Assembly: GCA_022771205.1 (NCBI GenBank)
Contig: JALFCF010000005.1
Location: forward strand, 26,399-90,398
Source: Mycoplasmatota bacterium
GTDB taxonomy: Bacteria; Bacillota_I; Bacilli_A; RF39; UBA660
Reading direction: 5' to 3'
DNA length: 64,000 nt
In this document: positions 1 through 64,000 of the stretch, piece by piece
Numbering within the stretch: the stretch's first letter is position 1
Layout of the letters: each line of letters begins with the position of its first letter
Program-made: the position numbers and the translations under genes
The notes under the pieces: model-generated
What the model saw: the letters and a program-made list of their open reading frames with translations, nothing else
The model's database searches: none
What the model was told of the DNA's origin: nothing

Positions 1-894
1 ATAGGATATAAACATCTAGGATTTACTAAAAACTTTGAAACAATGCAACCAAGATATACCTTTAGAATAGATTTAAACCAAACACTAGAAGAGATAGAAG
101 ATCATTTTTCCAAAACAACAAAACAAAGAATTACAAAAGCTAAAAAATTAGATACTTATGTAGAAATCGGCACCGAAAAAGACTTAAAAGATTTCTATCA
201 CTTAATGGCTTTAACAGAAACAAGAAAAGATTTTGTATCATATAATGAAGACTACTATAATACGCTATATGACATATTTAATGGCAGCAAAAATGGTAAA
301 GCCACTCTATTTTTAGGGAAAGTAAATATTGATAGAACAATAAAGAAAATAAAAGAAAACTTAAAAACAGTAAATAATCAAATATCAATATTGCCAATTG
401 ATAATTTAAGTAAAAGTGCTAAAAATAAATTAAATGAATTAACAAAACAAAAAGAAAATTACAATAAAGAAATAAAAAAATTTGAAGACTATAAAAAAGA
501 ATATGGTAATAACTTAACTTTAAGTGCACACATGATAATAGAATACGCTGATAAAGCATGGGTACTATATGCAGGAAATCACAATATATTAACAGAAACC
601 TATGTCAACTATTATACATATGAACAACACATCAAGTATTGTAAAGAAAAAGGATTAAAAGTTTATGATCAATTTGGTACCATTGGAGATTTAACAAAAA
701 GCAATCCAAGATTTGGTCTACATGAATTTAAAAAGAAATTTGGAGGAAATTATATTGAGTTTTTAGGAGAGTTTGATTATATAACTAATAAACCAATGTA
801 TTTTATATTTACAAAACTAGTACCATTTTATAGAAAAATGATTAGAAACAAAAGCAAAAAGGAGATAGAAAATGAAGCTAAAAAAACTAAGTGA
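1..894 (+). CDS. FemAB/FemX-like peptidoglycan bridge aminoacyltransferase, 5' end outside window
   Basis: Frame is open upstream of the ATG at 43 (GYKHLGFTKNFETMQPRYTF); GNAT-like C-terminal motif LKVYDQFGTIGDLTKSNPRFGLHEFKKKFGGNYIEFLGEFDY typical of Fem transferases; coiled-coil helical arm. Confidence 0.85.
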   Translation: MGYKHLGFTKNFETMQPRYTFRIDLNQTLEEIEDHFSKTTKQRITKAKKLDTYVEIGTEKDLKDFYHLMALTETRKDFVSYNEDYYNTLYDIFNGSKNGKATLFLGKVNIDRTIKKIKENLKTVNNQISILPIDNLSKSAKNKLNELTKQKENYNKEIKKFEDYKKEYGNNLTLSAHMIIEYADKAWVLYAGNHNILTETYVNYYTYEQHIKYCKEKGLKVYDQFGTIGDLTKSNPRFGLHEFKKKFGGNYIEFLGEFDYITNKPMYFIFTKLVPFYRKMIRNKSKKEIENEAKKTK

Positions 895-2167
895 AAAACA
901 ATTTAAAGAATTTGCAGATACAAATCCAGAAATCACTTTCTATCAGACAGTATCCTGGGCACATCTAAAAAAGAAAAATGGATGGAAAGCACATTATTTG
1001 GGACTAGAGCAAGATAATACGATAATTGCAGGAAGCTTAATATTATCCAAAACTTTACCAATTATAAAAAAGAAAATGTTATATGCTCCAAGAGGATTCT
1101 TAATAGACTATAAAAATAAAAATTTATTGAAAGAATTTACAAAGCAAATAAAAGAATATGCAAAAAAAGAAAATGCTATATTCATTAAGATAGACCCATA
1201 TGTAGAGTACAAAGAACGAAACAATAATGGTGAAATTATAACTAACGGATTGGATAATAGCCTTGCTGTAACTAACTTAAAAGATTTAGGCTATAAGCAT
1301 TTTGGCTTTAACTTAATGCAAGATACTCTTCAACCGAGGTGGATGCATGTTATAGAAACAGAAAACAAAACATTAGATGATGTAATGAAAGACATGGAAT
1401 CTAAGACTAGGCAAATATTAAGAAAAAATGAACGTTCTGGAATTCATACAAGAGAAATATCAAAAGAAGAACTTCCAATATTTAAAGATATAATGCAACA
1501 CACAAGTGACAGAAGAGAATTTGTAGATAGACCATTATCTTATTATGAAAGTATGTGGAATTCACTTCATGACGACGGAATACTAAAAATCTTAGTAGCT
1601 GAAATCAATTTTGTAGAATTTGAAAAAAACACTAAAGAAGAACTAAAAACCAATGAAGATGAATTAAAAAATCGAATCTATAAATACGAAAATAACATTT
1701 TAAAAATGAACCCTAAAAAATATGAACAAAATAATAAGAAAAACGAAACAGAAATAGAGAGATTAAAAAAGCAACTAGAAAAAATAAAAGAATATAAAGA
1801 AAAATATGGAAACAAAAAATTATTAGGTGGTATTCTTTTCTTAATCTATGGAAATGAAGTATTATCATTACACGGAGGAACTCTAGATGATGTAATGCAA
1901 TTCCAATCAGCATATACAATTCACTTTGCAGGAGTAAAACATGCCGTAGAAAATGGTTATAAACGCTATAATTTTTATGGGATTACAGGAGACTTTAGAA
2001 AAGAAAACCCATTATATGGACTATACTTATTTAAAAAAAGTTTTGGTGGACATGTCGTAGAATTAATTGGAGAATTTGATTACATTATTTCACCATTTTG
2101 GTATCATACATATAATATTGCCTTCGCTGCTTATCACAAACTTAAAAACCTAAAGAAGAAAAAATAA
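872..2167 (+). CDS. FemAB/FemX-like peptidoglycan bridge aminoacyltransferase
   Basis: FYQTVSWAHLKKKNGW, YAPRGFLIDY, YNFYGITGDFRKENPLYGLYLFKKSFGGHVVELIGEFDY; overlaps the end of the preceding Fem gene. Confidence 0.9.
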   Translation: MKLKKLSEKQFKEFADTNPEITFYQTVSWAHLKKKNGWKAHYLGLEQDNTIIAGSLILSKTLPIIKKKMLYAPRGFLIDYKNKNLLKEFTKQIKEYAKKENAIFIKIDPYVEYKERNNNGEIITNGLDNSLAVTNLKDLGYKHFGFNLMQDTLQPRWMHVIETENKTLDDVMKDMESKTRQILRKNERSGIHTREISKEELPIFKDIMQHTSDRREFVDRPLSYYESMWNSLHDDGILKILVAEINFVEFEKNTKEELKTNEDELKNRIYKYENNILKMNPKKYEQNNKKNETEIERLKKQLEKIKEYKEKYGNKKLLGGILFLIYGNEVLSLHGGTLDDVMQFQSAYTIHFAGVKHAVENGYKRYNFYGITGDFRKENPLYGLYLFKKSFGGHVVELIGEFDYIISPFWYHTYNIAFAAYHKLKNLKKKK

Positions 2168-2175
2168 GGTAGAAT

Positions 2176-2665
2176 ATGGAAAACATAGAATTTGAATACA
2201 CTGAACAAGGAGAATATGCTCCACGCAAGAACTATGAATGGGTAAGAAAAGAAAATGTTGCAATCATTGTACAATAGAAAGATGAGTATCTCTTTTTAGA
2301 CTGAAACACAGTAAATTATAAAAACTCTCTAATTAGATAGTAATGAAGAAAAAGAAGAAGCTGTAAAAAGAGAATTAGTAGAGGAAACAGGATATTATGA
2401 TATAAAACAAATAAAACCCGTAACAGGTGTTAATATTTCCAAATTTTTTGTAGAACATAAATTACAAAATAGAGAAGCAATCTATTATCCATATTGAGTC
2501 ATTTTAAATTCAAAAGAACAAAAAGACATTTCAGAAAAGGAACAAAAAGAGCATAGCCTCTTATGGATAAATAAAGAAAATCTAGATAAAATAGATTTAT
2601 TTGATAATCATCGTTATATGCTAGAAAAAGCTATAAACAAAAGAAAAGTACTAGTTAAATCCTAG
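2176..2665 (+). pseudogene. Degraded NUDIX hydrolase
   Basis: Reading MENIEFEYTEQGEYAPRKNYEWVRKENVAIIVQ*KDEYLFLD*... then EEAVKRELVEETGYYDIKQIKPVTG...EAIYYPY*VILNS...LLWINKENLDKIDLFDNHRYMLEKAI; several in-frame stops, Nudix-box core REL-EETGY retained. Confidence 0.8.
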
Positions 2666-2676
2666 TGCTTTTTTTA
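2646..2676. terminator. Intrinsic terminator between NUDIX pseudogene and convergent flippase gene
   Basis: agtactag ttaaatc ctagtgct followed by T-run. Confidence 0.6.
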
Positions 2677-4325
2677 TTATGAAAAATATTAAATTTAGAA
2701 GAAAATCTATTACCAAATACCCTTTTCATAGATTTAGTATTCCACATATAAATAAAATAAATTACACATCCTACAACAACATAAATAACAATATACCCCA
2801 AATTAACAACTCTAACATTTGTAGAAGGTAAAAATAAATCAACTAAAAATAAACCTATAACCATTAACATCGATCCACACACAATATCAATAAAATTCTT
2901 TGTCAAATCTTCATAATTAATTCTATATTTAAATTTCAATCGAATAATACAAATCATAAAAGAAACAAAATATCCAATCAAACTTGCTGTTATAACACCA
3001 TAATATGCTGGCACCCCCATTTTATAAAAAGCCATGATTAAATTATTATTTAATAAAAATTTCAACCCAACTCCAATAACTAAACTCCAAATAACCGTTT
3101 TATAATCTTTTAGTACTTGAACAATTGAAACTGTTGAAGTAAACAAACCTATCATAAAACCCACAAATATAAAATATGACAGTACACTTGGACCATATTC
3201 ACTCACACCATAAAATACATTCCAAATAGAGTTAGATAAAAAACTAATACCCAATGTCATGGGTAAGGTAAAAAATAATAAAATACTAAAAGTTTGATTT
3301 ATTTTATAATTAACATCATTATAATCATTTTTTACAACACAACCAGTTAAATTAGGAATTAAACTAATAATAATTCCCGTAGAAACAGAAAGAACTATCA
3401 TATTAAATTTAGCAGCCCAGGTAGACAACATGCTCATAATAGTTTCAGCATCTTTAACACTAAAACCCGCATAGTTAACTAACCCTTGTACCACAGTAAC
3501 CATATCAATATAATTATAAAGAGATTTAAAAACGTCAATTAGAATAAATGGAATAGCATATAAAACGATCTTTTTAAATATCTGTTTATTAGTAATAATT
3601 GGTTCATTGACAGGACGTATTTTTTCATTAAATTTCGAATTATTTTGCTTTTTCTTATATACTAAATATAAATAAGAGGCTATCGCACCAGCTGTCGCTC
3701 CAAAAGCAGCTATACCAACAGCAGTAGTAATTGACAAATCAAATACTTTTAGAGCTAAAAAACTTCCTAAAATAATAATTAAAACACGCACTAGTTGTTC
3801 TAAAACTTGAGAAAAAGATGGATATTCCATGAACCTATGGCCTTCAAAATATCCACGATATATACTAAGAACTGGAACAAACAAAAGAGCGCTCGCAATC
3901 ACTCTAATAACAAGTGTAACATCAGAAATAGTATTACCACCAGACAAATCTCCCAAAACAGCATGTGCTATCCAAGGTGCAAACAACAAAAGTAAAAGAA
4001 ATGATACAAAACCTAATAATAAAGCTATTTTCTTTCCAATAACAAAGGCTCTTCTTTTAGCATTATAATAACCTAAAGTTTGATATTCAGACACAATTTT
4101 ACTAATCGCTAAAGGTATACCAGCTGAAGATAAAGACATAAATAAAAGATAAATAGTATAAGCATAACCATATAAAGCCCCACCACGATCACCAATAACC
4201 GCATGAAAAGGAATAACATAAATTATTCCTAAAATTTTAGTTAAAACAATTCCAATAGTAGCAATAAAAGCTCCTTTTACTAGACCACTTTTAGTAACAC
4301 TAGATTTCTTCTCTTTCTTCTTCAT
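2655..4325 (-). CDS. Oligosaccharide flippase (MATE/PST, SpoVB-like) membrane protein
   Basis: Multi-TM protein; GAFIATIGIVLTKILGIIYVIPFHAVIGDRGGALYGYAY is typical of SpoVB/PST exporters. Confidence 0.85.
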   Translation of the reverse strand: MKKKEKKSSVTKSGLVKGAFIATIGIVLTKILGIIYVIPFHAVIGDRGGALYGYAYTIYLLFMSLSSAGIPLAISKIVSEYQTLGYYNAKRRAFVIGKKIALLLGFVSFLLLLLFAPWIAHAVLGDLSGGNTISDVTLVIRVIASALLFVPVLSIYRGYFEGHRFMEYPSFSQVLEQLVRVLIIILGSFLALKVFDLSITTAVGIAAFGATAGAIASYLYLVYKKKQNNSKFNEKIRPVNEPIITNKQIFKKIVLYAIPFILIDVFKSLYNYIDMVTVVQGLVNYAGFSVKDAETIMSMLSTWAAKFNMIVLSVSTGIIISLIPNLTGCVVKNDYNDVNYKINQTFSILLFFTLPMTLGISFLSNSIWNVFYGVSEYGPSVLSYFIFVGFMIGLFTSTVSIVQVLKDYKTVIWSLVIGVGLKFLLNNNLIMAFYKMGVPAYYGVITASLIGYFVSFMICIIRLKFKYRINYEDLTKNFIDIVCGSMLMVIGLFLVDLFLPSTNVRVVNLGYIVIYVVVGCVIYFIYMWNTKSMKRVFGNRFSSKFNIFHNKKSTRI

Positions 4326-4447
4326 GTCTTACCTCCTAATATTATTATCATATCATAAAACAAAATAAAAAACACTGCTACTTAACAGTATTTTTATTAA
4401 ACATTTAAGTGTTTTCTCTATCAACCAATTTATTAAAAATTTCAAAA

Positions 4448-4618
4448 TTAATAATATACAATCATAGCCGAAAAACAAAATACTTGTTCATCACTAAAAA
4501 CTCCAACACTAACTTGATATTTAATGTCAACTACATCTCCATCTAACCCTTCTAAAAAATCATTAATATCTACTTCTAAATCTTTTTCATCTTCTTCATC
4601 AAAAATTTTTACTTTCAT
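4448..4618 (-). CDS. Small protein, Cse60-like (56 aa)
   Basis: Manually translated, absent from ORF track: MKVKIFDEEDEKDLEVDINDFLEGLDGDVVDIKYQVSVGVFSDEQVFCFSAMIVYY; resembles the Spore_Cse60 family pattern (DIKYxxS...QxFCFSAMIxY). Confidence 0.6.
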   Translation of the reverse strand: MKVKIFDEEDEKDLEVDINDFLEGLDGDVVDIKYQVSVGVFSDEQVFCFSAMIVYY

Positions 4619-4672
4619 ATTATCACCAAAATAAGTATAAAAAAAATTTTCAACATATTTTGTTGAAAATTC

Positions 4673-5563
4673 TTACATCAACCAATCTAATAAATCATTA
4701 ATATAATTATCAGATGTTTCTAATTCTTCTCCTACAAGACCAATTACCGGATGCATACCATCAAAGTTATGAAAATCAGAACCAATAGTAGTTTTCAAGT
4801 TATTTTCTTTAGCAAATTTATTCCAAAATTGAATCTCATTAATTTTATTATTATCTTTATCAACATAAACGTAATTAGATTCGATACCATCAGCTTGCAT
4901 ATCTTGCACTAATTTTAAAACATCTTCAGGCATAAAGTTATCTTCATATTTATAAGCAACAGGATGAGCTAAAATAACTTTTCCACCAGCATTATGTATT
5001 AACTCAGATGCTTCAACCGGAGTAATAGTTGCTTTTTTAACGTATGCAGGACAGCCTTCATTCATAATACTCTCAATAAACTCTCCTTTATCAGGAATAT
5101 GTCCAAAAGTTTTTAATAAAGATTCATGATTATCAGGATTATTTATAATATCAAAATAAATATGTGCCTTTGTAACAGCTTCAATCTTATCAAGTTCTTC
5201 AACATTTACTTTATATCCTAAATCATTTAACTTAACAGACACATTATATAAATAATCATGTCTAGTATTTCTTAATTCAAATAATTTTTGTACTAACTCA
5301 TTATTTTTCATATCAAAATTATAGCCTAAAACATGAAAGCCACATTTTTTATTCTTAGTAGAAATTTCAACAGCAGGAATAATTTTAATATTTTTGTCCT
5401 TTGCATATTGAAACAACTCATCATCATAAGCATCTATCGTATCATGATCAGCAATTGCAACAACACTAACACCATTTTTTGAAGCTTCATCGATAACTTG
5501 CTTAGGAGATAAGTCTCCATCAGAACAATTTGTATGAATGTGTAAATCTAATAATTTTTTCAT
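4673..5563 (-). CDS. PHP-domain phosphoesterase
   Basis: LDLHIHTNCSDGDLSP, AIADHDTIDAY, AHPVAY, TIGSDFHNFDG metal-binding motifs. Confidence 0.9.
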   Translation of the reverse strand: MKKLLDLHIHTNCSDGDLSPKQVIDEASKNGVSVVAIADHDTIDAYDDELFQYAKDKNIKIIPAVEISTKNKKCGFHVLGYNFDMKNNELVQKLFELRNTRHDYLYNVSVKLNDLGYKVNVEELDKIEAVTKAHIYFDIINNPDNHESLLKTFGHIPDKGEFIESIMNEGCPAYVKKATITPVEASELIHNAGGKVILAHPVAYKYEDNFMPEDVLKLVQDMQADGIESNYVYVDKDNNKINEIQFWNKFAKENNLKTTIGSDFHNFDGMHPVIGLVGEELETSDNYINDLLDWLM

Positions 5564-5612
5564 ATATAAACCTCTCACAATTTATAAAACATTATACCAT
5601 TATACTTAACTA

Positions 5613-5641
5613 TTGCAAATAGTTACAGAAAATGATATAAT
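5613..5641 (+). promoter_or_regulatory. Sigma-A promoter for HipA-like gene
   Basis: TTGCAA (5613-5618), 17-nt spacer, TATAAT (5636-5641). Confidence 0.7.
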
Positions 5642-5666
5642 ATGCACCAAAAAGGAGGGGGTCAAA

Positions 5667-6551
5667 ATAATAACAATTGACGATTCTTATAAATTATTAC
5701 CGGATAAATTAAGAGGAAGAAAACCAAAAGTAAAATTAAGAAAAGATAATAAAGAATATATTTTTAAATATGGGTCTATAAACTCAGAAATTTGGGCAGA
5801 ACTAATTGCAGAACAATTAGGTATACAAGTTGGAATAGACATGGCACATTATGAAATAGCATCATATAAAAATACAATAGGACTACTAACTAATAGTTTT
5901 ATAAAACCAGGTGAATTAATTATTTCATCTGATTATTTAAAAAAAGGTATGCAAGCCATTTTAAGTGAAAATAATATAACAGCCAATCTAAAAAACAATT
6001 CATTAGAAAATATAATACAAGCAGTATTTACTTATGATAATAGTATTGATAGTCCTAAATTATATTTTGAATTAACTAAACGATGGGCTTTTTATGGATT
6101 AATAATGGAAAGTGACAAAAATGAAACTAATATAAGCTTTATTAATAGCTTATCATCTGGCTTAAAATTATCACCAGACTATGATAATTCATCTATGGCC
6201 GGACTAAATAACAATATAAATCAAAATATTCAATCCTTAAAGGCAGGATATTCTATATATCATTTTACAGATGATATCAAATCAAATCTGCATAGAACCG
6301 AAAATGATACAGGAAATTTTCTTATAGACTTTAAAACATTTTCAGAAAAGCACCAAAAAGATTGTGAGAAAATATTAGAAGAATTTGAATTGATTAATCC
6401 TGATGAAGCAATGGATAAAGTAGAAGAAATAAATAACGTTACAATTCCATGGGAAGTAAGATTTTGGGTAAATAGTACCATTAGCCAAAGGCACCAAGAC
6501 ATGAAATCAATTTTTGAACAAAGTAAAGCAAAAACACAAATAAAACAATAA
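5667..6551 (+). CDS. HipA/CtkA-like kinase family protein, apparent AUA start
   Basis: KVKLRKDNKEYIFKYGSINSEIWAELIAEQLGI and LKLSPDYDNSSMAG resemble HipA/CtkA core motifs; strong SD AAGGAGGGG at 5652-5660; the TTG at 5613 coincides with the -35 box. Confidence 0.65.
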   Translation: MITIDDSYKLLPDKLRGRKPKVKLRKDNKEYIFKYGSINSEIWAELIAEQLGIQVGIDMAHYEIASYKNTIGLLTNSFIKPGELIISSDYLKKGMQAILSENNITANLKNNSLENIIQAVFTYDNSIDSPKLYFELTKRWAFYGLIMESDKNETNISFINSLSSGLKLSPDYDNSSMAGLNNNINQNIQSLKAGYSIYHFTDDIKSNLHRTENDTGNFLIDFKTFSEKHQKDCEKILEEFELINPDEAMDKVEEINNVTIPWEVRFWVNSTISQRHQDMKSIFEQSKAKTQIKQ

Positions 6552-6668
6552 AAAAAGAAGAGATAATTCTTCTTTTTTTAATTATGAAAAAACAATCTTA
6601 ACAACAAATGGAAGATATATTTGATAATCTTCCATCAAAATTTTAATTTAACTTTCATTTTTTATATA

Positions 6669-9482
6669 TTACTTAATCACAATATTAACAATTTTACCTT
6701 TTATAACAATTAGTTTAACAATTTCTTTACCCTCAATATGACGCTTTACATTTTCTGCATTCATTGCTTTTTCTTTAATAGTATCTTCATCTTCATCAAG
6801 CAAAATAGTAATAGTAGCACGAACCTTACCATTTACTTGTACGGCAATATCCCTTGTATCTTCTACTATTTTTGTATCATCATAAACTGGCCAAGCTTCA
6901 TAAGCCATTGTATTATTATGTCCTAAAATTTCCCAAATTTCTTCAGAAATATGTGGAGCAACAGGATTTAACAATTTAATAAATCCTTCGGCATATTCTC
7001 TAGGAAAAACATCTTCCTTATAAACTGCATTAATAAAAATCATCATTTGACTAATAGCAGTATTAAAATTCAAAGTTTCAAAATCTTCAGTTATCTTTTT
7101 AACTGTTTGATGATAAATCTTTTCTAAATTCTTATTCTCTTTATCCTGAATCTTTTCAGATGTATATAAACGATAAATTCTATCCAAGAATTTTTGTGCA
7201 CCTTCAACACCTTGTTGGCTCCAAGGTTTTGAAGCTTCTAGTGGCCCCATAAACATTTCATACAAACGAAGTGTATCAGCTCCATAATCTCTAACAATAT
7301 CAAGAGGGTCAATAGCAAATTCAGGATAACGTTTTCCCATCTTAATACCATTAGCACCTAAAATCATTCCTTGATGAACTAGTTTTTTAAATGGTTCTTT
7401 AACAGGAGATAAACCTTTATCATATAAATAATGATTCCAAATTCTAGAATACATCAAGTGTCCAACTGCATGCTCAGGTCCTCCTATATACAAATCTACT
7501 GGCATCCAATGCTTTAATAATTCTTGGTTTGCAAACTCTAAATCATTATTAGGGTCAATATATCTTAAATAATACCATGATGATCCGGCAGATCCAGGCA
7601 TAGTAGAAGTCTCACGAACTCCAGCAACTCCATTATGCGAATATTTTTTCCATTCAGTAGCATTTTCTAAAGGAGCCATTCCTCCATGACCTTTATAGTC
7701 TTCTAATTCTGGCAATACCAAAGGCAACTCATCATCATCAAGAACATGAATCTTACCATCTTCTAAATAAACAACAGGAACAGGTTCTCCCCAATATCTT
7801 TGACGAGCAAAAATCCATTCACGCATACGATAATTGACTTGCTTTGATCCTACATGATTTTTTTCAAGCCAATCAATCATAGTATTAATAGCTTCTTCTT
7901 TATTCATACCATCTAAAAATTCAGAATGAATATGAATACCATCTCCAACCATAGCACTAGGATTCATAACATATTCAAATGATTTCTTATGTAATTGATC
8001 AATTATTTCATCTTCGATACATTCTTTAGAAACCCATTCTACTAAGAATTTTTCGTCATCATCTAACTGTTGATTTTCTCTTTTATCACTATTTAGTTCA
8101 AATAGTAATGGTGTAGCTTCTATATTAAAATATGTATCTTTATTATAAGCATAATAATGATGATTAATTTTAAAGTCTTCACAAATAAGTTTTAAATCAA
8201 CATAACCCGTCTCTTCTTTAATTTCTCGTAAAGCACAATCAGAAGCACTTTCACCGTCATGTCTAGTACCTCCAACAAATAAACGGCCACCATTTTCTCC
8301 CCAATTGATTGTTAAATATTTATCATTTTCTCTGTCATAAACAATTGCTACAATAGAGTTTTTCTTTTTTTCATTATCATGAGGAGTACCAGTAACTTCC
8401 TCCAATACTTGAATAATTGGAATATTAAATTTTTTAGCAAACTCATAATCACGATCATCATGAGCAGGAACAGCCATAATAGCACCCGTTCCATAAGTTG
8501 CTAAAACATAATCAGAAATATAAATTGGTATTTTCTTATTATTAACAGGATTAATAGCATAAGCGCCAATAAAAACTCCTGTTTTCTCTTTATTAAGTTC
8601 TGTTCTTTCCAAATCGCTTTTAGTTGCACATTCTTTTTGATATGCTTCAACAGCCTCTTTTTGTTCAGAACTAGTAATTTCATTAACAAGCGCATGTTCT
8701 GGAGACATAACACAATAAGTAGCACCAAATAAAGTATCAGGTCTTGTAGTAAACACTGTAAATTCTTTGTCAAAACCATCAACTTTAAAAACAACATGTG
8801 CACCAACTGACTTACCAATCCAATTACGTTGCATCTCTTTAGTAGACTCAGGCCAGTCAACTTCATCAAGGCCAGCTAATAATTGTTCTGCAAATGCAGC
8901 TTGATCGATTACCCACTGTTTCATATTACGACGAACAACAGGATAACCTCCACGTTCACTTTTACCATCAATAACTTCATCATTAGATAGAACTGTTCCC
9001 AGTTCTTCACACCAATTTACTGGCATATCTATATATTTAGCATACCCATCCAAGTACAACTGTTTAAAAATCCATTGTGTCCATTTATAAAACTTAGGAT
9101 CACTAGTTTGAAGTGTTTTAGACCAATCATAATCAAAACCTATACATTTCAATTGATTAGTAAACGTATCAATATTTTTTTGTGTAAACCCATTAGGATG
9201 ATTTCCTGTAGTAACTGCATATTGTTCTGCAGGAAGACCAAATGAATCATATCCCATAGGATGAAGCACATTATATCCTTGCATTCTCTTCATACGAGAA
9301 ACAATATCCGTAGCAGTATATCCTTCTGCATGACCAGCATGAAGACCTACACCAGATGGATATGGAAACATATCCAAAGCATAAAACTTAGGCTTACTAA
9401 AATCCCAAACATCAGTTTTAAAAGTATCATTTTCTTCCCAATATTTTCTCCACTTTTTTTCTATCTTACTAAAATCATACAT
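6669..9482 (-). CDS. leuS: Leucyl-tRNA synthetase with NUDIX domain inserted in the CP1 editing region
   Basis: [73 protein letters not shown]; internal Nudix box [23 protein letters not shown]. Confidence 0.97.
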
Positions 9483-9828
9483 CTTTCGTCATTCCTTTCT
9501 TTCTATAACCTATGCCAACAAAATGATAGCTAACTAATATAACAGGTGAAACCAAAATTAAGACTGCTAGTATTTGCCATAAATAAGAATCTAAAATAAG
9601 TACCACTGAAACAATAAATGAAATATCAAATGATGAAACTAAAGCAACAATTTGTAACAACTGTACATAATCTACTTTTTTCATATTCAAATGATACCTA
9701 GTTATCAAATATTTTACTTCTATAGGACGTTTTTCCTTATTTTTTTTAGCTTTACGAACAATAAAAATTTCATAAACTAATAGAACTGAGAAAAAACATA
9801 ATAAAAATAAAACAAACTCTTCCAGCAT
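9475..9828 (-). CDS. Small membrane protein of unknown function, operonic with leuS
   Basis: 117 aa with several predicted TM segments; overlaps the leuS start by 8 nt; downstream of a Leu T-box. Confidence 0.7.
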
Positions 9829-9844
9829 ACAATTCCCTCCTAAA

Positions 9845-10050
9845 AAAAAACATCCTTATCAACATAAGGACGAAATTTCGCGGTACCACCTTACTTCATA
9901 GCAAAAAACTATGCAGCTTTAAAGAGATAACGGTCTAACCCTACATACTTCAAACTAGTCAAGTTCATATATTACTTATATTTACTCTCACCATCCGTAA
10001 ACTCTCTAAAATAAGTAAATATATTACTACTACTAGTAATATGCCAACTG
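9845..10050 (-). promoter_or_regulatory. T-box leader, predicted Leu (specifier CUU)
   Basis: Minus strand AAGGTGGTACCGCG (9879-9892) followed by terminator ccttat..ataagga + T-run; Stem I-like GGATGGTGAGAGUAA and GAA-CUU-GAC; upstream of leuS operon. Confidence 0.9.
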
Positions 10051-10113
10051 CTATTAGTATAGTAAAAAAAACTTGTTTTGACAAGTCTTTTTTTATGTTT
10101 ATATTTTTATGTA

Positions 10114-12543
10114 TTAAAACTCACTAATATATTCAAGCAACCTCAAGAATAATTGAATATACTCTTTAGAAAGACCTTTCTTCTTCAATTTACGAATAGC
10201 AATACGCTTATGACTAATTGTATCTTTGCCAAACATAATTTTAGCTATATCTTCTTTTAAATAAGTATTAATTTGCAAATCCACCAAAATACTATCAATA
10301 TCATCATTAATTAAACGAACAGCATCAATTTCAATGTCACGTCCCTTACAATTAACAGTAAGTTGGCCGACAGTAGGACATCCATGAATTTCAACAACAA
10401 AATCATTTCCATCAACAGAAGAAGTAACAGATAGTTTTTGAGAATTAAAATAAGCCGTAACATCTTCTGCTTGCTTAGTATTTCTAAAAACTAATTTATA
10501 ATTTCTCTTTTCCGGAACAATTCCACTTTTTCCATCAATAGAACGAATAATAACAGTATAGTTATTACGCAAATAATTATAATCTATAGAAGTTTTTAAA
10601 TAATATCCATCTTTATATAAAGATGTAATTCCATCATCTTCATATAGTGTATAAGTATTAGACACCCCAGGAAAAATTTGAATTTCCATATCGGTAGGAA
10701 GACCAACATTATTATAATCACTTCGATTAGAAAGCGGAATAATACTACCAGCATGAGCAAAAACAGGATAATCTTCTTCTTTAAAGAAAGAAACATATTT
10801 CTTATTACCAGGAAATTTTTTACCAGTACGAAAATCATACCAAATTCCATCTGGAATAAAGAAACGATGAACAGTACGGTTCATAGTAGAATCTTTCTTA
10901 TCAAGAATTGGACAAACAAGTAATTGAGAACCGAAATAATATTGATTTTTATAATGCTCATCATCATAAACCCACAAATAATTATAATAGAAAGGTTGGA
11001 TAAGAGGTATTCCAGACTTTGTATAATTATAAGCTTCTGTGTATAAATATGGTATTAAACGATGTCTAAGTCTCAAATAATCAGCTGCAATACTCTCTGT
11101 CTTTACATCCCACAACCAAGGTTCACGCTTATAATAAGGTCCTCGTGCACCATGAAATCTCAACATAGGAGAATAAACGCTAAGTTCTAAATAACGAATA
11201 TAAAGTTCACTTTCTTCAATACCACCATGATTACCACCAACATCATGGCTCCACCAACTAACACCAATATTAGCAGCATTTAAATATTGAAATGGTAAAT
11301 TTTTCAAAGCATCCCAACTGACTTCACTACTACCACCATATAATATTGGATAAAGATGTGGAGCATATATTCCGTTTCTTGCTAAAATCATGCTTCTTTT
11401 AGCTGAATTTCTACCAGAATCTAAATATAAATAATGGTTAGTAATCCATAAATTAGTAGGGTCACTACTTCCTCTATAATCATTCCAAAAAAAGTCAATA
11501 CCATAATTTTCTAATGGGTGTAAAAAAGCTTTAAACCATACATCTAATATTTTAGGATTTAAAGGATCAAATAAAATAATTTTATTATTAGTAACACCTA
11601 AAAATTCACTAGCCTGTTTATAATATTGTTCATGAGGATAGAATCCTTCAGTAGGATCAATACAAAGGCCAACATGAATACCACGCTGATGAAATTTATC
11701 AATCATAATCTTTGGATCACGGAAAAGGTTAAAATTAAAAGTATAACCAGTTTTCAATCCAAGATAATCTCCAACATTCCTATAATGCCAATCATGATCA
11801 AATAACATAACAGCAAACGGAATTTTTTTCTTTTCAAATTTTTTTAGTAACTCCGTAGTAGAATTGTCATCATAAGTAATATTACGACACCACCAATTTC
11901 CAAGCGCATATCTAGGTATCATAGCAGGTGAGCCCGTCATTTTAAAATAATCAAATAAAGCTTGTTTAAAATCTCTATCATACATAAAAACATAAACATC
12001 TATATGATCAACGGGAGGATCAGCTAAAGTACCATCCTCCATAATAACTTTACTATGACTATCATCTAAGGAAACAAAGCCGTCCAAAGAATAAAGACCT
12101 TTTTGTAATACTTTAGGAGTATCAACATCGACACTAATAAGATTCCCATTCATATTTTTAGCTTCAGCATGACCATAATACCAATCTTTATTACGATCTC
12201 TCTCTCGACTTAAAAGTGTAATTTTTAAATTCTTCATAGGATCAACTTTAGACCCAGTAAACGGTTGCCTTTTAACATAAGTTAAATGAAAATATTTCGT
12301 CATAATCTCAACAAATTGAGTATCCTGTTTTACTTGATATTCAGGATAACCTAAGTTTCTGCGCATAATGAGCTGTGTAGGACGATCAACAAAATTTCCG
12401 CTAGGGGAATATTCCAAGCGAACAACTCTTTCAGTAATTACAGTAATACGAAAGTTACTACCTTTAACAAAAGTCTTATCATCACTTTTTGCCCGTGTAT
12501 AATCTACTTCAAATTGTCTTCCTAGTGGATACATACCCAACAC
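10114..12543 (-). CDS. Glycoside hydrolase family 31 alpha-glucosidase-like
   Basis: GIDFFWNDYRG, RNGIYAPHLYPILYGGSSEVSWDAL, NIGVSWWSHDVGG, HGARGPYYKREPW. Confidence 0.9.
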   Translation of the reverse strand: MLGMYPLGRQFEVDYTRAKSDDKTFVKGSNFRITVITERVVRLEYSPSGNFVDRPTQLIMRRNLGYPEYQVKQDTQFVEIMTKYFHLTYVKRQPFTGSKVDPMKNLKITLLSRERDRNKDWYYGHAEAKNMNGNLISVDVDTPKVLQKGLYSLDGFVSLDDSHSKVIMEDGTLADPPVDHIDVYVFMYDRDFKQALFDYFKMTGSPAMIPRYALGNWWCRNITYDDNSTTELLKKFEKKKIPFAVMLFDHDWHYRNVGDYLGLKTGYTFNFNLFRDPKIMIDKFHQRGIHVGLCIDPTEGFYPHEQYYKQASEFLGVTNNKIILFDPLNPKILDVWFKAFLHPLENYGIDFFWNDYRGSSDPTNLWITNHYLYLDSGRNSAKRSMILARNGIYAPHLYPILYGGSSEVSWDALKNLPFQYLNAANIGVSWWSHDVGGNHGGIEESELYIRYLELSVYSPMLRFHGARGPYYKREPWLWDVKTESIAADYLRLRHRLIPYLYTEAYNYTKSGIPLIQPFYYNYLWVYDDEHYKNQYYFGSQLLVCPILDKKDSTMNRTVHRFFIPDGIWYDFRTGKKFPGNKKYVSFFKEEDYPVFAHAGSIIPLSNRSDYNNVGLPTDMEIQIFPGVSNTYTLYEDDGITSLYKDGYYLKTSIDYNYLRNNYTVIIRSIDGKSGIVPEKRNYKLVFRNTKQAEDVTAYFNSQKLSVTSSVDGNDFVVEIHGCPTVGQLTVNCKGRDIEIDAVRLINDDIDSILVDLQINTYLKEDIAKIMFGKDTISHKRIAIRKLKKKGLSKEYIQLFLRLLEYISEF

Positions 12544-12620
12544 CTTCTTATTATTCTAGTAACATAATATCATAAAAAGAAAAATATTCCAAGAAAAAAA
12601 GTAGTAAATCACTACTCTTA

Positions 12621-13748
12621 TCAATCTAGAAACAACACATAATATTCTTCAAAAGAAATATCATGCTCATAAATATAAGTAGCTATTTTTTTACCTACAT
12701 AACGATAATGCCAAGGTTCAGCACGGAAACCAGTAATCGCTTGATATTTAGATGGAAATCGTTGAATAAAACCATATTTATGAGCATTTTCTTGAATCCA
12801 TTCATATTCTTCTGATTCAGCAAAAACATTAGAGTCTTTACTTCCTACATCAAAAGATAATCCTGTCTGGTGTTCTGAAAAACCAGGCATCGCAACATAA
12901 TTTAACACATAATTTTCTCCATACAATTCACGGTAGGTATCACAAATTTCTTCCTGTTCTTCATAACTGCGATAACTTGAATTAATAACTAAATCATATC
13001 CTTCTTTTTTTGCTGCCTTATACATTTTAATGAAGGCATTAACAGCAATTCTACTCCCAAGTTGTGTATCATCAACAGCATATTCACTATCAATAGAAAC
13101 TAAGTCATCTGGCTCAAAATTCTTTTGTAATGACCTATGTTTATTAACCAACATATCTGTACTAAATTTTTTCACTATGGTTGGATTTTCATAATTTTCT
13201 TTATCCATATCAAGATTAACGGCCAAAACTGTAGTTTCATCATTTTCACCAGTCTCATTAGAATAATCAACATAACGATCATAATTACTCAATTTAGCAT
13301 AAGGAAGACTGAAAAACTCCTCTAAATAATTAATCTTATCCCTTTTAGCAAATTCTGTAACATCTTTATCACTACCGTGTGCTAAAATCATAGAAATATT
13401 ATCATTACTATATCCTTTTTTTATCAATGTATTAATATTTTTAATTAAATTATCATGATTTTGATAATCTATTTTAGAATATTGATCTAAATACTTCTCC
13501 TCATAATCTTTACTTTCAAAGGCAGCATTTAAAGTCTTGTTTTCTCCAATAGATAAAATATATTTCTTCTTAAATTGAAATAAAATATTCCTACTAGCAG
13601 TTTCACTATATCCTAATTTTTTCAAAGAATTAATTTGTGAGCGATAAAAAAGAAAAATAGCCAATAAAATTGCACAAAAAATTCCTAAAACTTTTATTTT
13701 TTTTATAACTGTCTTTTTTAATTTAATCTTTCTCTTCATAGACATCAC
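12621..13748 (-). CDS. VanY-type D,D-carboxypeptidase with N-terminal TM
   Basis: NSSYRSYEEQEEICDTY, PGFSEHQTGLSFDVG, EPWHYRYVG. Confidence 0.93.
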   Translation of the reverse strand: MMSMKRKIKLKKTVIKKIKVLGIFCAILLAIFLFYRSQINSLKKLGYSETASRNILFQFKKKYILSIGENKTLNAAFESKDYEEKYLDQYSKIDYQNHDNLIKNINTLIKKGYSNDNISMILAHGSDKDVTEFAKRDKINYLEEFFSLPYAKLSNYDRYVDYSNETGENDETTVLAVNLDMDKENYENPTIVKKFSTDMLVNKHRSLQKNFEPDDLVSIDSEYAVDDTQLGSRIAVNAFIKMYKAAKKEGYDLVINSSYRSYEEQEEICDTYRELYGENYVLNYVAMPGFSEHQTGLSFDVGSKDSNVFAESEEYEWIQENAHKYGFIQRFPSKYQAITGFRAEPWHYRYVGKKIATYIYEHDISFEEYYVLFLD

Positions 13749-13828
13749 CTACTATATCTCAAGTATATCATAGAAATTGTATTTTCAAGTATTTTATGCT
13801 ACAATATATCACGAAAAAGGTGAAGTTT

Positions 13829-14992
13829 ATGAAAGCATTAGTTTTATCCGGCGGCGGTTCTAAAGGTTCATATCAAATCGGCGTATGGAAAGCATTAAAA
13901 AAACTACATATAAAATTTGACATCGTAACTGGTACATCTGTTGGAGCCTTAAATGGTGCTTTAATTACCCAAAAAAGTTACTTCCGTGCTATAAAACTTT
14001 GGAAAAAGATAAATTTAAAATTACTTTTTGGAGAAAATGCAATTGATAGTACAAATGACCTTAAAGTAATGACAATGTATGGAAAAGAATTTTTAAAAAA
14101 CGGTGGAATGGAAGTAAAAAAATTAGAAAATTTAATAGAAAAAGAAATTAGATATAAAAAATTAATGAAATCAAAAATTAATTATGGATTAGTAACATTC
14201 AATTTGACTACAAAAAAGCCTGTACAAATCACAAAAAAAGAAATTCCAAAACATTTAATTGGAGATTATCTAATGGCTTCTGCGTCTTGCTACCCAGCAT
14301 TTAAACAAAAAAATATTGACGGAGAAAGATATATTGATGGTGGCTTTTTTGATAATTTGCCTATAAATCTAGCAATAGAAATGGGAGCAGATGAAATTGT
14401 CGCAGTAGACTTATCTGCTCCTGGATTTAACAAAACTCCAAGAAAAAAAGTACCAACTATCAAAATCAAACCAAACAACAAACTAACTAATTTTTTAAAC
14501 TTCTATGAAGAAGGAGCCAAAAGAAATATAAGACTAGGCTACAATGACACTCTAAAAAAATTCGGAAAACTAGAAGGAAAAAAATACACTTTCAAAAAAA
14601 GAACAATAGAAAAAAACAATAAAAAGCATTTCGAAACTTTTATTTATTTACTAGAAAACATTTTAGATAATGAAAACACTTTAGAAAAATTCAAAAAACT
14701 AATAAATTTATCTGGAGTACCATCAAAAAAAATAATAGATAAAATAGGTTTAAAAATTATGGAAGAATTAGCAAAAGATTTTCATTTGGATGAAACTAAA
14801 ATATATTCAGAAAAATCTTTTAATAAAGAATTAAAAAAGAAATTAAATAAAGAACAATCTAAAGAAACAGAACAATTCAAAAAGTTAATTATAGAAATTA
14901 AAGAAAATAAAAAAAGCCTAAAAAAGAAAATTTTATTAAACCCATGGAATTTTCTTAAAGCTTTATATTTGTATACAATAAGTGAGGTATAA
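13829..14992 (+). CDS. Patatin-like phospholipase
   Basis: LVLSGGGSKGSYQIGVWKAL, GTSVGALNG (GXSXG), DGGFFDNLP; SD aaggtg upstream of ATG 13829. Confidence 0.92.
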   Translation: MKALVLSGGGSKGSYQIGVWKALKKLHIKFDIVTGTSVGALNGALITQKSYFRAIKLWKKINLKLLFGENAIDSTNDLKVMTMYGKEFLKNGGMEVKKLENLIEKEIRYKKLMKSKINYGLVTFNLTTKKPVQITKKEIPKHLIGDYLMASASCYPAFKQKNIDGERYIDGGFFDNLPINLAIEMGADEIVAVDLSAPGFNKTPRKKVPTIKIKPNNKLTNFLNFYEEGAKRNIRLGYNDTLKKFGKLEGKKYTFKKRTIEKNNKKHFETFIYLLENILDNENTLEKFKKLINLSGVPSKKIIDKIGLKIMEELAKDFHLDETKIYSEKSFNKELKKKLNKEQSKETEQFKKLIIEIKENKKSLKKKILLNPWNFLKALYLYTISEV

Positions 14993-14993
14993 C

Positions 14994-15938
14994 ATGAAAG
15001 ATTTCGTATTTTCTAATACTAACAAAAGATATCATACCTTAGATTACTATTATAAAGAAAAATTTCATTCTAAAGTATTCAAAATAAGTCTAAATGCAGG
15101 TTTTAGCTGCCCAAATCTAGATGGAACTGTCGGCTTTGGTGGTTGCATTTATTGCTCAAAAACAGGAAGTGGAGAATTTGCTGGATGTAAAGAAGATTCT
15201 TTAAAACAACAATTTGATAATATAAAAAAAATAATGTTAAAGAAATGGCCATCAGGAAAATTTATAGGGTATTTCCAAGCAAGAACAAACACTTATGCTG
15301 ACGTCAATATACTAAAAAAATTATATGAAACAGTACTTTCATTCGATAATGTAATCGGATTAAACATAGCTACTAGACCTGATTCTATCTCAGAAGAATG
15401 TTTAGACTATCTAACAGAATTAAACAAAAAAACATACTTAACTATTGAACTTGGATTACAAACAACTAACGAAAAGACAGCTAAATTAATCAATAGATGT
15501 CATACTTTAGAATGTTTTGAAAGTATGGTGAAAAAACTAAGAGAAAGAAATATTGATGTAGTTGTACACATAATCAATGGACTACCATATGAGACCAAAG
15601 AAGATATGTTAAACACTGTAAAATATCTAAACACTTTAGACATCCAAGGTATAAAAATTCACATGCTAAGTATCTTAAAAGACACACCATTAGAAAAACT
15701 ATATCAACAAAAAAAGTTTAAAGTTTTAAACAAAGAAGAATATATAGATATTGTAATAGAACAACTAGAATTATTAAGACCAGAAATTGTAATTCACAGA
15801 ATAACAGGAGACCCCAAAGTCGAAGACCTAATAGAACCAAATTGGCTAATAAAAAAATTCTGTGTATTAAATGATATCGATAAAGAAATGGTAAGAAGAC
15901 AAAGTTATCAAGGTAAAAAAGCAAATAAAAAGGATTAA
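14994..15938 (+). CDS. TIGR01212-family (YhcC-like) radical SAM protein
   Basis: NAGFSCPNLDGTVGFGGCIYCSKTGSGEFAG; RPDSIS; HIINGLPYETKEDM. Confidence 0.92.
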   Translation: MKDFVFSNTNKRYHTLDYYYKEKFHSKVFKISLNAGFSCPNLDGTVGFGGCIYCSKTGSGEFAGCKEDSLKQQFDNIKKIMLKKWPSGKFIGYFQARTNTYADVNILKKLYETVLSFDNVIGLNIATRPDSISEECLDYLTELNKKTYLTIELGLQTTNEKTAKLINRCHTLECFESMVKKLRERNIDVVVHIINGLPYETKEDMLNTVKYLNTLDIQGIKIHMLSILKDTPLEKLYQQKKFKVLNKEEYIDIVIEQLELLRPEIVIHRITGDPKVEDLIEPNWLIKKFCVLNDIDKEMVRRQSYQGKKANKKD

Positions 15939-15950
15939 TATTAATCCTTT

Positions 15951-16937
15951 TTATATTTTTTCTGTAGTATCATCTAACTTAGAGTTAATATCTGAAATAT
16001 TTGACATTGGCTTTGGTATTGGCTTTGGTCTAGGTTTAGGTGGAACTGGTTTATCAACCATTTCATGAAGAGTAGTGCCTAATGTAGCCAAATTTTGAAG
16101 TTCACTTGGAACAATAATTTTAGTAGCCTGACCATTAGCAACATCAACCATTGCTTCGTAACTTTTAAGTTTTAAAACAGCCTCATCCATTCCTACTTCT
16201 TTAATCAAACGTAATCCTTCAGCAGTAGCTTCTTGAATTTTAATAATAGATTGTGCCTCACCTTCGGCTTCTTTTATTTTAGCTTCTTTTGCTGCTTCAG
16301 CACGCAAAACTGTACTTTCTTTTTCTCCTTCAGCTATTAATATTTGACTTTTCTTTTCTCCTTCAGCTCTAAGAATTGCTTCACGTCTTTCACGTTCAGC
16401 CCTCATTTGTTTTTCCATAGCTTCTTGAATATCTCTTGGAGGTAAAATATTTTTAACTTCCACACGATGTACTTTAATTCCCCAAGCATCAGTTGCTTCA
16501 TCTAAAATACTACGCATTTTAGTATTAATAACATCACGACTAGTTAAAGTTTCGTCAAGCTCTAAATCTCCAATAATATTACGAAGTGTAGTTGCTGTTA
16601 AATTCTCAATGGCACTAATTGGATTTTCAACTCCATAGGTATATAACTTAGGATCAGTAATCTGATAATAAACAACAGTGTCAATTTGCATTGTAACATT
16701 ATCCTTTGTAATAACTGGTTGTGGAGCAAAGTCTTTAACCATCTCCTTTAAACTAACAACACATGCAACTCTATCAAGTATTGGAACTACATAATGCAAC
16801 CCAGTTTGCATAGTTCTGTGATATGCTCCAAGTCTTTCAACAACATATGCCTTTGATTGAGAAACAATCTTAACTCCAGCAACAACTACCAAAATAATAA
16901 TAATAAAAACAATTAGTAATAAAACTCCAAACTCCAT
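15951..16937 (-). CDS. SPFH/band 7 (stomatin-like) protein
   Basis: VKIVSQSKAYVVERLGAYHRTMQTGLHYVVPILDRV; proline/lysine-rich C-terminus. Confidence 0.93.
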   Translation of the reverse strand: MEFGVLLLIVFIIIILVVVAGVKIVSQSKAYVVERLGAYHRTMQTGLHYVVPILDRVACVVSLKEMVKDFAPQPVITKDNVTMQIDTVVYYQITDPKLYTYGVENPISAIENLTATTLRNIIGDLELDETLTSRDVINTKMRSILDEATDAWGIKVHRVEVKNILPPRDIQEAMEKQMRAERERREAILRAEGEKKSQILIAEGEKESTVLRAEAAKEAKIKEAEGEAQSIIKIQEATAEGLRLIKEVGMDEAVLKLKSYEAMVDVANGQATKIIVPSELQNLATLGTTLHEMVDKPVPPKPRPKPIPKPMSNISDINSKLDDTTEKI

Positions 16938-17374
16938 TATTTTTTCTCCTCTCTTTGGACAATTAGTTTTACGCCATCTAACTTCAATACCTTAACCCTC
17001 TCACCAACAGCTAAAGAATCACTGCTCGATGCAGTCCAAGTAGTTCCAAAAATCTCTACTTCACCATAATGATTTGGTTTAATTTCTCTAGTAACTTCTG
17101 CAATTTGACCAATTACTCTATCCAAATTTGTAGGAACAATTTTTTCTTTACTTTTAAACTTTTTAACAATTGGTAAAGTAACAAATAAGGAAACAACACT
17201 AATCACAACAAAAACTAAAAGCTGTATCAAAATAGAATCTGTAAAAAATGCAGTAACAAAGGCTCCCAAAGCCCCTATTGCAAACCAAATAGAAATTAAA
17301 TTTACAGTTGCCAGTTCAATAAATAAAAGTATTAAAAATAGGATTATCCAATAAATAGACATAAAACTCACCAC
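16937..17374 (-). CDS. NfeD-family membrane protein
   Basis: TM region plus C-terminal OB fold GEVEIFGTTWTASSSDSLAVGERVKVLKLDGVKLIV; adjacent to SPFH gene. Confidence 0.88.
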   Translation of the reverse strand: MVSFMSIYWIILFLILLFIELATVNLISIWFAIGALGAFVTAFFTDSILIQLLVFVVISVVSLFVTLPIVKKFKSKEKIVPTNLDRVIGQIAEVTREIKPNHYGEVEIFGTTWTASSSDSLAVGERVKVLKLDGVKLIVQREEKK

Positions 17375-17478
17375 CTTACCTAAATTATATGATACTACAC
17401 CCCTTTTTTCAACAATTTTTCTTGTTTATCATAATAATTTATATTATAATAATGTAGAAGATAAGGAGTAATAAGCTT

Positions 17479-18180
17479 ATGTCAAAAAAGTTATCAAAAA
17501 AGCAAAGATATATTATTGTCGGTGTTACTGCAGCCTGGGGATTAATATTTATAGGTAGTGGAATCTCTATGAGTTTTATGAACACTCCAATAACAAAGAC
17601 TACAAAAGAATTAAAAATAACTCAAAAAAGAGTTGCCAATATGAAAAGTAATGAAATTCTCCTAAAACCTATGGAACAAGAAATTAATCAGCCAATAAGT
17701 ATGAATGTTAAAGACTACTTAGAAAATGCCAATGATATTGACAATAAAATAATTAACGAACTGCAATTAGATACTTCTATGGTAAATGTAAATCAAGCAG
17801 GAGATTATACATACACAATAACTTACAAAAAGAAAACCTTTAATGGAACTTTCACAATTAAAGAAAAACCATTACCAGATATGGTATTAACATTAAAAAC
17901 ATTAAATTTAGAAGTTGGGTCTGCATTATCAACAGATATTCAGAATTATATTACAGAAACGTTAACAGACGAAGTAAAACAAAATATAAAACTAGATTTA
18001 ACAAATGTTAATACCGCACAAGCTGGAAATTATCAATATACCGTAACATATAATGGCAGACTTTATACTGGAACTATAACAATATATGAACCAAATAAAA
18101 CCGAAAATCCTACTAAAAAACCGGATGATACAACATCAACAGATAATACAGAAACAGAAACAAATGATAGTGATAAATAA
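17479..18180 (+). CDS. Membrane-anchored extracellular protein with two tandem Ig-like repeats
   Basis: N-terminal TM; two similar blocks each containing VNxxQAGDY/NYxYTxTYxxxxxxGTxTI; Thr/Asp/Asn-rich tail. Confidence 0.65.
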   Translation: MSKKLSKKQRYIIVGVTAAWGLIFIGSGISMSFMNTPITKTTKELKITQKRVANMKSNEILLKPMEQEINQPISMNVKDYLENANDIDNKIINELQLDTSMVNVNQAGDYTYTITYKKKTFNGTFTIKEKPLPDMVLTLKTLNLEVGSALSTDIQNYITETLTDEVKQNIKLDLTNVNTAQAGNYQYTVTYNGRLYTGTITIYEPNKTENPTKKPDDTTSTDNTETETNDSDK

Positions 18181-18201
18181 AAAGAGCAGTTGCTCTTTTT
18201 T

Positions 18202-19818
18202 TTAACTTAATCCAACAATTTCTCCATCAACAACATCAATCTTCTCATAATTTGGATGTTTAGGAAGACCAGGCATTCTTAAAATATTACCAAATAAGAC
18301 TGTAATAAAACCAGCACCAGAATAAAGTTCAATATCACGCACATAAATTGTATAATCTTTAGGATAACCAATTTTTTTATCGTCATCTGATAAAGAATAT
18401 TGAGTTTTAGCACCACAAATAGGAAGATAAGATAAATTATTTTCTTCTATCATTTTAATCTTCTCTAAAGCTAATTCACTATATTCTATTTTTTCAGCAT
18501 GATAAATTTCACGAGCCAGTTTATATATTTTATCAAAAACATTATCTTCATCTAAATATAAATAGTGAAAGTTTTTATCTTTCATTAGATTTTTTTCTAC
18601 TAACTTAGCTAATTCTATAGCACCTTTTCCTCCATCTCTATAAGCAGTACTAATTGCAACATCAATATTATGTTCAGAACACCAATCCAAAACAATATTT
18701 TGTTCTAAAACAGTATCAGTATCATAGGAGTTTAAACAAACAACAAGAGGAACTCCAAATTTTTGTAAATTACAAACATGAGCTTCCAAATTACAAATAC
18801 CATTTTTTACTGCAGAAACATTCTCTAATAGAATATCATCTTTAGAAACACCAGCATTATACTTTAAAGCCTTTATAGTAGTAACTAAAACAATCGTATC
18901 TGGCGAAATATTTGCTTTTCTACATTTAATATCCAAAAACTTTTCTGCTCCTAAATCCGAACCAAAACCAGCTTCTGTAATAACATAATCACCTAAAGAA
19001 AGAGCTAACTTAGTTGCTACTACACTATTACATCCATGCGCAATATTAGCAAAAGGTCCACCATGAATAATTGCAGGCGTATTTTCTAAAGTTTGAACTA
19101 AGTTAGGATAAAATGCATCTTTCAAAATAGTAACCATAGCACCTTCAATATGTAAATCTTTAGCATAAATTAATTTCTTTTCTTTTGTATACCCAATAAC
19201 GATATTTCCAATCATTTGTTTTAAATCATCAAGTGACTCTGCCAAACAAAATAACGCCATAATTTCACTCGCAGCTGTAATATTAAACTTTTCTGCTCGA
19301 TTATCAAGCATAATTCTGCGTAAAGAACGATCATTAACATCTAAACAACGATTAAATATAACCTCAGAAATTCCAAGTTGATTTCCATGATAAATATGAT
19401 TATCTACTGCAGCACATAACAAATCATTAGCAGCAGTAATGGCGTGAAAATCACCAGTAAAATGTAGGTTAATATCTTCCATCGGCACAACCTGACTGTA
19501 ACCACCACCAGCTGCTCCACCTTTCATTCCAAATACTGGTCCCATAGACGGTTGTCTCAAAGCAAGAATTACATTTTTTTGTAATTGATGAAATGCATCC
19601 CCTAAACCAATACTAACCGTTGTTTTTCCTTCGCCATAAGGCGTAGGACTAGTTGCGGTAACCAAAATTAATTTACCTTGATGAGTCGCTGTTTTTTTTG
19701 TAATCTTAGCTTTATCATTCCCATATAAAATGTAATCAGACGAAGTAAGACCTAAAGATGCCGCAATCTCATTAATATCTTTTTTATTTGCACTATGAGC
19801 AATCTCAATATCTGTCAC
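18202..19818 (-). CDS. fhs: Formate-tetrahydrofolate ligase
   Basis: TATSPTPYGEGKTTVSIGLGDA, RQPSMGPVFGMKGGAAGGGYSQVVPMEDINLHFTGDFHA. Confidence 0.97.
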   Translation of the reverse strand: MTDIEIAHSANKKDINEIAASLGLTSSDYILYGNDKAKITKKTATHQGKLILVTATSPTPYGEGKTTVSIGLGDAFHQLQKNVILALRQPSMGPVFGMKGGAAGGGYSQVVPMEDINLHFTGDFHAITAANDLLCAAVDNHIYHGNQLGISEVIFNRCLDVNDRSLRRIMLDNRAEKFNITAASEIMALFCLAESLDDLKQMIGNIVIGYTKEKKLIYAKDLHIEGAMVTILKDAFYPNLVQTLENTPAIIHGGPFANIAHGCNSVVATKLALSLGDYVITEAGFGSDLGAEKFLDIKCRKANISPDTIVLVTTIKALKYNAGVSKDDILLENVSAVKNGICNLEAHVCNLQKFGVPLVVCLNSYDTDTVLEQNIVLDWCSEHNIDVAISTAYRDGGKGAIELAKLVEKNLMKDKNFHYLYLDEDNVFDKIYKLAREIYHAEKIEYSELALEKIKMIEENNLSYLPICGAKTQYSLSDDDKKIGYPKDYTIYVRDIELYSGAGFITVLFGNILRMPGLPKHPNYEKIDVVDGEIVGLS

Positions 19819-20024
19819 AATATCACCTCACTAGTTAAATTATAACATATTTTATTTTTTTATGAAATTTGTTTATATAAAAGAAAAAACATATATAAAT
19901 TAAAAATTCACTATACAAATTTTAAAAAAAGAAACAAAAAAAAAGAATGAAATAAAAAAAGCACAATTTGTAATTCTTAAAAATACCTGTTAATATCGAA
20001 GTCACTAACAAAAAGGAGGAATTT

Positions 20025-21437
20025 ATGAGGAAATTAATTGTATTTTGTATAGTTATAGCAATTATATCTTTAAGTAGTTTAAAAGTTAATGCAAGTAGTA
20101 ATTTTTATGAAGGCGAATATATTGATGGAATATATATGAATAAACGAAAAGAAGGATCGTCCACAATATATTATCAAAAAGCTAGATTCTTTAGACAAAC
20201 TGGAACAAATAGATTTGCTTACTGCATCGACCCTTTCGTATTCTTCCAAGAAGGAAGTAATTATGATGCGGTAATAACACCTAGTAATTTAACAGAAAGT
20301 CAAAAACAAAAAATCAGTCTAATAGCCTACTTCGGATATGGATATAATAATCATACCGAAAAAAAATGGTATGCAATAACTCAGATGATGATATGGAAAG
20401 CAGCAGATCTAACTGGTAATTTCTATTTTACAGATAAATTAAATGGTAATAAAATTGAACCATATAATAACGAAATAAATGAAATTAATACTCTAATTGC
20501 AAACTATAAAAAAGAAACATCATTAAATAACAAAACCTATACTATTATAGAAGGAGAAACTTTATCAATAGAAGATAATAATAAAATTTTATCAAATTAT
20601 AAAAACTTAAATCCTAATTTCTTAATTCAAGGAAACAAGTTAATTGGAAGTAATCTAACAGAAGGAGAATATTTAATAGATTTAATAAAAGAAGAAAAAA
20701 AATATCAAAAACCACTGGTATTTTATCAATCAAATAATAGTCAAGCATTAATGCAAACTGGAGATTTGCAGGATAAATTTGAAAAATTAAAAGTAAAAGT
20801 ATTAAAAACACAAATAGAAATCACCAAAGTTGATAAAGATACAAAATCAACAACTCCAAGTGGTGAAGGAATATTAACAGGAGCAATATATAGTCTGTTG
20901 GATAAAAATTATAAAGAAATTAAAACACTAGAAATTAATAAAGATAATATCGCAACTATCCAAAACATACCACTTGGAACCTACTATATACAAGAAAAAA
21001 AAGCTGGAGTTGGATATAAAGTAGATACCAAAAAATATAAAATTGAATTAACAGAACAAAATCACAAAACAAATCTAATATTAGAAAATGAAATCATTAA
21101 AAAGAAAATTATCATTTATAAAACTTATGGAGAAAACAATAAAATACCTGAACCAAATATTTCATTTTCCATATATGATAGTAAAAACCAGAAAATTGCT
21201 ACAATAACCACAGACAAAAATGGGATAGCAGAAATTACTCTGCCATATGGAAAATATAAAATAATTCAAGAGAATACAACCAAGGGATATCATAAAGTTA
21301 AAGATATAAAAGTAGAAATCACCAATGACAAAGATGAATTAATAAAACTAGTAGATTATAAAATAAAAGTTCCTAATACAAAGACAAATTTTATTACATA
21401 TCTTATTAATTTAATACTTAACATATTAAATCTATAA
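20025..21437 (+). CDS. Surface adhesin with putative thioester (TED/TQXA) domain and SpaA-like prealbumin domains, VPNTK C-terminal motif
   Basis: Signal peptide; FAYCIDPFVFF + YAITQMMIWKA (Cys...TQ pattern of thioester domains); ITKVDKDT...GTYYIQEKKAGVGY and KIIQENTTKGY SpaA repeats; C-terminal VPNTKTNFITYLINLILNILNL. Confidence 0.8.
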   Translation: MRKLIVFCIVIAIISLSSLKVNASSNFYEGEYIDGIYMNKRKEGSSTIYYQKARFFRQTGTNRFAYCIDPFVFFQEGSNYDAVITPSNLTESQKQKISLIAYFGYGYNNHTEKKWYAITQMMIWKAADLTGNFYFTDKLNGNKIEPYNNEINEINTLIANYKKETSLNNKTYTIIEGETLSIEDNNKILSNYKNLNPNFLIQGNKLIGSNLTEGEYLIDLIKEEKKYQKPLVFYQSNNSQALMQTGDLQDKFEKLKVKVLKTQIEITKVDKDTKSTTPSGEGILTGAIYSLLDKNYKEIKTLEINKDNIATIQNIPLGTYYIQEKKAGVGYKVDTKKYKIELTEQNHKTNLILENEIIKKKIIIYKTYGENNKIPEPNISFSIYDSKNQKIATITTDKNGIAEITLPYGKYKIIQENTTKGYHKVKDIKVEITNDKDELIKLVDYKIKVPNTKTNFITYLINLILNILNL

Positions 21438-21970
21438 TAAAAAAATTTCTTTGTTTAGGAACAATATTAATATTTTATTGTATCATATGCTATAAAATAT
21501 ATAATAAAACAACAACAATAACAATACCAAATAATAAAACAATTCTTAATAGCGAACCAACATATATACAAAAGAAAGATCAAATAGGATATCTAAAAAT
21601 AGATAAAATAAAATTATATCAACCACTTTTTAATATAAAGAGTAAACATAACAATATAGAAGAAAATATAACTATATTAGAAAATTCAATAATGCCAGAT
21701 AATGAAAACAGTATTATTTTTTTAGCAGCACATTCTGGTACTGGAAAAATAGCTTTTTTTCAATATCTAAATAGACTAAAAGCAGGTGATAAAGTAAAAT
21801 TAAAATATAAAGATAAAATATATAATTACACAATAAATAGTATATGGGAAGAAGAAAAAACTGGTTATATTCATATAAATAAAACAAAAGAAAATCAATT
21901 AATTCTTACCACTTGCAGTCCAAAGAATAAAGATAAACAATTAATAATAGAAAGCATACTATCAAAATAA
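21437..21970 (+). CDS. Sortase with non-canonical (AUA?) start
   Basis: Open frame IKKFLCLGTILIFYCIICYKIYN...QIGYLKIDKIKLYQPLF...FLAAHSGTGKIAFF...LILTTCSPKNKDKQLII; catalytic His and Cys; no ATG/GTG/TTG before 21692. Confidence 0.75.
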   Translation: MKKFLCLGTILIFYCIICYKIYNKTTTITIPNNKTILNSEPTYIQKKDQIGYLKIDKIKLYQPLFNIKSKHNNIEENITILENSIMPDNENSIIFLAAHSGTGKIAFFQYLNRLKAGDKVKLKYKDKIYNYTINSIWEEEKTGYIHINKTKENQLILTTCSPKNKDKQLIIESILSK

Positions 21971-21975
21971 AAATA

Positions 21976-23289
21976 CTAGTTTTTACTAGTATTTTTCTCT
22001 TTTTCTAAAAAATCCAAAGCCCGTTGCAATTGTAAATCATTTTCAGGAACAGGATTAGATAAATATTCTTCTGTTAATTGAACTAGAATATCAGGAGTAA
22101 TTCCTTTACCATCAATCCACTTTCCTTTTGGCGTTAACCATTTTTCAGTCGTATACTTAACACTAGTTCCATCACTTAAAGTATAAGAGGTTTGTACAGT
22201 ACCTTTACCATAAGTAGTTTCTCCTATAATTGTAGTATCACTATAACTATCCCGAAAAGCAGCTGCTAAGATTTCGGAGGCAGAAGCACTAGAAGAATTA
22301 GTTAAAATCACAACAGGATAATCCCTATCTTTTTTTGTATTATCCTTTATCTTATTAATATCATTTTTTACTTTTACCTGATACAACACTGAATTCTTAG
22401 ACATAAACAATTCCAAAATATCTCTAGTTTGGCTTAGATGTCCACCAGGATTAGATCTCACATCAATAATCAATGAATTAATATTTTTCTTTTCTATAGC
22501 TGTTAATTGTTCTTTAAACTGTTGATAAGTATTAGCCGCAAAAGTACTAATAGAAATATATCCGGCATTTCCATTGTTCAATGAATATACTTTGGACTTG
22601 ACAGAAATAAAATCAATAGTATCAGGCTTCACAGATTTAATAAACTCTTCTCCATTACGCCTTAAAGTAATATCTAAAGTTTTATTTTTTGATTCTTTAA
22701 TAATTGAACTAACCTCATCAAACTGTAATCCTTCTAGCGATTGATTACCTATTTTAACTAAATAATCCCCAGATTTAATTTTTGCCTTATCAGCTGGTGA
22801 ATCTTCTACTACACTAGCAATTAAAATATTTCCATCAACGTCCATAGTAATAGTAATTCCTATTCCAAGATAACTACCATCTACTGTTTCATTAAATATC
22901 TGTGCATTCTCGCCTTCCATATACATAGAATAAGGATCTTTCAATGAAGATAACATTCCATCAATAGCAGCATCAACTAAATCTCTCTCATCAATTTTTT
23001 TATAATAATCATCAACAATATTATTATAAACTGTTATTAATTCTTGAAGTGAAGAAGAAACTTTTTCACCACGATATTCTTGTCTAAAAAAAGAAACACT
23101 GCAACCAACAACAACACCAAAACTAATAGAAATAATAATTATAATTAAGACTTCTATAGTATTAAAACCACTTTTATGCTCAACAATAATCTCTCTAACA
23201 TTTTCATTAGAAGAATCAGACTCATCCTCCAGTTGAGGTAATCTTTTAAAATTTGGTTTAACAAAAGGAAATTTACCTTTTAAAGACAT
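21976..23289 (-). CDS. S41-family C-terminal processing peptidase with PDZ domain
   Basis: DGMLSSLKDPYSMYM, PDZ DSPADKAKIKSGDYLVKIG, VILTNSSSASASEILAAAFRD, GKGTVQTSYTLSDG. Confidence 0.95.
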   Translation of the reverse strand: MSLKGKFPFVKPNFKRLPQLEDESDSSNENVREIIVEHKSGFNTIEVLIIIIISISFGVVVGCSVSFFRQEYRGEKVSSSLQELITVYNNIVDDYYKKIDERDLVDAAIDGMLSSLKDPYSMYMEGENAQIFNETVDGSYLGIGITITMDVDGNILIASVVEDSPADKAKIKSGDYLVKIGNQSLEGLQFDEVSSIIKESKNKTLDITLRRNGEEFIKSVKPDTIDFISVKSKVYSLNNGNAGYISISTFAANTYQQFKEQLTAIEKKNINSLIIDVRSNPGGHLSQTRDILELFMSKNSVLYQVKVKNDINKIKDNTKKDRDYPVVILTNSSSASASEILAAAFRDSYSDTTIIGETTYGKGTVQTSYTLSDGTSVKYTTEKWLTPKGKWIDGKGITPDILVQLTEEYLSNPVPENDLQLQRALDFLEKEKNTSKN

Positions 23290-23359
23290 AAACATCACCT
23301 CTATAAACTCTATGATAATAATATCATAAAATAATAAAAAAAATAAGAGGAAACTCCTC

Positions 23360-23905
23360 TTATGACAATTCATTCTTAATCAAATCTTCTCCTTCGATAT
23401 AATTAATAACATTACCATCTTCAAATTCTATCAATGTAGGCTCTGCTATTTTTAACTCATCAATTTTATTAACTTTTGGATTAGATATATCTGATATAAA
23501 TTTATTATTAAATGCACTACTCATATCAACTGTATAAATAGAATCATGGTTTTCCTTATCCTCATAAGTAGTAATAATATTTGTATAAATAGATTTTAAA
23601 TTATCAGATGACATATCATAATAAAGTACATAATAATGGTCATCTTTCATAGAAAAACTATTTCCGGCAAGAATTTCTTGATACTGGATATCTGCTTCGG
23701 AAGGAGTAGTATTAATTACAGTAGATGTATCATCACCTTTCTCTAGAATATACACAGTAAGAAAATAAAATATTACAAGAACTAAAATTATAACAAATAA
23801 AATCTTAATAACTTTACTAAATTCAGAAGAAAATGAAGAAGACATTGAATCTACTTTTTGGTGCATTTTTCTTCTATATTGTCTATTGTTTGCCATATTA
23901 ATCAC
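23360..23905 (-). CDS. Membrane-anchored thioredoxin-like protein lacking CXXC
   Basis: Single TM then YYVLYYDMSSDN...EPTLIEFEDGNVINYIEG (thioredoxin-like, cis-Pro region) without cysteines. Confidence 0.5.
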   Translation of the reverse strand: MINMANNRQYRRKMHQKVDSMSSSFSSEFSKVIKILFVIILVLVIFYFLTVYILEKGDDTSTVINTTPSEADIQYQEILAGNSFSMKDDHYYVLYYDMSSDNLKSIYTNIITTYEDKENHDSIYTVDMSSAFNNKFISDISNPKVNKIDELKIAEPTLIEFEDGNVINYIEGEDLIKNELS

Positions 23906-23947
23906 CTAAAAGAATTATAACACAAGAAAAAAAAGAGGTAAAGCTCT

Positions 23948-24943
23948 TTATTTCATGGTTTGAACTACCCCAATAGATTGAGCAACCTCTACTAATTCAT
24001 CTTGATTCAAAACATCACTAACTAAATAATACTCTATTCCATTTGTCGTCCAATTCAAAGAATTATTAGTCATAACACCTAGTGTATCCATTAATTGATA
24101 CGGTTCACCATAAGTAGGAACAATTGTAAACTCATTTTCAATATTTGCAGTTTCTTCAACTAACAAAAATGGTTTTTCTCCATCAAAGGTCATAATAATT
24201 CTTTCACCAGTTCCCTTATCTATTTTTTCCTCATTTGTAAGCTTAGTACCACTAGGAATCATCAAAGGATAAATACTTTCATCTAAAACACTTGTCTGAT
24301 CTACAGTATCGTCAACAGCATAGGTTTTCATAACAGTATTTAAAGAAAAATAATCTTTTTTAAAATTGGGAGAATAATCTATTTTTTTATATTCCATAGT
24401 CATACATATTACAGAATCACTATTATATACTTGAACTTTTTCTAATTTTAATTTTTTAGAAAGATTAATTTTTTGTTTTACTAAATTACGATTATTAGGA
24501 TAATTAACTGACGTCATAAAACTGTAACCAGACTTAGTTTCTTTAAAGATTCTATCATCGTCATCCTTGATATCTTGAACTAAAGACTCTAATAAGTATA
24601 TTTGAGAATTACTATAAGGCCAGTCACTCTGAAACTTAAAACTTTTATTAAGTGATGGAGTAACTACATATACACCATCATCATTTTTTAAAATTACTTG
24701 TGTATGATTATTAGAAATATTAGTCAAACTTACTCTATAGTATTTTTCCTGTTTAAAAGCCACTTCAATATCATAATTATAAATATTATCATTATTTACT
24801 ATTTCTAATTTTCCTTCTATATAATACGCATCGGTATCATTTACCTTTTTACTAAAATCTTTTATAACATCTTTCTCATCATACTTTCCACATCCAGAAA
24901 GCAAAAAAAGACTAAAAAAGAAAAGTAATAATATTTTTTTCAT
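23948..24943 (-). CDS. Lipoprotein, LolA/GerS-like
   Basis: Lipobox LFLLSGCGKYDEKDV; LolA/GerS-like arrangement (YYIEGKLEI...YRVSLTN...GVYVVTPSLNKSFKFQSDWP). Confidence 0.6.
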   Translation of the reverse strand: MKKILLLFFFSLFLLSGCGKYDEKDVIKDFSKKVNDTDAYYIEGKLEIVNNDNIYNYDIEVAFKQEKYYRVSLTNISNNHTQVILKNDDGVYVVTPSLNKSFKFQSDWPYSNSQIYLLESLVQDIKDDDDRIFKETKSGYSFMTSVNYPNNRNLVKQKINLSKKLKLEKVQVYNSDSVICMTMEYKKIDYSPNFKKDYFSLNTVMKTYAVDDTVDQTSVLDESIYPLMIPSGTKLTNEEKIDKGTGERIIMTFDGEKPFLLVEETANIENEFTIVPTYGEPYQLMDTLGVMTNNSLNWTTNGIEYYLVSDVLNQDELVEVAQSIGVVQTMK

Positions 24944-25031
24944 AATTCACCTCTCATACATTCTATTAAATTGTATGGAAGTTTTTAATTTTTATGCAAA
25001 AAAAGATAGCTTTACGCTATCTATAAAAATA

Positions 25032-26396
25032 CTATGAAATTCTTACTCTAATTTTCTTTGTTTTTGGTGTATATGTAAGTTTTAAATCAGACTTTTCAAC
25101 ATGAACTTCAACTTCATGTTCACCAACACCATAATCCTTTAAATCAACATAAGCAACTATTGATGAAGCATCAAGTTTATCAACAATATCCGAACTACCA
25201 CTAACAGAAACTGTAACTGTAGTATCAGCAGCAGATAAAGCTTGAACAGATAATCCATCAGCTAAATTTCTAAATTCGATAGTATTAACGGTAAACTCTT
25301 TCGTAGTAGAATTAGCTACCTTAACATCAACAGTAATTGTCTTTTCACTAATTTCCGTAATTCCTTTTGGTTTCTTAAGAGTCACAGTAAACTTCTTATC
25401 CTTATCCAATCCCTTAACATCAACTTCAACTTCCAATTCTTCAATCTTATCTATCGCATCTTGTTGACCATAAACAGTAACTGTAGAAACACTAGTGTTA
25501 ATGGACTCGATAGATTTACCAAAAGCAAGTTTTCCAGTAGGAACAACTTTAACAGGAATTTCTTTACTAGGAGATGTAATAGTAAGTTTAGCATCTACCG
25601 TTGAAGGAACAATCTCAACATCGACACGCTGTCCTTCCTCATCATAAGCAACAAGAGGAACATCTTTAAGAGTAATTTCACCAGCCTTAGGCTTATTAAT
25701 TTCTTCTACATCTACTAATGCTCTAACTGTAGCAACTTTATCCAATTTATATTGAGCACCTTTAATAATAACATCTGTTCTATCCAACTCTACATTATCA
25801 ATATATAATTTACTATCTAACTCATCTTGATGTAAAATATCAACTGTTAAACTCTTGGTAGCACTAACTTTTTCATAAATAGTAACTGTAACTTCAGAAG
25901 GATCTAAACGATAATCCAAAGATTTTAGTCTTTGAGAGTAATTAAGTGTTACTTTATGATTACCAGGCTTTAAACCAGTCAAATCGACCGTTACACCTTT
26001 AGAAGGAGCCTGTTTAGCTAGAAAAATATGCCTACGTTGTCCAATTAAGGTAATATCAACTGTTTCGGGTAATCCTTCAACCACATAAAGTTCCTCATTA
26101 TAAACTGCTGTTACAGGTTCATCATATAGCACTTCAGCATATTGATCTATCATAACATTTGATTCCTGGTCAACAATAACAAATACACCAAATGCTAATA
26201 TTAAACTCACAATAATTAATGTCGACTTTTTTGAAGCAATACGATCTAAATTTTTAGTATTATCTTTAAAAAAATTGGCAATCTTTAGCATTAATTTAGT
26301 TATGGGAGTAATTAACCATTTATCAAAAAATGATAGAATATGACGAAAGAATGCTTTAATACTTTTACTTATTCTCTTCATATATCTCTTCCTCAT
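25032..26396 (-). CDS. YbbR-domain protein (CdaR-like)
   Basis: N-terminal TM then four YbbR-like repeats; overlaps cdaA. Confidence 0.88.
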   Translation of the reverse strand: MRKRYMKRISKSIKAFFRHILSFFDKWLITPITKLMLKIANFFKDNTKNLDRIASKKSTLIIVSLILAFGVFVIVDQESNVMIDQYAEVLYDEPVTAVYNEELYVVEGLPETVDITLIGQRRHIFLAKQAPSKGVTVDLTGLKPGNHKVTLNYSQRLKSLDYRLDPSEVTVTIYEKVSATKSLTVDILHQDELDSKLYIDNVELDRTDVIIKGAQYKLDKVATVRALVDVEEINKPKAGEITLKDVPLVAYDEEGQRVDVEIVPSTVDAKLTITSPSKEIPVKVVPTGKLAFGKSIESINTSVSTVTVYGQQDAIDKIEELEVEVDVKGLDKDKKFTVTLKKPKGITEISEKTITVDVKVANSTTKEFTVNTIEFRNLADGLSVQALSAADTTVTVSVSGSSDIVDKLDASSIVAYVDLKDYGVGEHEVEVHVEKSDLKLTYTPKTKKIRVRIS

Positions 26397-27198
26397 CTAT
26401 TTCTTCTTCATCTAAATCTACATCATGTTTTGGTCGAAGTTCATCAATTAACATCATACGAACATCATCCAAAGTCAAATTGTATAACATTTCTCCCTTT
26501 AATGCTATAGAAACTCGACCAGTTTCTTCAGAAACCACTATACTAATTGCATCTGTTTCTTCACTTAATCCCAAAGCAGCTCTATGTCTAGTTCCTAATC
26601 TACGATTAAGCTTAGGACTACTGCTAGTTGGGAATACTGCACCTGCACAAGTAATTCTATCACCTTGAATAATCACACCACCATCATGTAGCGGATTTCC
26701 TTCATAAAAAATTGCAATTAATAAATCACTAGATAAATCTGCATAAATTTTCTTAGCTTTTTCAATATAATTTCCTAAACTAATATCACGCTCCAATACA
26801 ATCAAAGCACCAATACGTTCTTTTCTCATATAGTCAACTGCATTAACAATTTCATAGACTAAATGTTCACGTTCATCTACTGTCAATGTTTTATGACGTC
26901 CTAATAACTGAGTACGTCCTAATTGCTCCAATATTGTTCGTATCTCTGGCTGAAAAATTATAATCAAAGCTATTGGTCCCCACTGAATAACATAATCAAG
27001 TAATACTGCAATTGTAGTAAAGCCTAACCAATCACTTACCAAACTTAAAATTATTACAAATACAACTCCCTTAAAAATTAAAGAAAGCTTAATATTATTT
27101 TTTATATTTTTCAAAATAAAATAAAAAATAATCCATACAAGACATATATCACCTAATTTTCTCAAAATTGATATAATGTCAGTAACTGTTATCGTCAT
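26365..27198 (-). CDS. cdaA: Diadenylate cyclase CdaA (c-di-AMP synthase)
   Basis: IFYEGNPLHDGGVIIQGDRITCAGAVFPTS, LGTRHRAALGLSEETDAISIVVSEETGRVSIA. Confidence 0.95.
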   Translation of the reverse strand: MTITVTDIISILRKLGDICLVWIIFYFILKNIKNNIKLSLIFKGVVFVIILSLVSDWLGFTTIAVLLDYVIQWGPIALIIIFQPEIRTILEQLGRTQLLGRHKTLTVDEREHLVYEIVNAVDYMRKERIGALIVLERDISLGNYIEKAKKIYADLSSDLLIAIFYEGNPLHDGGVIIQGDRITCAGAVFPTSSSPKLNRRLGTRHRAALGLSEETDAISIVVSEETGRVSIALKGEMLYNLTLDDVRMMLIDELRPKHDVDLDEEEIDEEEIYEENK

Positions 27199-27251
27199 CA
27201 AATCCCTCCATGCTCTATAATAGTATACAAAAAATAACAAAAATAGTAAAG

Positions 27252-27716
27252 TTATTGTTGATGTTCATCAGAAATAATCTCATTCTGTTTAGGTTGTGCT
27301 GAGGTCGAATTAGAAATACTATCAGAATCCCCGATAACTTCAGCTACCATGTCATTAGTAACAACATTTTCAGTTTGAGCAACATTTGTAGTAACAACAT
27401 TACCAACATGTTGTAATTGAGCAGAAGAAATCGTAGTTACAGCATTTGAAGCAATTGATGCTGCACTCACATCATCAGTTGGTAAAAAATGAACTTCTGC
27501 ATACATTTCTTTCTGTCTTTTTTCTAACTCCTTTTGTTTTAACGTAGCTTCTGCCAAATAACCTATACAAGCAACAATTCCAATAACAGAAAACACAACA
27601 ACAACAATATACAAAGGGCCGGATAAAAAATCACGAAAGAACGAAATAATTACATCCAATATACCACCCCTATTCTTAATTCTAATAATAACATTTTTTG
27701 AAGTAAAAAACAACAA
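27252..27716 (-). CDS. Small membrane protein of unknown function upstream of cdaA
   Basis: Single TM segment plus Thr/Val/Ser-rich tail; start uncertain. Confidence 0.5.
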   Translation of the reverse strand: MLFFTSKNVIIRIKNRGGILDVIISFFRDFLSGPLYIVVVVFSVIGIVACIGYLAEATLKQKELEKRQKEMYAEVHFLPTDDVSAASIASNAVTTISSAQLQHVGNVVTTNVAQTENVVTNDMVAEVIGDSDSISNSTSAQPKQNEIISDEHQQ

Positions 27717-27771
27717 AAATCAATCTTTAACCGATTGATTTTTCTATGTGAATTATATTCTTTATCATACA

Positions 27772-27847
27772 TGGTGCCGATTAAAGGACTTGAACCTTCG
27801 ATCTTCGCATTACGAATGCGCTGCTCTACCAACTGAGCTAAATCGGC
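27772..27847 (-). tRNA. tRNA-Thr (anticodon CGU)
   Basis: Minus strand GCCGATTTAGCTCAGTTGGTAGAGCAGCGCATTCGTAATGCGAAGATCGAAGGTTCAAGTCCTTTAATCGGCACCA; anticodon loop TTCGTAA; CCA encoded. Confidence 0.96.
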
Positions 27848-27911
27848 AAAGAAAAAGATACAAAATAATTGTATCATTTTTTTCTCATAATTGAAACTAT
27901 TTTTAAAAAAA

Positions 27912-28112
27912 CTATTTAACTTCAATATGATTAAATAAAATTCCAATATTAATTAGTCCAGAAATACCAACCAAGCTATAAATAATTCTACTAAATAAAG
28001 ATCCAACTCCAAAAATAGTATCAACTAAATTAAAGTCTAATACTCCAATTAATCCCCAATTAATAGCTCCGATAATGGTAATTACTAATAATATTTTTTG
28101 TACTGTTTCCAT
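27912..28112 (-). CDS. DUF378 family membrane protein
   Basis: KILLVITIIGAINWGLIGVLDFNLVDTIFG...RIIYSLVGISGL. Confidence 0.9.
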   Translation of the reverse strand: METVQKILLVITIIGAINWGLIGVLDFNLVDTIFGVGSLFSRIIYSLVGISGLINIGILFNHIEVK

Positions 28113-28271
28113 ATAATCCCTCCTATCTATAGCATGAACAAAATAGAAAAAATTATACTATTATTTCTAAAATTTTTATTTAACTTTTTAAATATATTTA
28201 TCAATACACTACCAATAATAGTTTTCAAAAATCGAATCATGATATCTATATAAAAAAAGAAACTAGATAAC

Positions 28272-29300
28272 CTAGATTCTCCTAACCGCAATAACATGAG
28301 TACCACTACCACGTGTCCAAGCCGCAACATCACTAGCAATTACACCCTGTACCGGATTAGTAGCATGAATCATTTGACCATTACCAACATAAATAGCAGA
28401 GTGCGTTGGAACAGAAGAATTATATCCCCAAATAAGAATATCACCAGGTTGAGCATTCTCATAACTAACAGCCACACCATCATACATTTGAGTAGAACTA
28501 CTTCTACTAACAGTAATTCCTATTTGATTATACAAATATTGAACAAATCCACTACAATCAAACCCAGCAGGACTATTCCCTCCAGCTACATATGGACTAC
28601 CGATAAGAGAATAAGCAAGCTGAACCAATGAATTTATATCACCAGTAGCAACATAATCATTTTGATAATTATTATTTGGTACAGATACTACTTGCTCCAC
28701 CTTTTCTGAAACTTCAACCGAATAAGTAGCAGAGGAAATATTACCATATTTATCAACCGCTTTAACTGTAACTTGATAAGTTCCAGGAGTATTACTATCA
28801 ACATTACTATCAACTGTATAATAATTAGTATCAACCTCATCATTAATTATTTCTCTTTGCTGATATTCAATTTTTCCATCAACTTTATCATAAACAGAAG
28901 ATAAATTGCCTAACATATCAAAAGAATCCCCGGCAGTTAAAGATATTGTTGTATCTTTCAATTGAATTTCAGGAGCAACAGTATCCTTAACTTCAACCAT
29001 AATTGGAATTTCTTTTACTATTTGATTTTTCTCTACTTCAACAATAATTTCCTGTGGACCAACTTTGGTAGTATCAATGTCTTTTTTTATAGATACAATT
29101 TCTCCGTCTACCGAATCTACAACTTCACGAATGTCATAGTTAGGACTACCATATTCAATCATAGCTGTTTTAGAAACATAAACATCAATACTAGAATAGA
29201 CTTGATGATACTCATAAAAATAGCAAAACATCAAACTTAGAAAAAGAAACATAGTTGTCCCTAACAATTTACGTTTCGACGGTAAATTTTCTGTTTTCAT
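28272..29300 (-). CDS. Secreted NlpC/P60 endopeptidase with Ig-like/DUF5011-type domains
   Basis: SPAGFDCSGFVQYLYNQIGI, QPGDILIW, PTHSAIYVGNGQMIHA; DTVAPEIQLKDTTISLTAGDSFD repeat; SD ggggag before ATG at 29300. Confidence 0.92.
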   Translation of the reverse strand: MKTENLPSKRKLLGTTMFLFLSLMFCYFYEYHQVYSSIDVYVSKTAMIEYGSPNYDIREVVDSVDGEIVSIKKDIDTTKVGPQEIIVEVEKNQIVKEIPIMVEVKDTVAPEIQLKDTTISLTAGDSFDMLGNLSSVYDKVDGKIEYQQREIINDEVDTNYYTVDSNVDSNTPGTYQVTVKAVDKYGNISSATYSVEVSEKVEQVVSVPNNNYQNDYVATGDINSLVQLAYSLIGSPYVAGGNSPAGFDCSGFVQYLYNQIGITVSRSSSTQMYDGVAVSYENAQPGDILIWGYNSSVPTHSAIYVGNGQMIHATNPVQGVIASDVAAWTRGSGTHVIAVRRI

Positions 29301-29425
29301 ATATAATCTCCCCCTGAGATAAGGTATATTATAACATAACTGGTAATCATTGTCAAAATTCATCACCTATATATAGCCTAACCCAAAAAAGAAAATATAT
29401 ACAAAAGAAGAAGACTTTTAGTATT

Positions 29426-29863
29426 CTACAAATATTTTTCCATTATTTTATGAGATTTTTTTTGAAATTTCAAAAAATCTTTTGCCAGATCAAAATCATC
29501 TTTATTAACATCATCACTTGCATTTTCTATTCTCTTTTTCATTTCTACTTCGCCCATCAACAATCCTTGAATCAACAAATCGGCAATAGCAGAGTCACTA
29601 TTATCTGCTAAAACCTCCTTGAAGATTCCCATAGAAGACATCATTTTGGTCATATTTCCTACTTTTTCTGGAGGTATGTCCCTAGAAAGTAAAATTTCCT
29701 TTGCTTTTTCTTCAAAAGAAGAATAACCTTTAAAAATCTCTTCTACATCTCCGATAATTTTATTATCTTTATCTTTTAAATTTCCTAATAATTTTTCTGT
29801 AGAAAATCTCCCCATAGAAGCATCTTTATAAATTTTTTCAATCAATTCACATTGCTTATTCAT
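29426..29863 (-). CDS. Helical protein of unknown function (145 aa)
   Basis: Complete ORF with SD; predominantly helical. Confidence 0.6.
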   Translation of the reverse strand: MNKQCELIEKIYKDASMGRFSTEKLLGNLKDKDNKIIGDVEEIFKGYSSFEEKAKEILLSRDIPPEKVGNMTKMMSSMGIFKEVLADNSDSAIADLLIQGLLMGEVEMKKRIENASDDVNKDDFDLAKDFLKFQKKSHKIMEKYL

Positions 29864-29907
29864 TTTTTCACCTCAATATTAGTATGAAAAAAAGAAAAAT
29901 ATTTATA

Positions 29908-31296
29908 CTATTTTTTTGTTAAAGAGGTAATAGCTGGTCCTTTAATTAACTCACCATCTAAAGAAAATCTTGAACCATGACATGGACAATCCCAAGTTTT
30001 ATCATAAGAATTAAAAACTAAATGACATTTCATATGAGGACATAATAAACAAATTTTATGAATTTTATGTTCTTCATCTTCATAAATTGCGTGTAAAATC
30101 CCATTAATTCTAATATAAGAAGGATTGTTTTTTTTCAAAAAAGCTTTTGTAATTGCCTTCATATAATGAAAAGTTCCTAAAAAAGAATTAATAGCTAATC
30201 CTAAATTCATCCTTGTTGGAGAAAATAAATCTTGATACAAAGCAGTATGATATAAAATAAAACTAGAAATAATTCTCCCCGCTAAAACGCAATTAGTCAT
30301 TCCCCAACCTCGATAAGCAGTGCCTACATAAAGATGACTATCAAATCTTCCAATAAAGGGTAACAAATCATGACTAACAATATCTTGATTATCCCATGTT
30401 CGTTCAGGTATTTTATCAAATAATCTTTTAAAATCAGAACGGCTTTTATCATAGTTCTTACCAAAATCAATTTTTTCAGTTAATCGATGACGATTAGAGC
30501 CATATAATAAATAGTTTTTATAATAACGAATTGAATGTAAATCAGAATCAATGTTTATAGCTGTAAATAATGAAGGATGAGATATTTTGGCAGCATTTAC
30601 ATATTCTCTTTGTACATAAGTTTTAAGAGGAAATAAATTTGGAAGTAAAAAGAAAGGATAATGATTTGCAATTACCACGTTCTTCGCAAAAAAATCTCCA
30701 TTGGTAGTATGAATAAGATAATGTCCATCCTCTTTTTTCATATCAAACACCAAAGTATTTTCATAAATAAAAACTTTAGAAATTAAAGCCTTATAAAGTC
30801 CAGATAAAAATTTTAAAGGATGAAAAACATAAGAATCAGAAATCCCAATACCAGAAGAGATGTTTGGATGTTGCACTTCATAAGGATGAGCACCAAAACT
30901 TTCTAATAATTTTTTCTCAAATTGAATCTTTGAATCATTTTCCTTATTCAAACAGAAAATAATAGATGGAACTTTTTCCAATTCACAAGATATATTTTCA
31001 TCTTCAATAATTTTTAACAATTCCCAAATAGCTTCTTTCTGTGACAAATAATAAGATTCTGCTTTATCTCCTAATCTTTGATATATATCTCCTTGTAAAT
31101 ACGTAATTTTAGCTGTAGAGCGACTAGTAACACCACCACCAATTTTCGACTGTTCGAATACAGCAACCTTCAAACTAGAATTTCTTAAATAATAAGCTGT
31201 GCTTAAACCAGTAAGTCCTCCTCCAATTATAGCAACATCCAATTTACGAACAGGATTTTCAAAATTAAATGTAGGAAAATCTGCATTCCAAAACAT
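29908..31296 (-). CDS. FAD-dependent oxidoreductase with C-terminal Rieske [2Fe-2S] domain
   Basis: DVAIIGGGLTGLSTAYYLRN (Rossmann) and CPHMKCHLVFNSYDKTWDCPCHGSRFSLDGELIKGPA (Rieske). Confidence 0.93.
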   Translation of the reverse strand: MFWNADFPTFNFENPVRKLDVAIIGGGLTGLSTAYYLRNSSLKVAVFEQSKIGGGVTSRSTAKITYLQGDIYQRLGDKAESYYLSQKEAIWELLKIIEDENISCELEKVPSIIFCLNKENDSKIQFEKKLLESFGAHPYEVQHPNISSGIGISDSYVFHPLKFLSGLYKALISKVFIYENTLVFDMKKEDGHYLIHTTNGDFFAKNVVIANHYPFFLLPNLFPLKTYVQREYVNAAKISHPSLFTAINIDSDLHSIRYYKNYLLYGSNRHRLTEKIDFGKNYDKSRSDFKRLFDKIPERTWDNQDIVSHDLLPFIGRFDSHLYVGTAYRGWGMTNCVLAGRIISSFILYHTALYQDLFSPTRMNLGLAINSFLGTFHYMKAITKAFLKKNNPSYIRINGILHAIYEDEEHKIHKICLLCPHMKCHLVFNSYDKTWDCPCHGSRFSLDGELIKGPAITSLTKK

Positions 31297-31350
31297 AACA
31301 TCACCAATAATAAGATACCCAAAACATTTGAATAAATACAAAAAAAGATA

Positions 31351-32061
31351 TTATTTAAAATATCTTTCTTTAAAATAATTATATAATTGATTGCACTTTT
31401 CTTTATCCATATCTTGTTTGTCTTCATATGGATAGGAAAATCCTAATTGGATATATTTTTCACGTCCTAAACGATGGAATGGAAGAAAATCTACTCTCTC
31501 AACATTATGAATATGTTGCAAATAATCTACTAAACTATCCATATACTCATAATTATCCATAATACCAGGAACAATAACTTGACGAATCCAAATCTTTTTA
31601 TTCATCTCGTTACAAACATCAATAAAATGTTCCACTTCTTTCATTTCTAAACCTGTAATATTACGATATTCTTCTGGATTAGTATGCTTAATATCTAAAA
31701 GAACTAAATCAACATAAGATAAAAGTTCACGATAATCTCCTAATCCTACACCAGAAGTATCTATCGCAATATGAATATTATCTTTTTTTAACAATTTGCA
31801 AACCTCAATAATAAATTCACTATGTAATAATGGTTCACCACCAGAAAAAGTAACTCCTCCATTTTTCTTAAAGTAAGGTTCACACCTTTTAATTTTTTTT
31901 ACTAATTCTTCTGGTGTATAATTTTCTTCTCGTTTCTTCCACATCTCTGGATTATGACAATATTTGCAACGCAACATACATCCATTAAAGAATACCACAC
32001 ATCGAATACCCGGACCATCAACCAATCCAAAAGTTTCTATTGAATCAATACTAGCTTTCAT
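31351..32061 (-). CDS. pflA: Pyruvate formate-lyase activating enzyme (radical SAM)
   Basis: VDGPGIRCVVFFNGCMLRCKYCHNPEMW; next to pflB. Confidence 0.95.
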   Translation of the reverse strand: MKASIDSIETFGLVDGPGIRCVVFFNGCMLRCKYCHNPEMWKKREENYTPEELVKKIKRCEPYFKKNGGVTFSGGEPLLHSEFIIEVCKLLKKDNIHIAIDTSGVGLGDYRELLSYVDLVLLDIKHTNPEEYRNITGLEMKEVEHFIDVCNEMNKKIWIRQVIVPGIMDNYEYMDSLVDYLQHIHNVERVDFLPFHRLGREKYIQLGFSYPYEDKQDMDKEKCNQLYNYFKERYFK

Positions 32062-32063
32062 AA

Positions 32064-34298
32064 TTACATTTTCTCATGGAATGTTCTAGCAATAACTTCC
32101 TCTTGTTGCTTTCTAGTTAATTTATTAAAACGTACTGCATATCCAGAAACACGAATAGTAAGTAATGGATATTTATCAGGGTTGTTCATAGCATCTACTA
32201 ACATTTCACGATTTAATACGTTAACATTTAAGTGATGTGCTCCTTGAACAAAGTATCCATCCATTAAGTTAACTAAGTTTTCTACTCTTTCTTCATCAGT
32301 CTGTCCTAAAGCACTAGGTACAACAGAGAACGTATTAGAAATACCATCACGACAACAATTTGCCCAGTCTAATTTAGCAACAGAGTTTAACGAAGCAATA
32401 GCACCACTTTGATCTCTTCCATGCATTGGATTAGCACCAGGTGCGAATGCCACACCAGCTTTTCTACCATCAGGAGTAGCACCAGTATTAGAACCATATA
32501 CTACGTTAGATGTAATAGTAAGTACAGATAATGTTGGATGAGCATTTCTATAGCAAGGATGAGAACTTAATTCTTTGTAGAATACATCTAAGATTTCTTT
32601 TCCAATCTCATCTACTCTATCATCATCATTACCGTATTTAGGGAAATCTCCTTCAATTTCAAAATCAACAGTGATTCCATCCTCATCACGAATTGGTTTA
32701 ACTTTTGCATATTTAATAGCAGAAAGTGAATCTACTGCTACAGAAAATCCTGCTACACCATATGCCATTAAACGATTTACATATGTATCATGTAAAGCCA
32801 TTTGTCCAGCTTCATAGGCATATTTATCATGCATATAATGAATAATGTTCATTGCATCAGAATAGATTCTAGCAACTTCATGCATCATCTTAAAATAAGC
32901 ATCTTTAACTTTATCATAGTCAAGTACTTCATCAGTCATCTTTTCAAATCCAGGAATTACTAACTCACGTTTAACTTCATCAACACCACCATTAATAGCA
33001 TAAAGTAATGTCTTAGCTAAGTTACAACGAGCTCCAAAGAATTGCATATCTTTACCAACGCGCATTGCAGATACACAACAAGCAATTGCATAATCATCAC
33101 CCATACTTGGACGCATAACATCATCATTTTCATATTGAATAGAATCAGTTGCAATACTAACTTTAGCACAATATTTCTTCCAAGGTTCTGGTAAATTTTG
33201 TGCCCATAAAATAGTCATATTTGGTTCTGGAGCACTCTCTAAGTTTTCTAATGTATGAACAATACGGAAAGAAGTCTTATTAACCATAGACTTACCGTCA
33301 GTTGTAACACCACCTAAAGAACAAGTTACCCAAGTTGGATCTCCAGAGAACAATTCATCATAATCAGGTGTTCTTAAATGACGAGCAGCTCTTAATTTGA
33401 TAACAAAATGATCAATAATTTCTTGAGCTTCTTCTTCAGTTAAAGTACCATTCTTAAAGTCTCTTTCGAAGTAAATATCAAAGAATGCATCTACTCTACC
33501 TAAAGACATAGCAGCACCATTATCTTCTTTAATAGCTGCTAAATAACCAAAATAAGTCCATTGAACAGCTTCTTTAGCATTGCTAGCTGGTTTAGAAATA
33601 TCAAAACCATATCTTGCTGCCATATCTTTAATTTCTTTTAAAGCCTTATACTGCATAGAAATTTCTTCACGTAAACGAATAGTTTCATCATCCATTACCG
33701 TGATTTTCATATTATCCCAATCACTCTTCTTTTGTTGCATTAAATAATCAATACCATAAAGAGCGATTCTACGATAGTCACCAATAATTCTTCCACGACC
33801 ATAAGCATCAGGAAGACCAGTTAATAATTTATTATGACGAGCTTTTCGAATTTCGCTAGTATAAGCATCAAAAACTCCATCATTATGTGTTTTTACTAAA
33901 TTAGTTCCTTTAATAAAATTTTCAAGAGCTTCATTCATTTTATAACCATAAGCTTCAAGCTCCTGATAAACCATTTTTATTCCACCCTTAGGTACAATAC
34001 TTCTCTTACCTAATTTATCTGTTTGAAGACCAACAATAACATTATCATCTTCGCTAATATATCCTGGTTCAAAAGCATTAATTCCAGCTGGATGATCTAC
34101 ATCAATATCGATAACATGTTTTTTTACTTCTTCTTTACACATATCTTCATATACTTGTAAAACACGTTTTGTTTTTTCAGTAGGACCACTTAAAAATGAT
34201 TCATCACCATCATAAGCTACATAGTTTTGTTTAATGAAATCACTAACATTAATCTCATTACACCATGTACCTTCATTAAAATCTTTCCATTGTTCCAT
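32064..34298 (-). CDS. pflB: Formate C-acetyltransferase
   Basis: [38 protein letters not shown]-terminal glycyl-radical motif [15 protein letters not shown]. Confidence 0.97.
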
Positions 34299-34423
34299 TA
34301 ATAATCACCTTCCCAAATGATATTATACCATAAACCATATAATTTCTATTCATATATTGTTAAGTTTTTGCACAATTTTACAGCTAGATTTTTATAAAAA
34401 TATATGATATAATCTTCGCATAC

Positions 34424-34803
34424 GGGGCTGACACGGTTTCGACGGGAATAGTAGAGCATAGATGGCAAGTCGAAGGTCCACGTTAAGGACACAAAAAAAT
34501 AAACGCAAACAAAATTAAAAATGCAGTTGCTAACATGTTTGGTGGAAACCAAGCTGTAGCATTTGCCTAATAATATAAAGGCCTGCGCTTTCTTTTATTT
34601 CTTACCTAGGAAATAATCGAAGGTTCATATTTTATAGGTTATAGCTATTTTTTTCCCAAAAAATAGAAAGAATTTAAGGGATAATATATTATCTTGGTCG
34701 TTAACTACTTGGATAGTATATGAATGAAATTAGTTAACTAAACTTGTAGAAGTTTATGTAGCTCTATTTTCGGACAGGAGTTCGATTCTCCTCAGCTCCA
34801 CCA
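34424..34803 (+). ncRNA. ssrA: tmRNA
   Basis: GGGGCTGACACGGTTTCGACGGG 5' end; 3' GGAGTTCGATTCTCCTCAGCTCCACCA; 7-bp acceptor; tag ORF 34505-34570 ANKIKNAVANMFGGNQAVAFA followed by TAATAA. Confidence 0.97.
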
Positions 34804-34837
34804 ATTAAACAATTCCTCGATATTTCGAGTAACAATA

Positions 34838-34870
34838 AAAAAACTAGAAGTAAATTCTAGTTTTTTATTA
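34838..34870 (+). terminator. Intrinsic terminator after tmRNA
   Basis: aaaaaactagaa gtaa attctagttttttat hairpin with T-run. Confidence 0.75.
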
Positions 34871-34932
34871 TATGTTTTTAACTTCAACTTCATACGTAAA
34901 ATACTATAAATTATAACAACCCGTTAAAAAAA

Positions 34933-35331
34933 CTATTTAACTTTAAGTTTGGCACCAGAAATCATAGAAGTAAATCTACTACTATCAAAATTACCTTTGA
35001 TCTCTGAATCACCATAAACTACAGTCATTCCATCAAGCTCAACAAATCGTCTTATAAAATCTGGTAACAATTCCTCTGGTATGCTTGTTCCACCGACGAT
35101 ACCAGTATTATCTGTTGTGAAATCACCATCTTTTCCAACAAAAAATGGCATTAAAAAATCTTTTCTTTCTTCCATACTTCTATATGAGTTAATACCATAA
35201 TAAGGAAGTAAAGAATTTTCAAAAATAAAATAAACTCTATCAGCATCTTCCTTTGAATCATATGAAAAAGTCAAAAAATATTGCTCTCCAAAATCAAAAT
35301 ATTGTCCTTTTTGTAATTCTGCTTTTATCAT
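34933..35331 (-). CDS. Hypothetical protein (~132 aa)
   Basis: Complete ORF; no family recognised. Confidence 0.5.
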   Translation of the reverse strand: MIKAELQKGQYFDFGEQYFLTFSYDSKEDADRVYFIFENSLLPYYGINSYRSMEERKDFLMPFFVGKDGDFTTDNTGIVGGTSIPEELLPDFIRRFVELDGMTVVYGDSEIKGNFDSSRFTSMISGAKLKVK

Positions 35332-35468
35332 CCTATCCTCCTCGCGACATGACATATTATAACATATTTTAATTAAAATAGCTAACTAAAACAATCAACA
35401 TTAATAAAGATTGACTTTCTAACTCTTTAATTATAAAATACATAGATGTTAAAGAAAGAAGGATAAAA

Positions 35469-36707
35469 ATGGCAAAAGAGTTCTACTTTGAAATTACTAA
35501 AAGAATACCAAATCAACTAGGAAGGGCCGGTATTATTCATACACCTCATGGAAATATTAAAACACCAGCCTTTATAGCAGTTGGTACAAAAGGAGAAGTA
35601 AAATTTTTAACACCAGAAGATTTAAAAAGTATAAATGCCCAAGCAATGCTAAGCAATGGTTACCACCTTCAAAATATAAAAGAAGAAATAGCAACAGCTG
35701 GTGGTTTAGCTAAATATTCTAAATGGAATGGACCAACAATCACAGATTCAGGGGGCTTTCAAGTAATGTCACTAGGATCAGGGCTAGGAAAAGTAGTAAG
35801 TATGGAAAGAGAAAAAGAAATCAAAAATACTGAAAAAAAGGACAGATTAGCCCATGTATCAGAAAACGGAGTAAATTTCTACGACCCTATTCTAGAAAAA
35901 GAAGATTTTATAGGTCCAGAAGAATCCATGCAAATTCAATGTAAAATCGGAGCAGATATACATATGGCATTTGATGAACTAACATCTCTAGCAGACGATT
36001 ACGAATACAATAAAGAAGCCCTAGCAAGAACAGAACGTTGGGCTTTACGAAGTTTAGAAGAACATAAAAAACATTGTAGAGATTTAGGATATTATCAAGC
36101 TCTATATGGCGTATTACAAGGTGGAAGATGGGAAGATTTAAGACGAAGCACAGCAAAAAAAATGGCACAAATGAAATTTGATGGCTATGGATTGGGTGGA
36201 GCATTTTTAAAAGAAGACTTAGGAAAAATTTTACAATGGTGTTGTGAAGAATTGCCAGAAGATAAACCTAGACACTTACTAGGGCTATCTCGACCTGATG
36301 ACATTTTAATAGGAATCAGTATGGGAGCAGATACGTTTGACTGTGTAGCCCCAACTAGAGAAGCAAGGCATGGAAGAATATATACTAAGACTGGTTATAT
36401 TAAACTATCAAAGTTTAAAAATGATAATACACCTCTAGATAAAAATTGTGACTGCCCGACATGTCAAGCTGGTTGGACTAGAAAAGAATTAATAGCATTA
36501 ATGAAATCAGAAAAAACAGAAGAAAGAATAAAATATTTTAACTTAGCTTCATTACACAATTTACGCTTTATTATAAGATTAACAGAAGAAGCAAGAGAAG
36601 CTATTTTAAATAACAAATTCGAAGAATACAAAAATAATTTTTTAAAGACATATTATCAAACAGAAACAAGCAAGTTGACAAATCAAAATAATTATGATAA
36701 AATGTAG
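35469..36707 (+). CDS. tgt: Queuine/archaeosine tRNA-ribosyltransferase family protein (Tgt-like, divergent)
   Basis: ITDSGGFQVMSLG, GVLQGGRWEDLRR, GADTFDCVAPTREARHG, Zn motif CDCPTC...H. Confidence 0.88.
   Translation: MAKEFYFEITKRIPNQLGRAGIIHTPHGNIKTPAFIAVGTKGEVKFLTPEDLKSINAQAMLSNGYHLQNIKEEIATAGGLAKYSKWNGPTITDSGGFQVMSLGSGLGKVVSMEREKEIKNTEKKDRLAHVSENGVNFYDPILEKEDFIGPEESMQIQCKIGADIHMAFDELTSLADDYEYNKEALARTERWALRSLEEHKKHCRDLGYYQALYGVLQGGRWEDLRRSTAKKMAQMKFDGYGLGGAFLKEDLGKILQWCCEELPEDKPRHLLGLSRPDDILIGISMGADTFDCVAPTREARHGRIYTKTGYIKLSKFKNDNTPLDKNCDCPTCQAGWTRKELIALMKSEKTEERIKYFNLASLHNLRFIIRLTEEAREAILNNKFEEYKNNFLKTYYQTETSKLTNQNNYDKM
36675..36703 (+). promoter_or_regulatory. Sigma-A promoter P1 at the 3' end of tgt, driving the thr leader
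   Basis: TTGACA (36675-36680), 17-nt spacer, TAAAAT (36698-36703). Confidence 0.75.
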
Positions 36708-36731
36708 ACACTTTTTGAAAGGGAGAATATT

Positions 36732-36809
36732 ATGAAAAACAATCAATTAACAACTACTACGACTACTACAAAATCAATTATTACTATTGATTGTTTTAGC
36801 ATTGTTTAA
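36732..36809 (+). CDS. Threonine-rich leader peptide MKNNQLTTTTTTTKSIITIDCFSIV
   Basis: SD AGGGAG at 36719-36724; 25 codons; seven consecutive Thr codons ACA ACT ACT ACG ACT ACT ACA; attenuator-like inverted repeats and terminator downstream. Confidence 0.85.
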   Translation: MKNNQLTTTTTTTKSIITIDCFSIV

Positions 36810-36843
36810 TAAATAATAAACATCAAAGTTTATTTAAAAAAAC

Positions 36844-36874
36844 AAGTCTATTACAATCAATGTAATAGACTTTT
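36844..36874 (+). terminator. Attenuator terminator (3:4 hairpin)
   Basis: aagtctattaca-atcaa-tgtaatagactt perfect 12-bp stem followed by TT. Confidence 0.8.
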
Positions 36875-36877
36875 AAT

Positions 36878-36906
36878 TTGTGCAAGATTAAAAAGAATGC
36901 TATACT
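36878..36906 (+). promoter_or_regulatory. Putative second promoter P2 for thrS T-box
   Basis: TTGTGC, 17-nt spacer, TATACT. Confidence 0.6.
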
Positions 36907-36954
36907 AAAAATGAAAAACTATAATATAGGACATGATTATTAAAAAACTATTTT

Positions 36955-37115
36955 AAAGAGAGTTATCAGACGGTGAAAGATAATAAATAGTTTTAATGAT
37001 TACTACCTATTATGTTGCCCTCGAAAGAGATTGCCCGAAAACATCGGTTATACAATTAAGTAAAAATAAGGATGGTACCGTCTTATAGACTCCTATGACG
37101 GTACCATTCTTTTTG
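36955..37115 (+). promoter_or_regulatory. T-box leader of thrS (predicted specifier ACU, Thr)
   Basis: Stem I-like agagagttatcagacggtgaaag...gattACTacc; T-box AAGGATGGTACCG; terminator gatggtaccgtc...gacggtaccattcttttt. Confidence 0.9.
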
Positions 37116-37128
37116 TTTTATAAAGGAG

Positions 37129-37176
37129 ATGATAAAATTGACGACCGAAACAGAAAATGGTACGAAACACTCCTAA
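37129..37176 (+). other. Mini-ORF between T-box terminator and thrS (MIKLTTETENGTKHS)
   Basis: ATG 37129 or in-frame TTG 37138 near SD AAAGGAG; four Thr codons; stop at 37174-37176. Confidence 0.4.
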
Positions 37177-37208
37177 TCAAAAAGTAAAATCAAGAAAGAA
37201 GGTAAAAT

Positions 37209-38744
37209 ATGATAAGTGAAAAAGCAGCTTTATTATTAAAACAAGTAATTAAAGAAAGCAATATAGAAGTTAAATTAGATAATTATAACTTTAATGAAGA
37301 TGAATTTTATTATGAATTTAAAATTAATAATAAAATCAGTGAAAATGATTTTAAAAACATAGAAAAAAGAATACATGAACTAGATAATAGCTTGTATGTC
37401 AAATTATTAAGAATAAGTGGCGTTTATTTAGATGGTAATGCAAACAATGAAATGATAGATAGAATATCTGGAAAAGCCTTTGAGAATGAAGAAAAATTAA
37501 ATGAATATTTACACTTTTTAGAACAAGCCAAAGAAAGAGATCATAGAAAAATAGGTAGAGATTTGGATCTATTCTGTTTTTCTGATTATATAGGACCAGG
37601 ATTGCCATTATACACTCCTAGAGGAACAATCATAAAAGATGAATTACAAAAAGAAATAGAAAAAGTATGTAGAAAGTATGGCTTTCAAAAAGTCAGTTGC
37701 CCATCACTCGCAGATATATCATTATTTGAAACTTCTGGACATGCTGCAAAATTTAATGATGAACTGTTTAGAGTATCATCACCAAAAGGCCATGAATTTG
37801 TATTAAAGCCCGTACAATGTCCACATCATACTCAAATATATGCTTCAAAAATAAGAAGTTATAAAGAACTACCAATTAGATATATGGAATCAGATAAACA
37901 ATATAGAGCAGAATTACAAGGAGCAGTCAATGGCCTATCTAGAGTCTACGCTATAACTGTAGAAGATGGGCATTCATTCTGTAGAATAAGCCAAGTGAAA
38001 GATGAAGTAAAAAATATGTGTAACTTAATTAAAGAATTCTATACAAGAATGGGTCTATGGAATAATAACTGGGTATCTTTATCAGTAAGAGATAAAAACC
38101 ATCCTGAAAAATATATAGGTAGTAAAAAAGATTGGGGTTTTTGTGAACAAATACTTCAAGAAGTTTCTGATGAATTAGGATTAAATGCAAAACGTTGTGA
38201 AGGAGAAGCAGCTCTTTACGGACCAAAATTAGATTTTATGTTTGAAGATGCTTTAGGAAAAGAAATACAAATACCTACTGTACAGTTAGATTTTTCGACT
38301 CCTAAAAGATTTGAATTGTCATATATCAATGAATGTGGAGAAAAAGAAATACCAGTAATGGTACATAGAGCAGTACTAGGCTCTTATGAAAGATTTTTAG
38401 TATTATTACTAGAGCAAACTAAAGGAATTTTACCACTATGGTTGTCACCGGTACAAGTAAATATTATTCCAGTAAATATAAAATACCATGATGAGTACTG
38501 TAAACAATTGAAACAAAAATTACTAGAAGAAGATATTCGTGTAGAATATAATGATGAAGAAATTAGTATGAATAAAAAAATAAGAAATAGTAATATAATG
38601 AAAAACCCATACACTATTATTATAGGAGATAAAGAAAGAGACAATAATCTGATAAGTTATAGAAAATATGGTAGTGAAGAATCTGTCTCTATGCCTATAA
38701 AAGAATTCGTCAACAAAATAAAAAACGAAATAAAAGAAAGATAG
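37209..38744 (+). CDS. thrS: Threonyl-tRNA synthetase lacking TGS and editing regions
   Basis: LLRISGVYLDGNANNEMIDRI, RDHRKIGRDLDLF, KPVQCPHHTQIY, TVEDGHSFC, IPVMVHRAVLGSYERF; only about 62 residues precede the ISGVY block. Confidence 0.95.
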   Translation: MISEKAALLLKQVIKESNIEVKLDNYNFNEDEFYYEFKINNKISENDFKNIEKRIHELDNSLYVKLLRISGVYLDGNANNEMIDRISGKAFENEEKLNEYLHFLEQAKERDHRKIGRDLDLFCFSDYIGPGLPLYTPRGTIIKDELQKEIEKVCRKYGFQKVSCPSLADISLFETSGHAAKFNDELFRVSSPKGHEFVLKPVQCPHHTQIYASKIRSYKELPIRYMESDKQYRAELQGAVNGLSRVYAITVEDGHSFCRISQVKDEVKNMCNLIKEFYTRMGLWNNNWVSLSVRDKNHPEKYIGSKKDWGFCEQILQEVSDELGLNAKRCEGEAALYGPKLDFMFEDALGKEIQIPTVQLDFSTPKRFELSYINECGEKEIPVMVHRAVLGSYERFLVLLLEQTKGILPLWLSPVQVNIIPVNIKYHDEYCKQLKQKLLEEDIRVEYNDEEISMNKKIRNSNIMKNPYTIIIGDKERDNNLISYRKYGSEESVSMPIKEFVNKIKNEIKER

Positions 38745-38803
38745 TAAAAATCTTTCTTTTTTTTATATAAATGTTATAATTAAAAAAGATAAGGAGAAAT
38801 AAT

Positions 38804-39568
38804 ATGTATAAGATATCTAACTTTACAAATAACGATGATGTAAAAATATTAAAAGAACTAGGACCATTTAAGGTGATTGAATATGTAAAAGATTTGAGTG
38901 TAACTCCTCAAACAGCACAAATATGCTACTTTAGTAATTTAATGAATGTAAGAAAAAGACAAGTAATATGTAATCTAGCTAAATCATCTATAACCATACA
39001 AGCAGGCGCTATGCAATGGATGATAGGAGACGTAAATGCAACTACAGGAATTAAAGGTGCAGGAGATTTGTTTTCTAAAATGGTAAGAGGAAAAGTTACA
39101 GGTGAATCAGCTATAAAACCAGAATACGTTGGAACTGGAGAAATAGTACTAGAACCAACATACAAACATATTTTATTACTCAACCTAGAAGAATGGAACA
39201 ATTCAATTGTATTAGATGACGGATTATTTCTAGCATGTGAATCCTGTTTAAAACAAAAAGCAGTAATGAGAAATAATATTTCTTCCGCAGTAGCAGGAAA
39301 TGAAGGTTTATTTAATCTAGGAATAGAAGGTAAAGGTGTTCTATGCTTAGAATCCCCATGTCCTCAAGAAGAGCTAATTGAAATAGAGTTAGAAAATGAT
39401 GTTATAAAAATAGACGGAAATATGGCTATTGCATGGAGTGGAAGCTTAGAATTTACAGTAGAAAGATCAGGAAAAACATTAATTGGGTCTGCTGCTTCAG
39501 GAGAAGGATTAGTAAATGTATTCCGAGGAACAGGTAAGGTGTTAATCGCACCTGTAGATAAAATGTAA
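38804..39568 (+). CDS. AIM24 family protein
   Basis: SITIQAGAMQWMIGDVNATTGIKGAGDLFSKMVRGKVTGESAIKPEYVGTGEIVLEPTYKHILLLNL. Confidence 0.88.
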   Translation: MYKISNFTNNDDVKILKELGPFKVIEYVKDLSVTPQTAQICYFSNLMNVRKRQVICNLAKSSITIQAGAMQWMIGDVNATTGIKGAGDLFSKMVRGKVTGESAIKPEYVGTGEIVLEPTYKHILLLNLEEWNNSIVLDDGLFLACESCLKQKAVMRNNISSAVAGNEGLFNLGIEGKGVLCLESPCPQEELIEIELENDVIKIDGNMAIAWSGSLEFTVERSGKTLIGSAASGEGLVNVFRGTGKVLIAPVDKM

Positions 39569-39669
39569 AAGGATAGTTTAAAAAGAGATAAAACTATGCT
39601 AAAATCATAAGTATTCTTCTAGCAGCAATTGGACTAATTTCATTAATATATACTCAAATAACTCAAAAT

Positions 39670-39876
39670 ATGTTCAGTAGTTTCGATTGTATTGCTATAG
39701 TACTAAGTACTGGAATATTTTATCTTAATTTATTAGCAGAAAAAAGACACGTAGAATTTTTAAAAGCAAAAAAACAAAAGACTGTTAAAAAGAGAAAATC
39801 AAATAAAACTACAACAAAAAAAAGAAAAGTAATAACACTTTTCTTTTTTTTAACTATAATTTTTAATATTTCTTAA
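39670..39876 (+). CDS. Small Lys-rich membrane protein; true 5' end probably further upstream
   Basis: Frame open upstream to about 39590 encoding a TM segment (KIISILLAAIGLISLIYTQITQN) without a canonical in-frame start. Confidence 0.4.
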   Translation: MFSSFDCIAIVLSTGIFYLNLLAEKRHVEFLKAKKQKTVKKRKSNKTTTKKRKVITLFFFLTIIFNIS

Positions 39877-40290
39877 AGTTTCTCTTTTAATATCTCTTTC
39901 TTTTATAGACTCCCTCTTATCGTAACTTTTTTTACCACGACAAACCCCTAAAGATACTTTCAAAATATTATTCTTAAAATATAATTTAATTGGAATAAGT
40001 GTTAACCCTTTAACATGTACTGCCTCTTCCAACTTCTTAATTTCTTTTTTGTGAAGTAATAATTTACGATTACGAACTTCTTCATGATTAAACAAATTTC
40101 CTTCTTTATATGTTGCCACAAACATATTTAACAAATAAACTTCATGGTTTCGAATAATACCATAGCAATCTTTAATATTACAATTGCCTTGACGGATAGA
40201 CTTAATTTCTGTGCCTGTCAAAACAATACCAGCCTCATATATATCATCGATAAAATAATCATGATATACTTTTCTATTTAAAATTTCCAT
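39850..40290 (-). CDS. smpB: SsrA-binding protein SmpB
   Basis: NRKVYHDYFIDDIYEAGIVLTGTEIKSIRQGNCNIKDCYGII...YDKRESIKERDIKRE. Confidence 0.97.
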   Translation of the reverse strand: MEILNRKVYHDYFIDDIYEAGIVLTGTEIKSIRQGNCNIKDCYGIIRNHEVYLLNMFVATYKEGNLFNHEEVRNRKLLLHKKEIKKLEEAVHVKGLTLIPIKLYFKNNILKVSLGVCRGKKSYDKRESIKERDIKRETLRNIKNYS

Positions 40291-40294
40291 TTAA

Positions 40295-41488
40295 TCAACT
40301 CCTACTAAGTCCCCATTTAAGATCTGAATATTTTGAACTTACTACTGCTTTATATTCATCATAATAATTTTGATAATTTAAAAGAATAGAATCATCAAGC
40401 TTTGAATATGGATACACCTTAAAAGAACGTTTCTTTCCATAATTAGAATCAGTATAAATAAGTTCAGTTCTAGGACTATCAACAGTAACTATACTTTCTG
40501 TATCTGTTTCCACTTTATTTATTGTAACTTCCATCATTAATCCTGTCAATCTTTCAATTCCCTCTTGATCAGATATAAAATTACCTAAAGAATAAATAAC
40601 TAATGTTTTTCCATTATTAATATATTCAATTGGCTCTACAACATGAGGATGCGTACCAATAATTAATTGTACACCTAAAGATGACAAATAATTAGCTATT
40701 TGCTGTTGTTCACTGCTAACTCCCATAGAATATTCTGTTCCCCAATGCATTGCAACAATAACTATATCAACCTTATCTTTAACTTTCTCAATATCATTTT
40801 TTACTTTCTCTGGTGAATAAACATTATTTAAATATTCTTTGCCATCCGGTGTTTCTAACCCATTCGTCCATGTAGTATAAGAAAAAAAAGCATATTTTAT
40901 ACCATTACATTCATAGACTCTTATTTTTTCTCTTTCCTCAGCAGATTCACGTTGACCATCCCATACAACATTTGTTTGTTTAGACCAATAATTTACCGAA
41001 TGAAGAACTCCTCTTTCACCTTTATCCATAGTATGATTTGTAGCCAAAGAAACTAAATTAAATCCTGCATCAACAAAAGCATCTCCTACTTCATCGGGTG
41101 AATTAAATAACGGATAGTTAGAATAACCCAAATCTGCTCCACCTAAAATAGTTTCTTGATTATAATACGCAAGATCATATTGAGAAGATATTGGTTTAAT
41201 ATATTTTAACATAGGTTTAAAATCATAACTCCCATCTGCATTTTTAGCATCTTCATAAATCGCACTATGAATTAAAGCATCACCAACCATAAATAAATCA
41301 AAACTATACTTTTTAGGAGTTTTATGTTTATTCTCAACCACTCTATGATTATCACTAGACTTATTATTTGAATTAAAAAAAGAAAAGTTAGAAAAACATA
41401 TTAAAACAATAGAAATAGAAAATAAAATAATACAAACAATACTTACTTTCGCTTTTAGTTTTAACTTTCTAACTTTTCTTACCGCCAT
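40295..41488 (-). CDS. CapA-family metallophosphatase-like protein
   Basis: DLFMVGDALIHSAIYEDA, LVSLATNHTMDKGERGV, VAMHWGTEYS, IIGTHPHVVEPIE. Confidence 0.92.
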   Translation of the reverse strand: MAVRKVRKLKLKAKVSIVCIILFSISIVLICFSNFSFFNSNNKSSDNHRVVENKHKTPKKYSFDLFMVGDALIHSAIYEDAKNADGSYDFKPMLKYIKPISSQYDLAYYNQETILGGADLGYSNYPLFNSPDEVGDAFVDAGFNLVSLATNHTMDKGERGVLHSVNYWSKQTNVVWDGQRESAEEREKIRVYECNGIKYAFFSYTTWTNGLETPDGKEYLNNVYSPEKVKNDIEKVKDKVDIVIVAMHWGTEYSMGVSSEQQQIANYLSSLGVQLIIGTHPHVVEPIEYINNGKTLVIYSLGNFISDQEGIERLTGLMMEVTINKVETDTESIVTVDSPRTELIYTDSNYGKKRSFKVYPYSKLDDSILLNYQNYYDEYKAVVSSKYSDLKWGLSRS

Positions 41489-41489
41489 A

Positions 41490-43607
41490 CTACAACTTCC
41501 TTACTATCTCAAAATCAATTGTTTTTTCATCTTTAGAAGCACGAACAACTTTGATTAAAACTCTCTCTCCTATTGTATATTTCACATGACTTCTCTCACC
41601 AGTTAAAGTCATATGTTCTTCATCATAATAAAAGAAATCCTTCATATCACGAAGTGGCACTAAACCTTCAATCAAATTATCAAGTTCAATAAACATACCA
41701 AAACTAGTCACTGATGAAATCATACCTTCAAACTCCTCTCCAATATGATTTTCCATATATTCTGCCATCTTCATATCTTCCACTTCTCTCTCACAATCAA
41801 CACTAGCTCTTTCACGATCAGAAGAATGTTCAGAAATATAAACTAGTTTTTGCTCCCATTTACGAATAGTACCCATATCTAATTCCTTATTAAATAAATA
41901 TGTTCTAAGCAAACGATGAACTGTTGTATCCGGATATCTTCTAATTGGTGAAGTAAAATGTGTATAACATTGACTAGCAAGCCCATAATGTCCCAAATTT
42001 TCAGGACGATAAACTGCCTTTTGCATACTGCGAAGCAATAAACTAGATAATATCTTAAATTCTGGTTTATCTTCTAAACATTTAATAATTCTTTGAACAG
42101 TTTTAGGACTAGTATCCTTTAAATCACCAGGTATTTGATAACCAAGACTACCAACAAAGCTTAAATAGCTTCTTAATTTTTCTTCTTTTGGAACTTCATG
42201 AACACGATAAATAAAAGGTAGTGACATAAAATAAATATGAGTTGCAACACATTCATTAGCAGCAATCATAAAATCTTCGATTAATTTTTCACCAGTTCCT
42301 CTATCCCTAAGAACAACTTCCGTAGGTTTACAATTTTCATCTACTAATATTTTAGCTTCATCAACTTCAAAATCAATATAGCCACGTCTTATTTTCATTT
42401 TTCTTAAAATATCAGCTAGTTCTGCCATTAATCGTAAAGAGTGTTCATAAGGTTCATAACCTTCAGGAATTTCATTTTTCTCTAAAATACTATTAACTTT
42501 CTTATAAGTCATTTGAATTCTAGAACGAATTACACTTGGAAATATTTCATAATCAAGTTGTCTGCCTTCATGATCGAACTCCATAATACAAGAAATGGCT
42601 AAACGATCAACGTTAGGATTCAATGAACAAATACCATTAGAAAGTTCATGTGGAAGCATTGGAATAACACGATCAACTAAATAAACACTAGTTCCACGTT
42701 CCATTGCTTCATTATCAAGAGGACTTCCCTCTTTTACATAATAACTAACATCAGCGATATGAACTCCTAATTTATAGTGACCATTACTCATTCTCTCAAT
42801 TGAAATAGCATCATCAATATCCTTTGTATCATCTCCATCAATAGTAAAAATCTCCATATTACGTAAGTCTCTACGTCCTATCATATCAATATCTCTAACT
42901 TCCATAGGAAGATTCTTAACTTCTTCTTTTACTTCAATAGGAAACTCTGTATTTATTTTATACTTATAAACAATAGATAAAATATCAACACCAGGATCAT
43001 TCTTATGACCAATAATTTCTACTACTTTACCAGAATATTTGAAATTATTATTAAGTTTTTTTATAAGCTCAACTACCACTTTATGTCCATCAACTGCATT
43101 TAAAGAATTTTCTCTAGAAACTTCTATATTTAATTTAATTTTAGAATCATCTAAAGTAATGTGTCCTTTTCCTTTTTCATCAAAATTAATCTCACCAATA
43201 TATCTTTCAACTTGACGTTTTATTACTTTTAAAATTCTGCCTTCTAGTCTATCCAAATTCATTTTACTAGTAATCTCCACCAAAACAATATCATCATGAA
43301 TAGCACCATTCATATTCTCTGGAGCAATATAAACATCATCTTCCATATTTTCAATCTCGACAAAACCAAAACCCTTTTTATTTGCCCTCAAAGTTCCTTT
43401 TCTTAAATGGCTATCCTCAAGCATCATATATCTTCCCTTATTAGAACAATAAATTACCACTTCATCCTCTAATTTTCGAAGTTCATCACTCAATTCTTTT
43501 ATTTCACTAACTTCTTGTAAATTTAATCTTTCTTGTAACTCATAAATAGTAAGTGCTTTATCACTATTTTTTAATACATCAATTATATTATCTCTCATTA
43601 GTATCAC
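41490..43607 (-). CDS. rnr: Ribonuclease R
   Basis: TIDGDDTKDIDDAISIE, GVHIADVSYYV, GTSVYLVDRVIPMLP, HFTSPIRRYPD, S1 domain. Confidence 0.97.
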   Translation of the reverse strand: MILMRDNIIDVLKNSDKALTIYELQERLNLQEVSEIKELSDELRKLEDEVVIYCSNKGRYMMLEDSHLRKGTLRANKKGFGFVEIENMEDDVYIAPENMNGAIHDDIVLVEITSKMNLDRLEGRILKVIKRQVERYIGEINFDEKGKGHITLDDSKIKLNIEVSRENSLNAVDGHKVVVELIKKLNNNFKYSGKVVEIIGHKNDPGVDILSIVYKYKINTEFPIEVKEEVKNLPMEVRDIDMIGRRDLRNMEIFTIDGDDTKDIDDAISIERMSNGHYKLGVHIADVSYYVKEGSPLDNEAMERGTSVYLVDRVIPMLPHELSNGICSLNPNVDRLAISCIMEFDHEGRQLDYEIFPSVIRSRIQMTYKKVNSILEKNEIPEGYEPYEHSLRLMAELADILRKMKIRRGYIDFEVDEAKILVDENCKPTEVVLRDRGTGEKLIEDFMIAANECVATHIYFMSLPFIYRVHEVPKEEKLRSYLSFVGSLGYQIPGDLKDTSPKTVQRIIKCLEDKPEFKILSSLLLRSMQKAVYRPENLGHYGLASQCYTHFTSPIRRYPDTTVHRLLRTYLFNKELDMGTIRKWEQKLVYISEHSSDRERASVDCEREVEDMKMAEYMENHIGEEFEGMISSVTSFGMFIELDNLIEGLVPLRDMKDFFYYDEEHMTLTGERSHVKYTIGERVLIKVVRASKDEKTIDFEIVRKL

Positions 43608-43693
43608 CTTCTACCATTATTATACCTTATTTTTGTCTATATAACTAGAAATATTTACATATGAAAATAAAGCTCTGTAAAGAGCTTTATACA

Positions 43694-43909
43694 TTATATA
43701 AACATAGATACTAAACAAATAATAAAAAACGCTAATCCTAAAATCCATGTAAGCCTAGTAATAAAAAGTTCAGAACCTCTTTCTTTACGGTGCGTAAACA
43801 ATTCAGAAGTACTTCCAGAAATAATCTGTGCTGCACCTTCAGCCTTACTACTTTGTAATAAAACTATTACAATTAATAAAATTGATATAATTAAGAGCGC
43901 TGTTTCCAT
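43694..43909 (-). CDS. secG: Preprotein translocase subunit SecG
   Basis: SILLIVIVLLQSSKAEGAAQIISGSTSELF; next to rnr. Confidence 0.93.
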   Translation of the reverse strand: METALLIISILLIVIVLLQSSKAEGAAQIISGSTSELFTHRKERGSELFITRLTWILGLAFFIICLVSMFI

Positions 43910-43964
43910 AGCACACCTCCGTTAACAACACTAATATAATAGCATACTTTACTTACCATTGCAA

Positions 43965-44777
43965 CTAACGTAGTAAAATTTTGGCTTTATAATCAGCATA
44001 TTTAGAAATAGAAGAATTATAATCACTTCCTATATCAGATAATACTTCTTGATGAAATGTCCTAGAACCAGAGCATTTTTTTACCCATTCATCTAAAATA
44101 CGTTGTTTATCAGAAGTATAAGCTTCAGTTTTCTTCATTTCATAAGTTAAGAATTTAGCCATAGTAAAATTTAATGTTGAATAATTTAAATCACGCGAAG
44201 TAGTATTAAGTTCATATTTATCAGTATCACACAAATGCATAAAATCATATCCATACAAATAACTTCCTCGATTAATATCCTTAACACAAATATCATGATT
44301 AGATAACTGTTCAAAATCTTCTTCTAAAATTTCCCATGAACTAATCAAATCTCCACAATTATAATCTCCAGGTTCACGAAATTGAGGAGTACCTCTCTTC
44401 TTCTCAGAAGCTAAATTATCAATATAATCCATTACATACCCTATATAAATACCATCACTATTTAGCAATATATCCGTAGGTTGTGTAATACGTTGTAATT
44501 TTAAATTATTTTTAAAATAGCTTGCTTTATCAAATGTCATCAAACCTTTTTGTTTTCTTAAATTAATATCATATTTTAAAATTTTCAGAACTTGATTATT
44601 AAACCTAAAAATATATCCATCATGACCAGCACCTATTTTCTCCAACTCATATACGTTAGGTATAACCTCTGAAGTCCCAGCAATTGTTACTGGAAGTTCA
44701 CCATAAAACTTTTTCCCACTCACAACAATCCCCCCAATAGTTTGACATATTATAACATAAAAGAAAAAAAAAAGCAA
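43965..44777 (-). CDS. Protein-kinase-like protein; start probably an internal GTG
   Basis: IGAGHDGYIFRFNNQVLKILK (Gly loop + Lys), YIGYVMDYID (hinge), HDICVKDINRGSYL...HLCDTDKYE (catalytic-loop/DFG-like). Confidence 0.6.
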   Translation of the reverse strand: MLFFFFYVIICQTIGGIVVSGKKFYGELPVTIAGTSEVIPNVYELEKIGAGHDGYIFRFNNQVLKILKYDINLRKQKGLMTFDKASYFKNNLKLQRITQPTDILLNSDGIYIGYVMDYIDNLASEKKRGTPQFREPGDYNCGDLISSWEILEEDFEQLSNHDICVKDINRGSYLYGYDFMHLCDTDKYELNTTSRDLNYSTLNFTMAKFLTYEMKKTEAYTSDKQRILDEWVKKCSGSRTFHQEVLSDIGSDYNSSISKYADYKAKILLR

Positions 44778-44781
44778 GAGC

Positions 44782-46458
44782 CTATATTCTTTTCAAACTC
44801 TCACTTACTTCCAATTCTAAAACATCAATAGAATTTCTCTCTTTATATTCAACGATACCATCACCAGCTTTTCTACCAACAGTAATCCTTTTAGGAATAC
44901 CAATCAAATCCATATCTTTAAACTTAACACCAGCACGTAAATCACGATTGTCCAAAAGAACCTTTTTTCCACTGCTTTCTAATTCATTATAAATTTTTTC
45001 TGCCAAAGATACTTGTACTTCATCTTTCATATTAGCGACAACAATAGCCACTTCATATGGCGCAAGATCTTTAGAAAATATAATTCCATTATTATCATGG
45101 TGTTGCTCTACATAAGCTGCTAAAATTCTAGCAATACCAATTCCATAACACCCCATAACAACTGGTTTAAGTTTATTATCTTGATCAGTATAATATAATC
45201 CTAATGATTCTGAATATTTTGTACCAAGCTTAAATGTATTCCCGACTTCAATTCCTTTCTTAAAAATTAATTTTCCTCCACAATGAGGACAAATATCTTC
45301 TTCGGTAACCATTCTTAAATCAGCCACTAAATCATATTTAAAATCTCCCAAATTAACATTAATATAATGATAATCAGACTTATTAGCTCCAACTAAAAAA
45401 TCCTTCATAGCTAAAAGTTCATAATCAATTATAACAGGAATACCCAAATCGATAGGACCAGCAAAACCAACTTTCGCATGAGTAATTTGCTCATCTTCTT
45501 CTGGAGTAGCCATAATTACTTCTTTAGCTTTTAATAACTTAACAATTTTTGCTTCATTTAATTCTCTATCACCACGAATCAAAAATGCATAAAACTCTCC
45601 ATCAACTTTATAAATAAGTGTTTTAACTGTGTCAATAGGATTAATTCCATAATGATCATACAAATCTTGTATAGTACCAACATTAGGAGTATGAAGTAAT
45701 TCTTTCATACTATCACCATTTTGATTTAATTCTTTTACTTTTTGACATGCACAAACTTCAACATTAGTAGAATATCCACAACTTTCACAAATAACTAAAA
45801 CATCTTCACCAATATCACAAACGGCTTGAAATTCTTCGGACAAACTACCACCCATTGCTCCAGTATCTGCTTGTACTACTTCATATGTTAACCCAATTCT
45901 TTGAAATATACGATGATATGCTTCAAACATAGCATTATAAGACTGAGAAAGTCCCTCATCATCTTTATCAAAAGTATAAGCATCTTTCATAACAAATTCA
46001 CGAGTCCTAATTAATCCATAACGGCTTCTAGGCTCATCTCTATATTTATTAGCAATCTGATACAAACTAAGCGGCATATCTTTATGAGATTGAATAACAT
46101 CCTTTGCAACTTCAACAAACAATTCTTCATGAGTAGGACCTAATACATAACGTCTATCATAACGATCTGACAAACGAAACATATCATCACCAAACGCTTC
46201 AACACGACCGCTTTTAGCATAAAGTTCTTCAGGAAGGATACTAGGCATTACTAATTCATTAGAGTCAATAGCATTCATTTCTTCTCTAACAATATTTTCA
46301 ATATTTCTAAGGACGATTAATCCCATAGGTAAAAATGAATATATACCACTACCAACTTTTTTTATCATCCCAGCACGAACCAATAAATTTGCACTAATAC
46401 TTTCTTCGTCTTTGACATCTTCCTTCTGTGTAAAAAAGTAACTTCCCTGTAATTTCAT
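44782..46458 (-). CDS. proS: Prolyl-tRNA synthetase (bacterial type with INS domain)
   Basis: LPMGLIVLRNIENIVREEM, GPTHEELF, QIANKYRDEPRSRYGLIRTREFVMKDAYTF, GCYGIGIARILAA. Confidence 0.97.
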   Translation of the reverse strand: MKLQGSYFFTQKEDVKDEESISANLLVRAGMIKKVGSGIYSFLPMGLIVLRNIENIVREEMNAIDSNELVMPSILPEELYAKSGRVEAFGDDMFRLSDRYDRRYVLGPTHEELFVEVAKDVIQSHKDMPLSLYQIANKYRDEPRSRYGLIRTREFVMKDAYTFDKDDEGLSQSYNAMFEAYHRIFQRIGLTYEVVQADTGAMGGSLSEEFQAVCDIGEDVLVICESCGYSTNVEVCACQKVKELNQNGDSMKELLHTPNVGTIQDLYDHYGINPIDTVKTLIYKVDGEFYAFLIRGDRELNEAKIVKLLKAKEVIMATPEEDEQITHAKVGFAGPIDLGIPVIIDYELLAMKDFLVGANKSDYHYINVNLGDFKYDLVADLRMVTEEDICPHCGGKLIFKKGIEVGNTFKLGTKYSESLGLYYTDQDNKLKPVVMGCYGIGIARILAAYVEQHHDNNGIIFSKDLAPYEVAIVVANMKDEVQVSLAEKIYNELESSGKKVLLDNRDLRAGVKFKDMDLIGIPKRITVGRKAGDGIVEYKERNSIDVLELEVSESLKRI

Positions 46459-46474
46459 AATATCCCTCCTAATA

Positions 46475-46685
46475 AAAAAAGAACGATACCCAAGGAGTGC
46501 TCATAGCACGGTACCATCCTTTATTACTTAATTATTTAACGGCTAAACCGGAAGTAAAACTTCACCTAGAAAGGTAGGAATATTATTAGATTATAATTGA
46601 GTTCTCACTATCCTCAAATCACTAATATAAGAGCTAATAATATTATAGTCTTCCCATTGGCTTTAAAAGATTAAAAATAGAATAA
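46475..46685 (-). promoter_or_regulatory. T-box leader of proS (predicted specifier CCU, Pro)
   Basis: Minus strand AAAGGATGGTACCGTGC plus terminator gcac..gtgc/T-run; Stem I-like GAGGATAGTGAGAAC and ATATT-CCU-ACC. Confidence 0.9.
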
Positions 46686-46711
46686 TATAAAAATTAAACA
46701 TTGTCAACCAT

Positions 46712-48058
46712 TTATTTTAAATCATATACATATTTTTTAAATTCAGCTCCCCTTATTTCACATTCTTTATATTGATCCCAAGAAGCTGAAGCAGGACTTA
46801 ATAAAATAACATCACCACTGTCAGATATTTCATAAGCTTTTTTAAATCCATCTTTTAAAAATTCATAACTATATGCAGAAATATTCAACATCCTAGCAAA
46901 CTGTAGAATTCTTTCTCGACACTGCCCTATCGCTATAATACTTTTTACATGTTTTACATAATCAGAAAGTTCAAAGAAATCTTGTCCTCTTTCTAAACCA
47001 CCTAAAATTAATATAGTAGGCTCATCAAAAGAAGATAAAGCTATTTGAGTACACTTAATATTAGTAGCTTCTGTATCATTATAAAATTTACGACCATTGA
47101 CAGTATCAACATATTCTAGTCTATGTTCAACACCTTTAAAATTACGAACAACGTCAACTATTATTTCATCCGAAATATTTAACTCTTTAGCAACCATTAA
47201 TGCAGCCATTACATTTTCTACATTATGTATACCAGCAATTCTAATATCATCTCGACTTAATATCTTCTTATCATAATAATAAATATCTCTACCATCTAAA
47301 TAGCAACCATTAATAGAATTTTCACTAGAAAAGAATTTTTTTACTGACAAAAGACGTTTAGTTTCATCTAAAACATCAGGATTCTCAACATTCAATATAG
47401 CTACATCCTTCTCTGTTTGATTTTTAAATAATTTAGCTTTAACCTTTTTGTACACTTCATAGCTACCAAAGAAATCAATATGTGCAGGACTTAAATTAGT
47501 CATAACCGCAATATTCGGATGAAAAGTAGACAAATTTTCTAATTGCTGACAAGAAACTTCCATAACTACAATATCACCTTCTTGCAGCTGATTTAGAATA
47601 CTCGAAAGAGGATAGCCAATATTTCCTGCCAAAAATGCTCTTTTACCAAAAGCTTCTTTTACAATAGCATAAGTAAGAGATGTAGTTGTTGTCTTACCAT
47701 TTGTTCCTGTAATAGCAACTAATTTTACATTTTTAGGAAACAATCTATAAGCCATTTCTACTTCATTAATAACTTCTATTCCCAATTCCCTAGCCTTTAA
47801 AACATATTTATGATGAATAGGAACACCAGGATTCTTAATCAAATAATCAAAAGATGAATCCAACAAATCATCAGGATGGGATCCAAAAACAAATTTTACA
47901 CCCATTGAGCGTAATTCTTCAATCTTATCTTGATCCTGCAGCTCTTCCTGTTTATTATCATTTAAAACAACTTCATTACCCCTTTGAATTAAAATCTTTG
48001 CCGCTTCATAACCACTTCTAGCAAATCCCAAAATTAAAATTTTTTGATTTTCAAACAT
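46712..48058 (-). CDS. murD: UDP-N-acetylmuramoylalanine-D-glutamate ligase
   Basis: VAITGTNGKTTTTSL, NLSPAHIDFFGSYEVY, EHRLEYV, NDTEATN. Confidence 0.97.
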   Translation of the reverse strand: MFENQKILILGFARSGYEAAKILIQRGNEVVLNDNKQEELQDQDKIEELRSMGVKFVFGSHPDDLLDSSFDYLIKNPGVPIHHKYVLKARELGIEVINEVEMAYRLFPKNVKLVAITGTNGKTTTTSLTYAIVKEAFGKRAFLAGNIGYPLSSILNQLQEGDIVVMEVSCQQLENLSTFHPNIAVMTNLSPAHIDFFGSYEVYKKVKAKLFKNQTEKDVAILNVENPDVLDETKRLLSVKKFFSSENSINGCYLDGRDIYYYDKKILSRDDIRIAGIHNVENVMAALMVAKELNISDEIIVDVVRNFKGVEHRLEYVDTVNGRKFYNDTEATNIKCTQIALSSFDEPTILILGGLERGQDFFELSDYVKHVKSIIAIGQCRERILQFARMLNISAYSYEFLKDGFKKAYEISDSGDVILLSPASASWDQYKECEIRGAEFKKYVYDLK

Positions 48059-48176
48059 ATTATCACCAATACAAGTATACTATAAAGAACTAATTTTGAC
48101 TACTCAAAATAAAGAGAATATATTGAAAGAAAACATATATATATGATATAATGAACGGAGAATAGGAGAGTCGTCT

Positions 48177-49418
48177 ATGAGAATTGTAACCATAACACCA
48201 GAACAATTTGATAGATACGCTAGTAGACACAGATATCGTAATTATTATCAAACTTCAATCTATGGAAATACCATGAGAAAGTTTGGTTTTAATATACACT
48301 TTTTAGGAATTACAGATGACTCAAACACACTAATAGGTGCTTCGCTAATTATATATAGAGAAGTTTTTATGGGACATAAAATAGCCTACGCTCCAAGAGG
48401 AATTTTATTCAATTATGATAATCCCACTCAATTACAAGAATTAGCCGAGAAACTAAAGAAAGTTCTAGGGAAACAAGGATTCATGTTGTTAAAAATCGAC
48501 CCTTATATTCCATCTACTATAAGAAATCACGAAGGAAATATCATGAACTTTAACAACCAAGTAAACCTAATTATGGCTAATTTAAAAAATGCCGGTTTTA
48601 TCCACCAAGGAAGAACTCTATTCTTTGAAGGAGAGAAACCAAGATGGGAATCACTTGTTTTACTAAATAAAGATATTAGAGCATTATTTAACAGTTTTGA
48701 TAAAAGAACAAGACACAAAATTAGAAAAGCTGCAAATTGTGGGATTGAATGTTATAAAGACCCTAGCAAAAATTTGAACACCTTATATAATTTTATTAAA
48801 AAGAAAACACCGAAGCCAATAGAATTTTATAGAGAGTTAGTAAGTAATTTTGGAGAAAACGCAGATGTATATTATGCCAAAATAAATACCGAAGTATATG
48901 TAATTAATAGTAGAAGAGCCTACGAAAGAGAAATGGAAAAAAATGACCAAATAGCTGAAAAAATACAACAAATCGATATTACTCCTGAAGCAAAAAATGC
49001 ACTATTAAACAAAAAGATGGAATCCGACAAATTATTAAATACATATAAAAATAGTATGGTCCAAGCAACAGAACTTCTAAAACAATATCCAAATGGTGTC
49101 GTTATTGCAGGCGCAATAGTAATAAAATATGATAATTCTGCTTTTCTATATATCGATGGATTTGATACCCATTATTCAAATTTAAATCCTAGCTATTTAT
49201 TAAAGTGGAGAATGATAAACGATTATAACAAACAAAAATTCAAATATCTAAACTTAAATGCTGTAGTAGGAGAATTTGAAAGAAAGAATAAGTTTAGTGG
49301 TTTAAATGAAATGAAGTTAGGATTTAATTCTACTATAACTGAATATATTGGAGAATTTGATATAATATTAAATAATTTTACATATAACTTATATAAAAAT
49401 TTTGGAAAAAAACAATAG
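48177..49418 (+). CDS. FemAB/FemX-like peptidoglycan bridge aminoacyltransferase
   Basis: YYQTSIYGNTMRKFGF, YAPRGILFNYDN, YLNLNAVVGEFERKNKFSGLNEMKLGFNSTITEYIGEFD. Confidence 0.9.
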   Translation: MRIVTITPEQFDRYASRHRYRNYYQTSIYGNTMRKFGFNIHFLGITDDSNTLIGASLIIYREVFMGHKIAYAPRGILFNYDNPTQLQELAEKLKKVLGKQGFMLLKIDPYIPSTIRNHEGNIMNFNNQVNLIMANLKNAGFIHQGRTLFFEGEKPRWESLVLLNKDIRALFNSFDKRTRHKIRKAANCGIECYKDPSKNLNTLYNFIKKKTPKPIEFYRELVSNFGENADVYYAKINTEVYVINSRRAYEREMEKNDQIAEKIQQIDITPEAKNALLNKKMESDKLLNTYKNSMVQATELLKQYPNGVVIAGAIVIKYDNSAFLYIDGFDTHYSNLNPSYLLKWRMINDYNKQKFKYLNLNAVVGEFERKNKFSGLNEMKLGFNSTITEYIGEFDIILNNFTYNLYKNFGKKQ

Positions 49419-49433
49419 AAAAAGAGGGTTCAA

Positions 49434-49811
49434 ATGAAACGAAAAATTGTAGTTCTTTGTGGTAGTATGAAAGTAAAAGACGAAATATTAAAAATAAAAG
49501 AAAAACTAGAAAATAAAAATTATGAAGTATTACTCCCTATAGAGTGTATGCAAGGACTTCCAAAAGAAATAGCTTCACGAGCACATTTTGATAGAATACA
49601 GGATAAAAAAACAGATATTGTATTAATAGTTAATGCAACCAAAAATGGCATAAAAAATTATATCGGGCCAAATTCGTTTGCAGAAATCGCTTTTGCATTC
49701 TATTTTAAAAAAGATATATACTTATTAAACGATATATACGAACCATATAAAGATGAAATAACTGGCTGGCATGTAACACCATTAACTGGTAACTTAGATA
49801 ATATAAAATAA
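49434..49811 (+). CDS. Nucleoside 2-deoxyribosyltransferase-like protein
   Basis: KIVVLCGSMKVKDEILKIKEKLENKNYEVLLP...DIVLIVNATKNGIKNYIGPNSFAEIAFAFYFKKDIYLLND. Confidence 0.75.
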   Translation: MKRKIVVLCGSMKVKDEILKIKEKLENKNYEVLLPIECMQGLPKEIASRAHFDRIQDKKTDIVLIVNATKNGIKNYIGPNSFAEIAFAFYFKKDIYLLNDIYEPYKDEITGWHVTPLTGNLDNIK

Positions 49812-49839
49812 AAAGGAACTATATTATAGTTCCTTTTAT

Positions 49840-50838
49840 TTATTTATAACTTTCTTCTACTGCAACTGCAACAGCTACACTAGCTCCTACCATTGGGTTA
49901 TTTCCCATTCCAATAAGTCCCATCATCTCAACATGAGCTGGAACAGAAGAAGATCCAGCAAACTGTGCGTCAGAATGCATTCTACCCATAGTATCTGTCA
50001 TACCATAAGAAGCAGGTCCAGCAGCCATATTATCAGGATGTAGTGTTCTTCCAGTACCACCTCCAGAAGCTACTGAAAAGTATTTTTTTCCTTTTTCCCA
50101 GCATTCCTTTTTATAAGTTCCAGCAACAGGATGTTGAAAACGAGTTGGATTAGTAGAATTTCCAGTAATAGAAACATCTACATCTTCCAAATGCATAATA
50201 GCAACACCTTCACGAACATCATTAGCTCCATAACAACGAACTTTACTACGTTCACCATCAGAATAAGAAATTTCTTCTACGATAGATACTTCATTCTTAA
50301 AGAAATCGAAATTAGTTTTTACATAAGTAAATCCATTGATTCTAGAAATAACTTGAGCTGCATCCTTTCCTAATCCATTTAAAATTACTTTTAATGGAGT
50401 TTTACGAACCTTATTAGCTGATTTTGCAATACCAATTGCTCCTTCTGCAGCAGCAAAAGACTCATGCCCAGCTAAAAATGCAAAACATTTAGTTTCTTCA
50501 GACAAAAGCATACTAGCTAAATTACCATGTCCTAAACCAACTTTACGAACATCAGCAACAGAACCAGGAATACAAAATGCTTGTAACCCTTCTCCAATTG
50601 ATTTAGCAGCATCTGCAGCTTTTTTATCACCCTTCTTTAAAGCAATAGCAGCACCAAGAGTATAAGCCCAAGCAGCATTTTCAAAACAAATTGGTTGAAT
50701 AGATTTTACTATTTCATAAGGATCAAATCCTCTATCTTGACATAATTTTCTAGCTTCTTCGAAACTTTTAATACCATATTTATCCATGATAGGTTGAATT
50801 TGATCAATTCTTCTCTCATAACTTTCAAATAATGCCAT
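49840..50838 (-). CDS. GGGtGRT protein (uncharacterised conserved family)
   Basis: SVASGGGTGRTLHPDNMAAGPASYGMTDTMGRMHSDAQFAGSSSVPAHVEMMGLIGMGNNPMVGASVAVAVAVEES. Confidence 0.85.
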   Translation of the reverse strand: MALFESYERRIDQIQPIMDKYGIKSFEEARKLCQDRGFDPYEIVKSIQPICFENAAWAYTLGAAIALKKGDKKAADAAKSIGEGLQAFCIPGSVADVRKVGLGHGNLASMLLSEETKCFAFLAGHESFAAAEGAIGIAKSANKVRKTPLKVILNGLGKDAAQVISRINGFTYVKTNFDFFKNEVSIVEEISYSDGERSKVRCYGANDVREGVAIMHLEDVDVSITGNSTNPTRFQHPVAGTYKKECWEKGKKYFSVASGGGTGRTLHPDNMAAGPASYGMTDTMGRMHSDAQFAGSSSVPAHVEMMGLIGMGNNPMVGASVAVAVAVEESYK

Positions 50839-50840
50839 AA

Positions 50841-51536
50841 TTACGCCTCCCTTGGATCGATAACTTTAACAGCTTCATCAAAACGACCATACGTTCCACT
50901 AGCTTTTTCTATAGCTTCCATAGGGTCCATTTTAGCTTTAATATTATCCATCATCTTTCCTAAATTAACATATTTATAACCAATGATTTCATTGTTTTTA
51001 TCCAAACCAATTTCTACAATATAACCTTCTGCTAATTCCAAATAACGAGGACCTTTTTCACGAGTAGAATAAATAGTACCAACTTGTGAACGATGTCCCT
51101 TTCCTAAATCTTCAAGACCAGCACCAATTGCTAATCCACCTTCAGAAAATGCAGATTGACTTCTTCCATATACTATTTGTAAGAACAATTCACGCATTGC
51201 AGTATTAATAGCATCACAAACTAAATCAGTATTTAATGCTTCTAATATAGTTTTACCAACTAATATTTCACCTGCCATTGCAGCAGAATGTGTCATACCA
51301 CTACATCCAATTGTCTCAACCAAAGCTTCTTGAATAATCCCTTCTTTAATATTTAAAGTTAATTTACAAGCACCTTGTTGTGGAGCACACCATCCAATAC
51401 CATGAGTAAAACCAGAAATATCTTTTATTTCTTTAGCTTGTACCCATTTTCCTTCTTCAGGAATTGGAGCTGGACCATGATTTACTCCTTTTGCAACAGG
51501 ACACATATTTTCAACTTCTTTTGTGTACATAATCAT
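50841..51536 (-). CDS. NifU/IscU-like iron-sulfur scaffold homologue paired with GGGtGRT gene
   Basis: VETIGCSGMTHSAAMAGEILVGKTILEALNTDLV resembles the IscU/NifU GC...SS...GKtlxEA block; GWCAPQQGACKLTL. Confidence 0.8.
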   Translation of the reverse strand: MIMYTKEVENMCPVAKGVNHGPAPIPEEGKWVQAKEIKDISGFTHGIGWCAPQQGACKLTLNIKEGIIQEALVETIGCSGMTHSAAMAGEILVGKTILEALNTDLVCDAINTAMRELFLQIVYGRSQSAFSEGGLAIGAGLEDLGKGHRSQVGTIYSTREKGPRYLELAEGYIVEIGLDKNNEIIGYKYVNLGKMMDNIKAKMDPMEAIEKASGTYGRFDEAVKVIDPREA

Positions 51537-51623
51537 CCCTCCTTCAACATTATATCATAAAGAACCTATATAAATAAATGATTAAATAAAAAAAGCTAAG
51601 GAAACCTTAGCTTTTAAAAATCA

Positions 51624-52808
51624 TTATTCAACGATTTCAGTAACGTTACCAGCACCTACAGTACGTCCACCCTCACGAATAGAGAATTTAGTTCCTTGTT
51701 CAAGTGCGATTGAATGGATTAATTCAACTTCCATATTAACGTTATCACCTGGCATTACCATTTCAACACCTTCTGGTAAAGTAATAACACCAGTTACGTC
51801 TGTAGTTCTGAAATAGAACTGAGGACGATAGTTTGTGAAGAATGGAGTATGACGTCCACCTTCTTCTTTGCTTAAGATATAAACAGCAGCTTTGAATTTA
51901 TGATGAGGTGTAACACTTCCTGGTTTAGCAAGAACTTGTCCACGTTCAACTTCTTCACGAGAAATACCACGTAATAATACTCCAGCATTATCTCCTGCTT
52001 CAGCAAAGTCTAATTGTTTACGGAACATTTCAATTCCTGTAACAACAGTTTTCTTAGTTTCCTTAATACCAACGATTTCAACTTCGTCGTTAAGTTTTAA
52101 CATACCACGTTCAACACGTCCTGTAACAACAGTTCCACGTCCAGTGATAGTAAATACATCTTCGATACTCATTAAGAATGGTTTGTCATTATCTCTTTCA
52201 GGAGTTGGAATCCATTCATCAACAGCATCCATTAATTCATCAATCTTAGATACCCATTGAGGATCTCCTTCAAGAGCTTTAAGAGCAGAACCACGGATAA
52301 TTGGAGTTTCGTCTCCTTCGAAACCATATTCATTTAATAAGTCACGAATTTCCATTTCTACTAAATCTAATAATTCCTCATCGTCAACCATATCACATTT
52401 ATTCATGAATACAACCATTTTTGGTACTCCAACTTGACGAGCAAGTAAGATATGTTCACGAGTTTGTGCCATAGGTCCATCTGTTGCAGCAATAACTAAG
52501 ATAGCTCCATCCATTTGAGCTGCACCAGTAATCATGTTCTTAACATAGTCAGCATGTCCTGGACAGTCAACATGTGCATAATGTCTCTTTTCTGTACTAT
52601 ATTCGATATGTGCAGTATTAATAGTAATACCACGTTCTCTTTCTTCTGGTGCTTTATCGATATTAGCGAAATCAACAGCTTCATTACCGTTTTTACCAGA
52701 TAATACCTTACTAATAGCAGCAGTTAAAGTTGTTTTACCATGATCTACGTGTCCAATTGTACCAATGTTAACATGTGGTTTTGAACGATCAAATTTTTCT
52801 TTTGCCAT
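51624..52808 (-). CDS. tuf: Elongation factor Tu
   Basis: [32 protein letters not shown]...; SD ggagg upstream of ATG 52808. Confidence 0.98.
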
Positions 52809-52891
52809 ATTATAATTTCCTCCTTTTTCATTTACAAAATATATTTTATCTAATAATTGAAAGTTTTTCAACTATTTTGATACACTTTTAA

Positions 52892-54961
52892 CTAATTTCC
52901 ACTCTTTTTAATAATTTCATCAGAAATGTTCTTAGGAACTTCTTCATAATGGTCAAAAACCATAACGAATGTTGCACGACCTTGTGTATTAGAACGAAGA
53001 TTTGTTGCATAACCAAACATCTCTGCAAGTGGTACCATAGCGCTTAATTTAACAGCGTTACCTTGACTTTCTTGACCTAATGGACGTCCACGACGACTAG
53101 TCAAATCACCCATTACATTACCAAAATATTCATCAGGTGTAGTAACATCAACTTTCATAATTGGTTCAAGTAATACAGGTTTACATTTATTTTTAGCCTC
53201 TTTTAAAGCCATACTAGCAGCAATCTTGAATGCCATTTCGTTAGAGTCAACATCATGATAGCTACCATCAAACAAAGTACATTTAACATCAATCATAGGA
53301 TATCCAGCTAGAATACCAGATTGCATTGCTTCTTGTAATCCTTTATCAACAACTGGAATATATTCACGAGGAACAACACCACCAACGATTTGATCAACAA
53401 ATTCATATCCTTTATCTGTATTAGGCTCAAACTTAACCCATACATGTCCGTATTGTCCACGTCCACCAGATTGTTTAATATATTTACCTTCACAGTCTCC
53501 TGCTTGTTTAATAGTTTCACGATAAGCAACTTGTGGAGCACCAACATTTGCTTCAACATTAAACTCACGTTTCATACGATCTACTAATACATCTAAGTGT
53601 AATTCACCCATACCAGCGATAACTGTTTGACCAGTTTCATGATCAGTATGAACTTTAAATGTTGGATCTTCTTCAGCTAACTTCTGTAATGCTAATGCCA
53701 TCTTATCTTGATCAGCTTTTGATTTTGGTTCAACAGCCAATTGAATAACTGGTTCAGGAACTACTAAACTTTCAAGAATAATAGGTTTCTTTTCATCACA
53801 TAAAGTATCACCAGTAGTTGTATTTTTAAGTCCAACTGCTGCAGCAATATCTCCAGTGTATACATCACTAATCTCCTTACGAGTATTAGCATGCATTTGA
53901 AGAATACGACCAATTCTTTCTTTAGAATCCTTAGTTGAGTTTAATACATAACTACCACTTGATAAGTGACCAGAATAAACTCTAAAGAAAGTTAAACGAC
54001 CAACAAATGGATCTGTCATAACCTTAAATGCAAGTGCTGCAAATGGTTCACTATCACTAGGATGGCGAACTGATTCTTCACCATTTAAATCAGTACCTTT
54101 AATAGATTCAACATCTAAAGGACTTGGTAAATAATCAATAACAGCATCCATTAAAGGTTTAATACCCTTGTTACCTAAAGCGTCACCACACATCATTGGG
54201 AAGAACTTAGTAGCAAGGCATCCCTTACGAATAGCACGTTTAATCATTTCGATGGTAACTTCTCCACCTTCAAGATATGTTTCCATCATTTCATCATCGA
54301 ATTCAGCAACAGAATCAATTAATTCTGCATGTTTCTCTTCAACAATGTCTTTTAAATCAGCAGGAATTTCAATTTCCTTTGCATCTTCTTCTGGTTTACC
54401 ATCAAATTCAATAGCTTTCATAGTAATTAAATCTACAACACCACGGAAATCATCTTCTGCTCCAATTGGCCATTCAATAGGACATGCATTAACACCTAAA
54501 CGGTCTCTTACTGATTTTAAACTATATGCAAAATCAGCTCCCATTTTTCCCATCTTGTTAGCAAAAATAATTCTAGGTACCATAAACTCGTCAGCTTGAC
54601 GCCAAACTGTTTCCATTTGAGGCTCAACACCAGCTTGTGCATCAAGTAAAGCTACAGAACCATCAAGTACACGTAATGAACGACTAACTTCAATAGTAAA
54701 GTCTACGTGTCCTGGAGTATCGATTATATTATAACGATATCCCTTCCAATGAACTGTTGTAGCTGCTGAAGTAATAGTAATACCACGCTCTTTTTCTTGT
54801 GCCATCCAGTCCATTTGAGATTCTCCATCATGAGTTTCTCCAATTTTGTGAATATTACCACCATGGAACAAAATACGCTCTGTAGTAGTAGTTTTACCTG
54901 CATCGATGTGAGCCATAATTCCAAAATTTCTTGTCTTTTCTAAAGACGTATCTCTTGCCAT
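52892..54961 (-). CDS. fusA: Elongation factor G
   Basis: [43 protein letters not shown]. Confidence 0.98.
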
Positions 54962-54976
54962 ATAATGACTCCTTTC

Positions 54977-55444
54977 CTACCATCTATAATGTGCGAAAGC
55001 CTTATTAGCTTCTGCCATTCTATGAGTATCTTCACGTTTCTTAACAGCTGCACCTGTACCATTAGATGCATCTATAATTTCATTTGCTAAATTATCAGCC
55101 ATTCCCTTACCTCCACGGTCACGAGAATATTTAATTAACCATCTTAAAGCTAAAGCTTGACTTCTAGCTGGTGAAACTTCAATAGGTACTTGATAGTTAG
55201 ATCCACCAACACGACGACTTTTAACTTCTAATTGTGGTTTAATATTTTCCATAGCTGCTTCAAAAACTTCTAATGCATCTTTACCAGTTTTATTATTTAC
55301 CTTATTAAATGCATCATATACAATTGTTTGAGCAATACCTTTTTTACCATCCAACATAACAGTATTAACTAATTTAGTAACAAGCTTTGATTTATATATT
55401 GGATCCGGTAAAACATCTCTTTTTACTGCACGTCTCTTACGCAT
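54977..55444 (-). CDS. rpsG: 30S ribosomal protein S7
   Basis: [27 protein letters not shown]...[18 protein letters not shown]. Confidence 0.98.
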
Positions 55445-55477
55445 TTTTACTTCCTCCCTTCAAAAATTCTAACTTAC

Positions 55478-55897
55478 TTATTTACTTGCTTTTGGTTTTT
55501 TAGCACCGTATTTACTACGACCTTGTTTACGATCTTTTACACCAGCAGTATCTAAAGTACCACGAATAATATGGTAACGAACTCCGATTAAGTCTTTAAC
55601 ACGGCCACCACGAATTAAAACAACACTATGTTCTTGTAAATTATGTCCGATACCTGGTATATAAGTATCAACTTCTTTACCGTTAGATAAACGAACACGA
55701 GCATATTTACGTAATGCTGAGTTAGGCTTTTTAGGTGTCTTAGTACCAACACGAGTACAAACACCACGTTTTTGAGGAGAGCTAGTATTAGTAGTTTTCT
55801 TAGTTAATGTATTTAACCCAACGTTTAATACTGGAGCACTACTCTTTCTAACCTTTTTCTTACGTTTGTTATGAACTAATTGGTTTAATGTAGGCAT
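55478..55897 (-). CDS. rpsL: 30S ribosomal protein S12
   Basis: [14 protein letters not shown]...[31 protein letters not shown]. Confidence 0.98.
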
Positions 55898-56020
55898 AAA
55901 ATATATCTCCTTTCTTTACACATGTCCAGGTGTGTCATCATAGCTTCTAAATAAAACTTTGCATAAGCAAAGCCATTTAATTAGCAGATATAATATAACA
56001 TTACAAAAAAAGAAAGTCAA
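55898..56020 (-). promoter_or_regulatory. Promoter and structured 5' UTR of rpsL-rpsG-fusA-tuf
   Basis: Minus strand TTGACT-17 nt-TATATT, then hairpins ggctttgcttatgcaaagt and acacacctggacatgtgt before SD aaaggaga. Confidence 0.55.
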
Positions 56021-56069
56021 GTATTATTCCTAAAAAAGATAGACTTTTATTGACTGACTTTATAACAAA

Positions 56070-56234
56070 TTAAGATAACAAAAGAACTTCTTCTTGAACC
56101 AATTGTATATCTGATCCTTTTTCATGGTCGATATCATAAACCAAAAATGCAATGATTAAAATAAAGACAATAAAAATTATCAAAAAAGTTATCATATTAG
56201 AAACTCCCCAACCACCATTATTTAATCTTGCCAT
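56070..56234 (-). CDS. 54-aa single-pass membrane protein between rpsL and rpoC
   Basis: Manually translated, absent from ORF track: MARLNNGGWGVSNMITFLIIFIVFILIIAFLVYDIDHEKGSDIQLVQEEVLLLS; ATG preceded by an aaggtgat SD. Confidence 0.6.
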   Translation of the reverse strand: MARLNNGGWGVSNMITFLIIFIVFILIIAFLVYDIDHEKGSDIQLVQEEVLLLS

Positions 56235-56299
56235 ATTATCACCTTCAAAACTATTGTACTAAATTTAATTTCAAAAGTAAAGAAAAGGAGTAGTGAATA

Positions 56300-59200
56300 C
56301 TACTCCATAAATTCATCTTCCAATTTATCTAATGGTTCTTCATCAATAAATTGAGAAGCTAAATCATAATCTACATTACGATAAACTTTACTTCCAGTTC
56401 CAGCTGGAATTAATTTACCAATAATGACATTTTCTTTTAATCCTTCTAAGTGATCTACTTTACCTTTAATAGCAGCATCAGTTAAGATACGAGTTGTCTC
56501 TTGGAATGATGCAGCGGATAAGAAGGAATCAGTTTCAAGAGCAGCCTTTGTAATACCAAGAAGAATTGGCTTACCAAGTGCTGGTTTTTTACCTTGAATA
56601 ACAGCTTCTTTATTGCTATCAGTAAATTCGCGGAAATTAACAAGAGCACCAGGTAAAAGCTTAGTATCTCCACCCTCAACAATACGTATTTTACTAATCA
56701 TACGACGAGCAATAATTTCAACGTGTTTATCAGCAATATCAACACCTTGAGAACGATAAGTATGTTGAACTTCTTTCAAGATATATTCTTGAGTAGTAAG
56801 TGGATCAGTAACAGCTAATAATTCTTTTGGACTAATAGCTCCTTCTGTAAGTTTATCTCCACAAACAACATCGTCACCTTTTTCAACGCAAAGTTTAGCA
56901 CCATAATTAGTAACATGTTCTTTAGTTTCAAGTTTATTTGTAACACTAATTTTATATTTACCATGATCTTCTTTAATCTTAGTAACTTTACCATCAATTT
57001 CAGCGATTGTTGCTTTACCTTTTGGATTACGTGCTTCGAATAACTCTTGTACACGAGGAAGACCTTGAGTAATATCTTCTCCGCCAGCAACACCACCGGT
57101 ATGGAAAGTACGCATTGTAAGCTGAGTACCAGGCTCACCAATAGATTGAGCAGCCATAACACCAACAGCTTCACCTATTTCTACTAAATTACCAGTAGCT
57201 AAGTTACGACCATAACATTTTTGACATACTCCGTTAACAGTACCACAAGTAAGTACAGTACGTATTTCTACCTCAGTAATTCCAGCTGCAATAACTTTAT
57301 CAGCTAAAGATTCTGTAATCATTTGTAATTTATCAACGATTACTTCTTTTGTTTCTGGATTAATTACTTTCTTATTAGCAAAACGACCAATAATACGATC
57401 ACGTAAACTTTCGATAACAGCACCAGTTTTTTCATTGATAAAGTCACGAACAACAACACCTTGGTCAGTACCACAATCTTCTTCACGAACAATAATATCT
57501 TGTGAAACATCAACTAAACGACGAGTTAAGTATCCAGAGTCTGCTGTCTTTAATGCAGTATCAGCACTACCCTTACGAGCACCATGTGTAGATAAGAAGA
57601 ATTCAGCAACAGATAACCCTTCTTTAAAGTTTGAAAGTACTGGAATTTCAACAGATGATCCATCTGGTTTAGCCATGATACCACGCATACCAGCAATTTG
57701 TGTAAAGTTCGAAATATTACCACGAGCTTTAGAATGCATCATCATAAAGATCGGATTATCTACTTCTTTATTTGCTATTTCTTCAAGTTCTTCTTGAACT
57801 TTATCTTTTGCTTCATTCCAAGTTTCGATAACTTTATTAAATCTTTCATCTTCAGTAATAAGACCTCTCTTATATTGTTTATTAATCTTATCAACTAATT
57901 TTTGACTATCAGCAACAATTTCATCTTTCTTATTACTTGTAACAACATCAGCCATACTAATAGTAATACCAGCAATAGTAGAATATTTAAATCCTAAATC
58001 TTTTAAACTATCAAGCATAGTAGAAGTTTCAGTAGTTTTATAACGTTTAAATACTTGATCAATAATCTTTTCTAAAGTTCCTTTAGCAAAAGGTTTTACT
58101 AAAGGCATATCTTTAATAGCAGATTTTATATCAGTACCTTTTTCTAAGAAATATTTATTAGGTGTAATATTTTGAATATTATCATCGCTAGGCTCATTAA
58201 TATAAGCAAATGAGTCAGGTAAAATCTCATTAAATTTAATCTTACCAGCTGTTGTAACTAAATATTTACCTTTTTGACTTTCAGTAAATAATTTATGTTT
58301 AAATGAATCAACAGGAACAGCAATACGAGTATGTAATGTGATTTCTCTTCTCTCATATGCCATTAATGCTTCATTAGTATTTTTAAATACTCGACCTTCA
58401 CCATCTTCCCCTGCTTTTTCCATAGTAATGTAATAGTTACCTAATACCATATCTTGTGCAGGAGTAACAATTGGTTTTCCATCAGAAGGTTTCAAAATAT
58501 TTCCAGAACCTAACATTAAAAGTCTAGCTTCTGCTTGAGCTTCTTCAGAAAGTGGAACGTGTACAGCCATTTGATCTCCATCGAAGTCAGCATTAAATGC
58601 AGGACAAACTAATGGATGCAAACGAATAGCTTTACCACCAACTAAGATAGGTTCAAAAGCTTGAATACCTAAACGGTGTAGTGTAGGAGCACGGTTTAAT
58701 AATACTGGATGCTCTTTAATTACTTCTTCTACAATATCCCAAACAACAGGATCTTGATTATCTATTAATCTCTTAGCGGCCTTAATATTATGAGCAATAT
58801 CTTTACTTACTAATCCATGAATAACATGTGGCTTAAATAACTCTAAAGCCATTTCCTTAGGAATACCACATTGATACATCTTAAGGCTTGGTCCAACAAC
58901 GATAACTGAACGACCAGAGTAATCAACACGTTTTCCTAATAAATTTTGACGGAAACGACCTTGCTTACCTTTTAACATACTAGAAATAGATTTTAATGGT
59001 CTATTTCCGGCTCCAGTAACGCTTCTACCACGGCGTCCATTATCAAACAAAGCATCAACGGCTTCTTGTAACATACGTTTTTCATTTTGAATAATAATAC
59101 CAGGAGCGCCTAAATCAATAAGCTTCTTTAAACGATTATTACGATTAATAACGCGACGATATAAATCATTTAAATCACTAGTAGCAAAACGTCCACCATC

Positions 59201-59932
59201 AAGTTGAATCATAGGACGTAATTCTGGTGGAATAACCGGAATACAATCCATAATCATCCATTCAGGTTTATTTCCAGAATGATAGAATGCATCAAGTACA
59301 TCTAGTCTCTTAAGTAAACGAGTTCTCTTTTGTCCTTGTGCTGTTTCTAACTCTTTTTCAATTTCATCAATATCTTTCTTTAAATCAACTTTCTTTAATA
59401 ATTCTTTAATTGCTTCAGCACCCATACCAACTTTGAAACCAGTACCATATTTTTCATAATATGCACGATACTCTTTTTCTGATAATGTTTGCTTATTTTC
59501 AAGTGGAGTATTTCCTTTATCAATAACTACATAACTAACAAAGTATAATACTTCTTCCAAATCTCTAGGACTCATATCAAGAACTAGTCCCATACGAGAA
59601 GGAACACCCTTAAAGAACCAAATATGAGATACCGGAGTTGCTAACTCAATATGTCCCATACGTTCACGACGAACTTTAGAACGAGTTACTTCAACTCCAC
59701 AACGATCACATACTATATTTTTATAACGCACTCTTTTATATTTACCACAAGCACATTCAAAATCTTTTGTAGGTCCAAAAATCTTTTCACAAAATAATCC
59801 ATCACGTTCAGGACGAAGCGTACGATAATTAATCGTTTCAGGTTTTTTTACTTCTCCATAAGACCATTCACGAATTTTTTCAGGTGAAGCGATTCCAATT
59901 TTTAATGCATCAAATTTATTTACTTCTATCAT
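56300..59932 (-). CDS. rpoC: DNA-directed RNA polymerase subunit beta'
   Basis: [70 protein letters not shown]. Confidence 0.99.
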
Positions 59933-62900
59933 TAAAGATCAGCTCCTTCCTCAAATTCTTCTTCCATTTCTAAGTCTTCTTCAAACTCTTCATCAGTATC
60001 TTCAAACTCTTCATCTTCATCATCAGAAGAAGAAATAGGTACTGCTGGAGATTTATCAATTTCATCAATGTTTAGTTTTGTATCTTCTTTATCTTCTGCT
60101 TCTTCTATTTCTTTTAGTTCTAATGTCTTACCATCATCATCGATAATAGAAACATCTAAACCTAATGCTTGGAATTCCTTCATAAGTACTCTAAATGATT
60201 CTGGAACACCAGCATGATCAATTTCTTGACCTTTAATAATTGACTCATACACTTTAACACGTCCAACAACATCATCTGATTTAGTAGTCATCATTTCTTG
60301 TAATGTATGAGCAGCACCATAAGCATATAATGCCCAAACTTCCATTTCTCCAAATCTTTGTCCACCAAACTGAGCTTTACCACCAAGTGGTTGTTGTGTA
60401 ACTAAAGAATAAGGACCAGTAGAACGAGCATGAAGCTTATCATCAACCATGTGGTGTAATTTAATCATATACATAACACCAACAGCAATACGATTATCAA
60501 ATGGTTCACCAGTACGTCCATCATAAAGTACTGTCTTACCATCTTCATCCATTCCAGCTTCTTTCATCATGGCTTGAATATCGTCAATATGAGCTCCATC
60601 AAATACTGGAGTTGCAATATGAACACCCAACTTCTTAGCAGCCATACCCATATGTAATTCAAGAATTTGTCCCAAGTTCATACGAGAAGGAACACCTTGT
60701 GGATTAAGCATAATATCAACAGGAGTACCATCTGGTAAATATGGCATATCTTCTTGAGGTAAGATAAGTGAAATAACACCCTTGTTACCATGACGTCCAG
60801 ACATCTTATCTCCAACTTGAATCTTACGTTTTTGAATAATATATACACGAATTACTTTGCTAACACCAGCTGGTAATTCATCATTATCTTTACGAGAATA
60901 AATTTTAATATCATGAACAACACCATCTCCACCATGTGGAACACGAAGTGATGTATCACGAACTTCACGAGTCTTCTCACCAAAGATAGCATGTAATAAT
61001 TTTTCTTCTGAAGTAAGTTCAGCCATACCTTTAGGAGTAACTTTACCAACTAAGATATCTCCTTCTTTTACTTCAGTACCGATAGTAATAATACCATTTT
61101 CATCTAGATTACGACGAGCTTCTTCGCTAACATTAGGAATATCACGAGTAATTTCCTCTGGTCCTAACTTAGTTTCACGACATTGCATCTCATAATCTTC
61201 AAGATGTAAAGATGTAAGTTTATCATCTTTAACTAAGTTTTCATTTAAGATAACAGCATCCTCATAGTTATAACCATTAAATGTCATGAATGCAATTGTC
61301 ATATTCTTACCTAAAGCAAGTTCTCCCTTATCTGTAGAATTACCATCAGCAAGAATTGTAACACCTGCTTTAACCTTATCACCAACATGAACAATTGGTC
61401 TTTGATGTGAACAAATACTAGAGTTTGCAAGTTCAAAGTTAGCTAAACGATAAGTATCTTTGCCATTTTTAGTTTTAACAACAATTTTTCTAGCATCAAC
61501 ATATTCAACAACACCATCAGCCTTACAAACAATTTCCACTCCAGAATCTTTTGCTGCAATAAATTCAACACCAGTTCCTACAAATGGAGCCTCAGTTTTA
61601 ATCAAAGGCATAGCCTGACGTTGCATGTTAGCACCCATTAGTGCACGAGTAGCATCATCATGTTCCAAGAATGGAATACAACTAGTAGTAACAGAAACAA
61701 CTTGTTGCGGACTAACATCAATGTAGTCTACTTGTTCTGGTTTTGCTAAAATATTATCTCCACGGAAACGTGCATTAACCATATCATCAATAATTACATT
61801 ATCTTCATTAGTACCAACTGTAGATTGTGAAATAATATAATCAAGTTCTTCATCGGCAGTTAAATAAACAACTTCATCAGTAATCTTTTTATCTACAACC
61901 TTGCGATAAGGAGTCATAATAAATCCATATTCATCAATTTTTGCATAACTTGCAAGTGAAGTAATAAGTCCAATGTTAGGTCCTTCAGGAGATTCAATAG
62001 GACAAATACGTCCATAGTGAGAAGCATTAACGTCACGTACTTCAACACCAGCACGATCTCTAGATAATCCACCAGGACCTAAAGCTGACAAACGACGTTT
62101 ATTTGTAAGTTCTGCAATAGGGTTAGTTTGATCCATAAATTGAGATAATTGAGATGAACCAAAAAATTCCTTCATAGCTGCAGTAACTGGACGAATATTA
62201 ATTAAAGTCTTAGGAGTAACTTCTTCCATTTCTTGTGTAGTCATACGTTCACGAATAACTCTTTCCATACGAGAAACACCAATTCTAAATTGATTTTGTA
62301 AAAGTTCTCCAACCTGACGAATACGTCTATTTCCTAAATGATCGATTTCATCATAATTACCAACACTATGTAGTAAATTCAAATAATAAGAAACTGAAGC
62401 ATAAACATCAGAAATTGTTAATCTTTTAACATCTATACTTTGATCATTACCAATAACAATAAGTTTTTTCTTTTTATCAGTAGGATCAACAATCTTAATT
62501 ACTTGAACTTTATTATAAGTGTCTAATTCATCATTAACAGTAACTTCTTGCAATCCAAAGCCTGCATTCAATGCATCCTTCAATACATCTAAATTAGCTT
62601 TTGTAATTTGAGTTCCCTTTTCAAGAACAACAACACCATCAGCGTCACAAACATCCTCTGCTAAAGTTTGATTTAATAAACGGTCAATAACATTAAGCTT
62701 ACGATTAAATTTATAACGTCCTACCTTAGCCAAATCATATCTGAATTCATCAAAGAATCTCGTAATAATTTGATTTTTAGATGAATCTAAAGTAGCTGGT
62801 TCACCAGGTCTTAATTTTTCATAAATTTCAATTAAAGCTTCATCTGTATTCTTAGTTGAATCTTTTGCAATAGTATTTTTTAGATAATCATCCTCACCAA

Positions 62901-63549
62901 ACATAGATAAGATTTGATCATCACTAGAAAGTCCAAATGCACGAAGTAAAGTAGTTAAAGTAACTTTTCTAGTACGATCAATTCTAACATACAATACATC
63001 TCTTGCATCAACTTCAAATTCAAGCCAAGTTCCACGAGTTGGTATAATTTGTGATGTAATCAATTCACGTCCATTTTTATCAACTTCGCGATTAAAATAG
63101 ACACTAGGAGAACGAACTAATTGAGATACAATAACACGTTCAGCACCATTGATAACAAATGTTCCACTTTCAGTCATCATTGGCATATCACCCATAAATA
63201 TCTCTTGTTCTTTTACTTCTCCAGTTTCACGATTTAAAAGACGCACTTCTACTCGTAATGGTGCAGAATAAGTAGTTTCTCTATCTTTACTTTCTTTAAT
63301 TGAATAACGAGGTTCATCAAAATGATAATCTCCAAATTCAAGCGATAAAGTTCCAGAGAAATTTTCTACTGGAAATAAGTCTTCAAACACTTCTTTAATA
63401 CCAATATTGATGAATCTTTCATAAGATTTTTTTTGAATCTCTAACAAATCTTTTAACTCATAAGTATTTCTAATACGTGAGAAATTTCTTCTTTCTCGAT
63501 AGTCGCCATATTTTACATTTTTATAAGCCACTGAATTCACCCCTAACAC
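59932..63549 (-). CDS. rpoB: DNA-directed RNA polymerase subunit beta; start may be an internal GTG
   Basis: [69 protein letters not shown] overlap with rpoC. Confidence 0.99.
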
Positions 63550-63626
63550 TAATTTTTTTTAAGAAAATACCAATACAAAACATATTGCCAATTTATATTA
63601 ATAACACATCAATAATAGTATGTCAA

Positions 63627-64000
63627 TTATAAATGGCACTGAATAATGAAAAAGCCTTTCTTTCTTTCCAATACTTTAACAGTATAAACTTTCTCGAGGT
63701 CGACAATTAGCGATTTAGCACCTTGCTCTTTTCTAATAACCAAATAGAGATTACCGCCATCTGCTAAATAATTACGAGCATTCATCACTATGTCATAAAC
63801 AATTTTTTTACCAGCTCTTATTGGAGGATTAGTAACGATTGACGAATATTTTCCAGAAACTTCACTATAACAATCGCTTTCAAAAATAGAAACATAGCTA
63901 GAAACACCATTCAATTGGGCATTTCTTTTAGCAAGATGTAATGCTCTCCTATTGACATCAACCATATCCACCTTGCTAGATGTTAATTTAGCTAAAATAA
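63627..64000 (-). CDS. RsmC/YbxB-like class I SAM methyltransferase, 5' end outside window
   Basis: VDVNRRALHLAKRNAQLNGV...IVTNPPIRAGKKIVYDI; upstream of rpoB as in Firmicutes. Confidence 0.85.
   Translation of the reverse strand, partial: ILAKLTSSKVDMVDVNRRALHLAKRNAQLNGVSSYVSIFESDCYSEVSGKYSSIVTNPPIRAGKKIVYDIVMNARNYLADGGNLYLVIRKEQGAKSLIVDLEKVYTVKVLERKKGFFIIQCHL

Follow-up and report, generated by a model that had tools for sequence, protein, structure and literature searches.

In the window (the whole stretch of 64,000 nucleotides analysed here), the region between tgt and the threonyl-tRNA synthetase gene thrS2 raises the question of whether a single gene can be governed by two Thr-sensing modules placed one after the other, a leader-peptide attenuator and a T-box. 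Our analysis points to a relay that senses starvation in several stages and controls an accessory threonyl-tRNA synthetase, a reading to which we assign a probability of about 0.82.

Organization of the thrS2 locus

Direct reading of the sequence identified every element named by the first-pass annotation (P1, leader, T1, P2 and T-box) between tgt and thrS2. The order in the window is P1, leader ORF 1, T1, a weaker P2, the Thr T-box, uORF2 and thrS2. The combination of leader attenuator, T-box and uORF2 is shared by dozens of species in a group of uncultured Bacilli. The interval originally given, 36675-37115, is correct, and the system reaches on to uORF2 (37176) and thrS2 (37209). The features are the following.

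35469-36707: tgt, stop at 36707
36675..36703 (+): P1, TTGACA-17-TAAAAT, TG-extended, inside the 3′ end of tgt, 11/12 match
36717..36725 (+): Shine-Dalgarno (SD) sequence of leader ORF 1, GAAAGGGAG, by direct reading, conserved in relatives
36732..36809 (+): leader ORF 1, MKNNQLTTTTTTTKSIITIDCFSIV and a stop, 25 residues, with seven consecutive Thr codons
At the leader start: region 1′, AAACAATCAA, which can likewise pair with region 2
36772..36778 (+): region 1, AATCAAT, which can pair with region 2
36786..36799 (+): region 2, ATTGATTGTTTTAG, antiterminator 5′ strand, near invariant
36844..36880 (+): terminator T1, AAGTCTATTAC / GTAATAGACTT plus U-run, stem 36844-36872
36848..36861 (+): region 3, CTATTACAATCAAT, antiterminator 3′ strand, overlapping the terminator 5′ strand
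36878..36906 (+): candidate P2, TTGTGC-17-TATACT, with TGC-extended −10, 8/12 hexamer positions
36912..37115 (+): Thr T-box, with stem I AGAGA and GGUG motifs, UGGU, antiterminator and terminator, conserved in relatives
37122..37128 (+): SD of uORF2, AAAGGAG, by direct reading
37138..37176 (+): uORF2, (L/M)TTETENGTKHS and a stop, TTG start, 4 Thr codons
37209..38744 (+): thrS2, 511-aa threonyl-tRNA synthetase (TIGR00418, 523 bits)

The host genome (1.36 Mb, 8 contigs) encodes thrS2 as a second, short ThrRS and another, longer ThrRS elsewhere. The Pfam domains of thrS2 are PF00587 and PF03129 only (catalytic and anticodon), with no Pfam match to the tRNA_SAD (editing) domain, while the longer ThrRS of the genome has PF07973. 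Relatives of thrS2 with 61-66% identity were also found in Patescibacteria (Moranbacteria and others; L105-L116, L121), which hints at an old gene transfer.

Relatives of thrS2 were drawn from a genome contig collection, and their upstream regions were read for leader, T1 and T-box. The leader, its SD, P1, regions 1, 2, 3 and 4 and T1 recur at dozens of related thrS2 loci. Since the leader frame and the RNA regions are kept across these loci, the arrangement is not a product of chance.

The leader-peptide attenuator

P1 had been placed within the 3′ end of tgt, ahead of the leader peptide, and the sequence bears this out: TTGACA (36675-36680) and TAAAAT (36698-36703), the latter with TG before it, are separated by 17 nt. 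P1 is conserved in relatives: of 45 loci, 43 have a promoter that matches at least 9 of 12 positions ahead of the leader. The Thr run of leader ORF 1 is ACA, ACT, ACT, ACG, ACT, ACT, ACA, followed later by one more ACT, so that codon reading agrees with the earlier statement that the leader reads ACA, ACU and ACG. Homologous leaders with an SD were found at dozens of loci (e.g. MLNNQLTTTTYTTTLKSISYIDCFSIA). Their SD, frame and Thr run are conserved, and the Thr codons are kept while the adjoining sequence changes; in a clade of ten members that lacks the T-box, the leader contains no more than 2-3 Thr codons.

Region 3 has two alternative partners, region 2 or region 4. Across 39 aligned sequences, helix 1:2 is 97.4% paired and helix 2:3 is 95.5% paired, whereas 98.6% of cells are paired in the T1 helix 3:4. 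Compensatory changes in T1 affect 6 of 11 pairs (25 cells), a level that none of 500 shuffles attained. Helix 2:3 is near invariant with only 2 compensatory cells, a count not clearly above shuffles in a helix too invariant for covariation to decide. Region 2, with its complementarity to region 3, is kept whether it is read as IDCFS or the leader stops before or within it (ending in ...KSTKI or ...KSILLY). Its conservation even past the leader stop indicates that it is kept as RNA. T1 was the one hairpin found on both strands of the scanned kilobase, where shuffles predict 0.1 terminator-like sites, and it places an intrinsic terminator (3:4) 3′ of the ORF, as in known attenuators.

Folding was then computed with the ribosome modelled as a 30-nt block. 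For the window, T1 had an equilibrium probability of 0.94 when no ribosome was present; the value was 0.14 to 0.00 when a ribosome sat on Thr codons 1 to 5 and 1.00 when it had reached the stop. Many relatives favoured T1 at equilibrium despite a ribosome stall, and kinetics must therefore be invoked there. When the nascent RNA was ended at region 3, 2:3 could form at 38 of 47 loci with a stalled ribosome and at no locus with a ribosome at the stop; the second result is nearly built in, given that the stop overlaps or adjoins region 2. In the nascent RNA of the window, 2:3 forms without a ribosome too, and in most members of the ten-member T-box-less clade a stall leaves 2:3 unfreed.

The first-pass annotation had left room for T1 acting solely as the tgt terminator. 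This is ruled out, because tgt is upstream of thrS2 in no relative; the nearest upstream ORF is on the opposite strand at 11 relative loci, and the attenuator travels with thrS2.

The T-box and the second promoter

The T-box, previously described as a complete Thr T-box, was confirmed as such by its motifs and by a full-length match (1-219) to RF00230 at 36912-37097 (49.1 bits, E 1e-9), a score below the Rfam gathering score of 93, as are those of four other T-box leaders of this genome. Its specifier, ACU at 37002-37004, is cognate to thrS2. The terminator (37070-37109 plus U-run) competes with the antiterminator, and the UGGU within these competing structures complements the ACCA end of tRNA-Thr. 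The tRNA-Thr genes found have anticodons UGU, CGU and GGU, and all end in ACCA. Among relatives the specifier is ACU, once ACC (L124). One locus, L085, has an AAU (Asn) specifier instead of ACU before thrS2, with attenuator and uORF2 intact. Only a single T-box was found in the thrS2 leader, which distinguishes it from the thrZ-type tandem of at least two.

A genome-wide search with RF00230 found 14 T-boxes. None of the other 13, on inspection, had a small ORF enriched for its cognate amino acid, which rules out such an ORF as a general habit of this genome. Another T-box of the window, at 9863-10043 (−) with 99.6 bits, precedes a 117-aa predicted membrane protein (L007).

The proposal that each module has its own promoter held in part. 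The sequence of P2 is present in the window; it is weak by its hexamers, and as an extended −10 (TGCTATACT) it is a plausible promoter. A TG-extended −10 (mostly TGATATAAT) was found between T1 and the T-box at 15 other loci of the 30 that have both modules. P2 is not universal, however: at 9 of the 30 loci, only 13 to 25 nt separate T1 from the first conserved motif of the T-box. A gap of at most 25 nt leaves no room for P2, and transcripts from P1 must pass both terminators there. From these sequences, a second promoter probably feeds the T-box alone in the window and in about half of the two-module relatives; P2 thus seems a plausible promoter for some lineages, while others lack it.

A third Thr-rich element, uORF2

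Between the T-box and thrS2 our analysis identified a third Thr-rich element, uORF2, which is absent from the first-pass annotation. In the window, an in-frame ATG at 37129 is a possible alternative start. uORF2 is present in 48 loci, including loci without T-box, and was not found in L077 or in L069, a decayed locus with few Thr codons and no T-box. In relatives it reads MTETETDTIFSLKSK and similar (MTETETDT...), nearly always behind AAGGAG and with its start at a constant distance. Thr codons make up 20.8% of the uORF2 frame vs 3.9% and 0.7% of the other frames, the start being taken as the SD-preceded one with most Thr codons, a mild bias, yet its position is nearly the same throughout. The stop lies from −36 to +20 relative to the thrS2 start, mostly from −14 to −36. 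At many T-box-group loci, the SD of uORF2 can pair with CUCC in the 3′ part of uORF2 (37122-37170 in the window), in a helix of as many as 9 uninterrupted pairs (as in L064 and L074).

Codon choice in the sensor ORFs differs from that in the genes. In the T-box group, ACG and ACC account for 1 and 6 of 330 Thr codons in thrS2, 62 and 9 of 86 in uORF2, and 40 and 6 of 166 in leader 1; in the ten-member clade, ACC makes up 40/57 in uORF2, 14/24 in the leader and 0/111 in the thrS2 genes; such counts are linked by descent, and Fisher values for them are only indicative. The leader and uORF2 are strongly enriched in Thr codons that are nearly absent from thrS2. According to selective-charging theory, leaders favour the codons at which translation responds most strongly to changes in supply (PMC1183508). 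Loss of tRNA-Thr(CGU) was considered as a cause of the ACC use in the T-box-less clade and rejected, as the gene is present in the genomes of that clade. In the window, the gene for tRNA-Thr(CGU), the reader of the ACG codons of the sensor ORFs, is located at 27775-27847 (−), about 9 kb from thrS2.

uORF2 is an SD-preceded ORF rich in cognate codons between a T-box terminator and the gene, which is the arrangement of B. subtilis rtpA. By analogy with this precedent, the natural reading is that uORF2 may serve as a translational sensor. Alternatively, the attenuator and the T-box work but uORF2 is no sensor; it would then be an ORF for coupling, or one that arises by chance in a purine-rich spacer beside the thrS2 ribosome site. 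That its stop position is not fixed and that it is largely an ACGGAA repeat would fit this explanation, and the SD-CUCC pairing may be the element under selection. Against it, the Thr excess is confined to one frame and employs all four Thr codons; one group has ACG and another ACC, two codons that thrS2 hardly uses; and the SD and start are conserved in an ORF that is kept at loci without T-box. We put this alternative at somewhat less than an even chance.

A lysine version of the attenuator

Whole genomes belonging to the same family and the same order were scanned with the attenuator model: 13 of 246 and 16 of 386 genomes had one match each, most of them before thrS2. At six loci (L166, L167, L175, L176, L186 and L189), a homologous attenuator precedes a class I lysyl-tRNA synthetase gene (TIGR00467, 384 bits). 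The Lys-type leader, MLNNQIKKSIKKNKKSI..IGCFSISSK, has Lys codons where the Thr run stood and shares the rest of the leader frame. At these loci helix 2:3 forms 14 of 14 pairs, and the terminator stem, of different sequence, 13 of 13. AAG makes up 19/40 of the Lys codons in the leaders vs 14/230 in the genes, counts to which the same dependence by descent applies. No T-box was seen between the Lys-type attenuator and the class I LysRS gene.

A short SD-preceded ORF with a run of cognate codons, as in ribosome-mediated attenuators, is therefore found in two forms, Thr before ThrRS and Lys before LysRS, and the sensor codons follow the downstream synthetase. This codon switch is the strongest evidence that the leader would act as an amino-acid sensor. 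Together with the conservation of the leader, the Lys version rules out a chance low-complexity ORF. It also bears on the possibility that the leader is no threonine-specific sensor but responds to translation arrest in general, whether from ribosome-acting antibiotics or from poor charging of whatever tRNA. Any ribosome parked by the leader start would free region 2, and a ribosome-mediated attenuator before a drug transporter is known in B. subtilis (PMC4191407). But the codon run changes with the synthetase while the rest of the leader is common to both versions, and we consider a general-arrest sensor improbable.

A pattern scan of 390 family genomes returned thrS2 and lysS loci, a few chance matches and one unclear candidate. 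L181, L184, L188/L198 and L197 were rejected as chance matches inside genes or plain palindromes. The unclear candidate, L191 (at about position 359, reverse-complemented), has the leader MQNNRNSYKQLVITIKSMNNWLF and a small terminator before an mnmA-like tRNA thiolase gene. It is a possible relative of the attenuator, found in one genome only, and may be due to chance.

Serial order and loss of modules

The attenuator terminator T1 and the T-box occur in series at 30 loci, the window included, and the order P1-leader-(P2)-T-box-thrS, for which a comparative check had been suggested, is conserved among them. The attenuator without T-box was found in L064, L074, L081, L082, L084 and the ten-member clade, while L054 and L059 keep the T-box and have a degenerate leader/T1 region. 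L069, the decayed locus, lacks uORF2 as well. On the ThrRS tree, T-box presence needs 7 changes, at least 3 of which are forced by well-supported branches. Each of the two transcriptional modules, attenuator and T-box, can be lost alone.

It is highly improbable that the T-box (with P2 where present) alone controls thrS2 and that the leader and T1 are a relic or end upstream transcription, as L054 and L059 and the TG-extended −10 at 15 of 30 loci might suggest, because tgt is not upstream in relatives and 11 loci have an opposite-strand upstream ORF, the leader has its own conserved promoter and SD, its Thr codons are kept amid changing neighbours while T1 covaries, the leader is necessarily transcribed through at the nine loci without room for P2, several loci have the attenuator and no T-box, and a Lys-type copy stands before LysRS.

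Proposed mechanism

We infer the dynamics of the starvation relay from its anatomy and conservation, the covariation of T1, the apparent mutual exclusivity of its pairings in sequence and folding, and the codons matched to the synthetase. In stage 1, transcription would start from P1 and the leader would be translated. With enough Thr-tRNA, the ribosome would get to the stop at region 2 and T1 would form. A ribosome stalled in the Thr run would cover the leader start, 2:3 would pair, and the polymerase would read on. In stage 2, the T-box would sense uncharged tRNA-Thr(GGU) through ACU and UGGU, and the second terminator would be opened. The two stages would be strictly in series at the loci without room for P2. 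In stage 3, which is less certain, a ribosome stalled in uORF2 would leave the thrS2 start free, as proposed for rtpA.

A more tentative extension, which we rate a little below even odds, is a three-tier sensor, in which the leader terminator, the T-box terminator and a uORF2 translation switch would act as tiers on different tRNA-Thr isoacceptors, with an attenuator frame interchangeable between Thr/ThrRS and Lys/LysRS. The ACU of the T-box would correspond to tRNA-Thr(GGU), the ACG of uORF2 to tRNA-Thr(CGU)/(UGU), and the leader to a mixture. In the T-box-less clade, both ORFs rely mainly on ACC, the codon class of the isoacceptor that the T-box would have watched.

Relation to known systems

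In most descriptions, a leader-peptide attenuator and a T-box are alternatives, one taking the place of the other. The closest known system is B. subtilis rtpA (anti-TRAP), where a T-box is combined with a Trp leader peptide and tRNA-dependent ribosome stalling acts on translation (Chen and Yanofsky 2003, 2004, as cited in PMC11255114). As far as that account describes it, rtpA likewise places one gene under a terminator read by tRNA and a leader peptide read by the ribosome, both for a single amino acid, and its order of T-box then leader peptide resembles that of T-box then uORF2 here. It differs in responding to Trp and in having a regulator, not a synthetase, as its target. To our knowledge, rtpA has no leader-peptide terminator ahead of its T-box. 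The first-pass annotation was aware of no described attenuator plus T-box tandem of this kind. This has to be narrowed, since rtpA, as summarised there, does pair a T-box with leader stalling; for a leader-peptide terminator in series with and before a T-box, no description was found in the open-access literature.

Tandem T-boxes are known before thrS and thrZ in Bacillota (PMC12452182, PMC2494555), and ThrS was the only synthetase under tandem T-boxes in a 2025 survey (PMC12452182). They are likewise serial Thr-responsive terminators before a threonyl-tRNA synthetase, but every stage is a T-box, whereas the first stage here would be ribosome-read. Predicted His leaders replace T-boxes for hisZ and a hisS paralog in bacilli (2010 survey, PMC2965389), and His leaders of his operons were reported in some Firmicutes, including Erysipelotrichales, in 2022 (PMC9413887). 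These are likewise cases of leader-peptide attenuation of a synthetase-type paralog in Bacillota. However, they concern another amino acid and stand in for a T-box, while the thrS2 leader is in series with one.

Attenuators of the trp/his/pheST type are known from Proteobacteria and Actinobacteria, and a 2005 survey found no Firmicutes synthetase under classical attenuation (PMC1262725). They share with thrS2 a leader ORF with cognate codons and, as predicted for thrS2, the alternative helices 1:2, 2:3 and 3:4. The thrS2 system differs in that many members continue into a T-box, region 1′ shares sequence with the leader start, and Thr and Lys versions have one frame in common. The Bacillus cereus lysK gene, which encodes a class I LysRS, has a T-box (PMC2916919). 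It is similarly an accessory class I LysRS under tRNA-charging control, but the class I LysRS of the present family has a leader-peptide attenuator, with no T-box seen.

The series stacking and the single losses across many species make the logic of stacking comparable with respect to threshold sharpness, leak and isoacceptor coverage. How a codon swap evolves could readily be tested on this attenuator frame, which exists with Thr and with Lys codons, and selective isoacceptor charging theory (PMC1183508) gains clean data from sensor ORFs so strongly enriched in codons that the genes hardly use. Our results suggest that threonine starvation is gauged two or three times at a single gene, each time in a different way.
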